A stretch of DNA of 64,000 nucleotides from Citreimonas salinaria. GTDB taxonomy: Bacteria; Pseudomonadota; Alphaproteobacteria; Rhodobacterales; Rhodobacteraceae. Numbering within the stretch: the first letter of the stretch is position 1; each line of letters begins with the position of its first letter. The stretch spans positions 62,001 to 126,000 of the forward strand of contig NZ_FNPF01000009.1 of the NCBI RefSeq assembly GCF_900107235.1, read 5' to 3'. Position numbers and translations under genes: made by a program. Shown here piece by piece: positions 1 through 64,000 of this stretch. The notes beneath the pieces are model-generated. The model worked only from the letters and a program-made list of their open reading frames with translations, did no database searches and had not been told where the DNA came from.

Positions 1-949
1 ATGCCGCGCGATCGGGATCGACCCGCGCCGCGGCGTTCAGCATCCTGTCCTCGGGTATCAGGTCGGCGTTCTTCAGCACCGGGTAGGCGGTCGCCAGCAG
101 CGCCAGGAGCAGCGCGATGCGTATCTGCATGCGGTTTCCCAGAAACAGCGTCAGCGGCAGCAGCAGCACGGCGAAGAGGATCGCGCCCAGCGACTTCGCT
201 AGGATCAGCACGATCGTCAGCCAGACGGCCGCCAGAAGCATCCGTGGCCGGCGCGGTCCGCGCGTGCGCCACAGCGCCACCGCGCAGATCAGCCCGGTCA
301 GGGCGAAGAACGCGACCCAGATGCCGTGATACAGGAACACCATCGGTCGGAAGCCGCCGAACCGGATCGTCTGGGCGAACTCGTGCTGATACCAGCCGTA
401 GATCCACAGGTTGAGCTGCGGTGACAGGCGGATCTCGATCAGCATCGGGATGGTATAAAGCACCGCCGCGACCACGAGCGCCCGCATCAGCACCCGCTGC
501 GCGCCGCCGGTGGCGATGAATTGCCGCGCCAGCAGGAACGGCAGGATCAGCAGGATCTGCCCCAGGACCAGCGCCACAGCCTCCTTGAGCCCCAGGCCCG
601 GCAGGTGGACGACCCCGTAGTGGACGGGGGCCGGGTTGGTCAGCGCGGTGAACAGCGGAGAGAAGACGAAAATCAGCGTCAGCCCCCAAGCCACCGGGTT
701 CAGCGGCAGCAGCGGGCCGGGCGGGCCGTGCCGCGTCAGGATCAGGAAGAAGGCGGCCAGCGCCGGGATGTTGTGCTTGTCCAGTGGCGGCATCATCGGA
801 AAGTCGAAGCCGGCGGGACGCTCGGGCAGCAGAAGGTAGCCCAGAAGCAGCGACCAGATCAGCGCATGCCGCGGCGGCCGCAGCGCGAACAGCAGCAGCG
901 TGATCAGCGGCCAGACGGCCAGCATGAGGGTCGCGAAGAGGTTGGGCAT
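1..949 (-). CDS. O-antigen ligase/polymerase-like membrane protein (3' end cut off)
   Basis: Open from an ATG at 949 for 316 codons to the left edge with no stop, so the C-terminus is missing. The product is a polytopic inner-membrane protein with about eight to nine hydrophobic segments (near residues 5-22, 30-42, 86-103, 122-141, 155-172, 207-228, 237-263, 272-290). Between them lie an Arg/His-containing stretch (FGGFRPMVFLYHG, about 197-209) and a following helix beginning AKSLGA. That layout resembles the Wzy/WaaL (O-antigen ligase, polysaccharide polymerase) fold, which would act on lipid-linked glycans at the periplasmic face. This is a resemblance, not a firm assignment; a generic polytopic membrane protein is the alternative. 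The gene is followed on its 5' side by an unrelated DUF1523 gene. Confidence 0.6.
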   Translation of the reverse strand, partial: MPNLFATLMLAVWPLITLLLFALRPPRHALIWSLLLGYLLLPERPAGFDFPMMPPLDKHNIPALAAFFLILTRHGPPGPLLPLNPVAWGLTLIFVFSPLFTALTNPAPVHYGVVHLPGLGLKEAVALVLGQILLILPFLLARQFIATGGAQRVLMRALVVAAVLYTIPMLIEIRLSPQLNLWIYGWYQHEFAQTIRFGGFRPMVFLYHGIWVAFFALTGLICAVALWRTRGPRRPRMLLAAVWLTIVLILAKSLGAILFAVLLLPLTLFLGNRMQIRIALLLALLATAYPVLKNADLIPEDRMLNAAARVDPDRAA

Positions 950-1071
950 CGGCTGCGTCGGGTCTCCTGACACAGGCGGTAGCGCGGCGATCCGTCAATG
1001 TCGTGCCGGATTTGCGTCGAAAGCAAGGAAAGGCGCGGCAGCGCCGGCCCGGGCGCGGCCTAGGTCGGAGA

Positions 1072-1692
1072 CTAGTGCCGAGACCGCGAGAACGCCCGCC
1101 GCAGCCGACTTCCGCCGTCGTCCAACCGCTGCCCCATGCTGTCGAGCGCCGGGGCCAGCCGGTTGCGGTGGAAACGCCGCCAGCGCACCCACAGCGCCCA
1201 GCCGACCGCCGCAAGCACGATCAGGATCACGATCGACGTCCACGGGATCACCGTCACGTCCGGACCCGCGACCCGCCGGACCGAGAGCGCGTTGGGGAAG
1301 ATGGTGAACAGCTCGGCCCGCCATCCGTAGTGCTTGATCGCCACCCAGACCGGGTCGGCGGCGGTCGAGCGCAGGTCGGCGGCCTCGGCCTGCAGGTTGG
1401 AGGTGTCGAACTTGAAATAGGGTGGCCAGCCCCAGCCCGTATCCTCGTTGCGGTAGACCATCACGTCGCCGTCGGCGCGGCGGGTCTGGATGAAGAACAC
1501 GTCGCGGTTGGCCATGGTGCCGTCGGTGCCGACGTCCGCCCGCGCCCAGAACCAGCGGTTGTCGCCGGGATCGATGCGCTTTTCATACGTGTCGGTGATC
1601 CGCGCGATGTCGGTCTGCGGCAGCGTGTAGTGCAGGAAGGCCGCGGCGAGCAGCCAGAACACGATGATGAACGTCCACTTCACGTAGGCCAT
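1072..1692 (-). CDS. DUF1523 family membrane protein
   Basis: 206 residues from the ATG at 1692, which has a G-rich Shine-Dalgarno immediately upstream; an in-frame ATG 14 codons earlier lacks one. An N-terminal helix (residues 5-21) is followed by an extracytoplasmic domain with the family's characteristic text (DTYEKRIDPGDNRWFWARAD, then GWPPYFKFDT). A second helix near 150-172 and a basic C-terminal tail follow. This matches the DUF1523 family, which is widespread in Rhodobacterales and has no assigned biochemical role. The domain probably faces the periplasm between two membrane anchors. It is spaced about 70 bases from a small membrane protein gene upstream on the same strand, so they may be cotranscribed. 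Confidence 0.85.
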   Translation of the reverse strand: MAYVKWTFIIVFWLLAAAFLHYTLPQTDIARITDTYEKRIDPGDNRWFWARADVGTDGTMANRDVFFIQTRRADGDVMVYRNEDTGWGWPPYFKFDTSNLQAEAADLRSTAADPVWVAIKHYGWRAELFTIFPNALSVRRVAGPDVTVIPWTSIVILIVLAAVGWALWVRWRRFHRNRLAPALDSMGQRLDDGGSRLRRAFSRSRH

Positions 1693-1764
1693 GCGACCCC
1701 CTTCGGCTGAGTCTTCCGGATAGACGATCCGCAATGCTCTGGCCAGTGCCGGCTGCGGGCCGCG

Positions 1765-2199
1765 CTACCAGCGTCCGTGCCGCCAGCGCCGCGGGGCGGT
1801 CACCACCACGAGCAGCATCGGCGGCGCCCAGATGAGCGCGGATTTAAGCCCGAGTCCGAGGAAATGCATGACGCCACCGCGCGGATCGGCGCCGAGAAGC
1901 GTCGACAGCGGCGCGTCGCCGGCCGCGTAGAGCCCCGCGAAGGCCGCCGCGGACAACAGCGTCAGCGCGACCGCGGAGAGCGCCGCCTGAAGCGCCAGCC
2001 CCGCCGGCGTTTCGGGCACCAGCGCCTCGACCCCGCGGGCAACGGCGACGGCCAGCGCGAAAAGCACGAGCGTGGGCAGGGCGAGTGCGGCGATCATCGG
2101 GATGAGGTGGCGCCGACACGAGCCTTCGTCAAGCGGCGCGGCGCCTGCGTCAGGTTTGGCTGCCAAGCCCGCCGCCTCGCGCTTTGCGGCGCTTTCCAA
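1765..2199 (-). CDS. small hypothetical membrane protein
   Basis: Up to 144 residues if it begins at the TTG at 2199, or 110 residues if it begins at the ATG at 2097. Neither start has a good Shine-Dalgarno, so the N-terminus is uncertain. The polar N-terminal 34 residues look unlike the rest. Three hydrophobic segments follow (about 35-57, 66-92 and 110-131 of the long form). I do not recognise a family. It is on the same strand as the DUF1523 gene 72 bases downstream, which suggests a shared transcript and perhaps a shared envelope role, but nothing in the sequence defines a function. Codon usage looks like its neighbours. Confidence 0.5.
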   Translation of the reverse strand: MESAAKREAAGLAAKPDAGAAPLDEGSCRRHLIPMIAALALPTLVLFALAVAVARGVEALVPETPAGLALQAALSAVALTLLSAAAFAGLYAAGDAPLSTLLGADPRGGVMHFLGLGLKSALIWAPPMLLVVVTAPRRWRHGRW

Positions 2200-2269
2200 C
2201 CGATGAAGGCAGGGCGGCGTGCGCCCGATATGGTAGTCCCGCGCCCGGCCAGGGGCGCGGGGCGCGTCA

Positions 2270-3742
2270 TCAGACCGTCAGGCAGACGTATTTCATCTCG
2301 AGGTAGTCCTCGATCCCGTGGTGGCTGCCTTCGCGGCCGAGCCCCGACTGCTTCACGCCGCCGAAGGGGGCAAGTTCGGTCGAGATGATGCCGGTGTTGA
2401 CGCCGACGATGCCGTATTCCAGCGCCTCGGCGACCTTGTACACGCGGCTGAGGTCCCTGGCGTAGAAGTACGACGCCAGGCCGAAGATCGTGTCGTTGGC
2501 CATGGCGATCACGTCGTCCTCGTCCTCGAACCGGAACAGTGGTGCGAGGGGGCCGAAGGTTTCCTCGGTCGCGAAGGCCATGTCCTGCGTGGCGCCGGTG
2601 ACGATGGTGGGCCGGAAGAAGCTGCCCTTCATCTGCTGCTTCTCTCCGCCCAGGATGATCTTCGCGCCCTTGGATTTCGCGTCCGCGATATGCGCCTCGA
2701 CCTTTTCCACGGCCTTGTCGGTGATGAGGGGGCCAAGCTCGGTGCCCTCTTCCAGACCGTCGCCGACCTTCATCTCGGACACGCGCTTGGCGAGCTTCTC
2801 GGCGAACTGGTCGTACACGCCGGCCTGCACGTAGATCCGGTTGGCGCAGACGCAGGTCTGGCCGTTGTTGCGGAACTTGCACAGGATCGCGCCCTCGACC
2901 GCGGCGTCGATGTCGGCGTCGTCGAACACGATGAAGGGTGCGTTGCCGCCCAGCTCCATGCTGCACTTCATCACCTGGTCGGCGGCCTGCTTCAGCAGGA
3001 TGCGGCCCACCTCGGTGCTGCCGGTGAAGGTCAGCTTGCGCACCTTGGGGTTCTCGCAGAACTCCTTGCCCACGTCCGACGACGACGAGGACGGCACCAC
3101 GTTGAACACGCCCGCCGGAATGCCCGCGCGCTCGGCCAGCACGCCGAGTGCGATCGCCGACAGCGGCGTTTCCGACGCCGGTCGGCCGACGAAGGCGCAT
3201 CCGGCGGCCAGCGCCGGGCCGGCCTTGCGGGTGATCATTGCGGTGGGGAAGTTCCACGGCGTGATCGAGGCAGCGACACCAATCGGCTGCTTGATGACGT
3301 GGATGCGCTTGTCGCGCCCGTGGCCGGGAATGATCTCGCCGTAGATGCGCTTGGCCTCTTCGCCGAAGAATTCGATGAAGGAGGCGCCGTAGGCGATCTC
3401 GCCCTTGGCTTCGGCCAGCGGCTTGCCCTGTTCGGCGGTCATGATGGTGCCAAGGTCGTCCTGGTTCTCCATCATCAGGTCGAACCACTTGCGCATGATC
3501 GCGGCGCGTTCCTTGCCGGTGTACTTCGCCCAGTCCTTCTGGGCGGCGTAGGCGGCGTCGATCGCCTGGGCGACCTGCTCGCGCGAAAGGTCGGCCACCT
3601 GGGCGATCACGTCGCCGCGGGCGGGGTTGGTGACGTCGAAGGTCTTCTCGCCGTCGATCCATTCGCCATTCACGTAGGCACGCGTCTCCAGCAGCGACGG
3701 GTCCTTGAGGCGCGATTTGAGATCGGTCGTGTCGTCGAGCAT
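2270..3742 (-). CDS. gabD: NAD(P)-dependent succinate-semialdehyde dehydrogenase
   Basis: 490-residue class I aldehyde dehydrogenase that oxidises succinate semialdehyde to succinate at the end of GABA and related amine catabolism, in the cytosol. Landmarks are the cofactor-fold segment TPWNFP (161-166), the general base Glu263 in MELGGN, and the nucleophile Cys297 in NNGQTCVCANR. Cys299, two residues further, is typical of GabD and forms a redox switch in some homologues. The ATG at 3742 has a GGAGA ribosome site. Odd point: the usual Lys-Pro-Ala that contacts the nucleotide ribose reads Gly-Arg-Pro-Ala here (186-189), so Lys is replaced by Arg187. No GABA transaminase lies beside it. It is divergent from the hydrolase gene starting at 3826, with only 83 bases between them. 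Confidence 0.93.
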   Translation of the reverse strand: MLDDTTDLKSRLKDPSLLETRAYVNGEWIDGEKTFDVTNPARGDVIAQVADLSREQVAQAIDAAYAAQKDWAKYTGKERAAIMRKWFDLMMENQDDLGTIMTAEQGKPLAEAKGEIAYGASFIEFFGEEAKRIYGEIIPGHGRDKRIHVIKQPIGVAASITPWNFPTAMITRKAGPALAAGCAFVGRPASETPLSAIALGVLAERAGIPAGVFNVVPSSSSSDVGKEFCENPKVRKLTFTGSTEVGRILLKQAADQVMKCSMELGGNAPFIVFDDADIDAAVEGAILCKFRNNGQTCVCANRIYVQAGVYDQFAEKLAKRVSEMKVGDGLEEGTELGPLITDKAVEKVEAHIADAKSKGAKIILGGEKQQMKGSFFRPTIVTGATQDMAFATEETFGPLAPLFRFEDEDDVIAMANDTIFGLASYFYARDLSRVYKVAEALEYGIVGVNTGIISTELAPFGGVKQSGLGREGSHHGIEDYLEMKYVCLTV

Positions 3743-3825
3743 GAGAGTCTCCGATGCGGTTGCCGCTTGGCGGGCGGTGGATCTTCTGGTGTCATGTCAG
3801 CCGAAACCCGACGTGGAGGATCCGG

Positions 3826-4614
3826 ATGACCCTGGACGATGCCTATGCCAATGCAGCCTATATCGCGGATGCGGACGCCTATCCAGACCAGTGGGCACAA
3901 GCCGCCGAGGCCTACCGCGGCCGCCTGGCCGCGGCGGGGCGGGCGCGGCTGGGCATCATGTACGGCCATGGCCCGCGCGAGGCGCTGGACTTGTTCCTGC
4001 CCGACGGCGTGCCCGAGGGCCTGTGCGTCTTCGTGCATGGCGGCTACTGGCTGAAGTTCGACCGGGCCCATTGGTCGCACCTGGCCGAAGGTCCTCGCGC
4101 GGCGGGCTGGGCGGTGGCGATGCCGTCCTACGACCTGGCGCCGCGCGTGCGCATCAAGGACATCACGCGGCAGATCGCGCAGGCGGTCACGCGCGCCGCG
4201 CACGAGGTCGAGGGCCCGATCCGGCTGACCGGGCACTCGGCCGGGGGGCATCTGGTGGCGCGGATGGCGATGCCGGGCGTGCTGCCCGACGCGGTGGCGG
4301 CGCGGCTGGCGCACGTCATGCCGATCTCGCCCGTGGCGGACCTGAGGCCGCTGATGCAGACATCGATGAACCGCGACCTGCAGATCGACGAGGCCGAGGC
4401 GCAGGCCGAAAGCCCGATGCTGCACCCCGCGCCAAAAGTGCCGGTGACCGTCTGGGTCGGCGGCGACGAGCGGCCCGCCTTCCTGGAGCAGGCCGAGGCG
4501 CTGGCGAAAGCGTGGGGCGCGGGTCACGTGGTGGACGCGGGCAGGCACCACTTCGACGTGATCGACGGACTGGCCGATGCCGACAGCCGCATGACACGCA
4601 CGCTGCTGGACTGA
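3826..4614 (+). CDS. alpha/beta hydrolase, arylformamidase-like
   Basis: 262 residues from the ATG at 3826, chosen because GGAGGA sits six bases upstream; longer in-frame starts lack this. The fold is alpha/beta hydrolase with an oxyanion motif HGGYW (71-75) and the nucleophile elbow GHSAGGH (Ser138). Near the C-terminus are a GGDE acid region and an HHFDV His, completing a Ser-Asp-His triad. HGGYW followed by an Asp-rich strand is the pattern of the bacterial/yeast kynurenine formamidase-like (BNA7-type) esterases. The actual substrate could be another N-formyl or ester compound, and no other kynurenine-pathway gene is nearby. It converges on the hsp20 gene with a shared hairpin terminator between them. 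Confidence 0.8.
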   Translation: MTLDDAYANAAYIADADAYPDQWAQAAEAYRGRLAAAGRARLGIMYGHGPREALDLFLPDGVPEGLCVFVHGGYWLKFDRAHWSHLAEGPRAAGWAVAMPSYDLAPRVRIKDITRQIAQAVTRAAHEVEGPIRLTGHSAGGHLVARMAMPGVLPDAVAARLAHVMPISPVADLRPLMQTSMNRDLQIDEAEAQAESPMLHPAPKVPVTVWVGGDERPAFLEQAEALAKAWGAGHVVDAGRHHFDVIDGLADADSRMTRTLLD

Positions 4615-4628
4615 GACCGCGAACGGAA

Positions 4629-4653
4629 AAGGCCCCGGACGAACCGGGGCCTT
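4629..4653 (-). terminator. bidirectional hairpin terminator between the hydrolase and hsp20 genes
   Basis: A perfect 10-bp stem (4629-4638 with 4644-4653) and 5-base loop lie between two convergent genes. Read on the minus strand, the stem runs into a short T run (TTTTCC), so it most clearly ends the hsp20 transcript 24 bases after its stop codon. Confidence 0.7.
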
Positions 4654-4677
4654 GGGCGGATTGGCTGATCGAATGGA

Positions 4678-5154
4678 TCAGTTGACGGTTTCGGCGTCCT
4701 GCACGTCCTTCGTGACGGCCTGCCGCGCCTGCGGCTTGGCGATCTCGATGCGACGCGGCTTCAGCGCCTCGGGCATCTCGCGCACCAAGTCGATGTGCAA
4801 CATGCCGTTCTCGTGGCTGGCCCCGGTCACGCGTACGTGGTCGGCGAGGGTGAACCGACGCTCGAACGCGCGGGTGGCGATGCCGCGATGCAGGTAGGTG
4901 CGGCCTTCGTCGTTCTCGGACTTGCGGGCCGAGACGAGCAGCGCGCCTTCCTTGACCTCGACGGTCAGGTCGTCGTTGGAGAAGCCCGCGACGGCGATCG
5001 AGATGCGATAGGCATCATCGGCGGTCTTCTCGATATTGTAGGGGGGGTAGCCCGGCTGGCTGACGTCGTTGGCCAGGACCCGGTCCATCAGGTCGGCGAT
5101 CTGGTCGAAGCCGACGGTTGCACGGTAGAGCGGTGCAAAATCGTAGTGTCGCAT
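4678..5154 (-). CDS. hsp20: Hsp20/alpha-crystallin small heat-shock protein
   Basis: 158 residues; an ATP-independent holdase that binds unfolding proteins in the cytosol until DnaK/ClpB recover them. The start MRHYDFAPLYR at 5154 is the classical IbpA-type N-terminus and has a GGAGGA site. The alpha-crystallin domain spans roughly residues 38-125 (begins PPYNIEK; includes ITVAVAGF-like strand, KEGALLVSARK and the AFERRF/GMLHIDL strands). A Pro-rich basic tail (ALKPRRIEI) supplies the I-x-I-like C-terminal anchor. Its leader folds into a structure that matches a ROSE RNA thermometer (separate entry), which fits heat-inducible translation. Confidence 0.93.
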   Translation of the reverse strand: MRHYDFAPLYRATVGFDQIADLMDRVLANDVSQPGYPPYNIEKTADDAYRISIAVAGFSNDDLTVEVKEGALLVSARKSENDEGRTYLHRGIATRAFERRFTLADHVRVTGASHENGMLHIDLVREMPEALKPRRIEIAKPQARQAVTKDVQDAETVN

Positions 5155-5215
5155 GGAATCCTCCGTTGAGCGATACCGATGTCCGCGCCTTCCACAGGGG
5201 ACAGGCGCCAAGTCG
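5155..5215 (-). promoter_or_regulatory. ROSE-type RNA thermometer in the hsp20 leader
   Basis: In the mRNA, the bases at 5174-5168 (AUC-G-CUC) can pair with GAGGAU at 5163-5158, which contains the Shine-Dalgarno. This gives three pairs, a single bulged G (5171), three more pairs, and a loop AACG. A bulged G opposite the ribosome site, within a U-C-G-C-U motif, is the hallmark of the ROSE elements that control alphaproteobacterial small heat-shock genes. A second, more stable stem (GCGCCU with AGGCGC) lies upstream at about 5185-5208. The assignment is by structure only. Confidence 0.6.
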
Positions 5216-5346
5216 TGCCGGAACCCGCCACGGGCATCCCGGCGACGAATATCTGGGAAGGCCGCTTCGCCGATTCAAGAGGTCCGGAGGCTCGGGAAGC
5301 GCAGGAGTTCGCCGAATGAGGCGCGCAGCCGGCGCACGAAGCGCCG

Positions 5347-6174
5347 TCAGGGCCGCGCCGAGGTGACGAACTTCGCGCCGGTGTCGCGGCGCATGCCGGC
5401 GCGCATCGGATCGGGCCCGGCGCCCGATCCAGTGCGCGCTTCCAGCGCCGCGCGCAGCGCGGGGAGCGGCGCGGCGAGGCTCGTGCCCAGGCTGACCGCG
5501 CGTTCTCCGGCCCGGGCCATGGCCGATATCACCGATACGATCCGCGGCGTGCCATCCTCGGCATAGTGGAAGACCGGGGATCCCGAGGCGCCGAAATCGA
5601 CCGGGCAGGACAGGATCAGCATTCCCTGCTGCCGCGCCAGAACCTCGCAGGCATCCTGCAGGCTGGGGGCGTCGGCGCGGTCATGGGCATAGGAGACGAC
5701 GCCGACCCTCTCGCCTTCGGCCGGCTCGACATCGAGGGCCAGCGGTTTGATCATGCCGGTGCGGATCGGGTGTTGCAGCTCGACCAAGGCCAGGTCGTTG
5801 CGCACGCGGATGGCGGTGTCTGCGTTGCCGGGGTCGAAATCCGGATGGGCGAGGGCACGCTTCACCCTGCGGTAGGCGGCGGCGCGACCGTTTCGCCAGC
5901 CGGCCAGAAAGCGGATCTCGTCCTCCGCGACCGGGTGCCCGGCCTCGTCGAACAGGCAATGCGCGGCCGTCAGGACCAGGTGCTCTTCGATCAGCGCGCC
6001 GGTGCAGAACACGCGGCCGTCGATCTCCAGCCGGCCGACCGCCGCCCAGGCGCGGCCGGATTCGCTGGTTTCCATCGAAAACAGGCCTTGTGCGTTCGCG
6101 GTGCCTGCCGCGAAAGCGATGAGGAGAAAGACAAACGTGCGCACCGGATGGCCCTTGAAGGTCAACTGCCGCAT
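5347..6174 (-). CDS. secreted trypsin-like serine protease
   Basis: 275 residues from the ATG at 6174. A GTG at 6144, ten codons later, has AAGGG upstream and would give a more standard signal peptide, so it may be the true start. The leader ends TANA, predicting cleavage before QG (28/29). The chymotrypsin-fold catalytic triad is visible: His72 in LTAAHC, Asp127 in RNDLALVEL and Ser198 in DFGASGSPV. The acidic residue usually found six before the Ser is Val-Asp here, consistent with the S1B/glutamyl-endopeptidase-like bacterial group, but specificity cannot be read. Exported to the periplasm or outside; no inhibitor or operon partner is adjacent. Confidence 0.85.
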   Translation of the reverse strand: MRQLTFKGHPVRTFVFLLIAFAAGTANAQGLFSMETSESGRAWAAVGRLEIDGRVFCTGALIEEHLVLTAAHCLFDEAGHPVAEDEIRFLAGWRNGRAAAYRRVKRALAHPDFDPGNADTAIRVRNDLALVELQHPIRTGMIKPLALDVEPAEGERVGVVSYAHDRADAPSLQDACEVLARQQGMLILSCPVDFGASGSPVFHYAEDGTPRIVSVISAMARAGERAVSLGTSLAAPLPALRAALEARTGSGAGPDPMRAGMRRDTGAKFVTSARP

Positions 6175-6231
6175 TCTGCCCCGCCCTGATGGCGAAAGTG
6201 GGGCAGGTCCTGAAGATCGGAGGAAACCCGC

Positions 6232-7608
6232 CTATTCCGCCCGCTGCATCGCGGGAGGCATCGGCCCCCCGGTTGCCCAGTCGAGCAGCTCGACCGTGTG
6301 CACGACCGGCACCTCGGTGCCCGATCCGATCTGCATCATGCAACCGATATTGCCTGCCGCGATCACCTGTGGCGCCCTGGCTTCAAGCGTGCGGACCTTG
6401 CGCTCCTTCAGCTTGGCCGAGATGTCGGGCTGCATCAGGTTGTAGGTGCCGGCGCTGCCGCAGCACAGGTGGCTGTCCGCCGGCTCGACCACCTCGAAGC
6501 CCGCGCGTTTCAGCAATGCCTTGGGGTGCGTCTTGATCTTCTGGCCGTGCTGGAGCGAGCAGGCCGCGTGGTAGGCCACGCGCAGCCCGCCGGGCGTCGC
6601 GGCGGGCGGCGCGTGCACGCCCTTGCCCGGACCCGCGTCGATGCCCGCAACACCGTCTTTCGCTTCCTGCGCGGTGCGGGTGTCGGATTCGGGCATGAGT
6701 TCGGCCAGCACCTCGCTGACATCCTTGGCAATGGCCGAGACACGCGCCGCGTCATCCGCCAGCGGATCCTGGGCGAACATGTGGCCGTAATCCTTCACGG
6801 TCGTGCCGCAGCCGCTGGTGTTGATGACGATCGCGTCCAGCCCCTTGCCGTCCATCTCGCGCGTCCAGGCGCGGATGTTGGCGGCGGCGTGCGCGTGGCT
6901 GTCGTCGGTCTTGCCCATGTGGTGGGTCAGAGCCCCGCAGCAGCCGGCGCCCTTCGCCACGACGACCTCGGCGCCCAGCCGGGTCAGCAGGCGGATGGTG
7001 GCGTCGTTGATGTCGGTGTTCAGTGCCTTCTGCGCACAGCCGGTCATCAGCGCCACACGCATCCGCGGCGTGGCTTCGGGCGCGAAGCTTTGCGGATCGT
7101 CGTTGCGGCTGACCGGCGGGATGCGCTTCGGCGCCATGGCCAGCATCGCGCGCAGCCGCGCGTCGGGGATCAGTCGCGCGAAAGGCCGGCCCAGCTTGGC
7201 CGCGACCAGCGCCGCACGGAACCGCCCCGAATAGGGAAGGATCCGCGCCAGCGTCCAGCGCAGCGCGCGGTCGTGCCACGGGCGCTCGTAGTGCTTCTCG
7301 ATGTAGTCCCGCGCGTGGTCGACGAGATGCATGTAATGCACGCCCGAGGGGCAGGTGGTCATGCAGGCAAGGCAGGACAGGCAGCGGTCGATGTGCTTGA
7401 CGGTCTTCGCGTCCGGCTTGCGCTCGTTCTCGAGCATGTCCTTCATCAGGTAGATGCGGCCGCGCGGACTGTCGAGCTCGTCGCCCAGCACCTGGTACGT
7501 CGGACAGGTCGCGGTGCAGAACCCGCAATGCACGCAGGCGCGCAGGATCTCGTTCGCGCGGGCGGTGCCGGGATCGGCCAGCTGCTCTTCGGTGAAATTG
7601 GTCTGCAT
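6232..7608 (-). CDS. glcF: glycolate oxidase iron-sulfur subunit GlcF
   Basis: 458 residues. GlcF carries electrons from the flavin subunits GlcD/GlcE to the quinone pool when glycolate is oxidised to glyoxylate at the inner membrane. The N-terminal ferredoxin domain has two 4Fe-4S motifs: Cys25/28/31/35 (CVHCGFCTATC) and Cys76/79/82/86 (CLSCLACMTTC). The C-terminal half contains two cysteine-rich CCG domains (GAGCCGALTHH and HLCCGSAGTY), as in heterodisulfide-reductase-like proteins. It is the last gene of the glcD-glcE-glcF unit, 36 bases after glcE. Confidence 0.95.
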   Translation of the reverse strand: MQTNFTEEQLADPGTARANEILRACVHCGFCTATCPTYQVLGDELDSPRGRIYLMKDMLENERKPDAKTVKHIDRCLSCLACMTTCPSGVHYMHLVDHARDYIEKHYERPWHDRALRWTLARILPYSGRFRAALVAAKLGRPFARLIPDARLRAMLAMAPKRIPPVSRNDDPQSFAPEATPRMRVALMTGCAQKALNTDINDATIRLLTRLGAEVVVAKGAGCCGALTHHMGKTDDSHAHAAANIRAWTREMDGKGLDAIVINTSGCGTTVKDYGHMFAQDPLADDAARVSAIAKDVSEVLAELMPESDTRTAQEAKDGVAGIDAGPGKGVHAPPAATPGGLRVAYHAACSLQHGQKIKTHPKALLKRAGFEVVEPADSHLCCGSAGTYNLMQPDISAKLKERKVRTLEARAPQVIAAGNIGCMMQIGSGTEVPVVHTVELLDWATGGPMPPAMQRAE

Positions 7609-7644
7609 GGCACTCTCTGTCGTAAAAAGGGGCGCGGCGGGGCT

Positions 7645-8757
7645 TCAGGCGGTCATCAGCCCCGGGTTGAGGATGCCGCGCGGGTCGAACCGGGTGCGCA
7701 GCCCGTCCGACAGCGCGGCCAGCGGGCCGGGCTCGGGCTGGAGCGCCGGGGCATCTCCGGTGCCGCGCACGCGCGTCGCGTGGCCGCGGAATTCCCCCAG
7801 CCGCGCGCGGGCGTCGGTACCCACCGGCAGCAGCGCCCAGATCAGCCCGCCGCCCCAGTCGAAGTGATGCGCCTCGGCGCTAAGGCGCGCGGCCAGCGCC
7901 GGACCGTCAGAGGGCTTGCACGAGATCCGCCACACATCTCCTTCGCGGCCCGCCAACGCCTGCACGTCGCGCACGGCGAGCCAGCTTGCCGCCACGCTGT
8001 CGGGATCGTCGTCGACCCGCACGGCTTGGCCGCCGAACATGTCGCGCAATCGGCCGGCGCGGTAGGAGACGGATTTCTCGAAGCCCTCGATGCGCAGCAT
8101 GGTGACCGGCTGGCCGTCCGCGCCGCGCGGGAAATGCGCCGCCCCCGTCACCTCGAAAGGTGACCCCAGCGCGCGCGCCATCGCTGCCACGGCAGCCTCG
8201 TCGCCGAGTCCGTCGAGCACCACGCAGGCCTGCGTCTCGGGGCGCGGCAGCACCTTCAGGCTGACCTCGGTCAGCACGCCCAGCGTGCCCCGGCTGCCGG
8301 TCATCAGCTTGACCAGATCGTAGCCGGTGACGTTCTTCATCACGCGACCGCCGTTCTTGATGACGGTTCCCGAGCCGTCGACGAAGCGCACGCCCAGCAT
8401 GAAATCGCGGCAGGCCCCCGCTTGGATCCGCCGCGGCCCCGAGACGTTGGCGGCGACGACGCCGCCGATCGTGGGCGTGCCGTTCGTGCCCAGCAGGGGC
8501 CGGTGATCCATCGGCTCGAAGGCCAGTCGCTGGTTCTCGGCCGCCAGCGCCTGCTCGATCTCGTCTAGCGGCGTGCCCGCCCGCACCACGACGGTCAGCG
8601 CGCCGGGCTCGTAAAGCGTGATGCCCGACAGCCCGCCGGTTTCCAGCACCGCGCCCTGCGACGCGCCGAGCCCCCGCGTGCCGCCGCCGCGAATGGTCAG
8701 CGGTCCGGTCGCGCCGGCGACGGCTTCAGCCAGCTCGGCCTCGCTTTCAACTCTCAT
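7645..8757 (-). CDS. glcE: glycolate oxidase FAD-binding subunit GlcE
   Basis: 370 residues. GlcE is the second flavoprotein-type subunit of glycolate oxidase, forming the enzyme with GlcD and GlcF. The N-terminal part is a PCMH-type FAD-binding domain (IRGGGTRGLGAS near 21-32, then GGVVAANVSGPRR and KNVTGYDLVKLMTGSRGTLG). The shorter C-terminal domain and lack of the full oxidase cap distinguish it from GlcD. The ATG at 8757 has GAAGAGG upstream. It lies 69 bases downstream of glcD on the same strand, and glcF follows. Confidence 0.94.
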   Translation of the reverse strand: MRVESEAELAEAVAGATGPLTIRGGGTRGLGASQGAVLETGGLSGITLYEPGALTVVVRAGTPLDEIEQALAAENQRLAFEPMDHRPLLGTNGTPTIGGVVAANVSGPRRIQAGACRDFMLGVRFVDGSGTVIKNGGRVMKNVTGYDLVKLMTGSRGTLGVLTEVSLKVLPRPETQACVVLDGLGDEAAVAAMARALGSPFEVTGAAHFPRGADGQPVTMLRIEGFEKSVSYRAGRLRDMFGGQAVRVDDDPDSVAASWLAVRDVQALAGREGDVWRISCKPSDGPALAARLSAEAHHFDWGGGLIWALLPVGTDARARLGEFRGHATRVRGTGDAPALQPEPGPLAALSDGLRTRFDPRGILNPGLMTA

Positions 8758-8826
8758 CCACCACGCCTCTTCATTCTGGCGAAAAATATTCGTCGGGAGT
8801 CGCCATGCGACGGTGGCAGAGCCCGC

Positions 8827-10275
8827 TTACTCCGCCGCGACCGGCACGACGCGCCGGGCATCCGATGCGTCCAGCGGAAAGACCTTCGCCGGGTTCAGCA
8901 GCCATTTCGGGTCGAACACGTCCTTCACCGCCATCTGCGCCTCGAGATCCGCGGCGTCGTACTGGTCGTGCATCAGGTCGCGCTTCTCGATGCCCACGCC
9001 ATGCTCGCCGGTGAGACACCCGCCGACCTCGACGCACAGCTTGAGGATCTCGGCGCCGAAGGCCTCGCACAACTCCAGCTGGCCCTCCTGGTTGGCGTTG
9101 AACAGGATCAGCGGATGCATGTTGCCGTCGCCCGCGTGGAACACGTTGGCCACGCCCAGTCCGAACTCCTTCGACATCTCGCCGATGCGGCGCAGCACGT
9201 AAGGCAGCTCGGACACCGGGATCGTGCCGTCGAGACACATGTAGTCGTTGATCTGCCCCATCGCGCCGAACGCGGACTTGCGGCCAAGCCAGATGCGGCC
9301 GGCCTCGTCGGCATCCTTCGCCTCGCGCAGCTCGACCGGGTCATGGCGGCGGGCGATCGTCGTGATCTTGCCCAGCTGCTCGTCGATCTCGGCGGGGCTG
9401 CCCTCGACCTCGACGATCAACAGCGCCTCGCACATCGGGTAGCCGGCCTTGGCGAACGCCTCGCAGGCCTCGATGCAGGGGCGGTCCATGAACTCAATCG
9501 CCACGGGCAGCACGCCCGCCTTTATGATGTCGGACACGCAGGCGCCCGCGACCTCGGAGCTGTCGAAGCCCATCAGCACCGGGCGCGCGCCTTCGGGTTT
9601 GCGCAGGATGCGCAGGGTCGCCTCGGTCACCACGCCAAGCTGCCCCTCCGAGCCGCAGATCACGCCCAGCAGGTCGTAGCCGCCGGCGTCCAGATGCGCG
9701 CCGCCGATCTCCATGATCGTGCCGTCCATCGCCACCATCGTGACGCCCAGCAGGTTGTTGGTAGTCACGCCGTATTTCAGGCAATGCGCGCCGCCGGAAT
9801 TCATCGCGATGTTGCCGGCGATCGCGCAGGCCAGCTGCGACGACGGGTCGGGGGCGTAGAAGAAATCGTCCGCTTCCACCGCGCCGGTCACCGACAGGTT
9901 CGTGCGCCCGGTCTGCACGCGGACGAAGCGGTTGTCGTAATCGGTCTCCAGCACCCCCGTCATGCGTGCGACGCCCAGCAGCACGCAGTCGGCGGTGGGC
10001 AGCGCGCCCCCGGCCAGCGAGGTGCCCGAGCCGCGGGGCACGACCGGTACGCCTTCCTCGTGGCAGATGCGCAGCACGTCCGAGACCTCGGCCGTCGTAG
10101 ACGGCAGCACCACGGCCAGCGGTGGACAGCGATAGGCGGTCAGCGCATCGCATTCATAGGCGCGGGTCTCGGACTCGTCCTCGATCACGGCGTCGGCGGG
10201 CAGCACGTCGCGCAGCCGTTCGACGATCCGCCTCTTGCGCGAGATCACCCCTGCGTTCGGTTGAGGCATCTGCAT
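8827..10275 (-). CDS. glcD: glycolate oxidase catalytic FAD subunit GlcD
   Basis: 482 residues, the main FAD-linked oxidoreductase of glycolate oxidase (glycolate to glyoxylate). FAD-binding PCMH domain with VVPRGSGTSLAGGALP around residues 75-90 and MNSGGAHCLKYGVTTNN near 150-170. The C-terminal FAD-oxidase domain has VFHAGDGNMHPL and GGCLTGEHGVG, the signature His/Glu motifs of the D-lactate/glycolate dehydrogenase family. The ATG at 10275 is preceded by GGAGGAC. It is the first gene of glcDEF and is divergent from the HemJ-like gene. The operon would let the cell use glycolate, a common phytoplankton exudate. Confidence 0.95.
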   Translation of the reverse strand: MQMPQPNAGVISRKRRIVERLRDVLPADAVIEDESETRAYECDALTAYRCPPLAVVLPSTTAEVSDVLRICHEEGVPVVPRGSGTSLAGGALPTADCVLLGVARMTGVLETDYDNRFVRVQTGRTNLSVTGAVEADDFFYAPDPSSQLACAIAGNIAMNSGGAHCLKYGVTTNNLLGVTMVAMDGTIMEIGGAHLDAGGYDLLGVICGSEGQLGVVTEATLRILRKPEGARPVLMGFDSSEVAGACVSDIIKAGVLPVAIEFMDRPCIEACEAFAKAGYPMCEALLIVEVEGSPAEIDEQLGKITTIARRHDPVELREAKDADEAGRIWLGRKSAFGAMGQINDYMCLDGTIPVSELPYVLRRIGEMSKEFGLGVANVFHAGDGNMHPLILFNANQEGQLELCEAFGAEILKLCVEVGGCLTGEHGVGIEKRDLMHDQYDAADLEAQMAVKDVFDPKWLLNPAKVFPLDASDARRVVPVAAE

Positions 10276-10306
10276 GGCCGTCCTCCATGGGTCGGTAAGC
10301 CTGAAT

Positions 10307-10325
10307 TGGTCAGTTTATATAACCA
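10307..10325. promoter_or_regulatory. candidate GntR/GlcC-like operator upstream of glcDEF
   Basis: TGGT and ACCA half-sites separated by 11 bases (TGGT-N11-ACCA) surround an AT-rich core with a TATAAA-like -10 on the minus strand, 32 bases upstream of the glcD start. FCD-subfamily GntR regulators such as GlcC and PdhR bind TGGT/ACCA half-sites, but usually with shorter spacing. No regulator gene is adjacent, so this is tentative. Confidence 0.3.
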
Positions 10326-10438
10326 GATCAGCGGATGGGCGAGTCTTTTCTGGTCTCGCCGGGTGCTGGCAGGACAACGCGCGCCACGGGGCTCCGGCTC
10401 CGCTTGCCTTTCGGGGCGCCCTTGGGTCAGGTGCGCGC

Positions 10439-10849
10439 ATGGCCTGGATCAAGATCATTCACCTTCTATGCGTCATGGGCTGGATGACGTCCATCTTCGC
10501 CGTCCCGCGCGCGCTGATCTACTGGCGGCGCGAATGGGACCGGCTGGGCGAGTTCGGCCCGCTGGGCGACCTGACGATCCGACTTTATCGCTTTTCGCTG
10601 GGGCTGGGCGTCATCGCGCTGGGGACCGGGATCTGGCTTGCCACGATCTGGGGCTGGCCCGCCTGGACGCACCTGAAGCTGGCGCTGGTCCTGGTGCTGG
10701 TCGCGCATTACGGCTGGACCGGGCTTCTGGTGCTGCGGGCGCGCAAGGGCGGCTTCGGCCGGACCGACCGTTATCTGCGCATCTTCAACGAGATCAGCGT
10801 GCTGGTGGTGATTGCCGTGCTGTGGGTCGTGGTGGTCAAGCCTTTCTGA
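10439..10849 (+). CDS. HemJ/CopD-family membrane protein
   Basis: 136 residues from the ATG at 10439; the reading frame is open further upstream but the sequence there is not membrane-like. Four hydrophobic helices are visible (about 4-24, 52-72, 78-98 and 117-134). His8 at the start of helix 1, Lys80 in the HLKLALV segment and the C-terminal FNE motif (116-118) match the conserved positions of HemJ-type protoporphyrinogen IX oxidases within the CopD superfamily. HemJ oxidises protoporphyrinogen to protoporphyrin in haem synthesis. It is unclear whether this copy is the main HemJ or a paralogue, because no haem gene is nearby. It converges on the next gene with 8 bases between stops. Confidence 0.7.
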   Translation: MAWIKIIHLLCVMGWMTSIFAVPRALIYWRREWDRLGEFGPLGDLTIRLYRFSLGLGVIALGTGIWLATIWGWPAWTHLKLALVLVLVAHYGWTGLLVLRARKGGFGRTDRYLRIFNEISVLVVIAVLWVVVVKPF

Positions 10850-10857
10850 GTCGACGC

Positions 10858-12894
10858 TCAGCGCCGCCCCTCGCGCAGCCAGCCCGCCAGGATCAGCGCC
10901 GAGGCCAGCAGCAGCACCAGCCACGAAGGCAGCACCGGCATCTGCGTGACGCTGAGCGTCTCGTAGGCTTCGCGCGGGGTGATGCCGATCCAGCCGCGCC
11001 CGGCGGCGGGGCGGCCTTCGCGGACTTCGCGAATGTCCGGCACGCCCTCTTCCAGCCGCAGCACGCCGCCGCGCCCCTCCTCGATCAGCGGGCGCAGGGC
11101 CTCGCCGCTGGCGATGGTCTGCTCGAACTCGCGCGGGGCGGCGGGGCCGAGGCCGACGACCGCCTGCTGCTCGCCCTCGGACAGGCGGTAGAGCCCGATC
11201 TCGGGGCCCTCGTAGACCGTCTCGAACCGGCCGGGGGCGACCTGTTCCAGCACCAGCTCCTCGGTCTCGCCGTCGGGGCGGGTGATCGTGACGGGGCCGA
11301 CCTCGTCCTCGAGCGAGCGGCGGATGATGCGCATGGTCTGCCCCGTGGGTTCGGCCCACAGCGCCTCTTCCTCGAGCTCGGGTTCCTTCATCATCCAGTG
11401 CGCCAGCCGGCGCAGCAGTTCCAGCTGCGGGCCGCCGCCCTCGAAGCCGCGGTTCCACAGCCAGGCGTGGTCCGATGCCAGCAGCGCGACACGGCCCTCG
11501 CCCACGCGGTCCAGGATCAGCAGCGGGCGGTCGTCCGCGCCCTGCATGACGACCTCGCCGCCCGTCGGCTCGACTTCGATCTGGCGCAGCCAGCGGCCCC
11601 ACTCGCCTTCGCCTTCCAGCCCGGCGGTCACCGGGTGCTTCTGGCCCAGTTCGGTGATTTCGGGGCGATAGGCTTCCTCGATCAGCCGTGCGGTGGGTTC
11701 GGCGGGGATGATCTCGGCCAGGGGCGATCGGTAGATGGAATCCGCGCTGGCGAAATCGGGGCCGGCGGCGATCAGCACCGCGCCGCCGTCCTCGACGTAG
11801 CGGCGCACGTTGTCGAGATAGATCGCCGGCAGGATGCCGCGCCGCTGGTAGCGGTCGAAGATGATCAGGTCGAAATCCTCGATCTTGTCGAGGAACAGTT
11901 CGCGCGTGGGGAAAGCGATCAGCGACAGTTCGGTGACCGGCACGCCGTCCTGCTTTTCCGGCGGCCGCAGGATGGTGAAGTGCACCAGGTCGACCGAGGA
12001 ATCGGATTTCAGCAGGTTGCGCCAGGTGCGGCCACCGGCATGCGGCTCTCCCGAGACCAGCAGCACGCGCAGCCGGTCGCGCACGCCGTTGATCTGCACC
12101 AGCGCGGTGTTGTTGCGGTCGGTCAACTCTCCCTCGGCCTCGGGGACGGTGAACTGGATCACGTTCAGGCCGCCGTGTGGCAGGGTGATCGGCAGTTCTA
12201 GGTCCTCGCCGATGGGCACCGAGAAGGTGCTTGGCTCGGCGCCGTCGATCGAGATCTCGATGTCGGTGCGGATCTCATCGGGTGCGGCGCCCTCGTCCTC
12301 GATCCGCAGGGTCAGCACCACTTCCTCGTCGAGGATGGCGAAGGCGGGTGCGTTCTTGACGATCAGGCGCCGGTCCCAGTCGTCTTCCTGTCCGCTCAGC
12401 AGCAACTGCATCGGCGCCGGCAGGTCCGGGGCGATTTCAAGGTCGTGCAGCCGGCCGTCCGACAGAAGGAACACACCCGCCACGCGGCCGCGCGGTTCCT
12501 CGGCCAGCGCGGCCGACAAGGCAGTCATCAACTGCGTGCCGGCATCGCCCTCGCCGTCGCCCACGGCGATGCGGCGCACCTCGGTGTTGGGGCGCGCCTC
12601 CAGTTCGGCCTGCAGGGCGTCGGCTGCGGCCGTGGTGACGCCCGCGCGTTCCGCCAGCCGTTGCGAGGCCGAGCGGTCCTCGATCATCAGCACGATGTCG
12701 GACAACGGGTCGCGGTTCTCGACCTGCCACGAGGGCTGGGTCAGCGCGCCGACCAGAACGGCGGCGGCAAGGCCGCGCAGCGCCCAGCCGGCCAAGCCGC
12801 GCCAGACCGCCAGCGCGGTGCCGGCCAGCGCCAGCACCCCCAGCGCGGCGATCACCGCCCAGGGCAGCAGCGGGTCGAAAACGATCTGTCCCAT
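10858..12894 (-). CDS. membrane-anchored VWA/glutamine-amidotransferase-like protein, moxR operon
   Basis: 678 residues. Two N-terminal helices (about 12-30 and 36-52) and one C-terminal helix (about 655-672) flank a large extracytoplasmic region. That region contains an SDIVLMIEDRSAS strand resembling a von Willebrand A start, and a later class I glutamine-amidotransferase-like Rossmann section (DLIIFDRYQRRG; YVEDGGAVLIAAGPDF). The ATG at 12894 has AGGACTGA upstream. It is the last gene of a four-gene unit after moxR, DUF58 and BatA/DUF4159. In such clusters the MoxR chaperone is thought to act on VWA-type envelope proteins; a precise function is not known. Confidence 0.75.
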   Translation of the reverse strand: MGQIVFDPLLPWAVIAALGVLALAGTALAVWRGLAGWALRGLAAAVLVGALTQPSWQVENRDPLSDIVLMIEDRSASQRLAERAGVTTAAADALQAELEARPNTEVRRIAVGDGEGDAGTQLMTALSAALAEEPRGRVAGVFLLSDGRLHDLEIAPDLPAPMQLLLSGQEDDWDRRLIVKNAPAFAILDEEVVLTLRIEDEGAAPDEIRTDIEISIDGAEPSTFSVPIGEDLELPITLPHGGLNVIQFTVPEAEGELTDRNNTALVQINGVRDRLRVLLVSGEPHAGGRTWRNLLKSDSSVDLVHFTILRPPEKQDGVPVTELSLIAFPTRELFLDKIEDFDLIIFDRYQRRGILPAIYLDNVRRYVEDGGAVLIAAGPDFASADSIYRSPLAEIIPAEPTARLIEEAYRPEITELGQKHPVTAGLEGEGEWGRWLRQIEVEPTGGEVVMQGADDRPLLILDRVGEGRVALLASDHAWLWNRGFEGGGPQLELLRRLAHWMMKEPELEEEALWAEPTGQTMRIIRRSLEDEVGPVTITRPDGETEELVLEQVAPGRFETVYEGPEIGLYRLSEGEQQAVVGLGPAAPREFEQTIASGEALRPLIEEGRGGVLRLEEGVPDIREVREGRPAAGRGWIGITPREAYETLSVTQMPVLPSWLVLLLASALILAGWLREGRR

Positions 12895-12930
12895 GATGTC
12901 AGTCCTGTTTACGGGTGCCGGCGTGCGCGG

Positions 12931-15702
12931 TCAGTTGCCGAGCCGGTCGAGCAGCGCGGGCACGTGAACCTGGTCGGATTTGTAGTTCCCGGTCAGCACG
13001 TGCATCACCAGGTTCACGCCGAAGCGATAGGCGATCTCGCGCTGCCGCTCACCGCCGAAGCCGCTGCCGACCGGCACCATCGGGTTGCCGTTCTCGTCCA
13101 TCGCCCAGGCGCTGGCCCAGTCGTTGCCGCCGATCACGACCGGCGTGACGTTGTCGTTGAGGTTGCGGAAGGGCATGCCCTCGACCAGTTCGGCGTCGGG
13201 CGGTGCTGCCTCGACCCACAGGTCGCGCCCGGCATAGCGGCCGGGGAAATCCTGCAGCAGGTAGAACGTCCGCGTCAGCACGTGGTCGGCCGGCACGGGC
13301 TCCAGCGGGGGGATGTCCAGCGGCGCCGCGATCTGGCGCAGCCGGCGGTTCTCCGGCGTGTCGCCGCCGAAATCCGCCACGTCGCCGTCGCGCGTGTCGA
13401 ACAGGATCATCCCGCCCGAGCGCAGGTACTCGTTCAGCTTTGCGTAGGCCGCGTCCGAGGGGATCGGCTGGTCGGCGGTGATCGGCCAGTAGAGGAACGG
13501 GAAGAACGACAGTTCGTCGGTTTCCAGGTTCACGCCCATCGGGTCTGCGGGTTCGACCGAAGTGCGGAAGTACAGCGTCTGCGAAAGACCATAAAGGCCG
13601 GCGCGGGCCAGTTCGTCGACCTGTTCGTCGCCGGTCAGGACATGCGCCAGAACCACGTCCGTCGTCGCCGCGACGGCGCGGGATTCGTCGGTGGTGTCCT
13701 GCGCCTGCGCGTACTGCGGCGACAGCGTCAGCAGCGCGAGGCCGATCGCGGCCAAACCGGCGCGCGGCCCGCGCAACCGGCCCGACAGCGCCAGAGAGGC
13801 GACGATGTCGGCCGCCAACAGCGCCAGGGCCAGCGCGATCAGCCAGCCCGACAGCGGCGTCTCCTGCGGGCGGCTCAGCCCCTCGACCGCGATGCGTTCG
13901 GGCCAGGCCGCGGGCTGCAGCACGGCGTCGCCGCCCATGACGTTGCGCGCCACCGCGCGGTCCTCGCCTTCGTAGAGTCCCGGTAGCAGGTCCGGGCCAA
14001 GCGGCGCATTCGCCAGATCCTCGCCGGCGACGCCGGGCAGGGTGTCGGCCTCGTTCTCGCGCCCGAATGCGTCCAGTACGGTGACCGGCTGCCAGACCGT
14101 ACCTTCGAGGTCCTGCGCCTCGCCCTCTCCGACCGAGGACGACACGGCCAGGCGTTCGAGCATGCGCACGAACAGCCCCGACAGCGGCAGCGTCGACCAG
14201 TCGGCATTGGCGGTGACGTGGAACAGCACGACCTGGCCCTGTCCCACCTGCTTGCGCGTCACCAGCGGCGTGCCATCGGCCAGCTGCGCGATCACGCGGC
14301 TGGCCAGCGAGGGGTCGGGCTGGGCCATCACCTGGCTCGACACCGTGACGTCGGGCGGGATCGCCAGCCCGTGGAAGGGGCTGTCCTCGTCGAAGGGGGC
14401 GATGGCCTTCGGCTCGCCCCAGCTCATGGCGCCACCGACGCTGCGACCGCCGGCCCGCAGGCGCACCGGCATCAGCGGATCCTCGGCGTCGCGTCCGACA
14501 TCGCTTGCGGCCAGGCGCGGCCCGGCGAAGCGCAGCAGCATGCCGCCGCTCTCGACCCATTCGGTCACCGCGTCACGTTCGCCGGGCGACAGCGTCGCCA
14601 CGTCGGCCAGCACGATCACGTCGGGATTGGCGGGCAACACGTCGGTCAGCGCCCCGTCGAGCAGTTCTGCCGTCGGCTCGAGCGCGCGGCTGAGGTAATG
14701 CAGCGGCGACAGCAGCTCGAGCCCCTCGCGGTCGTCGCGCCCAGCGATCAGGGCGACTTCGCGCCGGCGCAGGGAATCGTCGGTCAGCGCGACCGCACCG
14801 GCGCTGCGGCTGCCCTCGATCTCGAACCGGGTCATGCGCGCGCGCAACTCGGCCGGCAGGGCGATCTCGGTCGTGGCGGTGGTGGCGTCGGCTTCGAACG
14901 TGACGGGGCTGCGCACCAGCACGGCCGGGTTGCCGGCCGGGTCCAGCCCTTGACCGGTCAGCGTGACCTCGGACACGGGGCCGGGACGCAGGCGGTGCGC
15001 GGTGATCTGCACGGCGCCGTCCTCGAAGCGCGCGGGCTCCAGCGCGTACAGGCTGCGGGGGCTTTCGAACACGGTGACCGTGCCGCGGGCTTCGAGCGCC
15101 GCCAGCAGCTGGTCGCGGCTGTCGCGCGCAAGGCCGTCGGACATCCAGTAGCTGTCGAACGCGCCTTCGGGCAGGGCGGCCAGCGCGCGTTCGACCGTCT
15201 CGGCCGACGGCTCCCACGGGTTGGGCAGCACGCCCTCGATCCGGGTGCGCATGACGTCCGCCGACTGGAAGCGCACCGTCTCGGGTTCGGTCAAGCGAAG
15301 GAGGCCCACGGTGCGGTCGTCACGTGCCGCGCGGGTCAGCAGCGCATCCAGCGCCGTCTGCCGCGCACGCCAGTCGTCGGCCGAGGCCCAGCTGGCATCC
15401 ATCACCACCAGAAGCGGCCCCGTTCCGCCGGCGCTGTCCTCGGCCTGCGGGTTCAGCACCGGCCCGGCGAGGCCCACGATCACCGCCGCGACCGCCAGCA
15501 TGCGCAGCAGCAGCAGCCACCACGGCGTGCGGTCGCTGACCTGCTCGTCGTCGCGCAGGCCCAGCAGCAGCGCCACGCCGGGAAAGCGCCGGCGGATCGG
15601 CGCGGGCGGCACGGCGCGCAGGATCACCCACAGGATCGGCAGCGCCAGCAGGCCCAGCAGCAGCCAGGGGGCGGTGAATCCGAGGACACCGAAAAGCGTC
15701 AT
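12931..15702 (-). CDS. BatA-type N-terminal and DUF4159 domain membrane protein
   Basis: 923 residues from the ATG at 15702, which overlaps the DUF58 stop codon as ATGA; a G-rich site (GGGAG) lies upstream. The N-terminus is the BatA-type double helix (about 9-28 and 61-82, with the PAPIRRRFPG linker). A VWA-like domain (LLVVMDASWAS) and a central extracytoplasmic region follow. Further helices lie near 650-710, and a C-terminal DUF4159 domain follows (ELSFFPFLYWPITAD; SGGMILFDTRDGD). These proteins are conserved next to moxR in Rhodobacterales and are presumed envelope-stress or assembly factors. Confidence 0.85.
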   Translation of the reverse strand: MTLFGVLGFTAPWLLLGLLALPILWVILRAVPPAPIRRRFPGVALLLGLRDDEQVSDRTPWWLLLLRMLAVAAVIVGLAGPVLNPQAEDSAGGTGPLLVVMDASWASADDWRARQTALDALLTRAARDDRTVGLLRLTEPETVRFQSADVMRTRIEGVLPNPWEPSAETVERALAALPEGAFDSYWMSDGLARDSRDQLLAALEARGTVTVFESPRSLYALEPARFEDGAVQITAHRLRPGPVSEVTLTGQGLDPAGNPAVLVRSPVTFEADATTATTEIALPAELRARMTRFEIEGSRSAGAVALTDDSLRRREVALIAGRDDREGLELLSPLHYLSRALEPTAELLDGALTDVLPANPDVIVLADVATLSPGERDAVTEWVESGGMLLRFAGPRLAASDVGRDAEDPLMPVRLRAGGRSVGGAMSWGEPKAIAPFDEDSPFHGLAIPPDVTVSSQVMAQPDPSLASRVIAQLADGTPLVTRKQVGQGQVVLFHVTANADWSTLPLSGLFVRMLERLAVSSSVGEGEAQDLEGTVWQPVTVLDAFGRENEADTLPGVAGEDLANAPLGPDLLPGLYEGEDRAVARNVMGGDAVLQPAAWPERIAVEGLSRPQETPLSGWLIALALALLAADIVASLALSGRLRGPRAGLAAIGLALLTLSPQYAQAQDTTDESRAVAATTDVVLAHVLTGDEQVDELARAGLYGLSQTLYFRTSVEPADPMGVNLETDELSFFPFLYWPITADQPIPSDAAYAKLNEYLRSGGMILFDTRDGDVADFGGDTPENRRLRQIAAPLDIPPLEPVPADHVLTRTFYLLQDFPGRYAGRDLWVEAAPPDAELVEGMPFRNLNDNVTPVVIGGNDWASAWAMDENGNPMVPVGSGFGGERQREIAYRFGVNLVMHVLTGNYKSDQVHVPALLDRLGN

Positions 15703-16573
15703 CCGTGGCTCCCGTCGATTGCGCGATACAGCCACAGCAGCGCCGATTGCGCGCCGTGGTCGGTGTGGTGGCAGTGGTAGTGCCAGCCGGTCAGCCGCGC
15801 CAGCCGGGCCAGCCGGTCCTTGCGCTCGGCCAGCCGGTCCAGGTAGCGGCCGCGCAGGTCGCCGGCCTTCAGCGTCTCGTGCGCCATGGTGCCGCCGACG
15901 GACTCGAAGATCGTGCGGCCCTGGTAGGGAAAGGCCTCTTCGGCGGGGTCGAGAACCTGCAGCAGCGCGCCGCGCACGCCGCGATCGGCGGCCTTGGTCA
16001 GCGCGCCCTCGACCGGTTCGAGATTGCCGAGGAAGTCCGAGACGAAGATCGCGCGGGCATGGGGCAGCATGCCGCGCGATTCGGGAGCGGCGTAATCGTC
16101 CACGCCCTCGTCCGACAACAGCTCGGCCAGGCGCGCGATCTGCTGGTTACCGCGGCGGGGCGGCAACTCCCAACCCGTCAGTCCGACGCGTTCGCCGCCG
16201 CGGATCAGCAGGATCGCGACCGCCAGCGCAGTCAGACGCGCTCGGTGCGACTTGGTCGGCAGGTCCTTGTCGGACGCGAAGCGCATCGACGCACCCTGAT
16301 CGACCCACAGCTGCACCGACTGCGCGACCTGCCATTCCCGCTCGCGCACGAACTGGTCGTCGCCCCGGGCGGAGCGGCGCCAGTCGATATGGCGATAGCT
16401 GTCGCCGGCGCGCAGCGGGCGGTATTGCCAGAAATCGTCGCCAAGCCCCGCGCGGCGGCGGCCGTGCTCGCCCAGCAGTACGGTGCCGGCAAGCTGCTCG
16501 GCCCGCGCCAGAAGGGCGGGAAAGCGGGCGGCCTCTTCCTGGGCGTTCTGTCGAAGAAGGGCTGTGTCGGCTG

Positions 16574-16577
<4 letters not shown>
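15699..16577 (-). CDS. DUF58 domain protein
   Basis: 292 residues. The diagnostic DUF58 box YRPLRAGDSYRHIDWRRSAR appears near residues 52-71, followed by FVREREW. DUF58 proteins are cytosolic and are almost always encoded directly after a MoxR AAA+ ATPase, as here; they are thought to link MoxR to VWA-domain partners. The ATG at 16577 overlaps the moxR stop by four bases and its own stop overlaps the next start, so translation of all three is probably coupled. A VWA-like fold is suggested by the later IFVSDFLGN strand. Confidence 0.9.
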
Positions 16578-17581
<1,004 letters not shown>

Positions 17582-17651
17582 GGCAACTCTCCCTTGCGCG
17601 ATTAGGTTGTATGGCACGAAACTACCCTTAAGCGGGAGAATGGCAAAAGTT

Positions 17652-18233
17652 ATGAGCGCACAAAATGTCGTGACACCGTCCGCGGACGGAATCGCCGCAC
17701 AGGCCAGCACCGTTGCGAAGGGCAAGGGCATTCCGCCTGTGCACAAGTGGAATCCGCCGTTCTGCGGCGACCTGGACATGCGCATAGCGCGCGATGGCAC
17801 CTGGTTCTACCTGGGCACGCCGATCGGACGTCCGGGGTTGGTGCGGCTGTTCTCGTCGATCCTGAAGCTGGAGGACGGGAAGTATTTCCTGGTCACCCCG
17901 GTCGAGAAAGTCGGCATCACGGTCGAGGACGCGCCCTTCGTCGCCACAGATGTCGAGGTTCAGGGCGAGGGGCGCGTCCAGGTCCTGACCTTTCGCACCC
18001 ATGTGGGCGACGTCGCCGAGGCCGGTCCGGATCATCCGATTCGCGTGGAACGCGACCCCGAGACCGGAGAGCCTTCACCCTACGTGATGATCCGCGCCGG
18101 TCTCGAGGCGCTGATCGACCGCAAGAGCTTCTACCGCCTGGTGGAGCTTGGCGCGCATCACGACGGCTGGTTCGGGCTGTGGTCGAAGGGGCAGTTCTTC
18201 GGCCTGATTCCGTCGGACGAGCTGCCCGACTAG
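17652..18233 (+). CDS. DUF1285 domain protein
   Basis: 193 residues starting MSAQNVV at 17652. The ATG at 17640 would directly abut the GGGAGA site, while the one at 17652 is 12 bases from it, so 17652 is preferred but not certain. The body has the family hallmarks: VHKWNPPFCGDLDMRI, then DGTWFYLGTPIGR and a C-terminal WSKGQFFGLIP. DUF1285 is a cytosolic small beta-rich domain of unknown function, regularly located upstream of moxR in alphaproteobacteria, matching the divergent arrangement here. Confidence 0.88.
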   Translation: MSAQNVVTPSADGIAAQASTVAKGKGIPPVHKWNPPFCGDLDMRIARDGTWFYLGTPIGRPGLVRLFSSILKLEDGKYFLVTPVEKVGITVEDAPFVATDVEVQGEGRVQVLTFRTHVGDVAEAGPDHPIRVERDPETGEPSPYVMIRAGLEALIDRKSFYRLVELGAHHDGWFGLWSKGQFFGLIPSDELPD

Positions 18234-18300
18234 CCGCCGCTGCCGCGTTCGACCATTCGGTGCGGCTCGCCATCTTGCGCCGCATACAACCAGGACCGCC

Positions 18301-18524
18301 ATGTTCCCCGCTTCTTCCAGCCGCTGTTCGCCCTGTTCCTGTCGGGCATGATGTCTTGCCTGGTGTCGTTCATCTCGACCGTCCGCGGCGTGGGCCTGAT
18401 CAACGGGCGGGTGGCGCTGTGGCTGACAAAGTGGATGGCGTCGTGGGCAGTGGCCTTTCCCGCCGTGCTGGTGGTGGCGCCGATCGCGCGGCGCATGGTA
18501 ATGGCGCTGACGCGCGCGACGTGA
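18301..18524 (+). pseudogene. DUF2798-like small membrane protein with a frameshift near its start
   Basis: The ATG at 18301 has AGGA upstream but hits a stop after 16 codons. The overlapping frame from 18312 to the TGA at 18522-18524 encodes FFQPLFALFLSGMMS, then two good membrane helices and a short basic end, like DUF2798 proteins. That frame has no ATG, GTG or TTG until the internal ATG pair near 18342. One extra C in the run of four at 18306-18309 would join them into a normal 74-residue protein. So this is either a real single-base deletion or a sequencing error in a homopolymer. Confidence 0.6.
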
Positions 18525-18534
18525 CGGCGCCGGG

Positions 18535-19353
18535 TCAGTCGCCCAAGGCCGCGTGCACCGCGTCGAGGTCGATCTCGCGCACGGGCGCGCGCCGCGACGG
18601 CTCTTCGGCATCGTAGCCGAACAGCGCGAAATCGCGGCCGTAGATCTCGTGCATCAGGTGCATCGACAGGTCGTCGAAATACGCCTCGACCGGGTGGGCG
18701 CGCTCGGGGCCGTGCCCGGCGCTTTCGTTGAAGCGCGGCAGGTCGGCCGGGTCGATCTGGTGGCGCAGGCGCGCGCCGGTCAGCACGTCGCGCAGCCCGT
18801 CCTCGAAACGCTCGGTGTGGAAGATGCGGTCGTAGCGGCCGCCGTTGGTGATGAAGGTGCCGACGTGGCCAGACATCGCTGACCAGTGGATGTCGGGCTC
18901 CATCGGGCGGCGCCAGCGGATCGTGTCGCGGGCGAACAGCAGGAAGCGGCGGAACGAGGCGATCTGGTCGAACGGCTGCTTGCCGTCGTCGCCGCCCACC
19001 TCGACCCCGTATTTCTGCACGATCAGCGGCACCATGTTGCCGCGATAGCGCCCGCCGTTGCGCTGGATGCCGCAGATCTTGTCGAAGAACGACGACAGTA
19101 CCCGCGAATAAGGATTGCGCACGCAGGTGAAGGCGGGCGCGGTGCGCGCCGTCACGGCCTTGCGGATCGGCTTGCGGCTGTGGTCGAAACCCCACTTGTG
19201 GATGCCCTCCCGGGCGTCGTGGATGTCGCCGTCGTAGAAGCGCCCGTGATCGCTGAAAAACAGCGCCTGCCCGATGGTCGAGCACGCGCATTTCGGCACC
19301 ACGCGGTAGATCAGGCTGCCGCTTTCGGTCATCCAGGTGCCGGGAAACCCCAT
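18535..19353 (-). CDS. sulfotransferase family protein
   Basis: 272 residues from the ATG at 19353 (AAGG upstream). It has the 5'-phosphosulfate-binding loop VVPKCACSTIGQALF (18-32) and the 3'-phosphate motif CVRNPYSRVLSSFFD (77-91) of the carbohydrate sulfotransferase (Sulfotransfer_2) family. Such enzymes move sulfate from PAPS to a sugar hydroxyl, usually on a polysaccharide or lipid; the acceptor is not evident. It is divergent from the glycosyltransferase gene at 19458 with 104 bases between them, which suggests the two act on the same glycan. It starts its 3' end 10 bases from the DUF2798 remnant. Confidence 0.88.
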   Translation of the reverse strand: MGFPGTWMTESGSLIYRVVPKCACSTIGQALFFSDHGRFYDGDIHDAREGIHKWGFDHSRKPIRKAVTARTAPAFTCVRNPYSRVLSSFFDKICGIQRNGGRYRGNMVPLIVQKYGVEVGGDDGKQPFDQIASFRRFLLFARDTIRWRRPMEPDIHWSAMSGHVGTFITNGGRYDRIFHTERFEDGLRDVLTGARLRHQIDPADLPRFNESAGHGPERAHPVEAYFDDLSMHLMHEIYGRDFALFGYDAEEPSRRAPVREIDLDAVHAALGD

Positions 19354-19457
19354 TAAGATAGCCTTTCGTGCGCGCGCCGCGGGCGCCGGTTGCAAAAGAG
19401 CAAAGAAATCCGGATTGTTCAACGAAACTATGCCGATGGGCGGCGGCCGGGGGACGG

Positions 19458-21041
19458 GTGGCACGGATAGCCTACATTCTGCTGTGCCACGACGACGCGG
19501 ACGCGGCAATCGCGCTGGTGCGTAGTCTGACTGCGGCGGGCGATGCGGTGGCGGTGCACCTGGACGCGCGGGCCCCGCGCGGGACGTGGCAGGCGCTGTG
19601 CGAAGGCTTGTCCGGGAATGCGAACGTGGTCTTCGCGCCCCGGCGCACGCGCTGCGGCTGGGGCGAATGGAGCCTGGTGCGCGCGACGCTCGACGCGCTG
19701 CGGGCCGCGCGCGATGCCTTTGCCGACGCCACGCATTTCTTCCTGATCTCGGCGGACTGCATGCCGATCAAGTCGGCCGGGCACATCCACGCGCAGCTCG
19801 ACGCGCACAACGTGGACCGGATCGAAAGCGCCGATTTCTTCGCCTCCAACTGGATCAGGACCGGCTGGACCGAAGAGCGCCTGATCTACCGCCACTGGTT
19901 CAACGAACGCACCCAGAAGCGCCGCTTCTACGCGATGTACGAAATTCAGAGGCGCCTTGGCCTGACCCGCGCGATCCCCGATGACCTGCGGGTGATGATC
20001 GGGTCGCAATGGTGGTGCCTGCGGCGCGCGACCGTCGACGCGGTGCTGGACTTCCTGACCGCGCGTCCCGAGGTGGAGCGGCTCTTCCGGACCACCTGGA
20101 TCCCCGACGAGACAATCTTCCAGACGCTGGTTCGGCATCTGGTGCCCGAGGCGGAGATCGATAACCGTCCGCCGACGTTCCTGACGTTCACGGATTACGG
20201 TATGCCGGTGGTCTTCCACGACGATCACTACGACATGCTCGTCGGCCAACGCGAGTTGTTCGCGCGCAAGATCAGCCGCGAGGCGCTCGACCTGCGCCGC
20301 CGGCTGCACATGCTCTACACCGCCGAGGGCGTCGGGTTTACGGTCTCGGACGAAGGGCGGGCGCTTCACGCCTTCCTGACGGGCCAGGGTCGGATCGGCC
20401 AGCGTTTCGCGCCCCGCTTCTGGGAGCGGGCGGCGACGCCGGATCCCGACTGGGATCTGATGATCCTGGTCTGCAAGAAGCGCGACGTCGGCAAGCGGCT
20501 GGTGGGGCGGATTCGCGAGGCGACGGGGCTTGCGTGCCACGATTACCTGTTCGACGAGGAAGATTGCCCGCTGCCCGACCTCGGCGGCGTGGCGACGACG
20601 CTGGAAAAGCGCGGGCGTCACCGGCGCGCGGCGCTGCAAGTGCTGTACGAGCATCACGATACCGATCGCCTGCTGATCTGCCTCGATCCCCAAAGCCACG
20701 CGCTGATAGACGATTTCGCCCGCGACCGGAACCGCACCCGGCTGCTGGAGGTGCAATGCGACCATTCCGATGCCTGGCTGGCGGGCCATGCGAGGCGTCT
20801 GGGCCTCGCCGGGGCGCACACGTCCGACGCGGCGCTGTCGGACCTCTTGCCCAGCCTGCGCAACGCGATCATGCATGAACGCGATCGAATCCGGTCCGCC
20901 CGCCACGCCGACCACGTCCGCATCCGCGAGGGTGACGCGCCCGCCGCGATTGCCGCCGCGCTGGAGGCGTTCCTGGCGGTCGAGCGCGACATCGCGGACC
21001 GGATCGCCGACCAGAACGGCCTGTTTGCCGACGAGGAGTGA
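19458..21041 (+). CDS. GT14-type glycosyltransferase with C-terminal DUF5928 domain
   Basis: 527 residues from a GTG at 19458 giving MARIAYILLCHDD; a G-rich stretch precedes it, and the upstream in-frame sequence looks non-coding. Residues 1-270 resemble core-2/I-branching beta-1,6-N-acetylglucosaminyltransferases (AYILLCHDD start, FLISADCMPIKS, GSQWWCLRR, TWIPDETIFQT). The C-terminal 200 residues match the DUF5928 type found fused to this enzyme in Rhodobacterales. Probably adds sugar branches to a surface or capsular glycan in the cytosol. The hinT gene follows four bases after its stop, so they are cotranscribed. Confidence 0.85.
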   Translation: MARIAYILLCHDDADAAIALVRSLTAAGDAVAVHLDARAPRGTWQALCEGLSGNANVVFAPRRTRCGWGEWSLVRATLDALRAARDAFADATHFFLISADCMPIKSAGHIHAQLDAHNVDRIESADFFASNWIRTGWTEERLIYRHWFNERTQKRRFYAMYEIQRRLGLTRAIPDDLRVMIGSQWWCLRRATVDAVLDFLTARPEVERLFRTTWIPDETIFQTLVRHLVPEAEIDNRPPTFLTFTDYGMPVVFHDDHYDMLVGQRELFARKISREALDLRRRLHMLYTAEGVGFTVSDEGRALHAFLTGQGRIGQRFAPRFWERAATPDPDWDLMILVCKKRDVGKRLVGRIREATGLACHDYLFDEEDCPLPDLGGVATTLEKRGRHRRAALQVLYEHHDTDRLLICLDPQSHALIDDFARDRNRTRLLEVQCDHSDAWLAGHARRLGLAGAHTSDAALSDLLPSLRNAIMHERDRIRSARHADHVRIREGDAPAAIAAALEAFLAVERDIADRIADQNGLFADEE

Positions 21042-21045
21042 GCCA

Positions 21046-21414
21046 ATGCCTTTCGAATACGACGACCAGAACATCTTCGCGAAGATCCTGCGCGGCGAGA
21101 TTCCCAATGACACCGTGTTGGAAACCGAGCACAGCCTTGCGTTCCGCGACATCCGCCCGCAGGCGCCGATCCACGTGCTGGTGATCCCGCGCGGGCGCTA
21201 TGTCAGCTTCGATCATTTCGCCCAAGAGGCGTCCGAGGCCGAGATCGTCGATTTCGTGCGCGCGGTGGGGGAGGTGTGCCGGATGGCAGGCGTCGAGGCG
21301 GACGGCTTCCGGCTGATCGCGAACGCGGGCAAGCACGGCGTGCAGGATGTGCCGCACCTGCACGTCCACATCCTGGCAGGACGTTCGCTGGGGCGGATGC
21401 TGTCGCCAGCCTGA
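21046..21414 (+). CDS. hinT: HIT family nucleotide-binding protein (HinT-like)
   Basis: 122 residues starting MPFEYDDQNIFAKILRGEIP, the usual N-terminus of bacterial HIT hydrolases. The histidine triad is HLHVHIL (His104, His106, His108). These cytosolic enzymes cleave purine nucleoside phosphoramidates and aminoacyl-adenylates. It starts four bases after the glycosyltransferase stop codon and therefore belongs to that transcript. The ABC transporter ATPase gene converges on it, with a 141-base gap where I see no clear terminator. Confidence 0.92.
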   Translation: MPFEYDDQNIFAKILRGEIPNDTVLETEHSLAFRDIRPQAPIHVLVIPRGRYVSFDHFAQEASEAEIVDFVRAVGEVCRMAGVEADGFRLIANAGKHGVQDVPHLHVHILAGRSLGRMLSPA

Positions 21415-21555
21415 ACCGGGCGCTGCCATGCGGAGCAGGCCTGCGGCCCGCGCCGGTCATCTCGTCCGTCGCGTTTCACGCGGCGTCCTCGGGATGCGCA
21501 CGAACGCCGGAGGCGGGCATCTCCGTGCCTGTCGGCGAGGTGGCGAAGGGCGGGG

Positions 21556-22482
21556 TCAGGCGGCGGGTTTCGAGCGGGTCAGCGACAGGAACACGTCCTG
21601 AAGGTCGGCCTGCTCGGTGCGCACATCGCGGATGCGGATACCCTGCGCGCGCACCGCTTCCAGCACGTCCTCGGCCGACATGCGCCCCGAGCGGTAGCTG
21701 AGCGCGATCGTGCCGTCATCGCGCCGCTCGGGCGTCAGCCCGTCTGCGTGGGGCAGGGTGTCCGGCGCGTTCTCGGGCGTGATCACCATGGTCTTGGCAT
21801 CGAGCTGACCCAGCAGGTTCGTCGTGCTGTCGCGCGCCACTAGATCGCCGTGGTTGATGATGGCGATCTCGTCGCACATCTCCTCGGCTTCCTCAAGGTA
21901 GTGCGTGGTGAGGATAATCGTCATGCCGCGCTCGCGGTTCAGCTTGCGGACGTTCTCCCACAGCATCTGGCGCAGCTCGATGTCGACGCCGGCGGTAGGC
22001 TCGTCCAGAACCAGCACCTGCGGGTGGTGGACCAGCGCCTTGGCCAGCAGGAGCCGGCGCCGCATGCCGCCCGACAGGGTGCGGGCATAGGCCTCGGCCT
22101 TGTCGGACAGGCCGACCATCTCCAGGATCTCGTCGCTGCGGCGGTGCGATTTCGGCACGCCGTAAAGCCCCGCCTGCACCTCGAGCGCGCCGCGCGGGGT
22201 GAAGAACGGATCGAGGTTCAGTTCCTGCGGCATCACCCCGATCGAGGCGCGCGACTGGCGCGGGTTGTCGTCCTGGTCCCAGCCCCAGATCCGGACCTTG
22301 CCCGCGGTCTTGATCACCAGCCCGGCGAGGATGTTGATCAGCGTCGACTTGCCCGCGCCGTTGGGCCCCAAAAGCCCGAAGACAGAGCCCGCCGGGACGG
22401 TCAGGTCGATGTCGCGCAGGGCCCGGTGGCCACCGTCGTAGGTCTTGGAGAGGCCCTCGATGCGGATCGCGTCCTGTGTCAT
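21556..22482 (-). CDS. ABC-2 transporter ATP-binding protein
   Basis: 308 residues from the ATG at 22482 (GGGA upstream); another ATG seven codons earlier is possible. Walker A GPNGAGKST, signature LSGGMRRRLLLAKAL, Walker B VLVLDEPT, and the D-loop/His switch of TTHYLEEAEEMCDEI identify a DrrA/YadG-type ATPase of the ABC-2 exporter class. A C-terminal regulatory domain follows. The natural partner is the permease at 22780-23589 on the same strand, but a zinc-finger gene on the opposite strand sits between them. The substrate is unknown; drugs, lipids or polysaccharides are exported by relatives. Confidence 0.92.
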   Translation of the reverse strand: MTQDAIRIEGLSKTYDGGHRALRDIDLTVPAGSVFGLLGPNGAGKSTLINILAGLVIKTAGKVRIWGWDQDDNPRQSRASIGVMPQELNLDPFFTPRGALEVQAGLYGVPKSHRRSDEILEMVGLSDKAEAYARTLSGGMRRRLLLAKALVHHPQVLVLDEPTAGVDIELRQMLWENVRKLNRERGMTIILTTHYLEEAEEMCDEIAIINHGDLVARDSTTNLLGQLDAKTMVITPENAPDTLPHADGLTPERRDDGTIALSYRSGRMSAEDVLEAVRAQGIRIRDVRTEQADLQDVFLSLTRSKPAA

Positions 22483-22553
22483 GCCGTCCCTTGCTCCTGC
22501 CATGCGCTTAATTCATAACGCATGTAGGCCAAGCTTCAGCGAAAGGGAATGGC

Positions 22554-22751
22554 ATGAGCTTTGACGCGCCCGAGACCAAGATCGTCGACAGCCACCGCGT
22601 GGCCTGCGATGGCGGCGAGGGTGCGCTGGGTCATCCCCGCGTCTGGCTGATGATCCCCGCGACGCAGGGTTGGGTGGAATGCCCCTATTGCGACGCGCGC
22701 TATGTCCACCGCGACCACGCCGGCGATACGACCACGGGACCTGCGGCCTGA
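22554..22751 (+). CDS. CHCC zinc-finger protein
   Basis: 65 residues. The four metal ligands of the zf-CHCC family (a relative of the complex I accessory subunit NDUFS6) are Cys18, His27, Cys43 and Cys46, within HRVACDG, HPRVWL and CPYCDARYV. The bacterial family probably binds zinc; a role with respiratory complex I or its assembly is inferred from the eukaryotic relative. The gene lies in antisense orientation between the two halves of an ABC transporter, divergent from the ATPase gene and convergent with the permease gene. Confidence 0.88.
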
Positions 22752-22779
22752 AGGCTGTGCGACCGACCGGCGCTTCGGC

Positions 22780-23589
22780 TCAGGCCTTCAGACGATAGCC
22801 GCGCCGGAACATCCACCAGGTCACCGCGCAGACGCCCAGCGTCCAGGCCAGCGAGAAGAGGAAGCCGAACAGGGGATCGCTGTCGCTGACGTCGATCATG
22901 CCGTAGCGCACCCCGTCGATCAAGTAGAAGACCGGGTTCGCGTGGGTGATCTGGTAGAGCCCCTGCGGCAGCGCCTCGGCCGAGTAGAAGGTACCCGACA
23001 GGAAGGCCAGCGGTGTGATGACGAAGTTCGTGATCGCCGCCATCTGGTCGAACTTGTTGGCGAAGATCCCCGCCAGCATTCCCAGCGCCGACAGGAAGGT
23101 CGCGCCCAGCAGGACGAAGGCCAGCGCGATCAGCGGATGCGCCGGCACGATCCCCACGAAAAGCGCGAAGGCGATCGTGATCACCACCGCCACCACCAGC
23201 CCGCGCGCCACGCCGCCGGCGAGGTAGCCCAGCACCAGCTCTCCGGGCGACAGTGGCGGCATCAGCGTGTCGACGATGTTGCCCTGCACCTTCGCGATCA
23301 CGATCGAACTGGACGTGTTGGCGAAGGCGTTCTGGATCACCGTCATCATCAGGATGCCCGGCGCGATGAAGGTGGTGAAGTCGACGCCCATCACGTCGCC
23401 CCGGCGCGGCCCGATGGCGATCGAGAAGATCACCATGAACAGCCCCGCCGTCACCAGCGGCGCGGCCAGCGTCTGGGTCCAGACGTTGAGGAAGCGCAGC
23501 ACCTCGCGCTCGGCCAGTGTGTAGAGGCCCAGCCAGTTGACGCGACCGAAGCGGCGATCGCCGGGGGCGTAGCTTTGCGTGTCGGGCAT
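22780..23589 (-). CDS. ABC-2 transporter permease
   Basis: 269 residues with about six membrane helices, and the ABC-2 features NVWTQTLAAPLVTAGLFMVI (35-54), FTTFIAPGILMMTVIQNAFA and PLAFLSGTFYSAEALP. It resembles the YadH/NodJ group of permeases and should pair with the ATPase at 21556-22482. The ATG at 23589 has GGAGCC-like purines upstream. Its stop is 28 bases from the stop of the oppositely oriented zinc-finger gene. The gcrA gene is divergent. Confidence 0.92.
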   Translation of the reverse strand: MPDTQSYAPGDRRFGRVNWLGLYTLAEREVLRFLNVWTQTLAAPLVTAGLFMVIFSIAIGPRRGDVMGVDFTTFIAPGILMMTVIQNAFANTSSSIVIAKVQGNIVDTLMPPLSPGELVLGYLAGGVARGLVVAVVITIAFALFVGIVPAHPLIALAFVLLGATFLSALGMLAGIFANKFDQMAAITNFVITPLAFLSGTFYSAEALPQGLYQITHANPVFYLIDGVRYGMIDVSDSDPLFGFLFSLAWTLGVCAVTWWMFRRGYRLKA

Positions 23590-23618
23590 GTCCGGCTCCT
23601 TGACACGAGACGCGCGTC

Positions 23619-23646
23619 TTGTAACCGCGCAGGCGATGATTACAAT
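23619..23646 (+). promoter_or_regulatory. putative gcrA promoter
   Basis: TTGTAA (23619-23624) and TACAAT (23641-23646) are separated by 16 bases, a good match to a sigma-70-type promoter, with a start expected near 23653. A TTGACA at 23600-23605 lies too close to the first element to pair with it at the usual spacing. The predicted start lies just before the leader hairpin. Confidence 0.4.
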
Positions 23647-23666
23647 AGGCGCAACGGAATTGCTGG

Positions 23667-23696
23667 GCGGCCACGGTGAAGCGCGGCCGCTTTTTT
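23667..23696 (+). terminator. terminator-like hairpin in the gcrA leader
   Basis: GCGGCC (23667-23672) pairs with GGCCGC (23685-23690) around a 12-base loop and is followed directly by six T residues. It has intrinsic-terminator form and lies only 15 bases before the gcrA start codon, with the Shine-Dalgarno GAGGA (23701-23705) just after the T run. It could act as an attenuator, or end a short upstream transcript. Confidence 0.55.
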
Positions 23697-23711
23697 CAAT
23701 GAGGAATGCCC

Positions 23712-24320
23712 ATGTCCTGGACGGATGAACGAGTCGAGATGCTCAAGAAGATGTGGTCGGAAGGGCAGTCGGCAAGCCAGATCGCCAAGGAACTGGGTGG
23801 GGTGACGCGCAATGCCGTGATCGGCAAGGTTCACCGGCTGGGCCTGTCGAACCGCGCCGGAGCCGCACCGGCCCCCGCGGCGGCCGCCGCCCCGGCCCCC
23901 GAGCCGAAGCCCAAGGCCGAGGCCAAGCCGGCGAAGGAACAGCCGCGCCCGATGCGCGAGGCGACGCCGCCGCCCGCGGCTCCGGCCGCAGCACCGGAAG
24001 AGGTGGCGAACGATCCCGACCCCGCGCCGCAGCCGCTGCGCAAGCAGATCATTCCCGCGGGCCAGCCTCTGCCGCCGCAGCCTTCGGCGAACGAGATCAG
24101 CCCCGAGGCGCTCGCCAAGGTCAGTGCGATCGAGAAGAAGGCCAAGCGGCTGACGCTGATGGAACTGACCGAGCGGACGTGCAAGTGGCCCGTCGGTGAC
24201 CCGGCAACGCCGGATTTCTGGTTCTGTGGTCTGCCGGTCCAGCAGGGCAAACCTTACTGCGAGGCGCATGTGGGCGTGGCATTCCAGCCGATGTCGTCGC
24301 GCCGCGACCGCCGCCGCTGA
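23712..24320 (+). CDS. gcrA: GcrA cell-cycle transcriptional regulator
   Basis: 202 residues. The N-terminal helix-turn-helix begins MSWTDERVEMLKKMW, followed by SASQIAKELGG and TRNAVIGKVHRLGLS, the GcrA DNA/sigma-binding region. A Pro/Ala/Lys-rich linker (about 48-125) leads to the C-terminal zinc-like segment TCKWPVGDP...FCGLP...PYC. In alphaproteobacteria GcrA acts with RNA polymerase on promoters methylated at GANTC by CcrM to drive S-phase genes. The ATG at 23712 is preferred to that at 23706 because GAGGA sits six bases before it. A terminator-like hairpin is in the leader. Confidence 0.95.
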   Translation: MSWTDERVEMLKKMWSEGQSASQIAKELGGVTRNAVIGKVHRLGLSNRAGAAPAPAAAAAPAPEPKPKAEAKPAKEQPRPMREATPPPAAPAAAPEEVANDPDPAPQPLRKQIIPAGQPLPPQPSANEISPEALAKVSAIEKKAKRLTLMELTERTCKWPVGDPATPDFWFCGLPVQQGKPYCEAHVGVAFQPMSSRRDRRR

Positions 24321-24348
24321 CGCGGCATCCGATCTTCCGCAACGAAAG

Positions 24349-24372
24349 ACGGCCGCCCCTCGGGGCGGCCGT
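24349..24372. terminator. bidirectional terminator between gcrA and the SBP gene
   Basis: An 11-bp perfect GC-rich stem (24349-24359 with 24362-24372) lies between two convergent genes, 28 bases after the gcrA stop and 26 bases after the opposing stop. The flanks are AAAG on one side and GTTTC on the other, so short T runs follow the stem on both strands. Confidence 0.7.
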
Positions 24373-24398
24373 TTCGCATCTCTTAGCCGTGTCCGCGG

Positions 24399-25868
24399 CT
24401 ACTCGGTCCAGCGCACGTCCGTCAGGTCGACAGCCTGCGTGGGTGCGTTGGTCCACAAGCCTTCGATCCGGGCATCGGCCACCGTGGCCACGCCAAGCTG
24501 GAACAGGTAGGCGTTGACGTAGTCCTCGGCGATGATCCGCTGCGCCTCGGCCAGAAGGTTGCCGCGTTCATCCGGGTCGGCGGTCGCGCCCAGGCGCTCC
24601 ATCACGTCCTGGAAGGCGGGGTTGTCGTAGCCGAAGTAATAGTCGGGCCGGGCGTAGATGTTGATGTCCATCGGCTCGGTATGGCTGACGATGGTCAGGC
24701 CGAAATCCCGGCCGCGGAAGACCTCTTCCAGCCACTGCGCCCATTCGAGGTTGGTGATCTCGGTCTCGATCCCGACTTCACGCAGCTGGCTGGCGATGAT
24801 CTCTCCGCCGCGGCGGGCATAGGACGGCGGCGGCAGCTTCAGCGTGGTGGTGAAGCCGTCGGGGTAGCCCGCCTCGGCCAGCAATTCGCGGGCGCGCTCG
24901 GGGTCGTGGGGCGACAGCTCGAGCAGGTCGACGTAGTCGGGGTGGTGCGGCGCGAAATGGGTGCCGATCGGGGTGCCCTGGCCGAACATGGCGCCGTTGA
25001 TCACCGCCTGCCGGTCGATCGCGTGAGCGATGGCCTGGCGGACGCGGACGTCATTCAGCGGCTTCTGCTGGTTGTTGATGCCGAGGATCGTCTCGCCTTC
25101 GGTCGAGCCTTCGAGGACCTGGAAGCGCGGGTCGGCCGCGAACTGCGGCAGGTTCTCGGGTGCCGGGTAGCTGTAGAAGGCGTCGATGTCCTGCGCCATC
25201 ATCGCGGCGAAGGCGGCGGTCGGGTCCGAGATGAACTGGAACGTCGCCTCGGTCAGCGCAGGCGCCTCGCCCCAGTAATCCTCGTAGCGTTCCAGCGTGA
25301 TGCGGTCGCCCTGGATCCACTCGTCGAACTGGAAGGGGCCGGTGCCGACCGGGTCGGACTTGATCGTGTCGATGCTTTCGGGCGCCACGATAACCGCGTC
25401 GCCCCAGGCGAGGTTGAACAGCAGGCTGCCGTCGGGCTGGGACAGGGTCAGGCGGACGGTCTGCGGGTCGACGGCCTCGACGGTGTCGATGTTCTCGAAC
25501 AGGACCTTCTGGGCGTTCTGACTGTCCTCGGCCATGGCGCGCTCGAACGAGAAGACCACGTCCTCGGCCGTCAGGTCGGTGCCGTCGTGGAAGGTCACGC
25601 CGTCCTGCAGGGTGAAGGTGTATGTCAGGCCGTCCTCGGAAATCTCCCAGTCCGAGGCGAGGCCGGGCTCGACGGCTCCGGTCTCGGTGAAGCGGGTGAG
25701 GCCCTCGAACACGTTGGAATAGAGGACCTGGTCGATCGCGCCGGCGGCGGCCGAGGTCGGGTCCAGATGCGGCGGTTCGAGCTGCAGCGCGATGGTCAGA
25801 TCGGTCTGCTGGGCCATGGCGGCGGTGCCCGACAGAAGCAGGGCTGCGAGGGTGAGATGGCGGGTCAT
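24399..25868 (-). CDS. periplasmic peptide-type ABC solute-binding protein
   Basis: 489 residues from the ATG at 25868 (GGGAGG upstream). A signal peptide ends GTAAMA before QQ, and the SBP_bac_5 fold follows (IALQLEPPHLDPTSAAAGAI; YTFTLQDGVTFHDG; DVRVRQAIAHAIDRQAVI). It binds an oligopeptide, dipeptide or similar ligand in the periplasm for a Dpp/Opp-type ABC importer. No permease or ATPase genes are adjacent, so it is an orphan here or uses a distant transporter. A perfect 19-bp palindrome 63 bases upstream suggests regulation by a dedicated repressor. The M20 deacylase gene lies upstream on the same strand. Confidence 0.9.
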   Translation of the reverse strand: MTRHLTLAALLLSGTAAMAQQTDLTIALQLEPPHLDPTSAAAGAIDQVLYSNVFEGLTRFTETGAVEPGLASDWEISEDGLTYTFTLQDGVTFHDGTDLTAEDVVFSFERAMAEDSQNAQKVLFENIDTVEAVDPQTVRLTLSQPDGSLLFNLAWGDAVIVAPESIDTIKSDPVGTGPFQFDEWIQGDRITLERYEDYWGEAPALTEATFQFISDPTAAFAAMMAQDIDAFYSYPAPENLPQFAADPRFQVLEGSTEGETILGINNQQKPLNDVRVRQAIAHAIDRQAVINGAMFGQGTPIGTHFAPHHPDYVDLLELSPHDPERARELLAEAGYPDGFTTTLKLPPPSYARRGGEIIASQLREVGIETEITNLEWAQWLEEVFRGRDFGLTIVSHTEPMDINIYARPDYYFGYDNPAFQDVMERLGATADPDERGNLLAEAQRIIAEDYVNAYLFQLGVATVADARIEGLWTNAPTQAVDLTDVRWTE

Positions 25869-25931
25869 GGGGGCCTCCCGGTGGTTGACGGGACGAGAGT
25901 GCCGCCAAGCCCCGCGGGACGCAAGCGCCCT

Positions 25932-25950
25932 ATGTCCCACGGTGGGACAT
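25932..25950. promoter_or_regulatory. 19-bp palindrome, probable operator of the SBP gene
   Basis: ATGTCCCAC and GTGGGACAT flank a single central G, a perfect 9-1-9 dyad 63 bases upstream of the solute-binding-protein start. The length and symmetry suit a dimeric repressor; the family of the regulator cannot be told from the site. Confidence 0.55.
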
Positions 25951-26032
25951 CGGGGCGCCCCAGCAAAATCAATGCCTTGCGGAGACGGATTCAGGATCGC
26001 TTAACGATTGACCGGTTCTCGTGGCTGCGAGG

Positions 26033-27322
26033 CTAGGGTAGCAGCAGCGTCTCCAGCGCCCGGCCCATGACGCGCGCGCTGGCGATCATGTCGTCGACCG
26101 AAACCCATTCGTCGGGCTTGTGGGCCAGTTCCAGAACGCCGGGCCCGTAGGCGATGCAGTTCTTCAACCGGCCGATCCGGTCGATGTGCTTCTGGTCGTA
26201 GGAGCCGGGCGAGGCGACATAGGCCGGGTCGTGGCCCGTCACTGCGCGGATCGCGCCCGCCACGGTGGTCACCACCGGCGCGTCGCGTTCGGTCATCGAG
26301 GGCGTGATGCGGTTGATCTCGCGCACCGCGTAGTCGAAGCGCGGGCGGGTCTCGCGCAGGTTTTCCAGCACGGCGATCACCTCGGCCTGCACGTCCTCGA
26401 ACGTCTCCTCGATCAGGTAGCGGCGGTCGATGGCGATGCGGCACGAATCCGGCACGCAGGCCGAGGGCAGGCCGGTGTAGTCGGTGGCCTGCTCGGGCTC
26501 GCCGCCGTGGATCGAGTTGATGTTGAGCGTGGCCTGACGCGCGCCGTCGGGGATGACCGGCATGTCGGTGCGCCGGTTGGCCAGAGCGGGGAACAGGTCA
26601 CGCTCGAACGCGTCGAGCACGGCGCCCATGTGGCGCACGGCGCAATCGCCGAGGAACGGCATCGAGCCGTGGGCGATCTCGCCCTTGGTCTCGATCTCGG
26701 CCCACCAGCCGCCGCGATGGCCCAGGCAGATGCGGTCGTGGCCCAAAGGCTCGGGGATGATGACGTGCTGCACGCGGGCAGGGTCGAAGTAGCCCTGCTC
26801 GGCCAGATAGGCGACGCCGCCGTAGCCGCCCGATTCCTCGTCGGCGGTGCCGCTGATCTCGATCGCGCCGGCGAAGTCGGGATGCTCCTCGATGAACGCC
26901 TCGGCCGCGATGATCGAGGCGGCAAGCCCGCCCTTCATGTCGCAGGTGCCGCGGCCGTAGATGCGGTCGCCGTCCAGTTCGGCGCCGAAGGGGTCGCGGG
27001 TCCAGCCGCTGCCCACCTCGACCACGTCGGTGTGCGAGTTGAAGTGCACGCAGTCGCCGGGGCGCGTGCCCTCGCGCCGCGCGACGATGTTCCAGCGCGG
27101 ATGCGCGTCGCTGTCGCCGGGGGCGCCCTCCGCGCGGATCAGCTGGCAGTCGAAGCCGCGCGGCGCGAGCCGGTCGCGCAGCAGTTCGCAGATGTCGCGG
27201 TAGAGGTCGCCCGGCGGGTTCAGGGTGGGGATGCGGACCAGCGCCTGCGTCAGTTCGATCAGGTCGTCGCGCTTGGCGGCGATCCTTTCGCCCAGCGGGT
27301 CCCGTGCATCCTGTCCGTCCAT
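26033..27322 (-). CDS. M20 metallo-deacylase, ArgE/DapE family
   Basis: 429 residues from the ATG at 27322 (AGGAGAG upstream). The dinuclear-zinc site is visible: His97 and Asp99 in NSHTDVV, Asp128 in GTCDMKGG, and Glu162/Glu163 in TADEESGG, with a later CIAYGPG loop carrying the DQKH histidine. The family contains acetylornithine deacetylases, succinyl-diaminopimelate desuccinylases and other N-acyl amino-acid hydrolases, so the exact substrate is undetermined. Cytosolic. It lies between the DUF2125 gene and the solute-binding protein gene on one strand, which may reflect uptake and hydrolysis of a peptide or N-acyl amino acid. Confidence 0.9.
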   Translation of the reverse strand: MDGQDARDPLGERIAAKRDDLIELTQALVRIPTLNPPGDLYRDICELLRDRLAPRGFDCQLIRAEGAPGDSDAHPRWNIVARREGTRPGDCVHFNSHTDVVEVGSGWTRDPFGAELDGDRIYGRGTCDMKGGLAASIIAAEAFIEEHPDFAGAIEISGTADEESGGYGGVAYLAEQGYFDPARVQHVIIPEPLGHDRICLGHRGGWWAEIETKGEIAHGSMPFLGDCAVRHMGAVLDAFERDLFPALANRRTDMPVIPDGARQATLNINSIHGGEPEQATDYTGLPSACVPDSCRIAIDRRYLIEETFEDVQAEVIAVLENLRETRPRFDYAVREINRITPSMTERDAPVVTTVAGAIRAVTGHDPAYVASPGSYDQKHIDRIGRLKNCIAYGPGVLELAHKPDEWVSVDDMIASARVMGRALETLLLP

Positions 27323-27366
27323 GCGTGCTCTCCTGCGTGCGTTCGTTTCCGGATCACTGTCCGGCT

Positions 27367-27380
27367 GTCCGCAAGCGGAC
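27367..27380. promoter_or_regulatory. inverted repeat upstream of the M20 gene
   Basis: GTCCGC-AA-GCGGAC, a 6-2-6 dyad 45 bases before the M20 start codon on the minus strand. It shares a GTCC/GGAC half-site core with the palindrome upstream of the next gene, so a common regulator is possible but unproven. Confidence 0.35.
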
Positions 27381-27425
27381 GCAAGGGGGCGGCGGCAGCC
27401 ATGAATGCGGCGATGCCCGCAGGCG

Positions 27426-28385
27426 TCAGGGCAGACGCAGGCGCGGGGCCTCGCCCATGGGGATCGGCCCGATACGGACCATCCCGTCGTCGAAGCGCAG
27501 CGGCAGGTCCAGCGTCTCGGGGTTGCCCGAAAGCTGGGCGACGAGGCCGAGCCCCTGTTCCAGCGTGCGCGCCATCGCCTCGGGAATGCGTTCGGCCTCG
27601 ACCGCGGCGTCGAGCAGGTCGCGCCAGTTCTCGGCCCGCAGGGCCAGATCGCCGGTCGCGCGGCCGGCCTCGTCGATGTCGAGATCGCCGGCAAGGCGCA
27701 GGAACAGCGCGCCCTTGCGGTATTCCGCGCCGCTCAGGTCCAGCGAGACCGGCTGCGGGCGGCCGATTTCCAGAGCCTCGCGGGTCCACGGCTGGTCGAA
27801 GCCGATGGTCGCCTGCAGGGCCAGCCCGTCGGCGGCACCGCCCGCGACCCCGCCCGCGGCGGCGTCGGCCGAGATGCCGACGCGGTAGACCTGCGCGTCC
27901 TGGTCCACGGCAGCCAGGCCCGCGGCCAGCCCGGCCAGCGCCAGGTCGTTGTCGGGGCCGTCGATATTCAGCACGTCGGCCTCGAACCCGGCGCGCTGCA
28001 CGGTGTCACCTTCGCCCAGGTTGACGCTGGCGCGCATCCCGTCGGCCTGGACGGCGTAGATGTCGTCGTCGATCACGACGGTCTGGGTGTCGGGGAAGAT
28101 CAGGATGGCGTGGCCGCGCCGGTAGACCAGTTGCAGCACCTGGAAGAACGGCGCGCGCCAGGCCAGCCCCGCGTCGGGATCGGCCAGCGCGAGATCGATG
28201 AAGGTCGCGTCCAGCCGGTTGGGAAAGCCGCGGATGAACAGGTCGGTGTAGTCCGCCTCCCAGCCCTCGGCGCGCCGGTCGTCGAACCAGGCCTCGATCT
28301 CGGACCGCAGGGCCTGGGCGGACCAGAACCAGAACCCCGACCAGGCGAGAGCCGCAAGCACCACCACGAAGGCCAACCGTTTCAT
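27426..28385 (-). CDS. DUF2125 family protein
   Basis: 319 residues starting MKRLAFVVVLAALAWSGFW, an N-terminal signal anchor. The body is exported and matches DUF2125 (WFDDRRAEGWEADYTDLFI, GFPNRLDATF, and a C-terminal MVRIGPIPMGEAPRLRLP). The family is common in alphaproteobacteria and probably forms a beta-rich periplasmic domain related to AsmA-like barrels; no function is established. The ATG at 28385 has AAAGGGG upstream. It is divergent from the chaC gene and is followed by the M20 gene after about 100 bases. Confidence 0.88.
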   Translation of the reverse strand: MKRLAFVVVLAALAWSGFWFWSAQALRSEIEAWFDDRRAEGWEADYTDLFIRGFPNRLDATFIDLALADPDAGLAWRAPFFQVLQLVYRRGHAILIFPDTQTVVIDDDIYAVQADGMRASVNLGEGDTVQRAGFEADVLNIDGPDNDLALAGLAAGLAAVDQDAQVYRVGISADAAAGGVAGGAADGLALQATIGFDQPWTREALEIGRPQPVSLDLSGAEYRKGALFLRLAGDLDIDEAGRATGDLALRAENWRDLLDAAVEAERIPEAMARTLEQGLGLVAQLSGNPETLDLPLRFDDGMVRIGPIPMGEAPRLRLP

Positions 28386-28477
28386 CGCAACCCCTTTCGC
28401 CCGTCTGCGCGCTGGAATAAGCCCCCTGCGTGGGAAGGGAAAGGGCGGACGCCCGGGTCATCGAGGAGAGGCTGTCC

Positions 28478-29005
28478 ATGACGCTGTGGGTCTTCGGCTA
28501 CGGATCGCTGCTGTGGAACCCCGGGTTCCCGGTGGCCGAACAGCGCCACGGGCGGCTGGCCGACTACGCGCGCAGCTTCTGCATGCGGTCGATCCACCAT
28601 CGCGGCACGCCCGAGATGCCGGGGCTGGTCCTGGCGCTGGACGAACATCCGGGGTCGGTCTGCGAGGGACTGGCCCTGCGCGCCGAGCCGGGGACCGAGG
28701 ACGCGACCATCGCCTACCTGCGCGAGCGCGAACTGGTCTCGTCGGCCTACCTGGAGCGCATCCTGCCGGTCGACCTGACGGACGGGACACGGGTGCAGGC
28801 GGTGGCCTACGTGATCGACCCTGATCATGAACAATACTGCACCCTGACGCTGGACCAGCAGGCGACGATCATCGCCCGCGCGCATGGCGGACGGGGGCCG
28901 AACCCCGACTACCTCTATAACACCGCGCGGCACCTGTCCGAGCTGGGAATCCCCGATCCCGAGCTCGACTGGCTTGTCGAGCGCGTGCGGCATCTTAACG
29001 GATAA
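28478..29005 (+). CDS. chaC: ChaC-type gamma-glutamylcyclotransferase
   Basis: 175 residues from the ATG at 28478, preceded by GAGGAGAG. The substrate-binding motif VFGYGSLLWNPG (5-16), the HRGTPEMPGLVLAL strand and the Y-L-x-x-R-E segment with the catalytic Glu define the ChaC subgroup. These cytosolic enzymes split glutathione into 5-oxoproline and Cys-Gly. The gene is divergent from DUF2125 and 64 bases upstream of the ExbB-like gene. Confidence 0.9.
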   Translation: MTLWVFGYGSLLWNPGFPVAEQRHGRLADYARSFCMRSIHHRGTPEMPGLVLALDEHPGSVCEGLALRAEPGTEDATIAYLRERELVSSAYLERILPVDLTDGTRVQAVAYVIDPDHEQYCTLTLDQQATIIARAHGGRGPNPDYLYNTARHLSELGIPDPELDWLVERVRHLNG

Positions 29006-29069
29006 TCGCTTGGCTTCCACGGGCACGCCCTCTAGGTTCGCCGCACCGCAACGACGAGGCGCGCGCCCG

Positions 29070-30245
29070 ATGGATCAGGCCGATCTCGAGGCCAGACTGC
29101 AATTCTCACAGCCCGTCCGGCAGGTCGTGCTGATGCTTCTCGTTCTGGGGTTGTCCATCGCCGGGTCGATCGTGGCGCTGCCGCGGGTCCTGCCGGTGTT
29201 CGAAAGCAACCCGTGGTTGAACGGGTTCATCCTGCTGGTCTTCGTCGTGGGCGTGGTCGCGTGCTTTTGGCAGGTGGCGCAGCTGATCTACTCGGTGCGC
29301 TGGATCGAACGCTTCGCGTCCGAGGGCGGGTCGGACAGCCGTGCGCCACAGCTGCTGGCGCCGCTGGCGCAGCTTCTGGGCCGGCGCGACCGGCGGATGC
29401 AGATCACCACCACGTCGACGCGGTCGATCCTCGACTCGGTCGCGCAGCGGATCGACGAGGCGCGCGAGATCACGCGCTACATCGTGTCGCTGCTGATCTT
29501 CCTCGGCCTGCTGGGCACGTTCTACGGGCTGGCGACGACGGTGCCGGCGCTGGTCGACACGATCCGCAACCTCGCCCCGCAGCAGGGCGAGGAAGGCGTC
29601 GAGGTATTCTCGCGCCTGATGAGCGGGCTGGAGGACCAGCTGGGCGGCATGGGCGTGGCTTTCGCCTCGTCGCTGCTGGGCCTGGCGTGCTCGCTGATCG
29701 TGGGCCTGCTGGAGCTGTTCGCGGGCCACGGGCAGAACCGCTTCTACCGCGAACTGGAAGAATGGCTGAGCTCGATCACGCGACTGGGGTTCTCCTCGGA
29801 CAGCGAGGGGCCCGACCTGGGCGCCGCGGGCGTCGTGCTGGATCGCATGGCCGAGCAGATGGAGCGCCTGCAATACCTGTTCACCCAGTCCGAGCAGGGC
29901 CGGTCCGAGGTCGACACCCGGCTGGGGCAGCTGGCCGACAGCGTCGAGCGGCTGACCGAGCGGATCGAGGCGTCGTCGCCTTCGGCCTCGTCGCTGGCGC
30001 GCATCGCGGAGGGGCAGGAACTGCTGGCCGAGGCGATCCGCGAGAAGGAGACATCCGAGGGGCTGGACGCCGAAAGCCGGATGCGCCTGCGCTCGATCGA
30101 CGTGCAGATGCTGCGCATTCTCGAAGAACTGGCCGCCGGCCGGCAGGAGACGATGGCCGAGCTGCGCACCGATCTGTCGACGCTCACGCGCAGCGTGAAC
30201 CAGATCGCGCGCGGCGCGCGGCGCGACGGCGGCGAAGGGGGCTGA
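29070..30245 (+). CDS. MotA/TolQ/ExbB-type proton channel protein
   Basis: 391 residues from the ATG at 29070. Four helices are visible (about 17-38, 50-74, 136-160 and 193-218). Helix 3 has the TolQ-like GLLGTFYGL motif with Thr150, and helix 4 the MGVAFASSLLGL motif, as expected for a five-subunit channel that rotates around a dimeric MotB/TolR-like partner. A long C-terminal cytosolic region (220-391) is mostly helical with heptad spacing. The partner gene starts four bases after its stop. The overall layout differs from flagellar MotA and from TolQ, which lack this tail. Confidence 0.82.
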   Translation: MDQADLEARLQFSQPVRQVVLMLLVLGLSIAGSIVALPRVLPVFESNPWLNGFILLVFVVGVVACFWQVAQLIYSVRWIERFASEGGSDSRAPQLLAPLAQLLGRRDRRMQITTTSTRSILDSVAQRIDEAREITRYIVSLLIFLGLLGTFYGLATTVPALVDTIRNLAPQQGEEGVEVFSRLMSGLEDQLGGMGVAFASSLLGLACSLIVGLLELFAGHGQNRFYRELEEWLSSITRLGFSSDSEGPDLGAAGVVLDRMAEQMERLQYLFTQSEQGRSEVDTRLGQLADSVERLTERIEASSPSASSLARIAEGQELLAEAIREKETSEGLDAESRMRLRSIDVQMLRILEELAAGRQETMAELRTDLSTLTRSVNQIARGARRDGGEGG

Positions 30246-30248
30246 TCG

Positions 30249-32522
30249 ATGGCCCTGTCCCGGCGCACCGGTGGGCGGCTGCAATCGTCGATCTGGCCCG
30301 GTTTCGTGGACGCGATGACCGGCCTGCTGCTGGTCCTGACCTTCGTGCTGTCGATCTTCATGGTCATCCAGTTCGTCCTGAACGAAACGATCTCGGGGCA
30401 GGAAACCCAGCTTGACCGGCAGCAGGAGGAAATCACGCGCCGCGACGACGAGTTGGCGGCGCTGTCGGCCGAGGTGGAGCAGCTGGCCCGCGCGCTGGGC
30501 GTGTCGGAACGCGAGAACACCGCGCTGACCAGCCAGCTGGGCGAGCTGGAATCCACCCTGTCGGACACCGAGACGCGGCTGGCCGAGCAGGGGCGCCTCA
30601 TCGACACGCTGACCGCGACCCGCGACCGTCAGGCGGCGGAACTGGACGCGGCGCAGGACCGGATCGCGTCGTTCGAGGATCGCGTGGCCACGCTTCTGGC
30701 GCAGCGCGACGATGCGCGGGCGCGCGGCGCCGCACTGGCCGAGGAGCGCGACGCGCTGGCCGACGAACGCGACGCCGCCCGCAGCACGATCGCCGATCTG
30801 CGCGCCACGCAGGAAGACCTGGAGGCGGCGCGCGCGCAGGCGATTTCGGAACGCGACGCGCTGGACCTGGCGTTGGCGCAGGCCCGGACCGAGATGGACG
30901 AACAGGTCGAAACCGCGCGCCTGGCCGCCGCCCGGCGCGAGGCGCTTGAGGCGCTGGTCGCGGACCTGCGCGCGCAGAACGCCGAGGCCGAGGACCGCAT
31001 CGGCAGCCTGAACACCCGCGTCGAGGACCTGCAGGAGACGCTCAGCGACGAGGAGGCGCAGCGGCTGGCCGAGGCCGAGGCGGCCGCGGCGCTTCGCCGC
31101 CGGCTGGAAGAGGCCGACGCCGAACTGACCGCGATGACCATGGCGCTGGAGCAGGAGCGCGCCCGCGCCGAGGAGACGCTGACCCTGCTGGCCGCCGCGC
31201 GCGAGGCCGAGGAGGACCTGAACGCCCGGCTGGCCGCGGCGCTGGTCGAGGGCGAGCAGGAGGCGAACGCGCTGCAGGACCGGATCGAGACGCAGGAAGC
31301 CCGGATCGCCGAGCTCGAGACGCGGCTGGGCGAGACCAGCGAGGAGGCCGAGCGCGAGGTCGCCGCGGCGCGCAGCGAAGCGCAGGCGGCCGAGACGCGG
31401 CTGTCGGACCTGTCGGCGCAGCTGGCGCGCGCGCTGGCCCGCCTGGCCGAGGCCGAGGCGCTGGAAGCCGAGGTCGAGACGCTGCAGGCGCGCAACGCCG
31501 AGCTGGTGTCCGAGGTCGATGCGGCGCGCGCAGGCGCGGCGGTCGTCGAGACCCTGCGCAGCGAACTGGCCGCCGCCGAGGCGCGCGCCGAGGAACGGGT
31601 CGAGGAGGCGCGTTCGCTGGAGGAGCAGCTGGCCGCGGCGCTGGCAGCGCGGATGGAAGACCGGGCGACGGTCGAGGAGACGCGCGCGCGCCTGGCCGAG
31701 GCGCTGGCGGCGAAGCGCGCGGCCGAGGCCGCCGCCGAGGAGCGCCTGGACGAGGCCGAGCAACGCGCCGTGCTGCTGTCGGAGGCGCGCGAGACACTGG
31801 CGCAGACCAGCGAGCGCGCGACCGAGGCCGAGCGGGAGACCGAGCTGCTGAACCAGCAGGTGGCCGCGCTGCGCGAGCAATTGCAGGAGCTGCAATCCAT
31901 CTTGGGCGACAGCCGCGCGCGCGACGCGGAAGCGCAGGTGCAGTTGCAGAACCTCGGCTCCGAACTGAACGCCGCGCTGGCGCGGGCCGCGGCCGAGGAA
32001 CGCCGGCGGCGCGAGCTGGAACAGGCCGAGCGCGAGCGGCTGGAGGCGCAGGCGCAGGACCTGCAGCGCTACCGCAGCGAGTTCTTCGGGCGGCTGCGGG
32101 ACGTGATCGCCGAGACCGAGGGCGTGCGGATCGAGGGCGACCGGTTCGTGTTCTCGTCCGAGGTGCTGTTCGACGTCGGCTCGGCCGAGCTGTCGGGGGC
32201 CGGTCGGGACGAGCTGGAGAACATCGCGGGCATCCTGCGCGGCATCGCAAGGGACATCCCGCCCGAGATCGACTGGGTCATCCGCGTCGACGGCCACACC
32301 GACGACATCCCGATCCGGGGCAGCGCGCGGTTCGAGGACAACTGGGAACTGAGCCAGGCGCGGGCGCTGTCGGTCGTGCGCTACATGATCGACGACCTGG
32401 GCATCCCGCCGCAGCGCCTGGCCGCGAACGGGTTCGGCCAATACCAGCCGATCAATCCGGCCGACACGCCCGAGGCGCGGGCGCAAAACCGGCGGATCGA
32501 GTTGAAGCTGACCGAGCGCTAG
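30249..32522 (+). CDS. long coiled-coil OmpA/MotB-like protein
   Basis: 757 residues in three parts. The N-terminus has WPGFVDAMTGLLLVLTFVL (16-34), a single helix with the ion-carrying Asp21 expected of MotB/TolR subunits. A coiled coil of about 560 residues follows (about 47-612), dominated by Ala, Glu, Arg and Leu. The C-terminal OmpA domain (about 616-757) has VLFDVGSAELS, DGHTDDIPI and the peptidoglycan-binding NRRIELKL end. With the upstream ExbB-like protein it should form an ion-driven 5:2 complex whose periplasmic rod reaches the cell wall. The coiled coil is far longer than in known stators. It ends 80 bases from the parC gene. Confidence 0.85.
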   Translation: MALSRRTGGRLQSSIWPGFVDAMTGLLLVLTFVLSIFMVIQFVLNETISGQETQLDRQQEEITRRDDELAALSAEVEQLARALGVSERENTALTSQLGELESTLSDTETRLAEQGRLIDTLTATRDRQAAELDAAQDRIASFEDRVATLLAQRDDARARGAALAEERDALADERDAARSTIADLRATQEDLEAARAQAISERDALDLALAQARTEMDEQVETARLAAARREALEALVADLRAQNAEAEDRIGSLNTRVEDLQETLSDEEAQRLAEAEAAAALRRRLEEADAELTAMTMALEQERARAEETLTLLAAAREAEEDLNARLAAALVEGEQEANALQDRIETQEARIAELETRLGETSEEAEREVAAARSEAQAAETRLSDLSAQLARALARLAEAEALEAEVETLQARNAELVSEVDAARAGAAVVETLRSELAAAEARAEERVEEARSLEEQLAAALAARMEDRATVEETRARLAEALAAKRAAEAAAEERLDEAEQRAVLLSEARETLAQTSERATEAERETELLNQQVAALREQLQELQSILGDSRARDAEAQVQLQNLGSELNAALARAAAEERRRRELEQAERERLEAQAQDLQRYRSEFFGRLRDVIAETEGVRIEGDRFVFSSEVLFDVGSAELSGAGRDELENIAGILRGIARDIPPEIDWVIRVDGHTDDIPIRGSARFEDNWELSQARALSVVRYMIDDLGIPPQRLAANGFGQYQPINPADTPEARAQNRRIELKLTER

Positions 32523-32601
32523 GCCGGCACACGGCGCTCGCGCCTGTCGGCGCATCGCCCCGCCCGCCGTCCCGCTGACCGCCGCGCGCGGGCGAGCGCG
32601 G

Positions 32602-35022
<2,421 letters not shown>

Positions 35023-35240
35023 GCAGGCGGTGATAGCGGCGCGGGGCGGGGCGGTAAAGCGGCTGTGCGACGGCCGGCGCGGATTCTGTCCCGCATCTCC
35101 GCCGGGCGGATTCCGTCGGTGCCGCATCAGCGCAAGCGCGCGGAGCGCATGACGGGGCGTGACGGCCCCGCGAGGCACGAATGAGCGGAACCCGGCGTGA
35201 CGACCGGCGTTGTCGGCGCAAGACAAAGAAGGAAAACGCC

Positions 35241-35948
35241 ATGCGCCTCGTCGTCGTCACATTCGCGCTGCTTGCAGTCGCCTGGTACGAACTTTCAGGC
35301 GGCGCCGAGTTCGAACCCGGCGACGTGTCGCTGACCCTGTTCGCCGAGCCCAGCTATGAGGGCCCGGTGCTGTTTTCCGGGCTTCTGGATGGACCAGGAC
35401 AAGGCGTGCGTCAATCCCGGGTACGGCAGGCGGCGGTCGATGTGGCAGAAACCCGCGCAATCGCGAGCGAACGGGCGGTGGCCAAGGCGCCGGACGCTAA
35501 CGTGGTGCTGGCCAGCGCAAGCGCCATCGACCTGCCGGACAATCCCCGCCGCGGCTTCGTGCCGGGCGCGGCCTTTGCCAACGGGTCGGGCGGCGCGTTC
35601 GCGAACGGATCGGGCAGGGCCTTCGACAACGGCTCGGGCGAGGCCTTCGGGTCCGGCGCGGCCTTCGGCGCAGGATCGGCTGCCATCGTCGAAGCCGCCG
35701 CGCCTGCGCAAGCCAATCCTGTGTCATCGGACATCCGCCGCGTCGCGGACACGCGCGTGCCGCTCTACGCGCGACCGGCCGAGGGCGCCGATACCCTGGT
35801 GGAGTTGCTGCGCGGAGAGCCCGTGGCCATCCTGCGCGACGGAGCCACCGGTTGGGTGAAGTTGCGGGCACTGGACGGCGACGCCGTCGGCTGGGCCGAG
35901 GCGCGCCATCTCGAACCCGCCGGGGGTGCGGTGTTGGCGTCGAACTGA
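35241..35948 (+). CDS. secreted SH3-like protein with G-x-A-F-x-N-G-S repeats
   Basis: 235 residues from the ATG at 35241 (AAGGA upstream). The N-terminal helix ([20 protein letters not shown]) is a signal peptide or anchor. Residues 110-146 are three octapeptide repeats of the form G-x-A-F-x-N-G-S followed by two shortened ones. The C-terminal 70 residues read as a bacterial SH3-type domain ([36 protein letters not shown]), which often binds cell-wall peptides. Probably extracytoplasmic. Function unknown. It is divergent from parC, with 218 bases between starts and no obvious operon partner. Confidence 0.75.
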
Positions 35949-35997
35949 GCATACCCGCCGGCTTTCCTTTTGGCGCGCGCCCGCCTAGGTCGGGCGC

Positions 35998-36828
35998 ATG
36001 ACTAGGCGCACGATCCTCATAACCGGCTGTTCCTCGGGCATCGGGGCGGACGCGGCGCGCGGCTTGCGCGCGCGTGGCTGGCGCGTCTTCGCCGCGTGCC
36101 GGAAGCCGGCCGATTGCGAGCGGCTGCGCGCCCAGGGTGTCGATGCGCCGCAACTGGACTACACCGACCCGACCAGCATCGCCTCGGCGCTGGAGGAGGT
36201 CCTGGCGGAGACCGGCGGGACGCTGGACGCGCTGTTCAACAACGGCGCCTACGCGCTGCCCGGCGCGGCCGAGGATCTGCCCGCCGACGCCCTGCGCGCG
36301 ATCTTCGACGCCAACGTCTTCGGCTGGCACGACCTGACGGTGCGGGTGATCCCGGTGATGCGGGCGCAGGGGCACGGACGGATCGTCAACCATTCCTCGG
36401 TCCTTGGCTACGTCTCGATCCCGTGGCGGGCGGCCTACAACGCGACGAAATACGCCACCGAGGCGTTGACCGACACGCTGCGGATCGAGATGCGCGACAC
36501 GCCCATCCACGTGGTCACGCTGAACACCGGGCCGGTCTCGTCGCGCATCCGGGTGAATTCCATTCCGCATTTCGAGCGATGGATCGACTGGCAGGGCTCG
36601 GCCCGCCGTGCGCAGTACGAATCGAGCCTGCTCAAGCGGCTTTACGAGGATCGCGGCAAGGACCGGTGGGAGTTGCCGCCCGCGGCCGTGACGCGCGCGC
36701 TGGTCCGCGCGGTCGAGGACGCCCGCCCCCGGCCGCGCTATTACATCACCGCGCCCAGCCGCCTGATGGCCGTGGCCCGACGCGTCCTTCCGACGCGCGC
36801 GCTGGACTGGGTGCTGTCGAAAGGCTGA
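35998..36828 (+). CDS. classical short-chain dehydrogenase/reductase
   Basis: 276 residues. The nucleotide-binding TGCSSGIG (9-16), NNGAYALPG (81-89), catalytic Ser134, Tyr147 and Lys151 (YNATK) are present. The sequence resembles 17-beta-hydroxysteroid-dehydrogenase-like SDRs of Rhodobacterales, but the substrate is unknown. Cytosolic. It begins 50 bases after the SH3-like gene and is followed by the HIG1-like gene after 62 bases. Confidence 0.9.
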   Translation: MTRRTILITGCSSGIGADAARGLRARGWRVFAACRKPADCERLRAQGVDAPQLDYTDPTSIASALEEVLAETGGTLDALFNNGAYALPGAAEDLPADALRAIFDANVFGWHDLTVRVIPVMRAQGHGRIVNHSSVLGYVSIPWRAAYNATKYATEALTDTLRIEMRDTPIHVVTLNTGPVSSRIRVNSIPHFERWIDWQGSARRAQYESSLLKRLYEDRGKDRWELPPAAVTRALVRAVEDARPRPRYYITAPSRLMAVARRVLPTRALDWVLSKG

Positions 36829-36889
36829 AAGGCGGGTTCGCAATCGGGCCGTCCGGGTCTATGTGCTGCGTGTCGGAACCGGAGGGACC

Positions 36890-37090
36890 ATGCTGCAAGA
36901 TCCTTTGTTCATCGCGCTAGGCATCGCCTGCCTCGCCGTCGTCGCGATCCTGCTGTTCGGGATCGGAAGCTTCGCCAAGGGGGGCGAGTTCAACAAGAAA
37001 TATGCCAACAAGCTGATGCGGCTGCGGATCGCCGCGCAATTCGTCGCGGTGCTGCTGATCCTGCTGTTCGTCTGGATGAGGGGAAGCTGA
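36890..37090 (+). CDS. twin-helix HIG1-domain small membrane protein
   Basis: 66 residues from the ATG at 36890 with GGAGGGACC directly before it. Two transmembrane helices (about 5-27 and 46-62) are linked by GGEFNKKYANKLMRLRI, the signature of the HIG1/HIG_1_N family. Mitochondrial relatives are cytochrome oxidase assembly/supercomplex factors; the bacterial role is not established. The next gene, pduO-type adenosyltransferase, starts one base after its stop codon, so the two are cotranslated, as is usual in alphaproteobacteria. Confidence 0.9.
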   Translation: MLQDPLFIALGIACLAVVAILLFGIGSFAKGGEFNKKYANKLMRLRIAAQFVAVLLILLFVWMRGS

Positions 37091-37091
37091 C

Positions 37092-37667
37092 ATGGTCGTT
37101 CTCAACAAGATCTACACGCGCACGGGCGACAAGGGCGAGACCGCGCTGGGCAACGGCACGCGGGTCCCCAAGTTCTCGCCCCGGGTCGAGGCCTACGGCA
37201 CCGTGGACGAGCTGAACTCGGTCGTGGGGCTGGCGCGGCTGGCGGCGGAGGGCGGTGCGGACGCGGCGCTGGCGCGCATCCAGAACGACCTGTTCGACCT
37301 GGGCGCCGACCTGTGCCTGCCGGACATGGACGCGGATGCCGCGCGGGAATACCCGCCGCTGCGGATGGATGCCAGCCAGGTGGAGCGGCTGGAGGCGGAG
37401 ATCGACGCGATGAACGACCGGCTCGAGCCGCTGCGCAGCTTCGTGCTGCCGGGCGGATCGGCGCTGGCGGCGCACATGCACCATTGCCGGACGGTCTCGC
37501 GTCGGGCCGAGCGGCTGGCTGTGGCGCTGTCCACGGTGGAAGAGGTCAACCCGGCGGCGGTGAAATATCTCAACCGCCTGTCGGACTGGTTCTTCGTCGC
37601 GGCGCGCATCGCCAACGACGACGGCCGCGCGGATGTCTTGTGGGTTCCCGGAGCGAACCGCGCCTGA
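37092..37667 (+). CDS. pduO: PduO-type cob(I)alamin adenosyltransferase
   Basis: 191 residues, beginning VVLNKIYTRTGDKGETALGN, the ATP-binding N-terminus of PduO/MMAB enzymes. YGTVDELNS, the helical bundle (RTVSRRAERL) and NRLSDWFFVAARIAN follow. It adenosylates corrinoid to make coenzyme B12 in the cytosol. The stop codon lies inside the first copy of a palindromic 72-bp repeat, so the last residues (NRA) are encoded by repeat sequence. Coupled to the HIG1-like gene upstream. Confidence 0.93.
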   Translation: MVVLNKIYTRTGDKGETALGNGTRVPKFSPRVEAYGTVDELNSVVGLARLAAEGGADAALARIQNDLFDLGADLCLPDMDADAAREYPPLRMDASQVERLEAEIDAMNDRLEPLRSFVLPGGSALAAHMHHCRTVSRRAERLAVALSTVEEVNPAAVKYLNRLSDWFFVAARIANDDGRADVLWVPGANRA

Positions 37668-37800
37668 GGCGCGGCGGACCTGCCGGTGCAGGTCCGGCGA
37701 AGGGAACGGCGCGAAGCGCCCGGAACGGACCGCGCCTGAGGCGCGGCGGGCCTGCCGGGGGCATGTCCGGCGAAGGGAGCGGCGCGAAGCGCGAGGCGCG
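37657..37800. repeat. 72-bp tandem repeat, two copies, made of small palindromes
   Basis: Two imperfect direct copies with a period of 72 bases (unit 1 from 37657, unit 2 from 37729). Unit 1 contains three inverted repeats: CCGCGCC-TGA-GGCGCGG, ACCTGC-CGGT-GCAGGT and GGCGC-GAA-GCGCC. In unit 2 the first is intact and the others have drifted. The first palindrome holds the stop codon of the upstream gene. The layout resembles REP/BIME elements. Confidence 0.75.
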
Positions 37801-37882
37801 AACCGGACACAGCCGGCCGCGACCCTGTTTGCGCGTCAGCGGTGAACCGGCTACCCCTGACGCGTCCCGCAGGAGAGACCCG

Positions 37883-38446
37883 ATGCGCCACGCCCTTGTC
37901 CTTTGTGCCGCGATGCTCGCGCTGGCCGGCTGCGCCGCGCCGACCGCCGATCTGGAGGGGCCGGTCGACCCGCTCGGCGACTTCCAACTCGGGTTCTCTG
38001 AGGTCGTGGCGCCGAACCTCGAAGCGATGCTGGTGACCGAGACGGTCGACGCCGAGACGTGGACCGCCGCGGTGGATCGCGCGCTCGAGACGCGTTTCGG
38101 CCGGTTCGGGGGCAGCCGCTGCTATCACCTGGGCGTCAGCGTCGAGGCCTACTCGATGCCGCCGCCGTTGGTGCCGGGGCGGCTGGCGCTGGCGGCGCGG
38201 GTGACGGTGTGGGACGACGCGGCGCAGCGCAAGCTGAACGAGGAGACCAAGCTGATCACCGTGATCCGCGCGCTCGACGGCTCGATCTCGCGCGCCGCGC
38301 GCACGCGCGCCGACAAGGTGCGCCTGCTGGCCGAGGGCCTGGCGCGCCAGACCGAGGAGTGGCTGCGCGAGATGCAGGAGACCGAAGGCTGGTTCGGCGC
38401 GGCCGGGGAAGGCGAGAGCGCCGCGGTCGAGTGTGTTCGGCGGTGA
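37883..38446 (+). CDS. lipoprotein of unknown function
   Basis: 187 residues from the ATG at 37883 (AGGAGA upstream). The signal peptide ends LALAGC, a lipobox with the lipidated Cys17, so the product is a membrane-attached lipoprotein. The mature part is mixed alpha/beta with a GGSRCYHLGVSVEAYSMPPP stretch and charged helices towards the end. I do not recognise a domain. It sits between the 72-bp repeat and the tuf promoter. Confidence 0.8.
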   Translation: MRHALVLCAAMLALAGCAAPTADLEGPVDPLGDFQLGFSEVVAPNLEAMLVTETVDAETWTAAVDRALETRFGRFGGSRCYHLGVSVEAYSMPPPLVPGRLALAARVTVWDDAAQRKLNEETKLITVIRALDGSISRAARTRADKVRLLAEGLARQTEEWLREMQETEGWFGAAGEGESAAVECVRR

Positions 38447-38499
38447 CAAGCCGCGGCGGCGCCTGACGGCAGGGTCGCGCCGGAACCGGCAACACCTGC

Positions 38500-38528
38500 T
38501 TGATTTTCCGGTCCCGACCCCATACACG
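38500..38528 (+). promoter_or_regulatory. putative promoter of tuf copy 1
   Basis: TTGATT (38500-38505) and TACACG (38523-38528) are separated by 17 bases, the same spacing as the stronger rpsL promoter. The expected leader to the tuf ATG is about 50 bases. Confidence 0.5.
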
Positions 38529-38583
38529 GCGCGCGGTGCAACATCGGGTCGGGTGACCCCTAAATCACGAGGCGTCCTGAAAG

Positions 38584-39759
<1,176 letters not shown>

Positions 39760-39789
39760 GGCGCAGCCGAACTGCCCGAGACGAAAGGA

Positions 39790-39817
39790 AAGGGCGCCCC
39801 CGGTGGGGCGCCCTTTT
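39790..39817 (+). terminator. intrinsic terminator of tuf copy 1
   Basis: An 11-bp perfect stem (39790-39800 with 39805-39815) with a CGGT loop and a TT(TT) tail, 30 bases after the tuf stop codon. Confidence 0.8.
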
Positions 39818-39853
39818 GCGTGGGCCGCGCGCATTGCGGTCCGCGATTGTCCA

Positions 39854-39864
39854 GGGGGGGGGGG
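39854..39864. repeat. run of eleven G residues
   Basis: A homopolymer G11 in the 190-base gap between the tuf terminator and the small repeat-protein gene. No reading frame depends on it. Confidence 0.9.
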
Positions 39865-39874
39865 CGAAAGCGAA

Positions 39875-39902
39875 AAAGGCCGCCCCGGTTGGAGCGGCCT
39901 TT
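39875..39902 (-). terminator. terminator of the small repeat-protein gene
   Basis: A 9-bp stem (AAAGGCCGC 39875-39883 with GCGGCCTTT 39894-39902). On the minus strand it is followed by five T residues, 49 bases after the stop of the gene at 39951-40178. Confidence 0.65.
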
Positions 39903-39950
39903 GGGGCGTGCGGCGTCGCGCCAGAGGGCGCGCCGCGCGCGGGAGCGTCG

Positions 39951-40178
39951 TCAGTCCAGATATCCGCGCACGGCGTTGCGCTTCTCGCTTTCGGAATCGC
40001 CGCCGTGGATCACGGTCAGCAGCACGTTCACCTCGCGCTCGGACAGGGTGGAGAGGTCGGCCTCGGGGGCGTAGCGCGCGATGTCGTTGAGCTGACCTTG
40101 CGTCGGTGCGGCGACGGCGGCCGTTGCGGTGCCGAGCGCCGCTGCGGCGACGAGGGCGGATGCGATGATGCGTTTCAT
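39951..40178 (-). CDS. secreted one-repeat protein (shares repeat with 40894-41460)
   Basis: 75 residues from the ATG at 40178 (AGGAGA upstream). The signal peptide [20 protein letters not shown]... ends at AVAA (24). The mature 50 residues are one copy of a repeat: Q-(L/I)-x-x-(I/V), then Pro38, an acidic loop, and a helix ending in HGGDSES. The same pattern occurs three times in the 188-residue protein on the other side of tRNA-Trp. Probably periplasmic or extracellular. No known family is recognised, and I do not assign a function. Its terminator hairpin lies 49 bases downstream. Confidence 0.75.
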
Positions 40179-40307
40179 GTGTGTTCTCCTGTGTTCGCCG
40201 GGCGGAATGCCCGTTGCGTGTCTTGCGAGACTGGTGCCGCCTCAACCGTGTGCGGCGGTCTGTGCGTCTCGACACAACGTCATCTGGTGGGCGCCCGGAA
40301 AAAGCAA

Positions 40308-40349
40308 AATCACAAGATGATACTGCACTGGTAACGGCATCTTGTGATT
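40308..40349. repeat. 12-bp perfect inverted repeat in an AT-rich gap
   Basis: AATCACAAGATG (40308-40319) and CATCTTGTGATT (40338-40349) are exact reverse complements with an 18-base spacer. They sit in an AT-rich patch within an otherwise very GC-rich region. It could be a long-hairpin RNA, a terminator remnant or a two-site operator. The rest of the 486-base gap 40179-40664 holds no convincing gene. Confidence 0.7.
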
Positions 40350-40664
40350 GACTTTAAACGATAAAAATTAGGGGTCGCAAAATCGCACGAATGGCTTGTT
40401 TTTCGTGGCGTTCAGGCGCTTTCCGGCGGCGCTTCGCGGCGTCGGCGGCTGCGGAACCTTGTGCACAGGCGCACGGTGGCGGTGAGTGCGCGCGCGAGCT
40501 GCCCTCTTGAAGAAGCGGCGCGGGTGCGGCGACGCGCTTCGGCCGCGGAGCCCGCCCCTTGGGGCCGAGAGGAGGCCGTCCGGACGGCCTGGCGAAAAGC
40601 GCCGCGGAAGTGGGCGAACGGGCCTTGATTTTCGGCAGGCGTTGACGTACCTCGCGTTCATCGC

Positions 40665-40740
40665 AGGGGTATAGCTCAGTTGGTAGAGCGACGGTCTCCA
40701 AAACCGTAGGTCGCGGGTTCGAGCCCTGCTGCCCCTGCCA
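40665..40740 (+). tRNA. trnW: tRNA-Trp (anticodon CCA)
   Basis: A 76-base cloverleaf with CCA encoded. Acceptor stem AGGGGTA pairs with TGCCCCT, the D-arm contains AGCTCAGTTGG, the anticodon loop is CTCCAAA (anticodon CCA, Trp), and the T-arm contains GGTTCGAG. A weak TTGATT-N17-TACCTC promoter-like pair precedes it (40625-40653). The position between tuf and secE is conserved in alphaproteobacteria. Confidence 0.97.
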
Positions 40741-40846
40741 GGTCCCGCGCGGACCAGCTGCGTGCCACCCGAAAAACGAACCTTTCTGCACATGCGGTGC
40801 GGGGGCACAGGCAAGTCTTGTGCGCAGCGAACAGCCGCGCACGAAA

Positions 40847-40872
40847 AAAGGCCGCCCCGAGGGACGGCCTTT
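40847..40872. terminator. terminator between tRNA-Trp and the three-repeat gene
   Basis: AAAGGCCG (40847-40854) pairs with CGGCCTTT (40865-40872). On the minus strand it is followed by six T residues, ending the gene at 40894-41460; on the plus strand it could also end the tRNA transcript. Confidence 0.65.
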
Positions 40873-40893
40873 CTTGGTGCCATGAAGCGGCGA

Positions 40894-41460
40894 TTACATC
40901 GCTTCGATGCTCTCGACCACCGTCATCACGCGGTCGCGGTCACCGCTTGCCAGTGCGGCGCGCAGTTCCACGGCGTCGTCTGCCGTGATGGTCGTCAGGT
41001 CGAACTCCGGCGCGATGAGGCGGATGTCGCGGATCTCGGCGTCGGTCAGCATCAGCGTCGTTTCGTCGTCGCTGTTGACGATCGCGCGGATCTTTTGCTC
41101 TGCATCGCTGGCGTCAGCCGAGCGAACGATCGACAGCGCCTGCAGAATCTGCGCATCGGTCATGGTGGCGATGTCGACGTCCGGAACGGCTGTGCGGACC
41201 TCGACCAGCTGCGCTTCGGTGAAGGTCGCGGTCACCACGGAATCGATGTTGATCAGCGCCTGCATGCGCTGCTGGCGATCGTCGAACGACCCGCCGCCGT
41301 GGGCGATGGTCACCAGTTCCTGAACGGTCTCTTCCGGCAGCAGCTCGACGTTGACGTTCGGCAGGAAGCGCTCGACTTCGGTAATCTGTGCCTCGGTCTG
41401 CGCGAACGCGCCGGTTGCCAGAACTGCGGTCAGGGCGGTGGTTGCGAAAATGCGTTTCAT
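40894..41460 (-). CDS. secreted three-repeat protein
   Basis: 188 residues from the ATG at 41460 (AAAGGA upstream). Signal peptide MKRIFATTALTAVLATGAFA, cleaved before QT. The mature part is three copies of one repeat at about 24-70, 82-128 and 140-185, with a period of 58-59 residues. Each copy has an AQ or AE, a Pro nine residues later (34, 93, 151), and a helix-acidic-helix end. The single-copy protein at 39951-40178 has the same pattern and a similar signal peptide. No family is recognised. The pair probably arose by duplication around tRNA-Trp. Confidence 0.78.
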   Translation of the reverse strand: MKRIFATTALTAVLATGAFAQTEAQITEVERFLPNVNVELLPEETVQELVTIAHGGGSFDDRQQRMQALINIDSVVTATFTEAQLVEVRTAVPDVDIATMTDAQILQALSIVRSADASDAEQKIRAIVNSDDETTLMLTDAEIRDIRLIAPEFDLTTITADDAVELRAALASGDRDRVMTVVESIEAM

Positions 41461-41818
41461 CGTAACTATCCTTTCGTTGCGTTTCAGTCGCAGCAGGCGC
41501 GCCGCCATACGACGCACCGTCTGGGAAAAGAACATACGTTGGCCGTAAGAGTTCCGAGCCGCGTGAGGGAAACATCCGCCGTCGCCTGCGGAACCCTCCG
41601 TGCTTTTCAAGCGGCCTGACAGCTCGAAACGCCCTTGTTGCGCGCGTGTGGCGGGCGCAGGGCGCGACAGGCATCCGGGCGGTCGGGTTTGCGGATCAGG
41701 GTTTCGTGAACCTCGCTCGCGTGCCTGTGATGGGCGTGCGCGCGTGGCGGCGGCCTTGCGTCCGCGCATGGGGGCGCGTAAGGGAGCGCGGAACGTTCAC
41801 GAGGAAGGCTTTCACGCG
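41461..41818. other. intergenic stretch before secE
   Basis: 358 bases between the divergent three-repeat gene and secE. It must hold both promoters, but I cannot identify a convincing sigma-70 pair; no RNA gene or reading frame is supported. Confidence 0.5.
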
Positions 41819-42016
41819 ATGGCCCGCACCAACCCGCTTCAATTTGTCCAGCAGGTCCGCGCCGAGGTGGGCAAGGTCGTCTGGCCGACCCGCCGCGAAG
41901 TGGTGCTGACCACGATCATGGTCTTCGTCATGGCGACGCTGACAGCGATCTTCTTCGCGCTGGTCGATCTTCTCATCCGGCAGGGCCTGCAGGGCGTTCT
42001 GACGATCTTCGGCTAG
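41819..42016 (+). CDS. secE: preprotein translocase subunit SecE
   Basis: 65 residues, the short single-helix form usual in alphaproteobacteria. NPLQFVQQVRAEVGKVVWPT is the amphipathic cytosolic part, and TTIMVFVMATLTAIFFALVD is the membrane helix that clamps SecY. The ATG at 41819 follows GAGGAAGG by about ten bases. It precedes nusG in the conserved secE-nusG order; 193 bases separate them. Confidence 0.95.
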   Translation: MARTNPLQFVQQVRAEVGKVVWPTRREVVLTTIMVFVMATLTAIFFALVDLLIRQGLQGVLTIFG

Positions 42017-42209
42017 ACGGCCGACGGCACTTGAACTCGTGCGGGTGCGCGGGTAATCACGCGCCACTTCGTGACGGGCGTGCAATGATTCGAGTTGCGC
42101 GCCGCTTTTTTGCTTCCCGTGCGCGCCTCCGCGCATCCGGGCAGTGCAAGACGCGAAGGCGCGACATGGAATGAACCGGCGCGGCCGGCAAGGACAAGGG
42201 TTGGGCCAG

Positions 42210-42743
42210 ATGGCGAAGCGGTGGTATTCGGTTAGCGTCCTCTCGAACTACGAGAAGAAGATCGCCGAACAGATCCGGACGGCGGTGGCCGAGCAGGGAC
42301 TCGAGGACCAGATCGACGAGGTCCTGGTGCCCACCGAAGAGGTGATCGAGGTCCGCCGCGGCAAGAAGGTCTCGTCCGAGCGCCGCTTCATGCCGGGCTA
42401 CGTGCTGGTCCACATGGAGATGTCCGACAAGGGCTACCACCTGATCAACAGCATCAACCGCGTGACCGGCTTCCTTGGTCCGCAGGGCCGCCCGATGCCG
42501 ATGCGCGACGCCGAGGTCGACGGCATCATTGGCCGCGTCCAGGAGGGCGAGGAGACGCCGCGCACGCTGATCCATTTCGAGATCGGCGAGAAGGTCAAGG
42601 TCACCGACGGCCCGTTCGAGGGCTTCGACGGCACGGTCGAGGGCGTGGACGACGACAACCAGCGCCTGCGCGTCGCGGTGTCGATCTTCGGCCGGGAAAC
42701 CCCGGTCGAACTGGAATTCACCCAGGTCTCGAAAGAGGGCTGA
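42210..42743 (+). CDS. nusG: transcription elongation/antitermination factor NusG
   Basis: 177 residues, starting MAKRWYSVSVLSNYEKKIAE. NGN domain with RRFMPGYVLVHMEM, then the KOW domain with GEKVKVTDGPFEGFDG. NusG binds RNA polymerase and couples it to Rho or the ribosome. It follows secE and precedes rplK by 121 bases, a gap that contains a GC hairpin (42824-42845) without a T run. Confidence 0.97.
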   Translation: MAKRWYSVSVLSNYEKKIAEQIRTAVAEQGLEDQIDEVLVPTEEVIEVRRGKKVSSERRFMPGYVLVHMEMSDKGYHLINSINRVTGFLGPQGRPMPMRDAEVDGIIGRVQEGEETPRTLIHFEIGEKVKVTDGPFEGFDGTVEGVDDDNQRLRVAVSIFGRETPVELEFTQVSKEG

Positions 42744-42864
42744 GGGAAGGTGGGCGTTCGCGCCCGCATCATCCGTGGGAGGCGAGGGCATCGCGATGTC
42801 CGGACCTGACCGCGCAACGAAACGCCCCGCGACGCGTCACGGGGCCGGTTGAAAGGAAGAGCCG

Positions 42865-43317
42865 ATGGCCAAGAAGCTCGCCGGCAAGATGAAGCTGCAG
42901 ATCCCTGCAGGCAAGGCAAACCCGAGCCCGCCCGTGGGCCCCGCACTGGGTCAGCGCGGCATCAACATCATGGAATTCTGCAAGGCGTTCAACGCCAAGA
43001 CGCAGGAGATGGAACCTGGTGCTCCGTGCCCGACGGAGATCACGTATTACCAGGACAAGTCCTTCACCATGGACATCAAGACGCCGCCGGCGTCGTACTA
43101 CCTGAAAAAGGCCGCCGGCCTGAAGCCCGTGGGCAAGCGCAACCGTCCCCGCGGTGCCGTCCTGCCGGGCCGCGAGACGATCGCTACCGTCACCACCAAG
43201 CAGGTGCGCGAGATCGCCGAAGCCAAGATGCGCGACCTTTCGGCGACCGATGTCGAGCAGGCGATGAAGATCATCCTCGGCTCGGCGAAGTCGATGGGTA
43301 TCGAGGTGAAGGGGTAA
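42865..43317 (+). CDS. rplK: 50S ribosomal protein L11
   Basis: 150 residues, several longer than the common 141 because of an insertion after [17 protein letters not shown], a feature of Rhodobacterales L11. The N-terminal [20 protein letters not shown] and C-terminal rRNA-binding [11 protein letters not shown] are clear. Ribosomal stalk base protein. rplA follows after four bases. Confidence 0.97.
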
Positions 43318-43321
43318 GATC

Positions 43322-44026
43322 ATGGCGAAACTCGGAAAACGCGCCCGCGCGGCCCGCGAAGCCTTTGCCGGCAAGGAAAACCTCTCCGTCGAGGAAGCGA
43401 TCAGCCTGATCAAGCAGGTCGCCGGTGCGACGAAGTTCGACGAGACCGTCGAGATCGCGATGAACCTGGGCGTCGACCCGCGCCACGCCGACCAGATGGT
43501 CCGCGGCGTCGTCGGCCTGCCCAACGGCACCGGCAAGACGATGCGCGTTGCGGTCTTCGCCCGCGGCGCGAAGGCTGACGAAGCCAAGGAAGCCGGGGCC
43601 GAAATCGTCGGCGCCGAGGACCTGATGGAGACGATCCAGAACGGCACGATCGAGTTCGATCGCTGCATCGCGACGCCGGACATGATGCCGATCGTCGGCC
43701 GCCTGGGCAAGATCCTGGGTCCGCGCAACCTGATGCCGAACCCCAAGGTCGGCACGGTGACGATGGACGTGGCCCAGGCGGTCAAGGATGCCAAGGGCGG
43801 CCAGGTGCAGTTCAAGGCCGAGAAGGCCGGTGTCGTGCACGCGGGCGTCGGCAAGGCGTCGTTCGACGAGGCCAAGCTGGCCGAGAACATCCGCGCCTTC
43901 GTGGCCGCGGTCTCGGCCGCCAAGCCCGCCGGTGCCAAAGGCACCTACATGAAGAAGATCGCCCTCAGCTCGACCATGAGCCCGGGCGTGACCGTCGACG
44001 TCAACAGCGCGACCGGCGCGGCCTGA
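43322..44026 (+). CDS. rplA: 50S ribosomal protein L1
   Basis: 234 residues. The L1 stalk protein with [27 protein letters not shown] and the conserved [20 protein letters not shown]. It also represses its own operon by binding the mRNA in many bacteria. A strong terminator follows, and the usual next genes (rplJ-rplL) are displaced by a helicase gene. Confidence 0.97.
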
Positions 44027-44047
44027 CGTAGGCGACATGAGATGACG

Positions 44048-44077
44048 AAGGGCGGGCCGACCGGTCCGCCCTTTTTC
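44048..44077 (+). terminator. intrinsic terminator after rplKA
   Basis: Stem 44048-44058 with 44063-44073 (one G-T pair) and four-base loop, followed by a run of T, 22 bases after the rplA stop. It separates rplKA from the helicase gene. Confidence 0.8.
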
Positions 44078-44287
44078 GTTGGCGGCTTCGGTTCTCGGCG
44101 GCGCCCGAAGGCCCAAATTCCGACCCGCGCCGCGACGTCACACATGCGCGCGCCGGCTGCAGCCTGCCGGTCCGCGATGTTTTTCCCCGTATACACGCGC
44201 CCGCCGTTGCGTTACGCGGCATCCTTTCCCACCTGTCCCAAAGACAGCCCGTGCCGCGGCGCGGGCACCACCAGATCGGTTTTTCGA

Positions 44288-46603
44288 ATGATTGCTTCCC
44301 TGTCCCAAGCGCTGTCCGAGCGTGGCTACGATACCCTGACCGCGGTGCAGGAGGCCGTGACCGACCCTGCGCTGAACGACGCGGACCTGCTTGTCTCGGC
44401 GCAGACCGGCTCGGGCAAGACCGTGGGCTTCGGCCTTGCGATCGGCCACACGCTGCTGGGCGACGCCGACACGCTGGGGCCCGCCGCGGCACCGCTGGCG
44501 CTGATCGTGGCGCCCACGCGCGAGCTGGCCTTCCAGGTCACGCGCGAGCTCAACTGGCTCTACGCCAAGGCCGAGGCGCGGGTGACCTCCTGCGTGGGCG
44601 GGATGGACATGCGCGACGAACGCCGGGCGCTGGAGCGCGGGGCGCACATCGTCGTGGGCACGCCGGGCCGGCTGGTCGACCACATCAAGCGCGGCTCGCT
44701 GGACATGAGCGGACTGCGGGCGATCGTGCTGGACGAGGCCGACGAGATGCTGGACCTCGGGTTCCGCGAGGATTTGGAATTCATGCTGGGCGAGGCGCCG
44801 GTGGATCGCCGGACGCTGATGTTCTCGGCCACGGTGCCGCCGATGATCGTGACGCTGGCGCAGCACTACCAGCGCGATGCGGTGCGGGTCACCACGCTGT
44901 CCGAACGCAGCCAGCACGCCGACATCACCTACCAGGCGCTGCGGGTGGCGCAGCAGGACGCCGAAAACGCGATCATCAACGTGCTGCGCTACCACGAGGC
45001 GCAGAACGCCATCGTCTTCGCCAACACACGCGCCACGGTAAACCGGCTGACCGCGCGTTTCGCCAACCGCGGCTTCGCCGTCGTCGCGCTATCGGGCGAG
45101 CTGAGCCAGGCCGAGCGGACGCACGCCCTTCAGGCGATGCGCGACGGCCGCGCGCGGGTCTGCGTGGCCACCGACGTGGCGGCGCGGGGCATCGACCTGC
45201 CGAACCTGGAACTGGTGATCCACGCGGAACTGCCGTCGAACGCCGAAGGTCTGTTGCACCGCTCGGGCCGGACCGGCCGGGCGGGCCGCAAGGGGATCTC
45301 GGCGCTGGTCGTGCCGCCCAAGGCCGTGAACCGGGCCGAGCGGCTGCTGCGCAGCGCGCGGGTGACCGCCGAATGGACCACCGCACCCGACGCTGACGAG
45401 ATCCTGCGCCGCGACGAGGAACGCCTGCTGGCCGATCCCGTCTGGTCGCAGGAGATCTCCGAGGTGGAGGCGTCCTTTGCCGAGAAGCTGACCGCGCAGC
45501 ACGCGCCAGAGGTGATCGCCGCGGCCTACCTGCGGCTCTACCGCGAGCGTCATTCCGCGCCCGAGGAGCTGGTGTCGCCGGATACCCGCGCGCCGGCGAA
45601 GGAACGCACGCCCTTCGGTCCCAGCACGTGGTTCTCGCTGTCGGTCGGTCGCGACGACCGGGCCGAGGCGCGCTGGCTGCTGCCGCTGCTGTGCCGCGCC
45701 GGCGGACTGGACAAGGATCACATCGGCGCGATCAGGGTGCAGCAATCCGAGACGCACGTGGAAGTGGCGGATGCGGGCGTTCCGGGCTTCCTGTCTTCGC
45801 TGGGCACCGGTGGCGAGCTCGAGAAGGGCGTGACCGCGCGCAAGATGGACGGCGCGCCGGATGCGGGATCGAAACCGCCTGCGAAACGGCGCGAAACTGC
45901 GCCGAAACCGCCGCGCAAACCGGCTGCTCTGAAGCCGCGCGAGGCAGACGATCGGCCCGGATACCAAGCCGCGACTGCGCCCGAGGCGAGGCCGGAACCA
46001 ACCGCCCCGAAGGCCGAGCCGTCGGTATCGGAGCCTGCACAGCGCGCCGCGCCTGCGCCAACGTCCGGGCGCGATGGCGGCGATGACGCGAAGCCGCGAG
46101 AGGCGAGAAAGCCCGCGGCTGCCCGTCCGCCGCGTGACGATGCGGGCAAGCCCGCGAAGCGGTCGTACGGCGAGCGGAACGCGGACGATCGTCCGGCCGG
46201 CAAGCGCTACGGCGAGAAGTCCGACGGCCCGCGGCCTGCTGGCGGCAAGTCCGGTGGCTACAAGGGCGCCGGATCGCGGCCGGGCACCCCCGAACGCGGC
46301 GAGCGGACCGCCCGCCCCGAGCGCAAGGAGTGGGCCGGTCGTCCCGAGAGGGCAGAGCGCGCCGAGCGTCCTGCTGCGCCGCGCGCCGACGCATCGGACA
46401 CGTCCAAGCGCTTCGTGCCGCCGCGCCAGGGCGCCGGGGGCAAGCCCGGTGGCAAACCGGCAGGCAAGCCCGGTGCGCGACCCGGCGGCAAGCCCGGGGC
46501 GAAGTTCGGTGGCAAGCCGGGCGCCAAGTTCGGTGCCAAGTCCGGTCCAGGGGCAGGGGGCAAGCGCCCCGGCGGCGCGCAGCCGCCGCGCCGCAAGCCC
46601 TGA
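44288..46603 (+). CDS. DEAD-box RNA helicase with long basic C-terminal tail
   Basis: 771 residues from the ATG at 44288. The start is taken where the helicase sequence begins (MIASLSQALSERGYDTLT, Q motif); the Shine-Dalgarno is weak. Motif I AQTGSGKT (38-45), DEAD box VLDEADEM, SAT, and HRSGRTGRAGRKG are present. A DbpA/CsdA-like RNA-binding domain follows (about 455-540), then some 220 residues of low-complexity Pro/Lys/Arg/Gly sequence ending in repeated KPGG, KPGA and KFGG units. Probably acts in ribosome assembly or cold adaptation. It sits between rplA and rplJ, breaking the usual ribosomal string. Confidence 0.9.
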   Translation: MIASLSQALSERGYDTLTAVQEAVTDPALNDADLLVSAQTGSGKTVGFGLAIGHTLLGDADTLGPAAAPLALIVAPTRELAFQVTRELNWLYAKAEARVTSCVGGMDMRDERRALERGAHIVVGTPGRLVDHIKRGSLDMSGLRAIVLDEADEMLDLGFREDLEFMLGEAPVDRRTLMFSATVPPMIVTLAQHYQRDAVRVTTLSERSQHADITYQALRVAQQDAENAIINVLRYHEAQNAIVFANTRATVNRLTARFANRGFAVVALSGELSQAERTHALQAMRDGRARVCVATDVAARGIDLPNLELVIHAELPSNAEGLLHRSGRTGRAGRKGISALVVPPKAVNRAERLLRSARVTAEWTTAPDADEILRRDEERLLADPVWSQEISEVEASFAEKLTAQHAPEVIAAAYLRLYRERHSAPEELVSPDTRAPAKERTPFGPSTWFSLSVGRDDRAEARWLLPLLCRAGGLDKDHIGAIRVQQSETHVEVADAGVPGFLSSLGTGGELEKGVTARKMDGAPDAGSKPPAKRRETAPKPPRKPAALKPREADDRPGYQAATAPEARPEPTAPKAEPSVSEPAQRAAPAPTSGRDGGDDAKPREARKPAAARPPRDDAGKPAKRSYGERNADDRPAGKRYGEKSDGPRPAGGKSGGYKGAGSRPGTPERGERTARPERKEWAGRPERAERAERPAAPRADASDTSKRFVPPRQGAGGKPGGKPAGKPGARPGGKPGAKFGGKPGAKFGAKSGPGAGGKRPGGAQPPRRKP

Positions 46604-46784
46604 ACCCGGCCTGCATCCCGATGCGCGCGGCCGGGCCCCTTGCGGCGCGGGACCGCGCGCATCGGGCTTTTCTGCGATTGCACGAAAACCGGTCAGGGGG
46701 ATGGGCAGACGCTCCGCGCGGTGCTATCTTTTCGCCGCAGCGTCAGGCCCGACCACGCGGGTGCGGTTTCCGCACCGCCGGGCC

Positions 46785-46813
46785 TTGGCAAGACCTTTCA
46801 AACCGGTTACGCC
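46785..46813 (+). promoter_or_regulatory. putative promoter of rplJ-rplL-rpoBC
   Basis: TTGGCA (46785-46790) and TACGCC (46808-46813) with 17 bases between. It would give a leader of about 220 bases before rplJ. A promoter here is needed because terminators and a foreign gene separate rplJ from rplKA. Confidence 0.45.
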
Positions 46814-46818
46814 GTCCG

Positions 46819-47043
46819 GACGGTGGCCCGCGCGATTCGTGCGGGCCGTCGTTTCGTCCGAGACGGTGGGCTGACTGCTTTCGCAATCGTTAAGTCCTGC
46901 CCGAGACGGGAAGAGACATCTTTTCCGGCGCCGCGCGCGGCCCGGCTGGTGATGTGACGACCCGATCGGACCTTGTGGCATGGCGCTTGCGCCTTGCCGG
47001 AACGAGCCGGAGGGGTCGCCCCTCCATCAACTGGAGTGAAACT
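46819..47043 (+). promoter_or_regulatory. rplJ leader, probable L10 autoregulatory RNA
   Basis: A long leader before rplJ. It starts with a hairpin (GGCCCGC 46825-46831 with GCGGGCC 46841-46847, followed by GTTTCG). L10-L12 complexes bind such leaders to repress translation in many bacteria; here the location and length suit it, but I cannot identify the kink-turn site with certainty. Confidence 0.4.
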
Positions 47044-47562
47044 GTGGATAGAGCCCAGAAAGAGAAAGTGGTCGAGGAACTCGGCCAGATCTTCGAAAGC
47101 TCTGGCGTCGTGGTGGTAGCCCGCTACGAAGGTCTCACGGTTGCCGAGATGCAGGACCTGCGGGGGCGCGCCCGCGCCGCCGAAACGTCGGTCCGCGTCG
47201 CCAAGAACAGGCTCGCCAAGATCGCCGTCGACGGCACGCAATGCGAAAGCCTTGCGCCGCTGCTCGAGGGCATGACCGTTCTCACCTATTCCGAAGACCC
47301 CGTGGCAGCCGCCAAGGTGGTCGAGGATTTCGCCAAGACGAACGCAAAGTTCCAGATCCTTGGCGGGAACATGGGGGGATCGGCCCTGGACCGGGCCGGT
47401 GTCGAGGCCGTGTCGAAGATGCCGTCGCGCGAGGAGCTCATCGCTTCGATCGTCGGCGCCATCGGCGCACCCGCTTCGAACATCGCCGGTGCGATTGGCG
47501 CACCTGCATCGAACATCGCTTCGATCCTCTCGACCATCGAGGAAAAGGCCGAAGCGGCTTAA
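47044..47562 (+). CDS. rplJ: 50S ribosomal protein L10
   Basis: 172 residues from a GTG at 47044 (GGAGTG upstream) giving [32 protein letters not shown] and [12 protein letters not shown] identify L10, which anchors the L7/L12 stalk. The C-terminal L12-binding helix region carries a tandem copy of an 11-residue segment ([11 protein letters not shown] twice). rplL follows after 75 bases. Confidence 0.97.
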
Positions 47563-47637
47563 GGCACCCGATCTGATCTACGTGGGGTTGAATCCCCGAC
47601 GTTGGAACACATCTCATCATACGGAAAGAGTCTCAAA

Positions 47638-48021
47638 ATGGCTGATCTCAAAGCACTTGCCGAGCAAATCGTGAACCTCACGCTGCTCGAAGCGCAGGAA
47701 CTGAAAACCATCCTCAAGGACGAGTACGGCATCGAGCCCGCAGCAGGCGGCGCGGTCATGATGGCCGGTCCCGCAGGCGGCGACGCCGGTGGCGAAGCTG
47801 CCGAGGAGCAGACCGAGTTCGACGTGATCCTCAAGTCGGCCGGCGACAAGAAGATCAACGTGATCAAGGAAGTCCGCGGCATCACCGGTCTTGGCCTGAA
47901 GGAAGCCAAGGAACTGGTCGAAGCCGGTGGCAAGGCCGTCAAGGAGCAGGTCTCCAAGGACGAAGCCGAGGAAATCAAGAAGAAGCTCGAAGAGGCAGGC
48001 GCCGAAGTCGAGCTCAAGTAA
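47638..48021 (+). CDS. rplL: 50S ribosomal protein L7/L12
   Basis: 127 residues. N-terminal dimerisation part [19 protein letters not shown], an Ala/Gly hinge, and the C-terminal domain [20 protein letters not shown] that recruits translation GTPases. Followed by rpoB after about 250 bases containing a GC hairpin. Confidence 0.97.
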
Positions 48022-48029
48022 TCGGTTCC

Positions 48030-48050
48030 GGGGTGGCGTCGCGCCGCCCC
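48030..48050 (+). promoter_or_regulatory. hairpin between rplL and rpoB
   Basis: A 9-bp GC stem (48030-48038 with 48042-48050) and a three-base loop, nine bases after the rplL stop, with no T run. It sits where other bacteria have an attenuator or RNase III site between the ribosomal and polymerase genes; the rest of the 251-base gap shows nothing more. Confidence 0.45.
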
Positions 48051-48272
48051 GAGAGCGCGCTTGCAAGGCTGGATCGGGTGATTTCCCGGTCCAGCCGAAC
48101 CTGTCTTGGCAAGCCCGTGCGCGGGTTTCCCTGGACGAGGTTCCAGATCGGGAGGCGGCCGGTGGGACGGCAGCCAGGCATGGATCGGATCAACGTCGTC
48201 TTTGATGGGCGCGCGGCCGGAGCCCGACGGCACGCGGCGCCCAGACAGAGAACGTGAAAGGGTGCACCACTC

Positions 48273-52415
<4,143 letters not shown>

Positions 52416-52417
52416 TC

Positions 52418-52467
52418 CCGAAATCCTTCAAGGATTTCGGTCCGGTTCCCTCGCAGGGGACCGGACC
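52418..52467 (+). promoter_or_regulatory. two adjacent hairpins between rpoB and rpoC
   Basis: CCGAAATCCT (52418-52427) with AGGATTTCGG (52431-52440), then GGTCCGGTTCCC (52439-52450) with its complement 52456-52467 (one G-T pair). The hairpins share two bases. No T run follows, so they are more likely processing or stability elements than terminators. Confidence 0.6.
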
Positions 52468-52510
52468 CCGCCAAGCCTTCCCCGCACCCTCTGCCCACTG
52501 AGGACACAGA

Positions 52511-56746
<4,236 letters not shown>

Positions 56747-56787
56747 TCCGCGCGGCGCCTTCGGGCGCCGGGCTGTGCAACGGGAAG

Positions 56788-56822
56788 ATGACCGGACTCC
56801 GCAAGGGTCCGGTCATTTTTTT
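56788..56822 (+). terminator. intrinsic terminator after rpoC
   Basis: A 12-bp stem (56788-56799 with 56805-56116 in the opposing arm, ending at 56816) with one G-T pair, a five-base loop and seven T residues. This is the clearest terminator in the window. Confidence 0.9.
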
Positions 56823-56972
56823 GGTGATTCCGTTCATGCGGCGAAGGGGCAGGGGCTGTGCCCCGTCTTGCTCCTGCGGAGCACTCATCCCCGCGACAAT
56901 CATGCCAGAAGGAAATCTCTGATCTGCCACGGCTTCTTGCGGATGGCGGGGCTGTCGGCGCCCTGCTAGACC

Positions 56973-57884
56973 ATGCGCATGACAGGCTGGTCCGACAACA
57001 TGAAGGGTGCTGCGCTGATGGTGGGCTCGATGGCCTGCTTCGGCTTTGGCGACGCGTGCATCAAGGCCCTGGGCGGCGCGATGCCGTTGAGCCAGGTGCT
57101 GACGATCCGTGGGCTGGCGGCGTCCTTCTTCATCGCGTTGCTGGCGCGCCACTTCAGGCAGTTGCGATTTGACATGGCGCGACGGGACTGGGGGCTGATC
57201 GCGTTGCGCGCGGGGTCCGAGGTCGGCGCGGCGTATTTCTTCCTGACCGCGCTGCTGAACATGCCCTTCGCGAACGTCACCGCGCTGCTGCAGATGCTGC
57301 CGTTGACGGTGACATTGGCCAGCGCCGTGGTCTTCGCCGAGCCCGTGGGCTGGAAGCGGTGGAGCGCGATCGTCATCGGGTTCATGGGCATGCTGCTGAT
57401 CGTCCGGCCGGGCACGTCGGGCTTCGACGCCTGGTCGCTCTATGCGCTGGTGGCGGTGGCCTGCGTGACCGTGCGCGACATGTCCACGCGCCGCATGGGA
57501 AAGGGCGTGCCGTCGCTGATGGTGACGCTGATGAGCTCGTTGGCGGTGCTGGGCTTCGCGGTGCTGTGGTCCCTGGGGCAGGAGTGGCAGCCCTTGACCG
57601 CCACCAACGGCGCGCTGCTGGCCGGTGCCAGCCTGTTCATCGTCGGCGGCTATTCGCTGTCGGTCTTCGTGATGCGCGTGGGCGAGGTCAGCTTCGTCGC
57701 GCCCTTCCGCTACACCGGCCTGCTGTGGGCGCTGCTCCTGGGACTGGTGTTCTTCGGAGAGTGGCCGGCAGTGCCGACGCTGATCGGGGCGGCGATCATC
57801 ATGGGCACAGGCATCTTCACGCTGCTGCGCGAGGCGCGGCTGCGCAGGCGGGGTCAGCCGGCGCCGAATATCCGCCGCACGTGA
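56973..57884 (+). CDS. EamA/DMT-family inner-membrane transporter
   Basis: 303 residues with about ten helices in two EamA halves, each with the usual small-residue helix ends (first half MKGAALMVGSMACFGFGDAC; second half SLYALVAVACVTVRDM). These proteins export or import metabolites; the substrate cannot be inferred. It is placed between rpoC and rpsL, an unusual location. Its 3' end overlaps the 3' end of the opposite-strand rhamnosyltransferase-like gene by 31 bases. Confidence 0.88.
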   Translation: MRMTGWSDNMKGAALMVGSMACFGFGDACIKALGGAMPLSQVLTIRGLAASFFIALLARHFRQLRFDMARRDWGLIALRAGSEVGAAYFFLTALLNMPFANVTALLQMLPLTVTLASAVVFAEPVGWKRWSAIVIGFMGMLLIVRPGTSGFDAWSLYALVAVACVTVRDMSTRRMGKGVPSLMVTLMSSLAVLGFAVLWSLGQEWQPLTATNGALLAGASLFIVGGYSLSVFVMRVGEVSFVAPFRYTGLLWALLLGLVFFGEWPAVPTLIGAAIIMGTGIFTLLREARLRRRGQPAPNIRRT

Positions 57885-58660
57885 TCGGCGTCGATGGCGA
57901 AGAGGTCGCGGAACAGCGCCTCGCCTTCGGGGTCGAGGCGGGGCAGCTCGACCGGCTTCACGTGCCGCTTCTGGCGTGAATCGTTGTGGTCGTTGTGGCC
58001 GCGCACGTACATCGCGCGGTCGGTGAAGGTGACTGTCGGCATGAACCGGTTGATCCGGTCATGCGCGAAGTTGAGGATCGTCTGCGCTACGCCCGGTTGC
58101 ACGGCCAGGGCCTGCGCCACGCCCCAGTAGGGAGTGACGGTCTCTTCGGCGCAGAGGCCGCGTTCGTCGGGGCGCGCGATGAAGCCGCGGTTCCAGTCCA
58201 AGCCCACGAGCCTGTGATCACGCAGCAGGGGTGCGCAATCGATGGCAGCCTTGCGCAGGCGCGCGACGAAATCGACCGCGACGGCATCGTCATCGTCGTG
58301 GCGGAATTGCAGGCAGGGGCGGTCTGTATCGCGCGCGGCGTTGAGGACCTCCTGACAGACCTGGCGGTGGGGGCCGGGTTGGCGCGCCACGATGCGGGCC
58401 TGAGGAAAGCCGTCCAGCAACGACTCCAGCCGGTCGCGCCAGCGTGCGGGCATGGCGTCCCCGACCAGTATCAGAAACGTGAAGTCCGGGTCAGTCTGCG
58501 CGCGCAGGCCCGGCAGGCAGACACACTCGAAATGCCGCAGCCGTTCCTCCATCCGCGGGGCGGCGTAGAGATAGGCCATGCGTTCCTCGATCGAGCCGTG
58601 CTCGACCTGGAAACCGCCCTCGGCGGGGTAGGAGAACCGGCACAAGCCGATCACTTGCAT
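57854..58660 (-). CDS. putative rhamnosyltransferase-family protein
   Basis: 268 residues from the ATG at 58660 (AAAGGAC upstream). Begins MQVIGLCRFSYPAEGGFQ; with MEERLRHFECVCLPGLRAQT, FLILVGDAMP and RHDDDDAVAVDFV it matches the putative rhamnosyl transferase family (PF11316 type). The DDDD run could bind metal and sugar nucleotide. Probably acts in surface-glycan synthesis. It runs against rpsL and overlaps the transporter gene at their 3' ends. Confidence 0.82.
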   Translation of the reverse strand: MQVIGLCRFSYPAEGGFQVEHGSIEERMAYLYAAPRMEERLRHFECVCLPGLRAQTDPDFTFLILVGDAMPARWRDRLESLLDGFPQARIVARQPGPHRQVCQEVLNAARDTDRPCLQFRHDDDDAVAVDFVARLRKAAIDCAPLLRDHRLVGLDWNRGFIARPDERGLCAEETVTPYWGVAQALAVQPGVAQTILNFAHDRINRFMPTVTFTDRAMYVRGHNDHNDSRQKRHVKPVELPRLDPEGEALFRDLFAIDADHVRRIFGAG

Positions 58661-58735
58661 CACGCGTCCTTTCGCGGCAAGACACGTGCAATCACTGGCA
58701 GCGCGGGGCCTCCCGCGCAAGCCGGCGGGGCCCTG

Positions 58736-58764
58736 TTGACAAGGGTTCCGACTCCCCCTATACG
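58736..58764 (+). promoter_or_regulatory. promoter of the rpsL-rpsG-fusA-tuf operon
   Basis: TTGACA (58736-58741), 17 bases, TATACG (58759-58764): the best sigma-70 match in the window. A leader of about 250 bases follows before rpsL. It replaces the continuity with rpoC that is lost by the insertion of two genes. Confidence 0.8.
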
Positions 58765-59022
58765 CGCCGCTAATCCGCCGGAATGTTAACCCATTGCGCG
58801 CGGGACTCAGTATCGGAGCGGTCAAGATCCGGGCTCAAGGCCCCGATCCTCTGGACACCAACCGCGTCGCCCGGGTTCACGGGCGGGTGCGGTTCTTTGC
58901 GTCGTATGGTTCGGCGCGGCAACCGGCGTCACGCGGACGCGCGCGGCGCCTGACATCAATAACCGGCAAGGGGCCGCGTCCCCTCGCGCCACATATGTGA
59001 GAAGTACGGGGAAGAGACCTTC

Positions 59023-59394
59023 ATGCCCACGATCCAGCAGCTGATCCGCAAGCCGCGGCAGCCCAAAGTCAAGCGTTCGAAGTCGCAGCATCTCGAGCAG
59101 TGCCCGCAGAAGCGTGGCGTCTGCACGCGCGTCTACACCACCACGCCGAAGAAGCCGAACTCGGCCATGCGGAAGGTGGCGAAGGTCCGCCTGACCAACG
59201 GTTACGAGGTGATCAGCTACATTCCGGGCGAAAGCCACAACCTTCAGGAGCACTCGGTCGTCCTGATCCGGGGTGGCCGCGTCAAGGACCTTCCCGGCGT
59301 GCGTTACCACATCCTGCGCGGTGTTCTCGACACCCAAGGCGTCAAGGACCGCAAGCAGCGCCGTTCGAAATACGGCGCCAAGCGTCCCAAGTAA
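59023..59394 (+). CDS. rpsL: 30S ribosomal protein S12
   Basis: 123 residues with the decoding-site segments [10 protein letters not shown] and PGVRYH, wild type at the Lys positions linked to streptomycin resistance. GGGGAAGAG precedes the ATG. First gene of the str operon; rpsG starts 12 bases later. Confidence 0.98.
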
Positions 59395-59406
59395 GAGGAT
59401 ATACAG

Positions 59407-59877
59407 ATGTCTCGTCGTCACGCCGCAGAGAAGCGCGAAATCCTGCCCGACGCCAAGTATGGCGATCGGGTTCTGACGAAATTCATGAACAACCTGATGT
59501 ACGACGGCAAGAAGTCCGTCGCCGAGGGGATCGTCTACGGCGCGCTCGAGCGGGTCGAGGCGAAGGTCAAGCGCGCGCCGGTGGAGCTGTTCCACGAAGC
59601 GCTCGACAACATCAAGCCGTCGGTCGAGGTCCGCTCGCGCCGCGTCGGTGGTGCGACCTACCAGGTCCCCGTCGAGGTCCGCCCCGAGCGCCGCGAGGCG
59701 CTGGCGATCCGCTGGCTGATCGAGGCGTCGCGCAAGCGCAACGAGAACACGATGGAAGAGCGCCTGGCGGGCGAGCTCGTCGATGCGGTGCAATCCCGTG
59801 GTTCGGCCGTGAAGAAGCGCGAAGACACCCACAAGATGGCCGACGCGAACAAAGCGTTCAGCCATTACCGCTGGTAA
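59407..59877 (+). CDS. rpsG: 30S ribosomal protein S7
   Basis: 156 residues ([38 protein letters not shown]). Primary 16S rRNA-binding protein that starts assembly of the 30S head. fusA starts 14 bases after its stop. Confidence 0.98.
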
Positions 59878-59891
59878 CAGGAGCTACCATC

Positions 59892-62015
<2,124 letters not shown>

Positions 62016-62104
62016 GCCGGGTGGCGGGGGAAACCCCGCCCTACCCATCACCGTAGGGTGGGCCCCAGCTCACCATCCGCACGCAGACAGAGGGAGCCAA
62101 GACC

Positions 62105-63280
<1,176 letters not shown>

Positions 63281-63314
63281 GGCAGGGTCATCCGGCCACG
63301 GCCGGGCAGTAAAT

Positions 63315-63338
63315 CGGTGCGCGGGCGACCGCGCACCG
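63315..63338 (+). promoter_or_regulatory. hairpin with GCGA tetraloop between tuf and rpsJ
   Basis: A 10-bp GC stem (63315-63324 with 63329-63338) closed by a GCGA loop, in the 136-base gap before rpsJ. No T run follows. It could slow polymerase, stabilise the upstream mRNA or take part in S10-operon control. Confidence 0.4.
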
Positions 63339-63416
63339 CTCGTTTCCGGGTTCGACGAAGGCTGCGGGTACGCCGCATTCCTCCTCTCAACCCCAACGCC
63401 AAGATAGGCTAAGACA

Positions 63417-63725
63417 ATGCAAAGCCAGAACATCCGGATCAGGCTCAAGGCGTTCGATTACCGCGTCCTCGATGCGTCGACGCAGGAGATCGTGAACACC
63501 GCCAAGCGGACGGGCGCCCAGGTGCGCGGCCCGATCCCGCTGCCGAACAAGATCGAGAAATTCACCGTTCTGCGTGGCCCTCACGTGAACAAGAAGTCGC
63601 GCGACCAGTTCGAGATCCGTACGCACAAGCGTCTGCTCGACATCGTCGACCCGACCCCGCAAACCGTTGACGCCCTGATGAAGCTCGACCTCGCCGCCGG
63701 CGTGGACGTCGAGATCAAGGTGTAA
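63417..63725 (+). CDS. rpsJ: 30S ribosomal protein S10
   Basis: 102 residues ([40 protein letters not shown]). First gene of the S10 ribosomal protein operon; also the NusE antitermination partner. rplC follows after 12 bases. Confidence 0.98.
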
Positions 63726-63737
63726 GGAGGGCAGATG

Positions 63738-64000
63738 ATGATGCGCTCTGGAGTGATCGCAAAGAAGATCGGGATGACGCGGCTGTTCCTCGAGGACGGC
63801 AAGCAGGTCCCGGTTACCGTTCTGCAGATGGACAAGCTGCAGGTCGTAGCACAGCGGACCGTGGACAAGCACGGCTATTCGGCCGTCCAGCTTGGCGCGG
63901 GCACCGCGAAGGTCAAGCGCGTGAGCAAGGCGATGCGCGGCCATTTCGCCGTCGCCAAGGTTGAACCGAAGCGGAAGATCGCGGAGTTCCGCGTGGCCCC
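63738..64000 (+). CDS. rplC: 50S ribosomal protein L3 (3' end beyond window)
   Basis: 87 complete codons are visible from the start [17 protein letters not shown]. Three ATGs lie in a row (63735, 63738, 63741); 63738 is chosen because GGAGG (63726-63730) is seven bases before it. The gene runs off the right edge. Confidence 0.9.

Follow-up and report, generated by a model that had tools for sequence, protein, structure and literature searches.

Two adjacent genes of the window (the whole stretch of 64,000 nucleotides from Citreimonas salinaria that was analysed) raise the question of what kind of envelope machine they encode, and whether the very long coiled coil of the second protein makes it exceptional. 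The initial annotation had read the first, A, as an ExbB/MotA-like channel with a long helical cytosolic tail and the second, B, as a protein with a MotB-type Asp21 helix, about 560 residues of coiled coil and an OmpA domain, the two forming a putative 5:2 rotary motor that is neither a flagellar stator nor a Tol/Ton system. The features are collected in Table 1; the stop codon of A and the ATG of B are separated by three bases (30246–30248) and not by the four given previously.

Table 1 Features of the A/B locus, with positions in the window and residue numbers in the protein named
Feature	Position	Strand	Description or basis
ChaC-like gamma-glutamylcyclotransferase gene	28430..29005	+	Upstream; syntenic in Rhodobacteraceae
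Gene A	29070..30245	+	391-aa MotA/TolQ/ExbB-type channel subunit, four TM helices and helical, presumably cytosolic tail
TM3 pore motif LGLLGTFYGL of A with invariant Thr150 (codon 29517–29519)	29502..29531	+	Alignments
C-terminal helical tail of A, residues 221–391	29730..30242	+	AF2 helices; presumably cytosolic
Gene B	30249..32522	+	757-aa TM, coiled-coil and OmpA-type peptidoglycan-binding protein, NF006542
Signature WPGFVDA of B, residues 16–22 (Asp21 codon 30309–30311)	30294..30314	+	B alignment
Heptad coiled coil of B, residues 45–609	30381..32075	+	Period-3.5 spectral peak, no Pro
Length-variable coil part of B, residues 318–532	31200..31844	+	Marker distances; flanking segments conserved and in register
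OmpA-type domain of B, residues 633–757, with Asp685 and Arg705	32145..32519	+	Pfam OmpA, PDB match

The channel subunit and its peptidoglycan-binding partner

A proved to be a four-helix protein of the MotA/TolQ/ExbB type, with hydrophobic helices at residues 19–37, 52–70, 134–156 and 196–214. An AlphaFold2 (AF2) model (mean pLDDT 82.9) gave helices at residues 176–246, 252–302, 305–329 and 334–385, the last three of which should form the tail, placed in the cytosol by presumption; confidence in this tail is modest, since pLDDT per ten residues is approximately 42–84 from residue 231 on, and parts of it are conserved within Rhodobacteraceae. Against Pfam MotA_ExbB (PF01618), A scored 20.5 bits, just below the gathering cut-off of 22.9, but its Sinorhizobium meliloti homologue scored 23.9 bits and passes, so we regard the window's A as a diverged relative that falls just under the line. 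Thr150, whose conservation the initial annotation had proposed to check, is found in 42/42 class-wide rows (those longer than 330 aa among 48, two loci being entered twice) and in 71/71 rows from Rhodobacteraceae, and Ser201 and Ser208 are likewise present in all 42 class-wide rows. The pore motif aligns with GLFGTVxGx of TolQ and ExbB from the same genome, although the hhalign probabilities of A1 against single own-genome sequences were weak (37 for TolQ, 13 for ExbB and 1 for MotA). Searching the PDB with the single sequence of A (phmmer) matched no motor protein, the A profile matched coils there and no motor protein, and Foldseek with the A model gave no match at E ≤ 0.001. In a structural comparison (VIA) that covers the listed families alone, the AF2 core of A gave Z scores of 11.9 with TolQ, 11.4 with ExbB, 10.2 with ZorA and 9.5 with MotA; the best unrelated row, a designed bundle, reached 9.9, above MotA and below the other three, and such a helical core obtains middling Z scores even from unrelated bundles.

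B is a member of the NCBIfam family NF006542 (PRK09039), against which it scored 768.6 bits (E 6.7e-231, cut-off 388). The motif W-[PA]-G-[FWY]-[VI]-D is present in all 111 complete B proteins, which all differ in sequence, and takes the form WPGFVD in 104 of them; two motif-less OmpA-coil paralogues, L072 and L081, had been set aside before the count. Loss of Asp21 among homologues, which the initial annotation had said would count against its reading, was thus not seen. The helix carries Asp21 where it had been placed, but is at least as TolR-like (F-V-D-x-M, found also in TolR of the same genome) as it is of the MotB type. The OmpA domain claimed for the C-terminus was confirmed by Pfam (65.9 bits, residues 640–748), its best PDB match was a putative MotB (1.1e-17), and Asp685 and Arg705, which from OmpA we take to be the residues contacting peptidoglycan, are each present in 111/111 proteins. 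AF2 modelled B with low confidence only (pLDDT 66.6), so we infer, rather than model, the parallel two-stranded geometry of the coil.

Judged by sequence, the ion-path residues of a 5:2 rotary motor are in place in both subunits, the Asp of B in 111/111 proteins and the Thr and two Ser residues of A in 42/42. This bears on the alternative that B is a static tether between inner membrane and cell wall, with A a vestigial chaperone of B: a coil with an OmpA domain would tether by itself, and paralogues of this kind without the Asp helix do exist (L072 and L081), but ion-path residues would hardly be kept for a passive role and we consider a mere linker highly improbable.

Extent, register and length of the coiled coil

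The coil of approximately 560 residues was recovered as 565 residues whose hydrophobicity spectrum peaks at 4.71 for period 3.5, whereas 300 shuffles of these residues reached 1.53 at most; no proline was present in the 543 residues counted, and the heptad phase shifts locally between approximately residues 325 and 490. As a coiled coil rises by 0.1485 nm per residue, the rod would measure approximately 84 nm if straight and two-stranded, in agreement with the order of 80 nm estimated earlier. The rod is indeed long, as the initial annotation argued by comparison with the width of the periplasm, but it is not exceptional: B reaches 1,157 aa in named Rhodobacteraceae and goes down to 313 aa in other alphaproteobacteria, the largest coil extends to 965 residues, and the window's rod is one point within an Asp21-to-Ser610 span of 146–989 residues across 111 homologues, so length appears to be little constrained.

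In addition, we examined the register of the coil. A single proline was found among 46,348 coil residues of B homologues, and coil lengths are quantised at 3.5 residues, i.e. half a heptad (Rayleigh R = 0.618, n = 111), 93/111 falling in residue classes 1, 4 and 5 mod 7 and 18/111 outside the 3.5-residue classes. Ser610 (111/111) served as end marker in place of a looser marker (89/111), which had given mod-7 clustering in both groups. Among independent nearest pairs with changed length and at least 65% identity in A, 11/23 differed by multiples of 7 (p = 1.3e-4); all 33 changed pairs included 13 multiples of 7 (p = 3.5e-4) and 20 in classes 0, 3 and 4 mod 7 (p = 0.03). The window and its nearest named relative differ by 400 residues, which is no multiple of 7. 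Markers within the coil, found in 38, 72 and 31 of 81 proteins, lie at a single heptad phase from Asp21 in 38/38 and 70/72 cases and from Ser610 in 31/31. Continuity, and not length, appears to be the selected feature of the rod. Tandem DNA repeats were ruled out as the source of coil growth in the window and in Mameliella by their short arrays there (6–45 nt, at most 2.7 copies). At the protein level, the coils of L110 and L136 display a 28-residue (four-heptad) periodicity and that of L106 one of 39 residues.

Distribution, gene neighbourhood and candidate partners

At a threshold of E ≤ 1e-15, A was present in 249/385 genomes of the class (214/315 good ones), including at least 12 matches, among those listed, in genomes of 1.0 Mb or less, and was without a match in 136/385, so the pair is not universal in the class. 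The order A then B on one strand was seen in 77/77 named loci having B, and outside the class the pair was found in 5/6 loci fetched. The system described by the initial annotation stands, but not as something special to this genome: databases already carry a name for the family, which extends across the class. The genome also holds tolQRAB-pal, an exbB-like gene and flagellar motAB elsewhere, tolQRAB-pal and motAB each on another contig than A/B, in accordance with the earlier statement that the pair is neither a flagellar stator nor a Tol/Ton system. Among the products of the ten neighbours scanned are parts of an ABC transporter, a GcrA-like protein, an M20 peptidase, DUF2125, ChaC, ParC and an SDR; no flagellar gene and no TolA/TonB partner was found among them. 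We rejected a flagellar stator as the identity of A/B on the neighbours and the genome's own MotAB, and Tol/Ton on the missing TolA/TonB and the separate tolQRAB-pal.

The upstream gene scored 140.4 bits for Pfam ChaC, and a homologue lies upstream, near A, in 76/80 named loci; ParC was found within a few kilobases downstream in 0/80. In non-rhodobacteral lineages, a gene for a secreted Pro-rich OmpA-like protein, C, lies 2–485 nt upstream of A on the same strand in 19/30 loci. Its OmpA domain scored 34–45 bits in the five scanned, with the consensus AYA in place of GHTD and the Arg of the second motif kept. C might be the periplasmic or outer-membrane partner, in these lineages, of a second Tol-like trans-envelope system in which A, B and C constrict or anchor the outer membrane. 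However, the C profile found nothing adjoining A in the 80 named loci (sole match E 2.5e-6, approximately 4 kb upstream), where ChaC and not C is the upstream gene in 76, and its matches in the window's own genome (E 8e-9 to 5e-6) fall at five of its generic OmpA places, which leaves this arrangement doubtful.

A further candidate comes from S. meliloti Ak57, in which the second annotated gene upstream of A encodes Sel1 repeats and an apparent signal peptide. In the available passages of two papers (PMC7327166, PMC5929573), the growth factor RgsF (SMc03995) of S. meliloti is described as periplasmic and essential, with a TPR and six Sel1 repeats. By a gene count from tkt2, given as SMc03978 in the part of PMC9611204 available, A would be SMc03993 and the Sel1 gene would be SMc03995; the count is, however, contradicted by the same source, in which SMc03994 is ribosomal protein S21; no S21 ORF was seen by eye in the two S. 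meliloti stretches listed. Identity of the Ak57 gene with RgsF is not proven. Should A be SMc03993, it would contain a fragment bound by ChvI (PMC3687685, in the passages available). The Sel1 gene was rejected as a general A/B partner because it was found in just 1/34 other loci (E ≤ 1e-8) and not in the window's genome.

Proposed mechanism and relation to known motors

By profile score, the nearest relative of A is the ZorA of Zorya type III. The A profile matched 7/7 ZorA3 proteins at 39–58 bits and one of two ZorA1 proteins at 17 bits (E 0.003), the other giving no match at E ≤ 1, compared with 5.9 bits for the genome's own TolQ and ExbB and 0.3 for its MotA. The initial annotation, which named an ExbB/MotA-like channel, did not mention this relative. 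We judged the relationship by profile scores because a tree that combined A, ZorA, TolQ, ExbB and MotA was uninformative: its branches were very long and its deep nodes poorly supported, the last three families falling inside A at nodes with support of 12–40. Could A/B then itself be an anti-phage defence system of the Zorya type? The PADLOC ZorA1 and ZorA3 models are matched by all 24 A1 members (best 2e-15), and B matches ZorB3 at 5e-27, best over residues 616–753. However, PADLOC found no ZorC, ZorD or ZorE among the ten neighbours, the sole matches nearby being those of an ABC ATPase (mad3 at best, 8e-31), for which drrA is the top NCBIfam model; the spread of A through the class compares with ZorA1 in 3/299 and ZorA3 in 11/299 genomes of the phylum; the NCBIfam ZorA models gave A 17.8, 14.5 and 14.6 bits against cut-offs of 750, 500 and 100; and A had no match among 50,697 phage records. 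With no effectors nearby, a class-wide spread and ZorA scores far below cut-off, we rejected Zorya as the identity of A/B, for which only the slimmest chance is left. The pair looks like a housekeeping system, since a Zorya effector was not found among ten neighbours despite the ZorA3-nearest score.

We give an even chance to the proposal that A/B belongs to the ZorAB/TolQR/MotAB superfamily as an ion motor with a housekeeping role that is anchored to peptidoglycan, with the coil as a compliant shaft or tether. It draws on the observed subunit make-up, the ion-path and peptidoglycan residues invariant in our sample, heptad continuity, length quantisation and class-wide spread. In the inner membrane, five A subunits would probably form a ring around two B helices, an A5B2 stoichiometry suggested by family analogy. 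Ion flow past Asp21 of B and the ring of Thr150, Ser201 and Ser208 in A may rotate the A ring and the B dimer relative to one another, rotation and the direction of force being presumed. The two OmpA domains of B would grip peptidoglycan, and the parallel coil would bridge membrane and cell wall as a shaft or tether, long and compliant, which in most species would have to lie along the periplasm. Such a rod would need a continuous seam and no set length, so turns would be gained or lost mostly by whole or half heptads. The other output, or a control element, may be the helical tail of A. The cellular task is most likely the upkeep of the cell wall or outer membrane in growth or division. Only tentatively do we suggest that the pair is related to the Zorya motor as a housekeeping cousin spread through the class, its coil being a drive shaft that carries torque or tension across the periplasm while its length drifts freely (from approximately 18 to 143 nm if straight), largely by whole or half heptads.

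Alternatively, A/B may be a tension sensor and not a motor, peptidoglycan strain pulling the coil and unblocking the Asp21 path so that the tail of A signals, with little or no work done. The nearest relative, ZorA3, favours this: ZorAB structures show a presumed inactive state and defence requires peptidoglycan binding and the tail, according to the passages available of PMC11890865, so that ZorAB, in which the peptidoglycan domains are described as ordered, the pore as blocked and the cytoplasmic tail as required, provides a model for sensor-type gating. The partial conservation of the A tail fits as well, and free variation in rod length is more readily reconciled with a tether than with a geared shaft. 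Invariant ion-path residues do not decide between the two, since a sensor might also keep them, but our neighbour counts showed no signalling gene that regularly accompanies the pair, and we hold a sensor to be unlikely.

If the pair is indeed such a cousin of the Zorya motor, alphaproteobacteria would possess, in addition to Tol and Mot, one more motor of the envelope, which may be ancestral or sister to ZorAB. The pair is widespread in a large class, including rhizobia and marine roseobacters, and appears to have no function described in searchable papers. Length variation that keeps register offers a direct test of whether such motors need an unbroken rod: a change of length is expected to be without consequence, a loss of register is not. 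The pair seems almost unstudied: no title or abstract retrieved from the accessible literature, outside which most subscription journals lie, describes it; the PRK09039 literature within reach yielded a weak phage domain match and a BLUF fusion, neither concerning the pair; WPGFVD had no literature match; and the searchable passages of two Rhodobacter sphaeroides envelope papers (PMC10470522, PMC9275681) name no such pair. A/B joins a TolQ/ZorA-like channel with an OmpA-type anchor; a 2025 survey (PMC12505986) states, in the passages available, that non-flagellar B subunits lack OmpA homology, and leaves Zorya out of its phylogenies.

With TolQR/ExbBD, A/B has in common the core fold, the GLFGT..G motif and the TolR-like F-V-D-x-M helix. 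However, A has an extra N-terminal TM helix (on its model, TolQ/ExbB rows begin at residue 35 or later; MotA/PomA rows start at 14–20 in 5/8 and at 27, 28 and 47 in the others), B has an OmpA domain and a coil, and TolA/TonB are absent from the ten neighbours. MotAB/PomAB likewise have four TM helices in A, an Asp helix and an OmpA-type peptidoglycan domain, that of B being nearest to a putative MotB in the PDB, but the TM2–TM3 gap of A is just approximately 63 residues (71–133). Within PRK09039 (NF006542–NF006546), B lies above the NF006542 cut-off, with 757 aa against 627 model positions, and the family name, ‘peptidoglycan -binding protein’, gives no function beyond that. ZorAB of Zorya types III and I has in common with A the signatures RYLVGLL.LLGMLGT..GM and AP..GLG.AF, and likewise possesses a helical tail and a B subunit with an Asp helix and an OmpA-type peptidoglycan domain. 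A/B differs from it in having no effectors among ten neighbours, in being widespread and not sporadic, in the length of A (391 aa, compared with 675–729 aa for ZorA3 ORFs) and in a B coil that can reach 965 residues.

Architecture and conserved residues of the A/B gene pair

Re-reading of the ORFs bore out the positions that the initial annotation had assigned to gene A (MotA/TolQ/ExbB-type channel) and gene B, although the spacing between them is three bases and not four as claimed. Both proteins are already named in databases, but the A/B system seems to be without a description in the searchable literature. Pfam MotA_ExbB scored A at 20.5 bits, just under its cut-off of 22.9; four hydrophobic helices are present, and an AF2 model (71 sequences, mean pLDDT 82.9) comprises four helices and a helical tail. 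The Asp helix, long coil and OmpA domain claimed for B were all seen in its sequence: by hydropathy one hydrophobic helix follows Asp21 (residues 26–44), succeeded by coil (45–609) and the OmpA domain, and NCBIfam NF006542 ('peptidoglycan -binding protein') matches B with 768.6 bits. An antisense ORF spanning both genes was read not as a gene but as a side effect of a coding strand that is GC-rich and biased towards heptads.

Coordinates of A, B and other features (L numbers, homologous loci from other genomes)
Feature	Location	Strand	Length	Remark
Gene A	29070-30245		391 aa
Gene B	30249-32522		757 aa
Antisense ORF	29106-32678	-	1,190 aa	spans A and B
GcrA-like cell-cycle regulator protein	23706-24320	+		~5 kb upstream of A/B
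Long ORF (probably rpoB)	48273-52415	+	1,380 aa
Long ORF (probably rpoC)	52511-56746	+	1,411 aa	adjoins preceding ORF
Secreted Pro-rich OmpA-like protein	L059:8313-9191 + 18 other loci			directly upstream of A
Motif-less OmpA protein	L072:4782-6134
Motif-less OmpA protein	L081:5044-6477
Sel1-repeat gene, S. meliloti Ak57	L184:4400-5545			two annotated genes upstream of A

None of the sequences sampled departs from the ion-path and peptidoglycan (PG)-binding residues. For B these were 111 distinct sequences (113 candidates minus the motif-less paralogues at L072 and L081), 76 from the 80 named loci, 34 from further genomes and the window's own. The named loci are the 80 top-ranked among 584 confirmed ones, by title almost exclusively Rhodobacteraceae, and four lack a complete B. 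W-[PA]-G-[FWY]-[VI]-D occurs in 111/111 sequences and WPGFVD in 104/111. Both residues singled out for conservation in the initial annotation proved invariant: Asp21 of B is Asp in all 111 with no loss seen, and Thr150 of A, like Ser201 and Ser208, is found in 42/42 rows (those >330 aa among 48; two loci entered twice), Thr150 also in 71/71 Rhodobacteraceae rows. The entry-motif residues Ser610 and Phe612 and the OmpA-domain residues Asp685 and Arg705 are each kept in 111/111 B. In the L072 and L081 proteins, which match the final part of B strongly (at 1e-50 or better), what appears to be a signal peptide stands where the Asp helix would be; they are possibly motor-less paralogues, both in one bacterial family.

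Length and register of the coiled-coil rod

The membrane and wall ends of B are joined by a heptad coil in which proline is almost absent, with a single one among 46,348 coil residues. The hydrophobic peak of the window coil at period 3.5 reached 4.71, against a maximum of 1.53 among 300 shuffles, with a steady heptad phase from residue 45 to ~300 and from ~490 and drift between. At a coil rise of 0.1485 nm per residue its 565 residues would, if straight, measure ~84 nm. The Asp21-to-Ser610 distance, 589 residues in the window, ranges from 146 to 989 among the 111 B (Rhodobacteraceae 295–989, n=81; others 146–484, n=30), with almost no gap from Ser610 to the OmpA domain. As the periplasm is some 20–30 nm wide and most rods exceed this, the coil would lie along the periplasm as a shaft or tether.

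Rod length is free and its register largely constrained. Lengths in the 111 B show a sharp period of 3.5 residues, which gave the highest R (0.618) of all periods scanned from 2 to 20, and modulo 7 they fall into class 1 (53), class 4 (21), class 5 (19) and the other four (18 together); with distinct lengths taken once each, R was 0.487 in Rhodobacteraceae (64 lengths) and 0.711 elsewhere (24). Because relatives are not independent, length changes were counted in non-overlapping nearest pairs. A multiple of seven was found in 11/23 changed pairs with at least 65% A identity, against 1/7 expected (p = 1.3e-4), and in 13 of all 33 changed pairs (p = 3.5e-4); 20 of these 33 were 0, 3 or 4 modulo 7 (p = 0.03). 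The Rhodobacteraceae coil flanks (membrane side, OmpA side) hold one heptad phase in 38/38, 70/72 and 31/31 of the proteins with markers found, out of 81, and the middle part (53–615 residues, measurable in 28/81) changes phase. Length evolution is fast, since the window and Mameliella A proteins are 79% identical and yet the coils are 400 residues apart; this difference is no multiple of seven, and further exceptions exist. Some coils repeat internally: L110 and L136 have a 28-residue unit, equal to four heptads, and L106 (B of 1,126 aa) one of 39 residues, which is no heptad multiple.

Distribution and neighbouring genes

Scored with profile A1 (24 sequences; E ≤ 1e-15), A was present in 249/385 sampled genomes of class Alphaproteobacteria, 214/315 among the good-quality ones, and 12 among the matches listed were genomes of ≤1.0 Mb. 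The phylum sample gave 94/398, seven outside the class; six of these loci were fetched, five having B with W-P-G-[FY]-V-D and the sixth (L197) no B partner. By tblastn, none of 50,697 phage records matched A, and 72,556 plasmid records yielded five matches, all in rhizobial records of 3.5–4.6 Mb. For the S. meliloti Ak57 match the annotation reads 'MotA/TolQ/ExbB proton channel family protein' and, directly after it, 'peptidoglycan -binding protein'. The plasmid collection also includes CP090106.1 (S. meliloti, 3.7 Mb), labelled plasmid pSymB, which carries tkt, gap, pgk and rpmE and looks like the chromosome.

Upstream of A, the named loci have ChaC (76/80) and DUF2125 (64/80) genes. Surroundings differ in 30 non-rhodobacteral loci, with inositol monophosphatase (25/30) and elongation factor P (20/30) genes upstream and an ABC exporter gene (21/30, E below 1e-100 in 18) and rpmE (17/30) downstream; the four Rhodobacteraceae among the 34 loci scanned had none of these genes. 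Directly upstream of A in 19/30 lies a secreted Pro-rich protein whose degenerate OmpA domain has consensus AYA where GHTD is expected, possibly a third subunit in non-rhodobacteral alphaproteobacteria; its profile found nothing adjoining A in the 80 named loci and one weak match ~4 kb off. In S. meliloti Ak57, the Sel1-repeat gene, whose product seems to begin with a signal peptide, may be rgsF (SMc03995), which encodes an essential polar growth factor. The window's GcrA-like protein scored 161 bits against NF050816, under its 280 cut-off, and its two very long ORFs were judged from size and place.

Comparison with TolQR, ExbB, MotAB and Zorya

The contention that A/B is neither a flagellar stator nor a Tol/Ton system is upheld by the same genome, where tolQ-tolR-tolA-tolB-pal, an exbB-like gene and, in the flagellar cluster, motA and motB occur besides A/B. 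A PF01618 scan of this genome caught tolQ, exbB-like and motA genes and missed A. The A profile scored 39–58 bits with ZorA3 (7/7 tested) and 17.2 bits with one ZorA1 sequence, a second giving no match at E ≤ 1, as against 5.9, 5.9 and 0.3 bits for the genome's own TolQ, ExbB and MotA; the PADLOC ZorA1 and ZorA3 models match 24/24 A1 members. Structure comparison of the A model gave Z values of 11.9 (TolQ), 11.4 (ExbB), 10.2 (ZorA) and 9.5 (MotA), of which only the top rows are meaningful because a designed helical bundle already reached 9.9; the best Foldseek match was ExbB (E 2.4e-3). TolQ and ExbB alignments start at A residue 35 or later, a late start that fits an extra N-terminal TM helix on A's side, and of the eight MotA/PomA rows five begin at residues 14–20 (others at 27, 28 and 47). 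We do not assign A/B to Zorya, because its ten scanned neighbours were free of a Zorya effector and ZorA1 and ZorA3 proper are rare (3/299 and 11/299 phylum genomes).

The near relative ZorAB is, according to PMC11890865, a 5:2 complex with Asp facing a Ser/Thr ring, requiring PG binding and the cytosolic tail. That work fits a tension-gated motor as well as an active one, the reading preferred here; as an active motor, A and B would assemble as A5B2 and rotate, driven by ions. Puente-Lelievre et al. 2025 (PMC12505986) state that OmpA homology is lacking in non-flagellar B subunits, and the pairing of a TolQ/ZorA-like A with an OmpA-type B is at odds with that statement.
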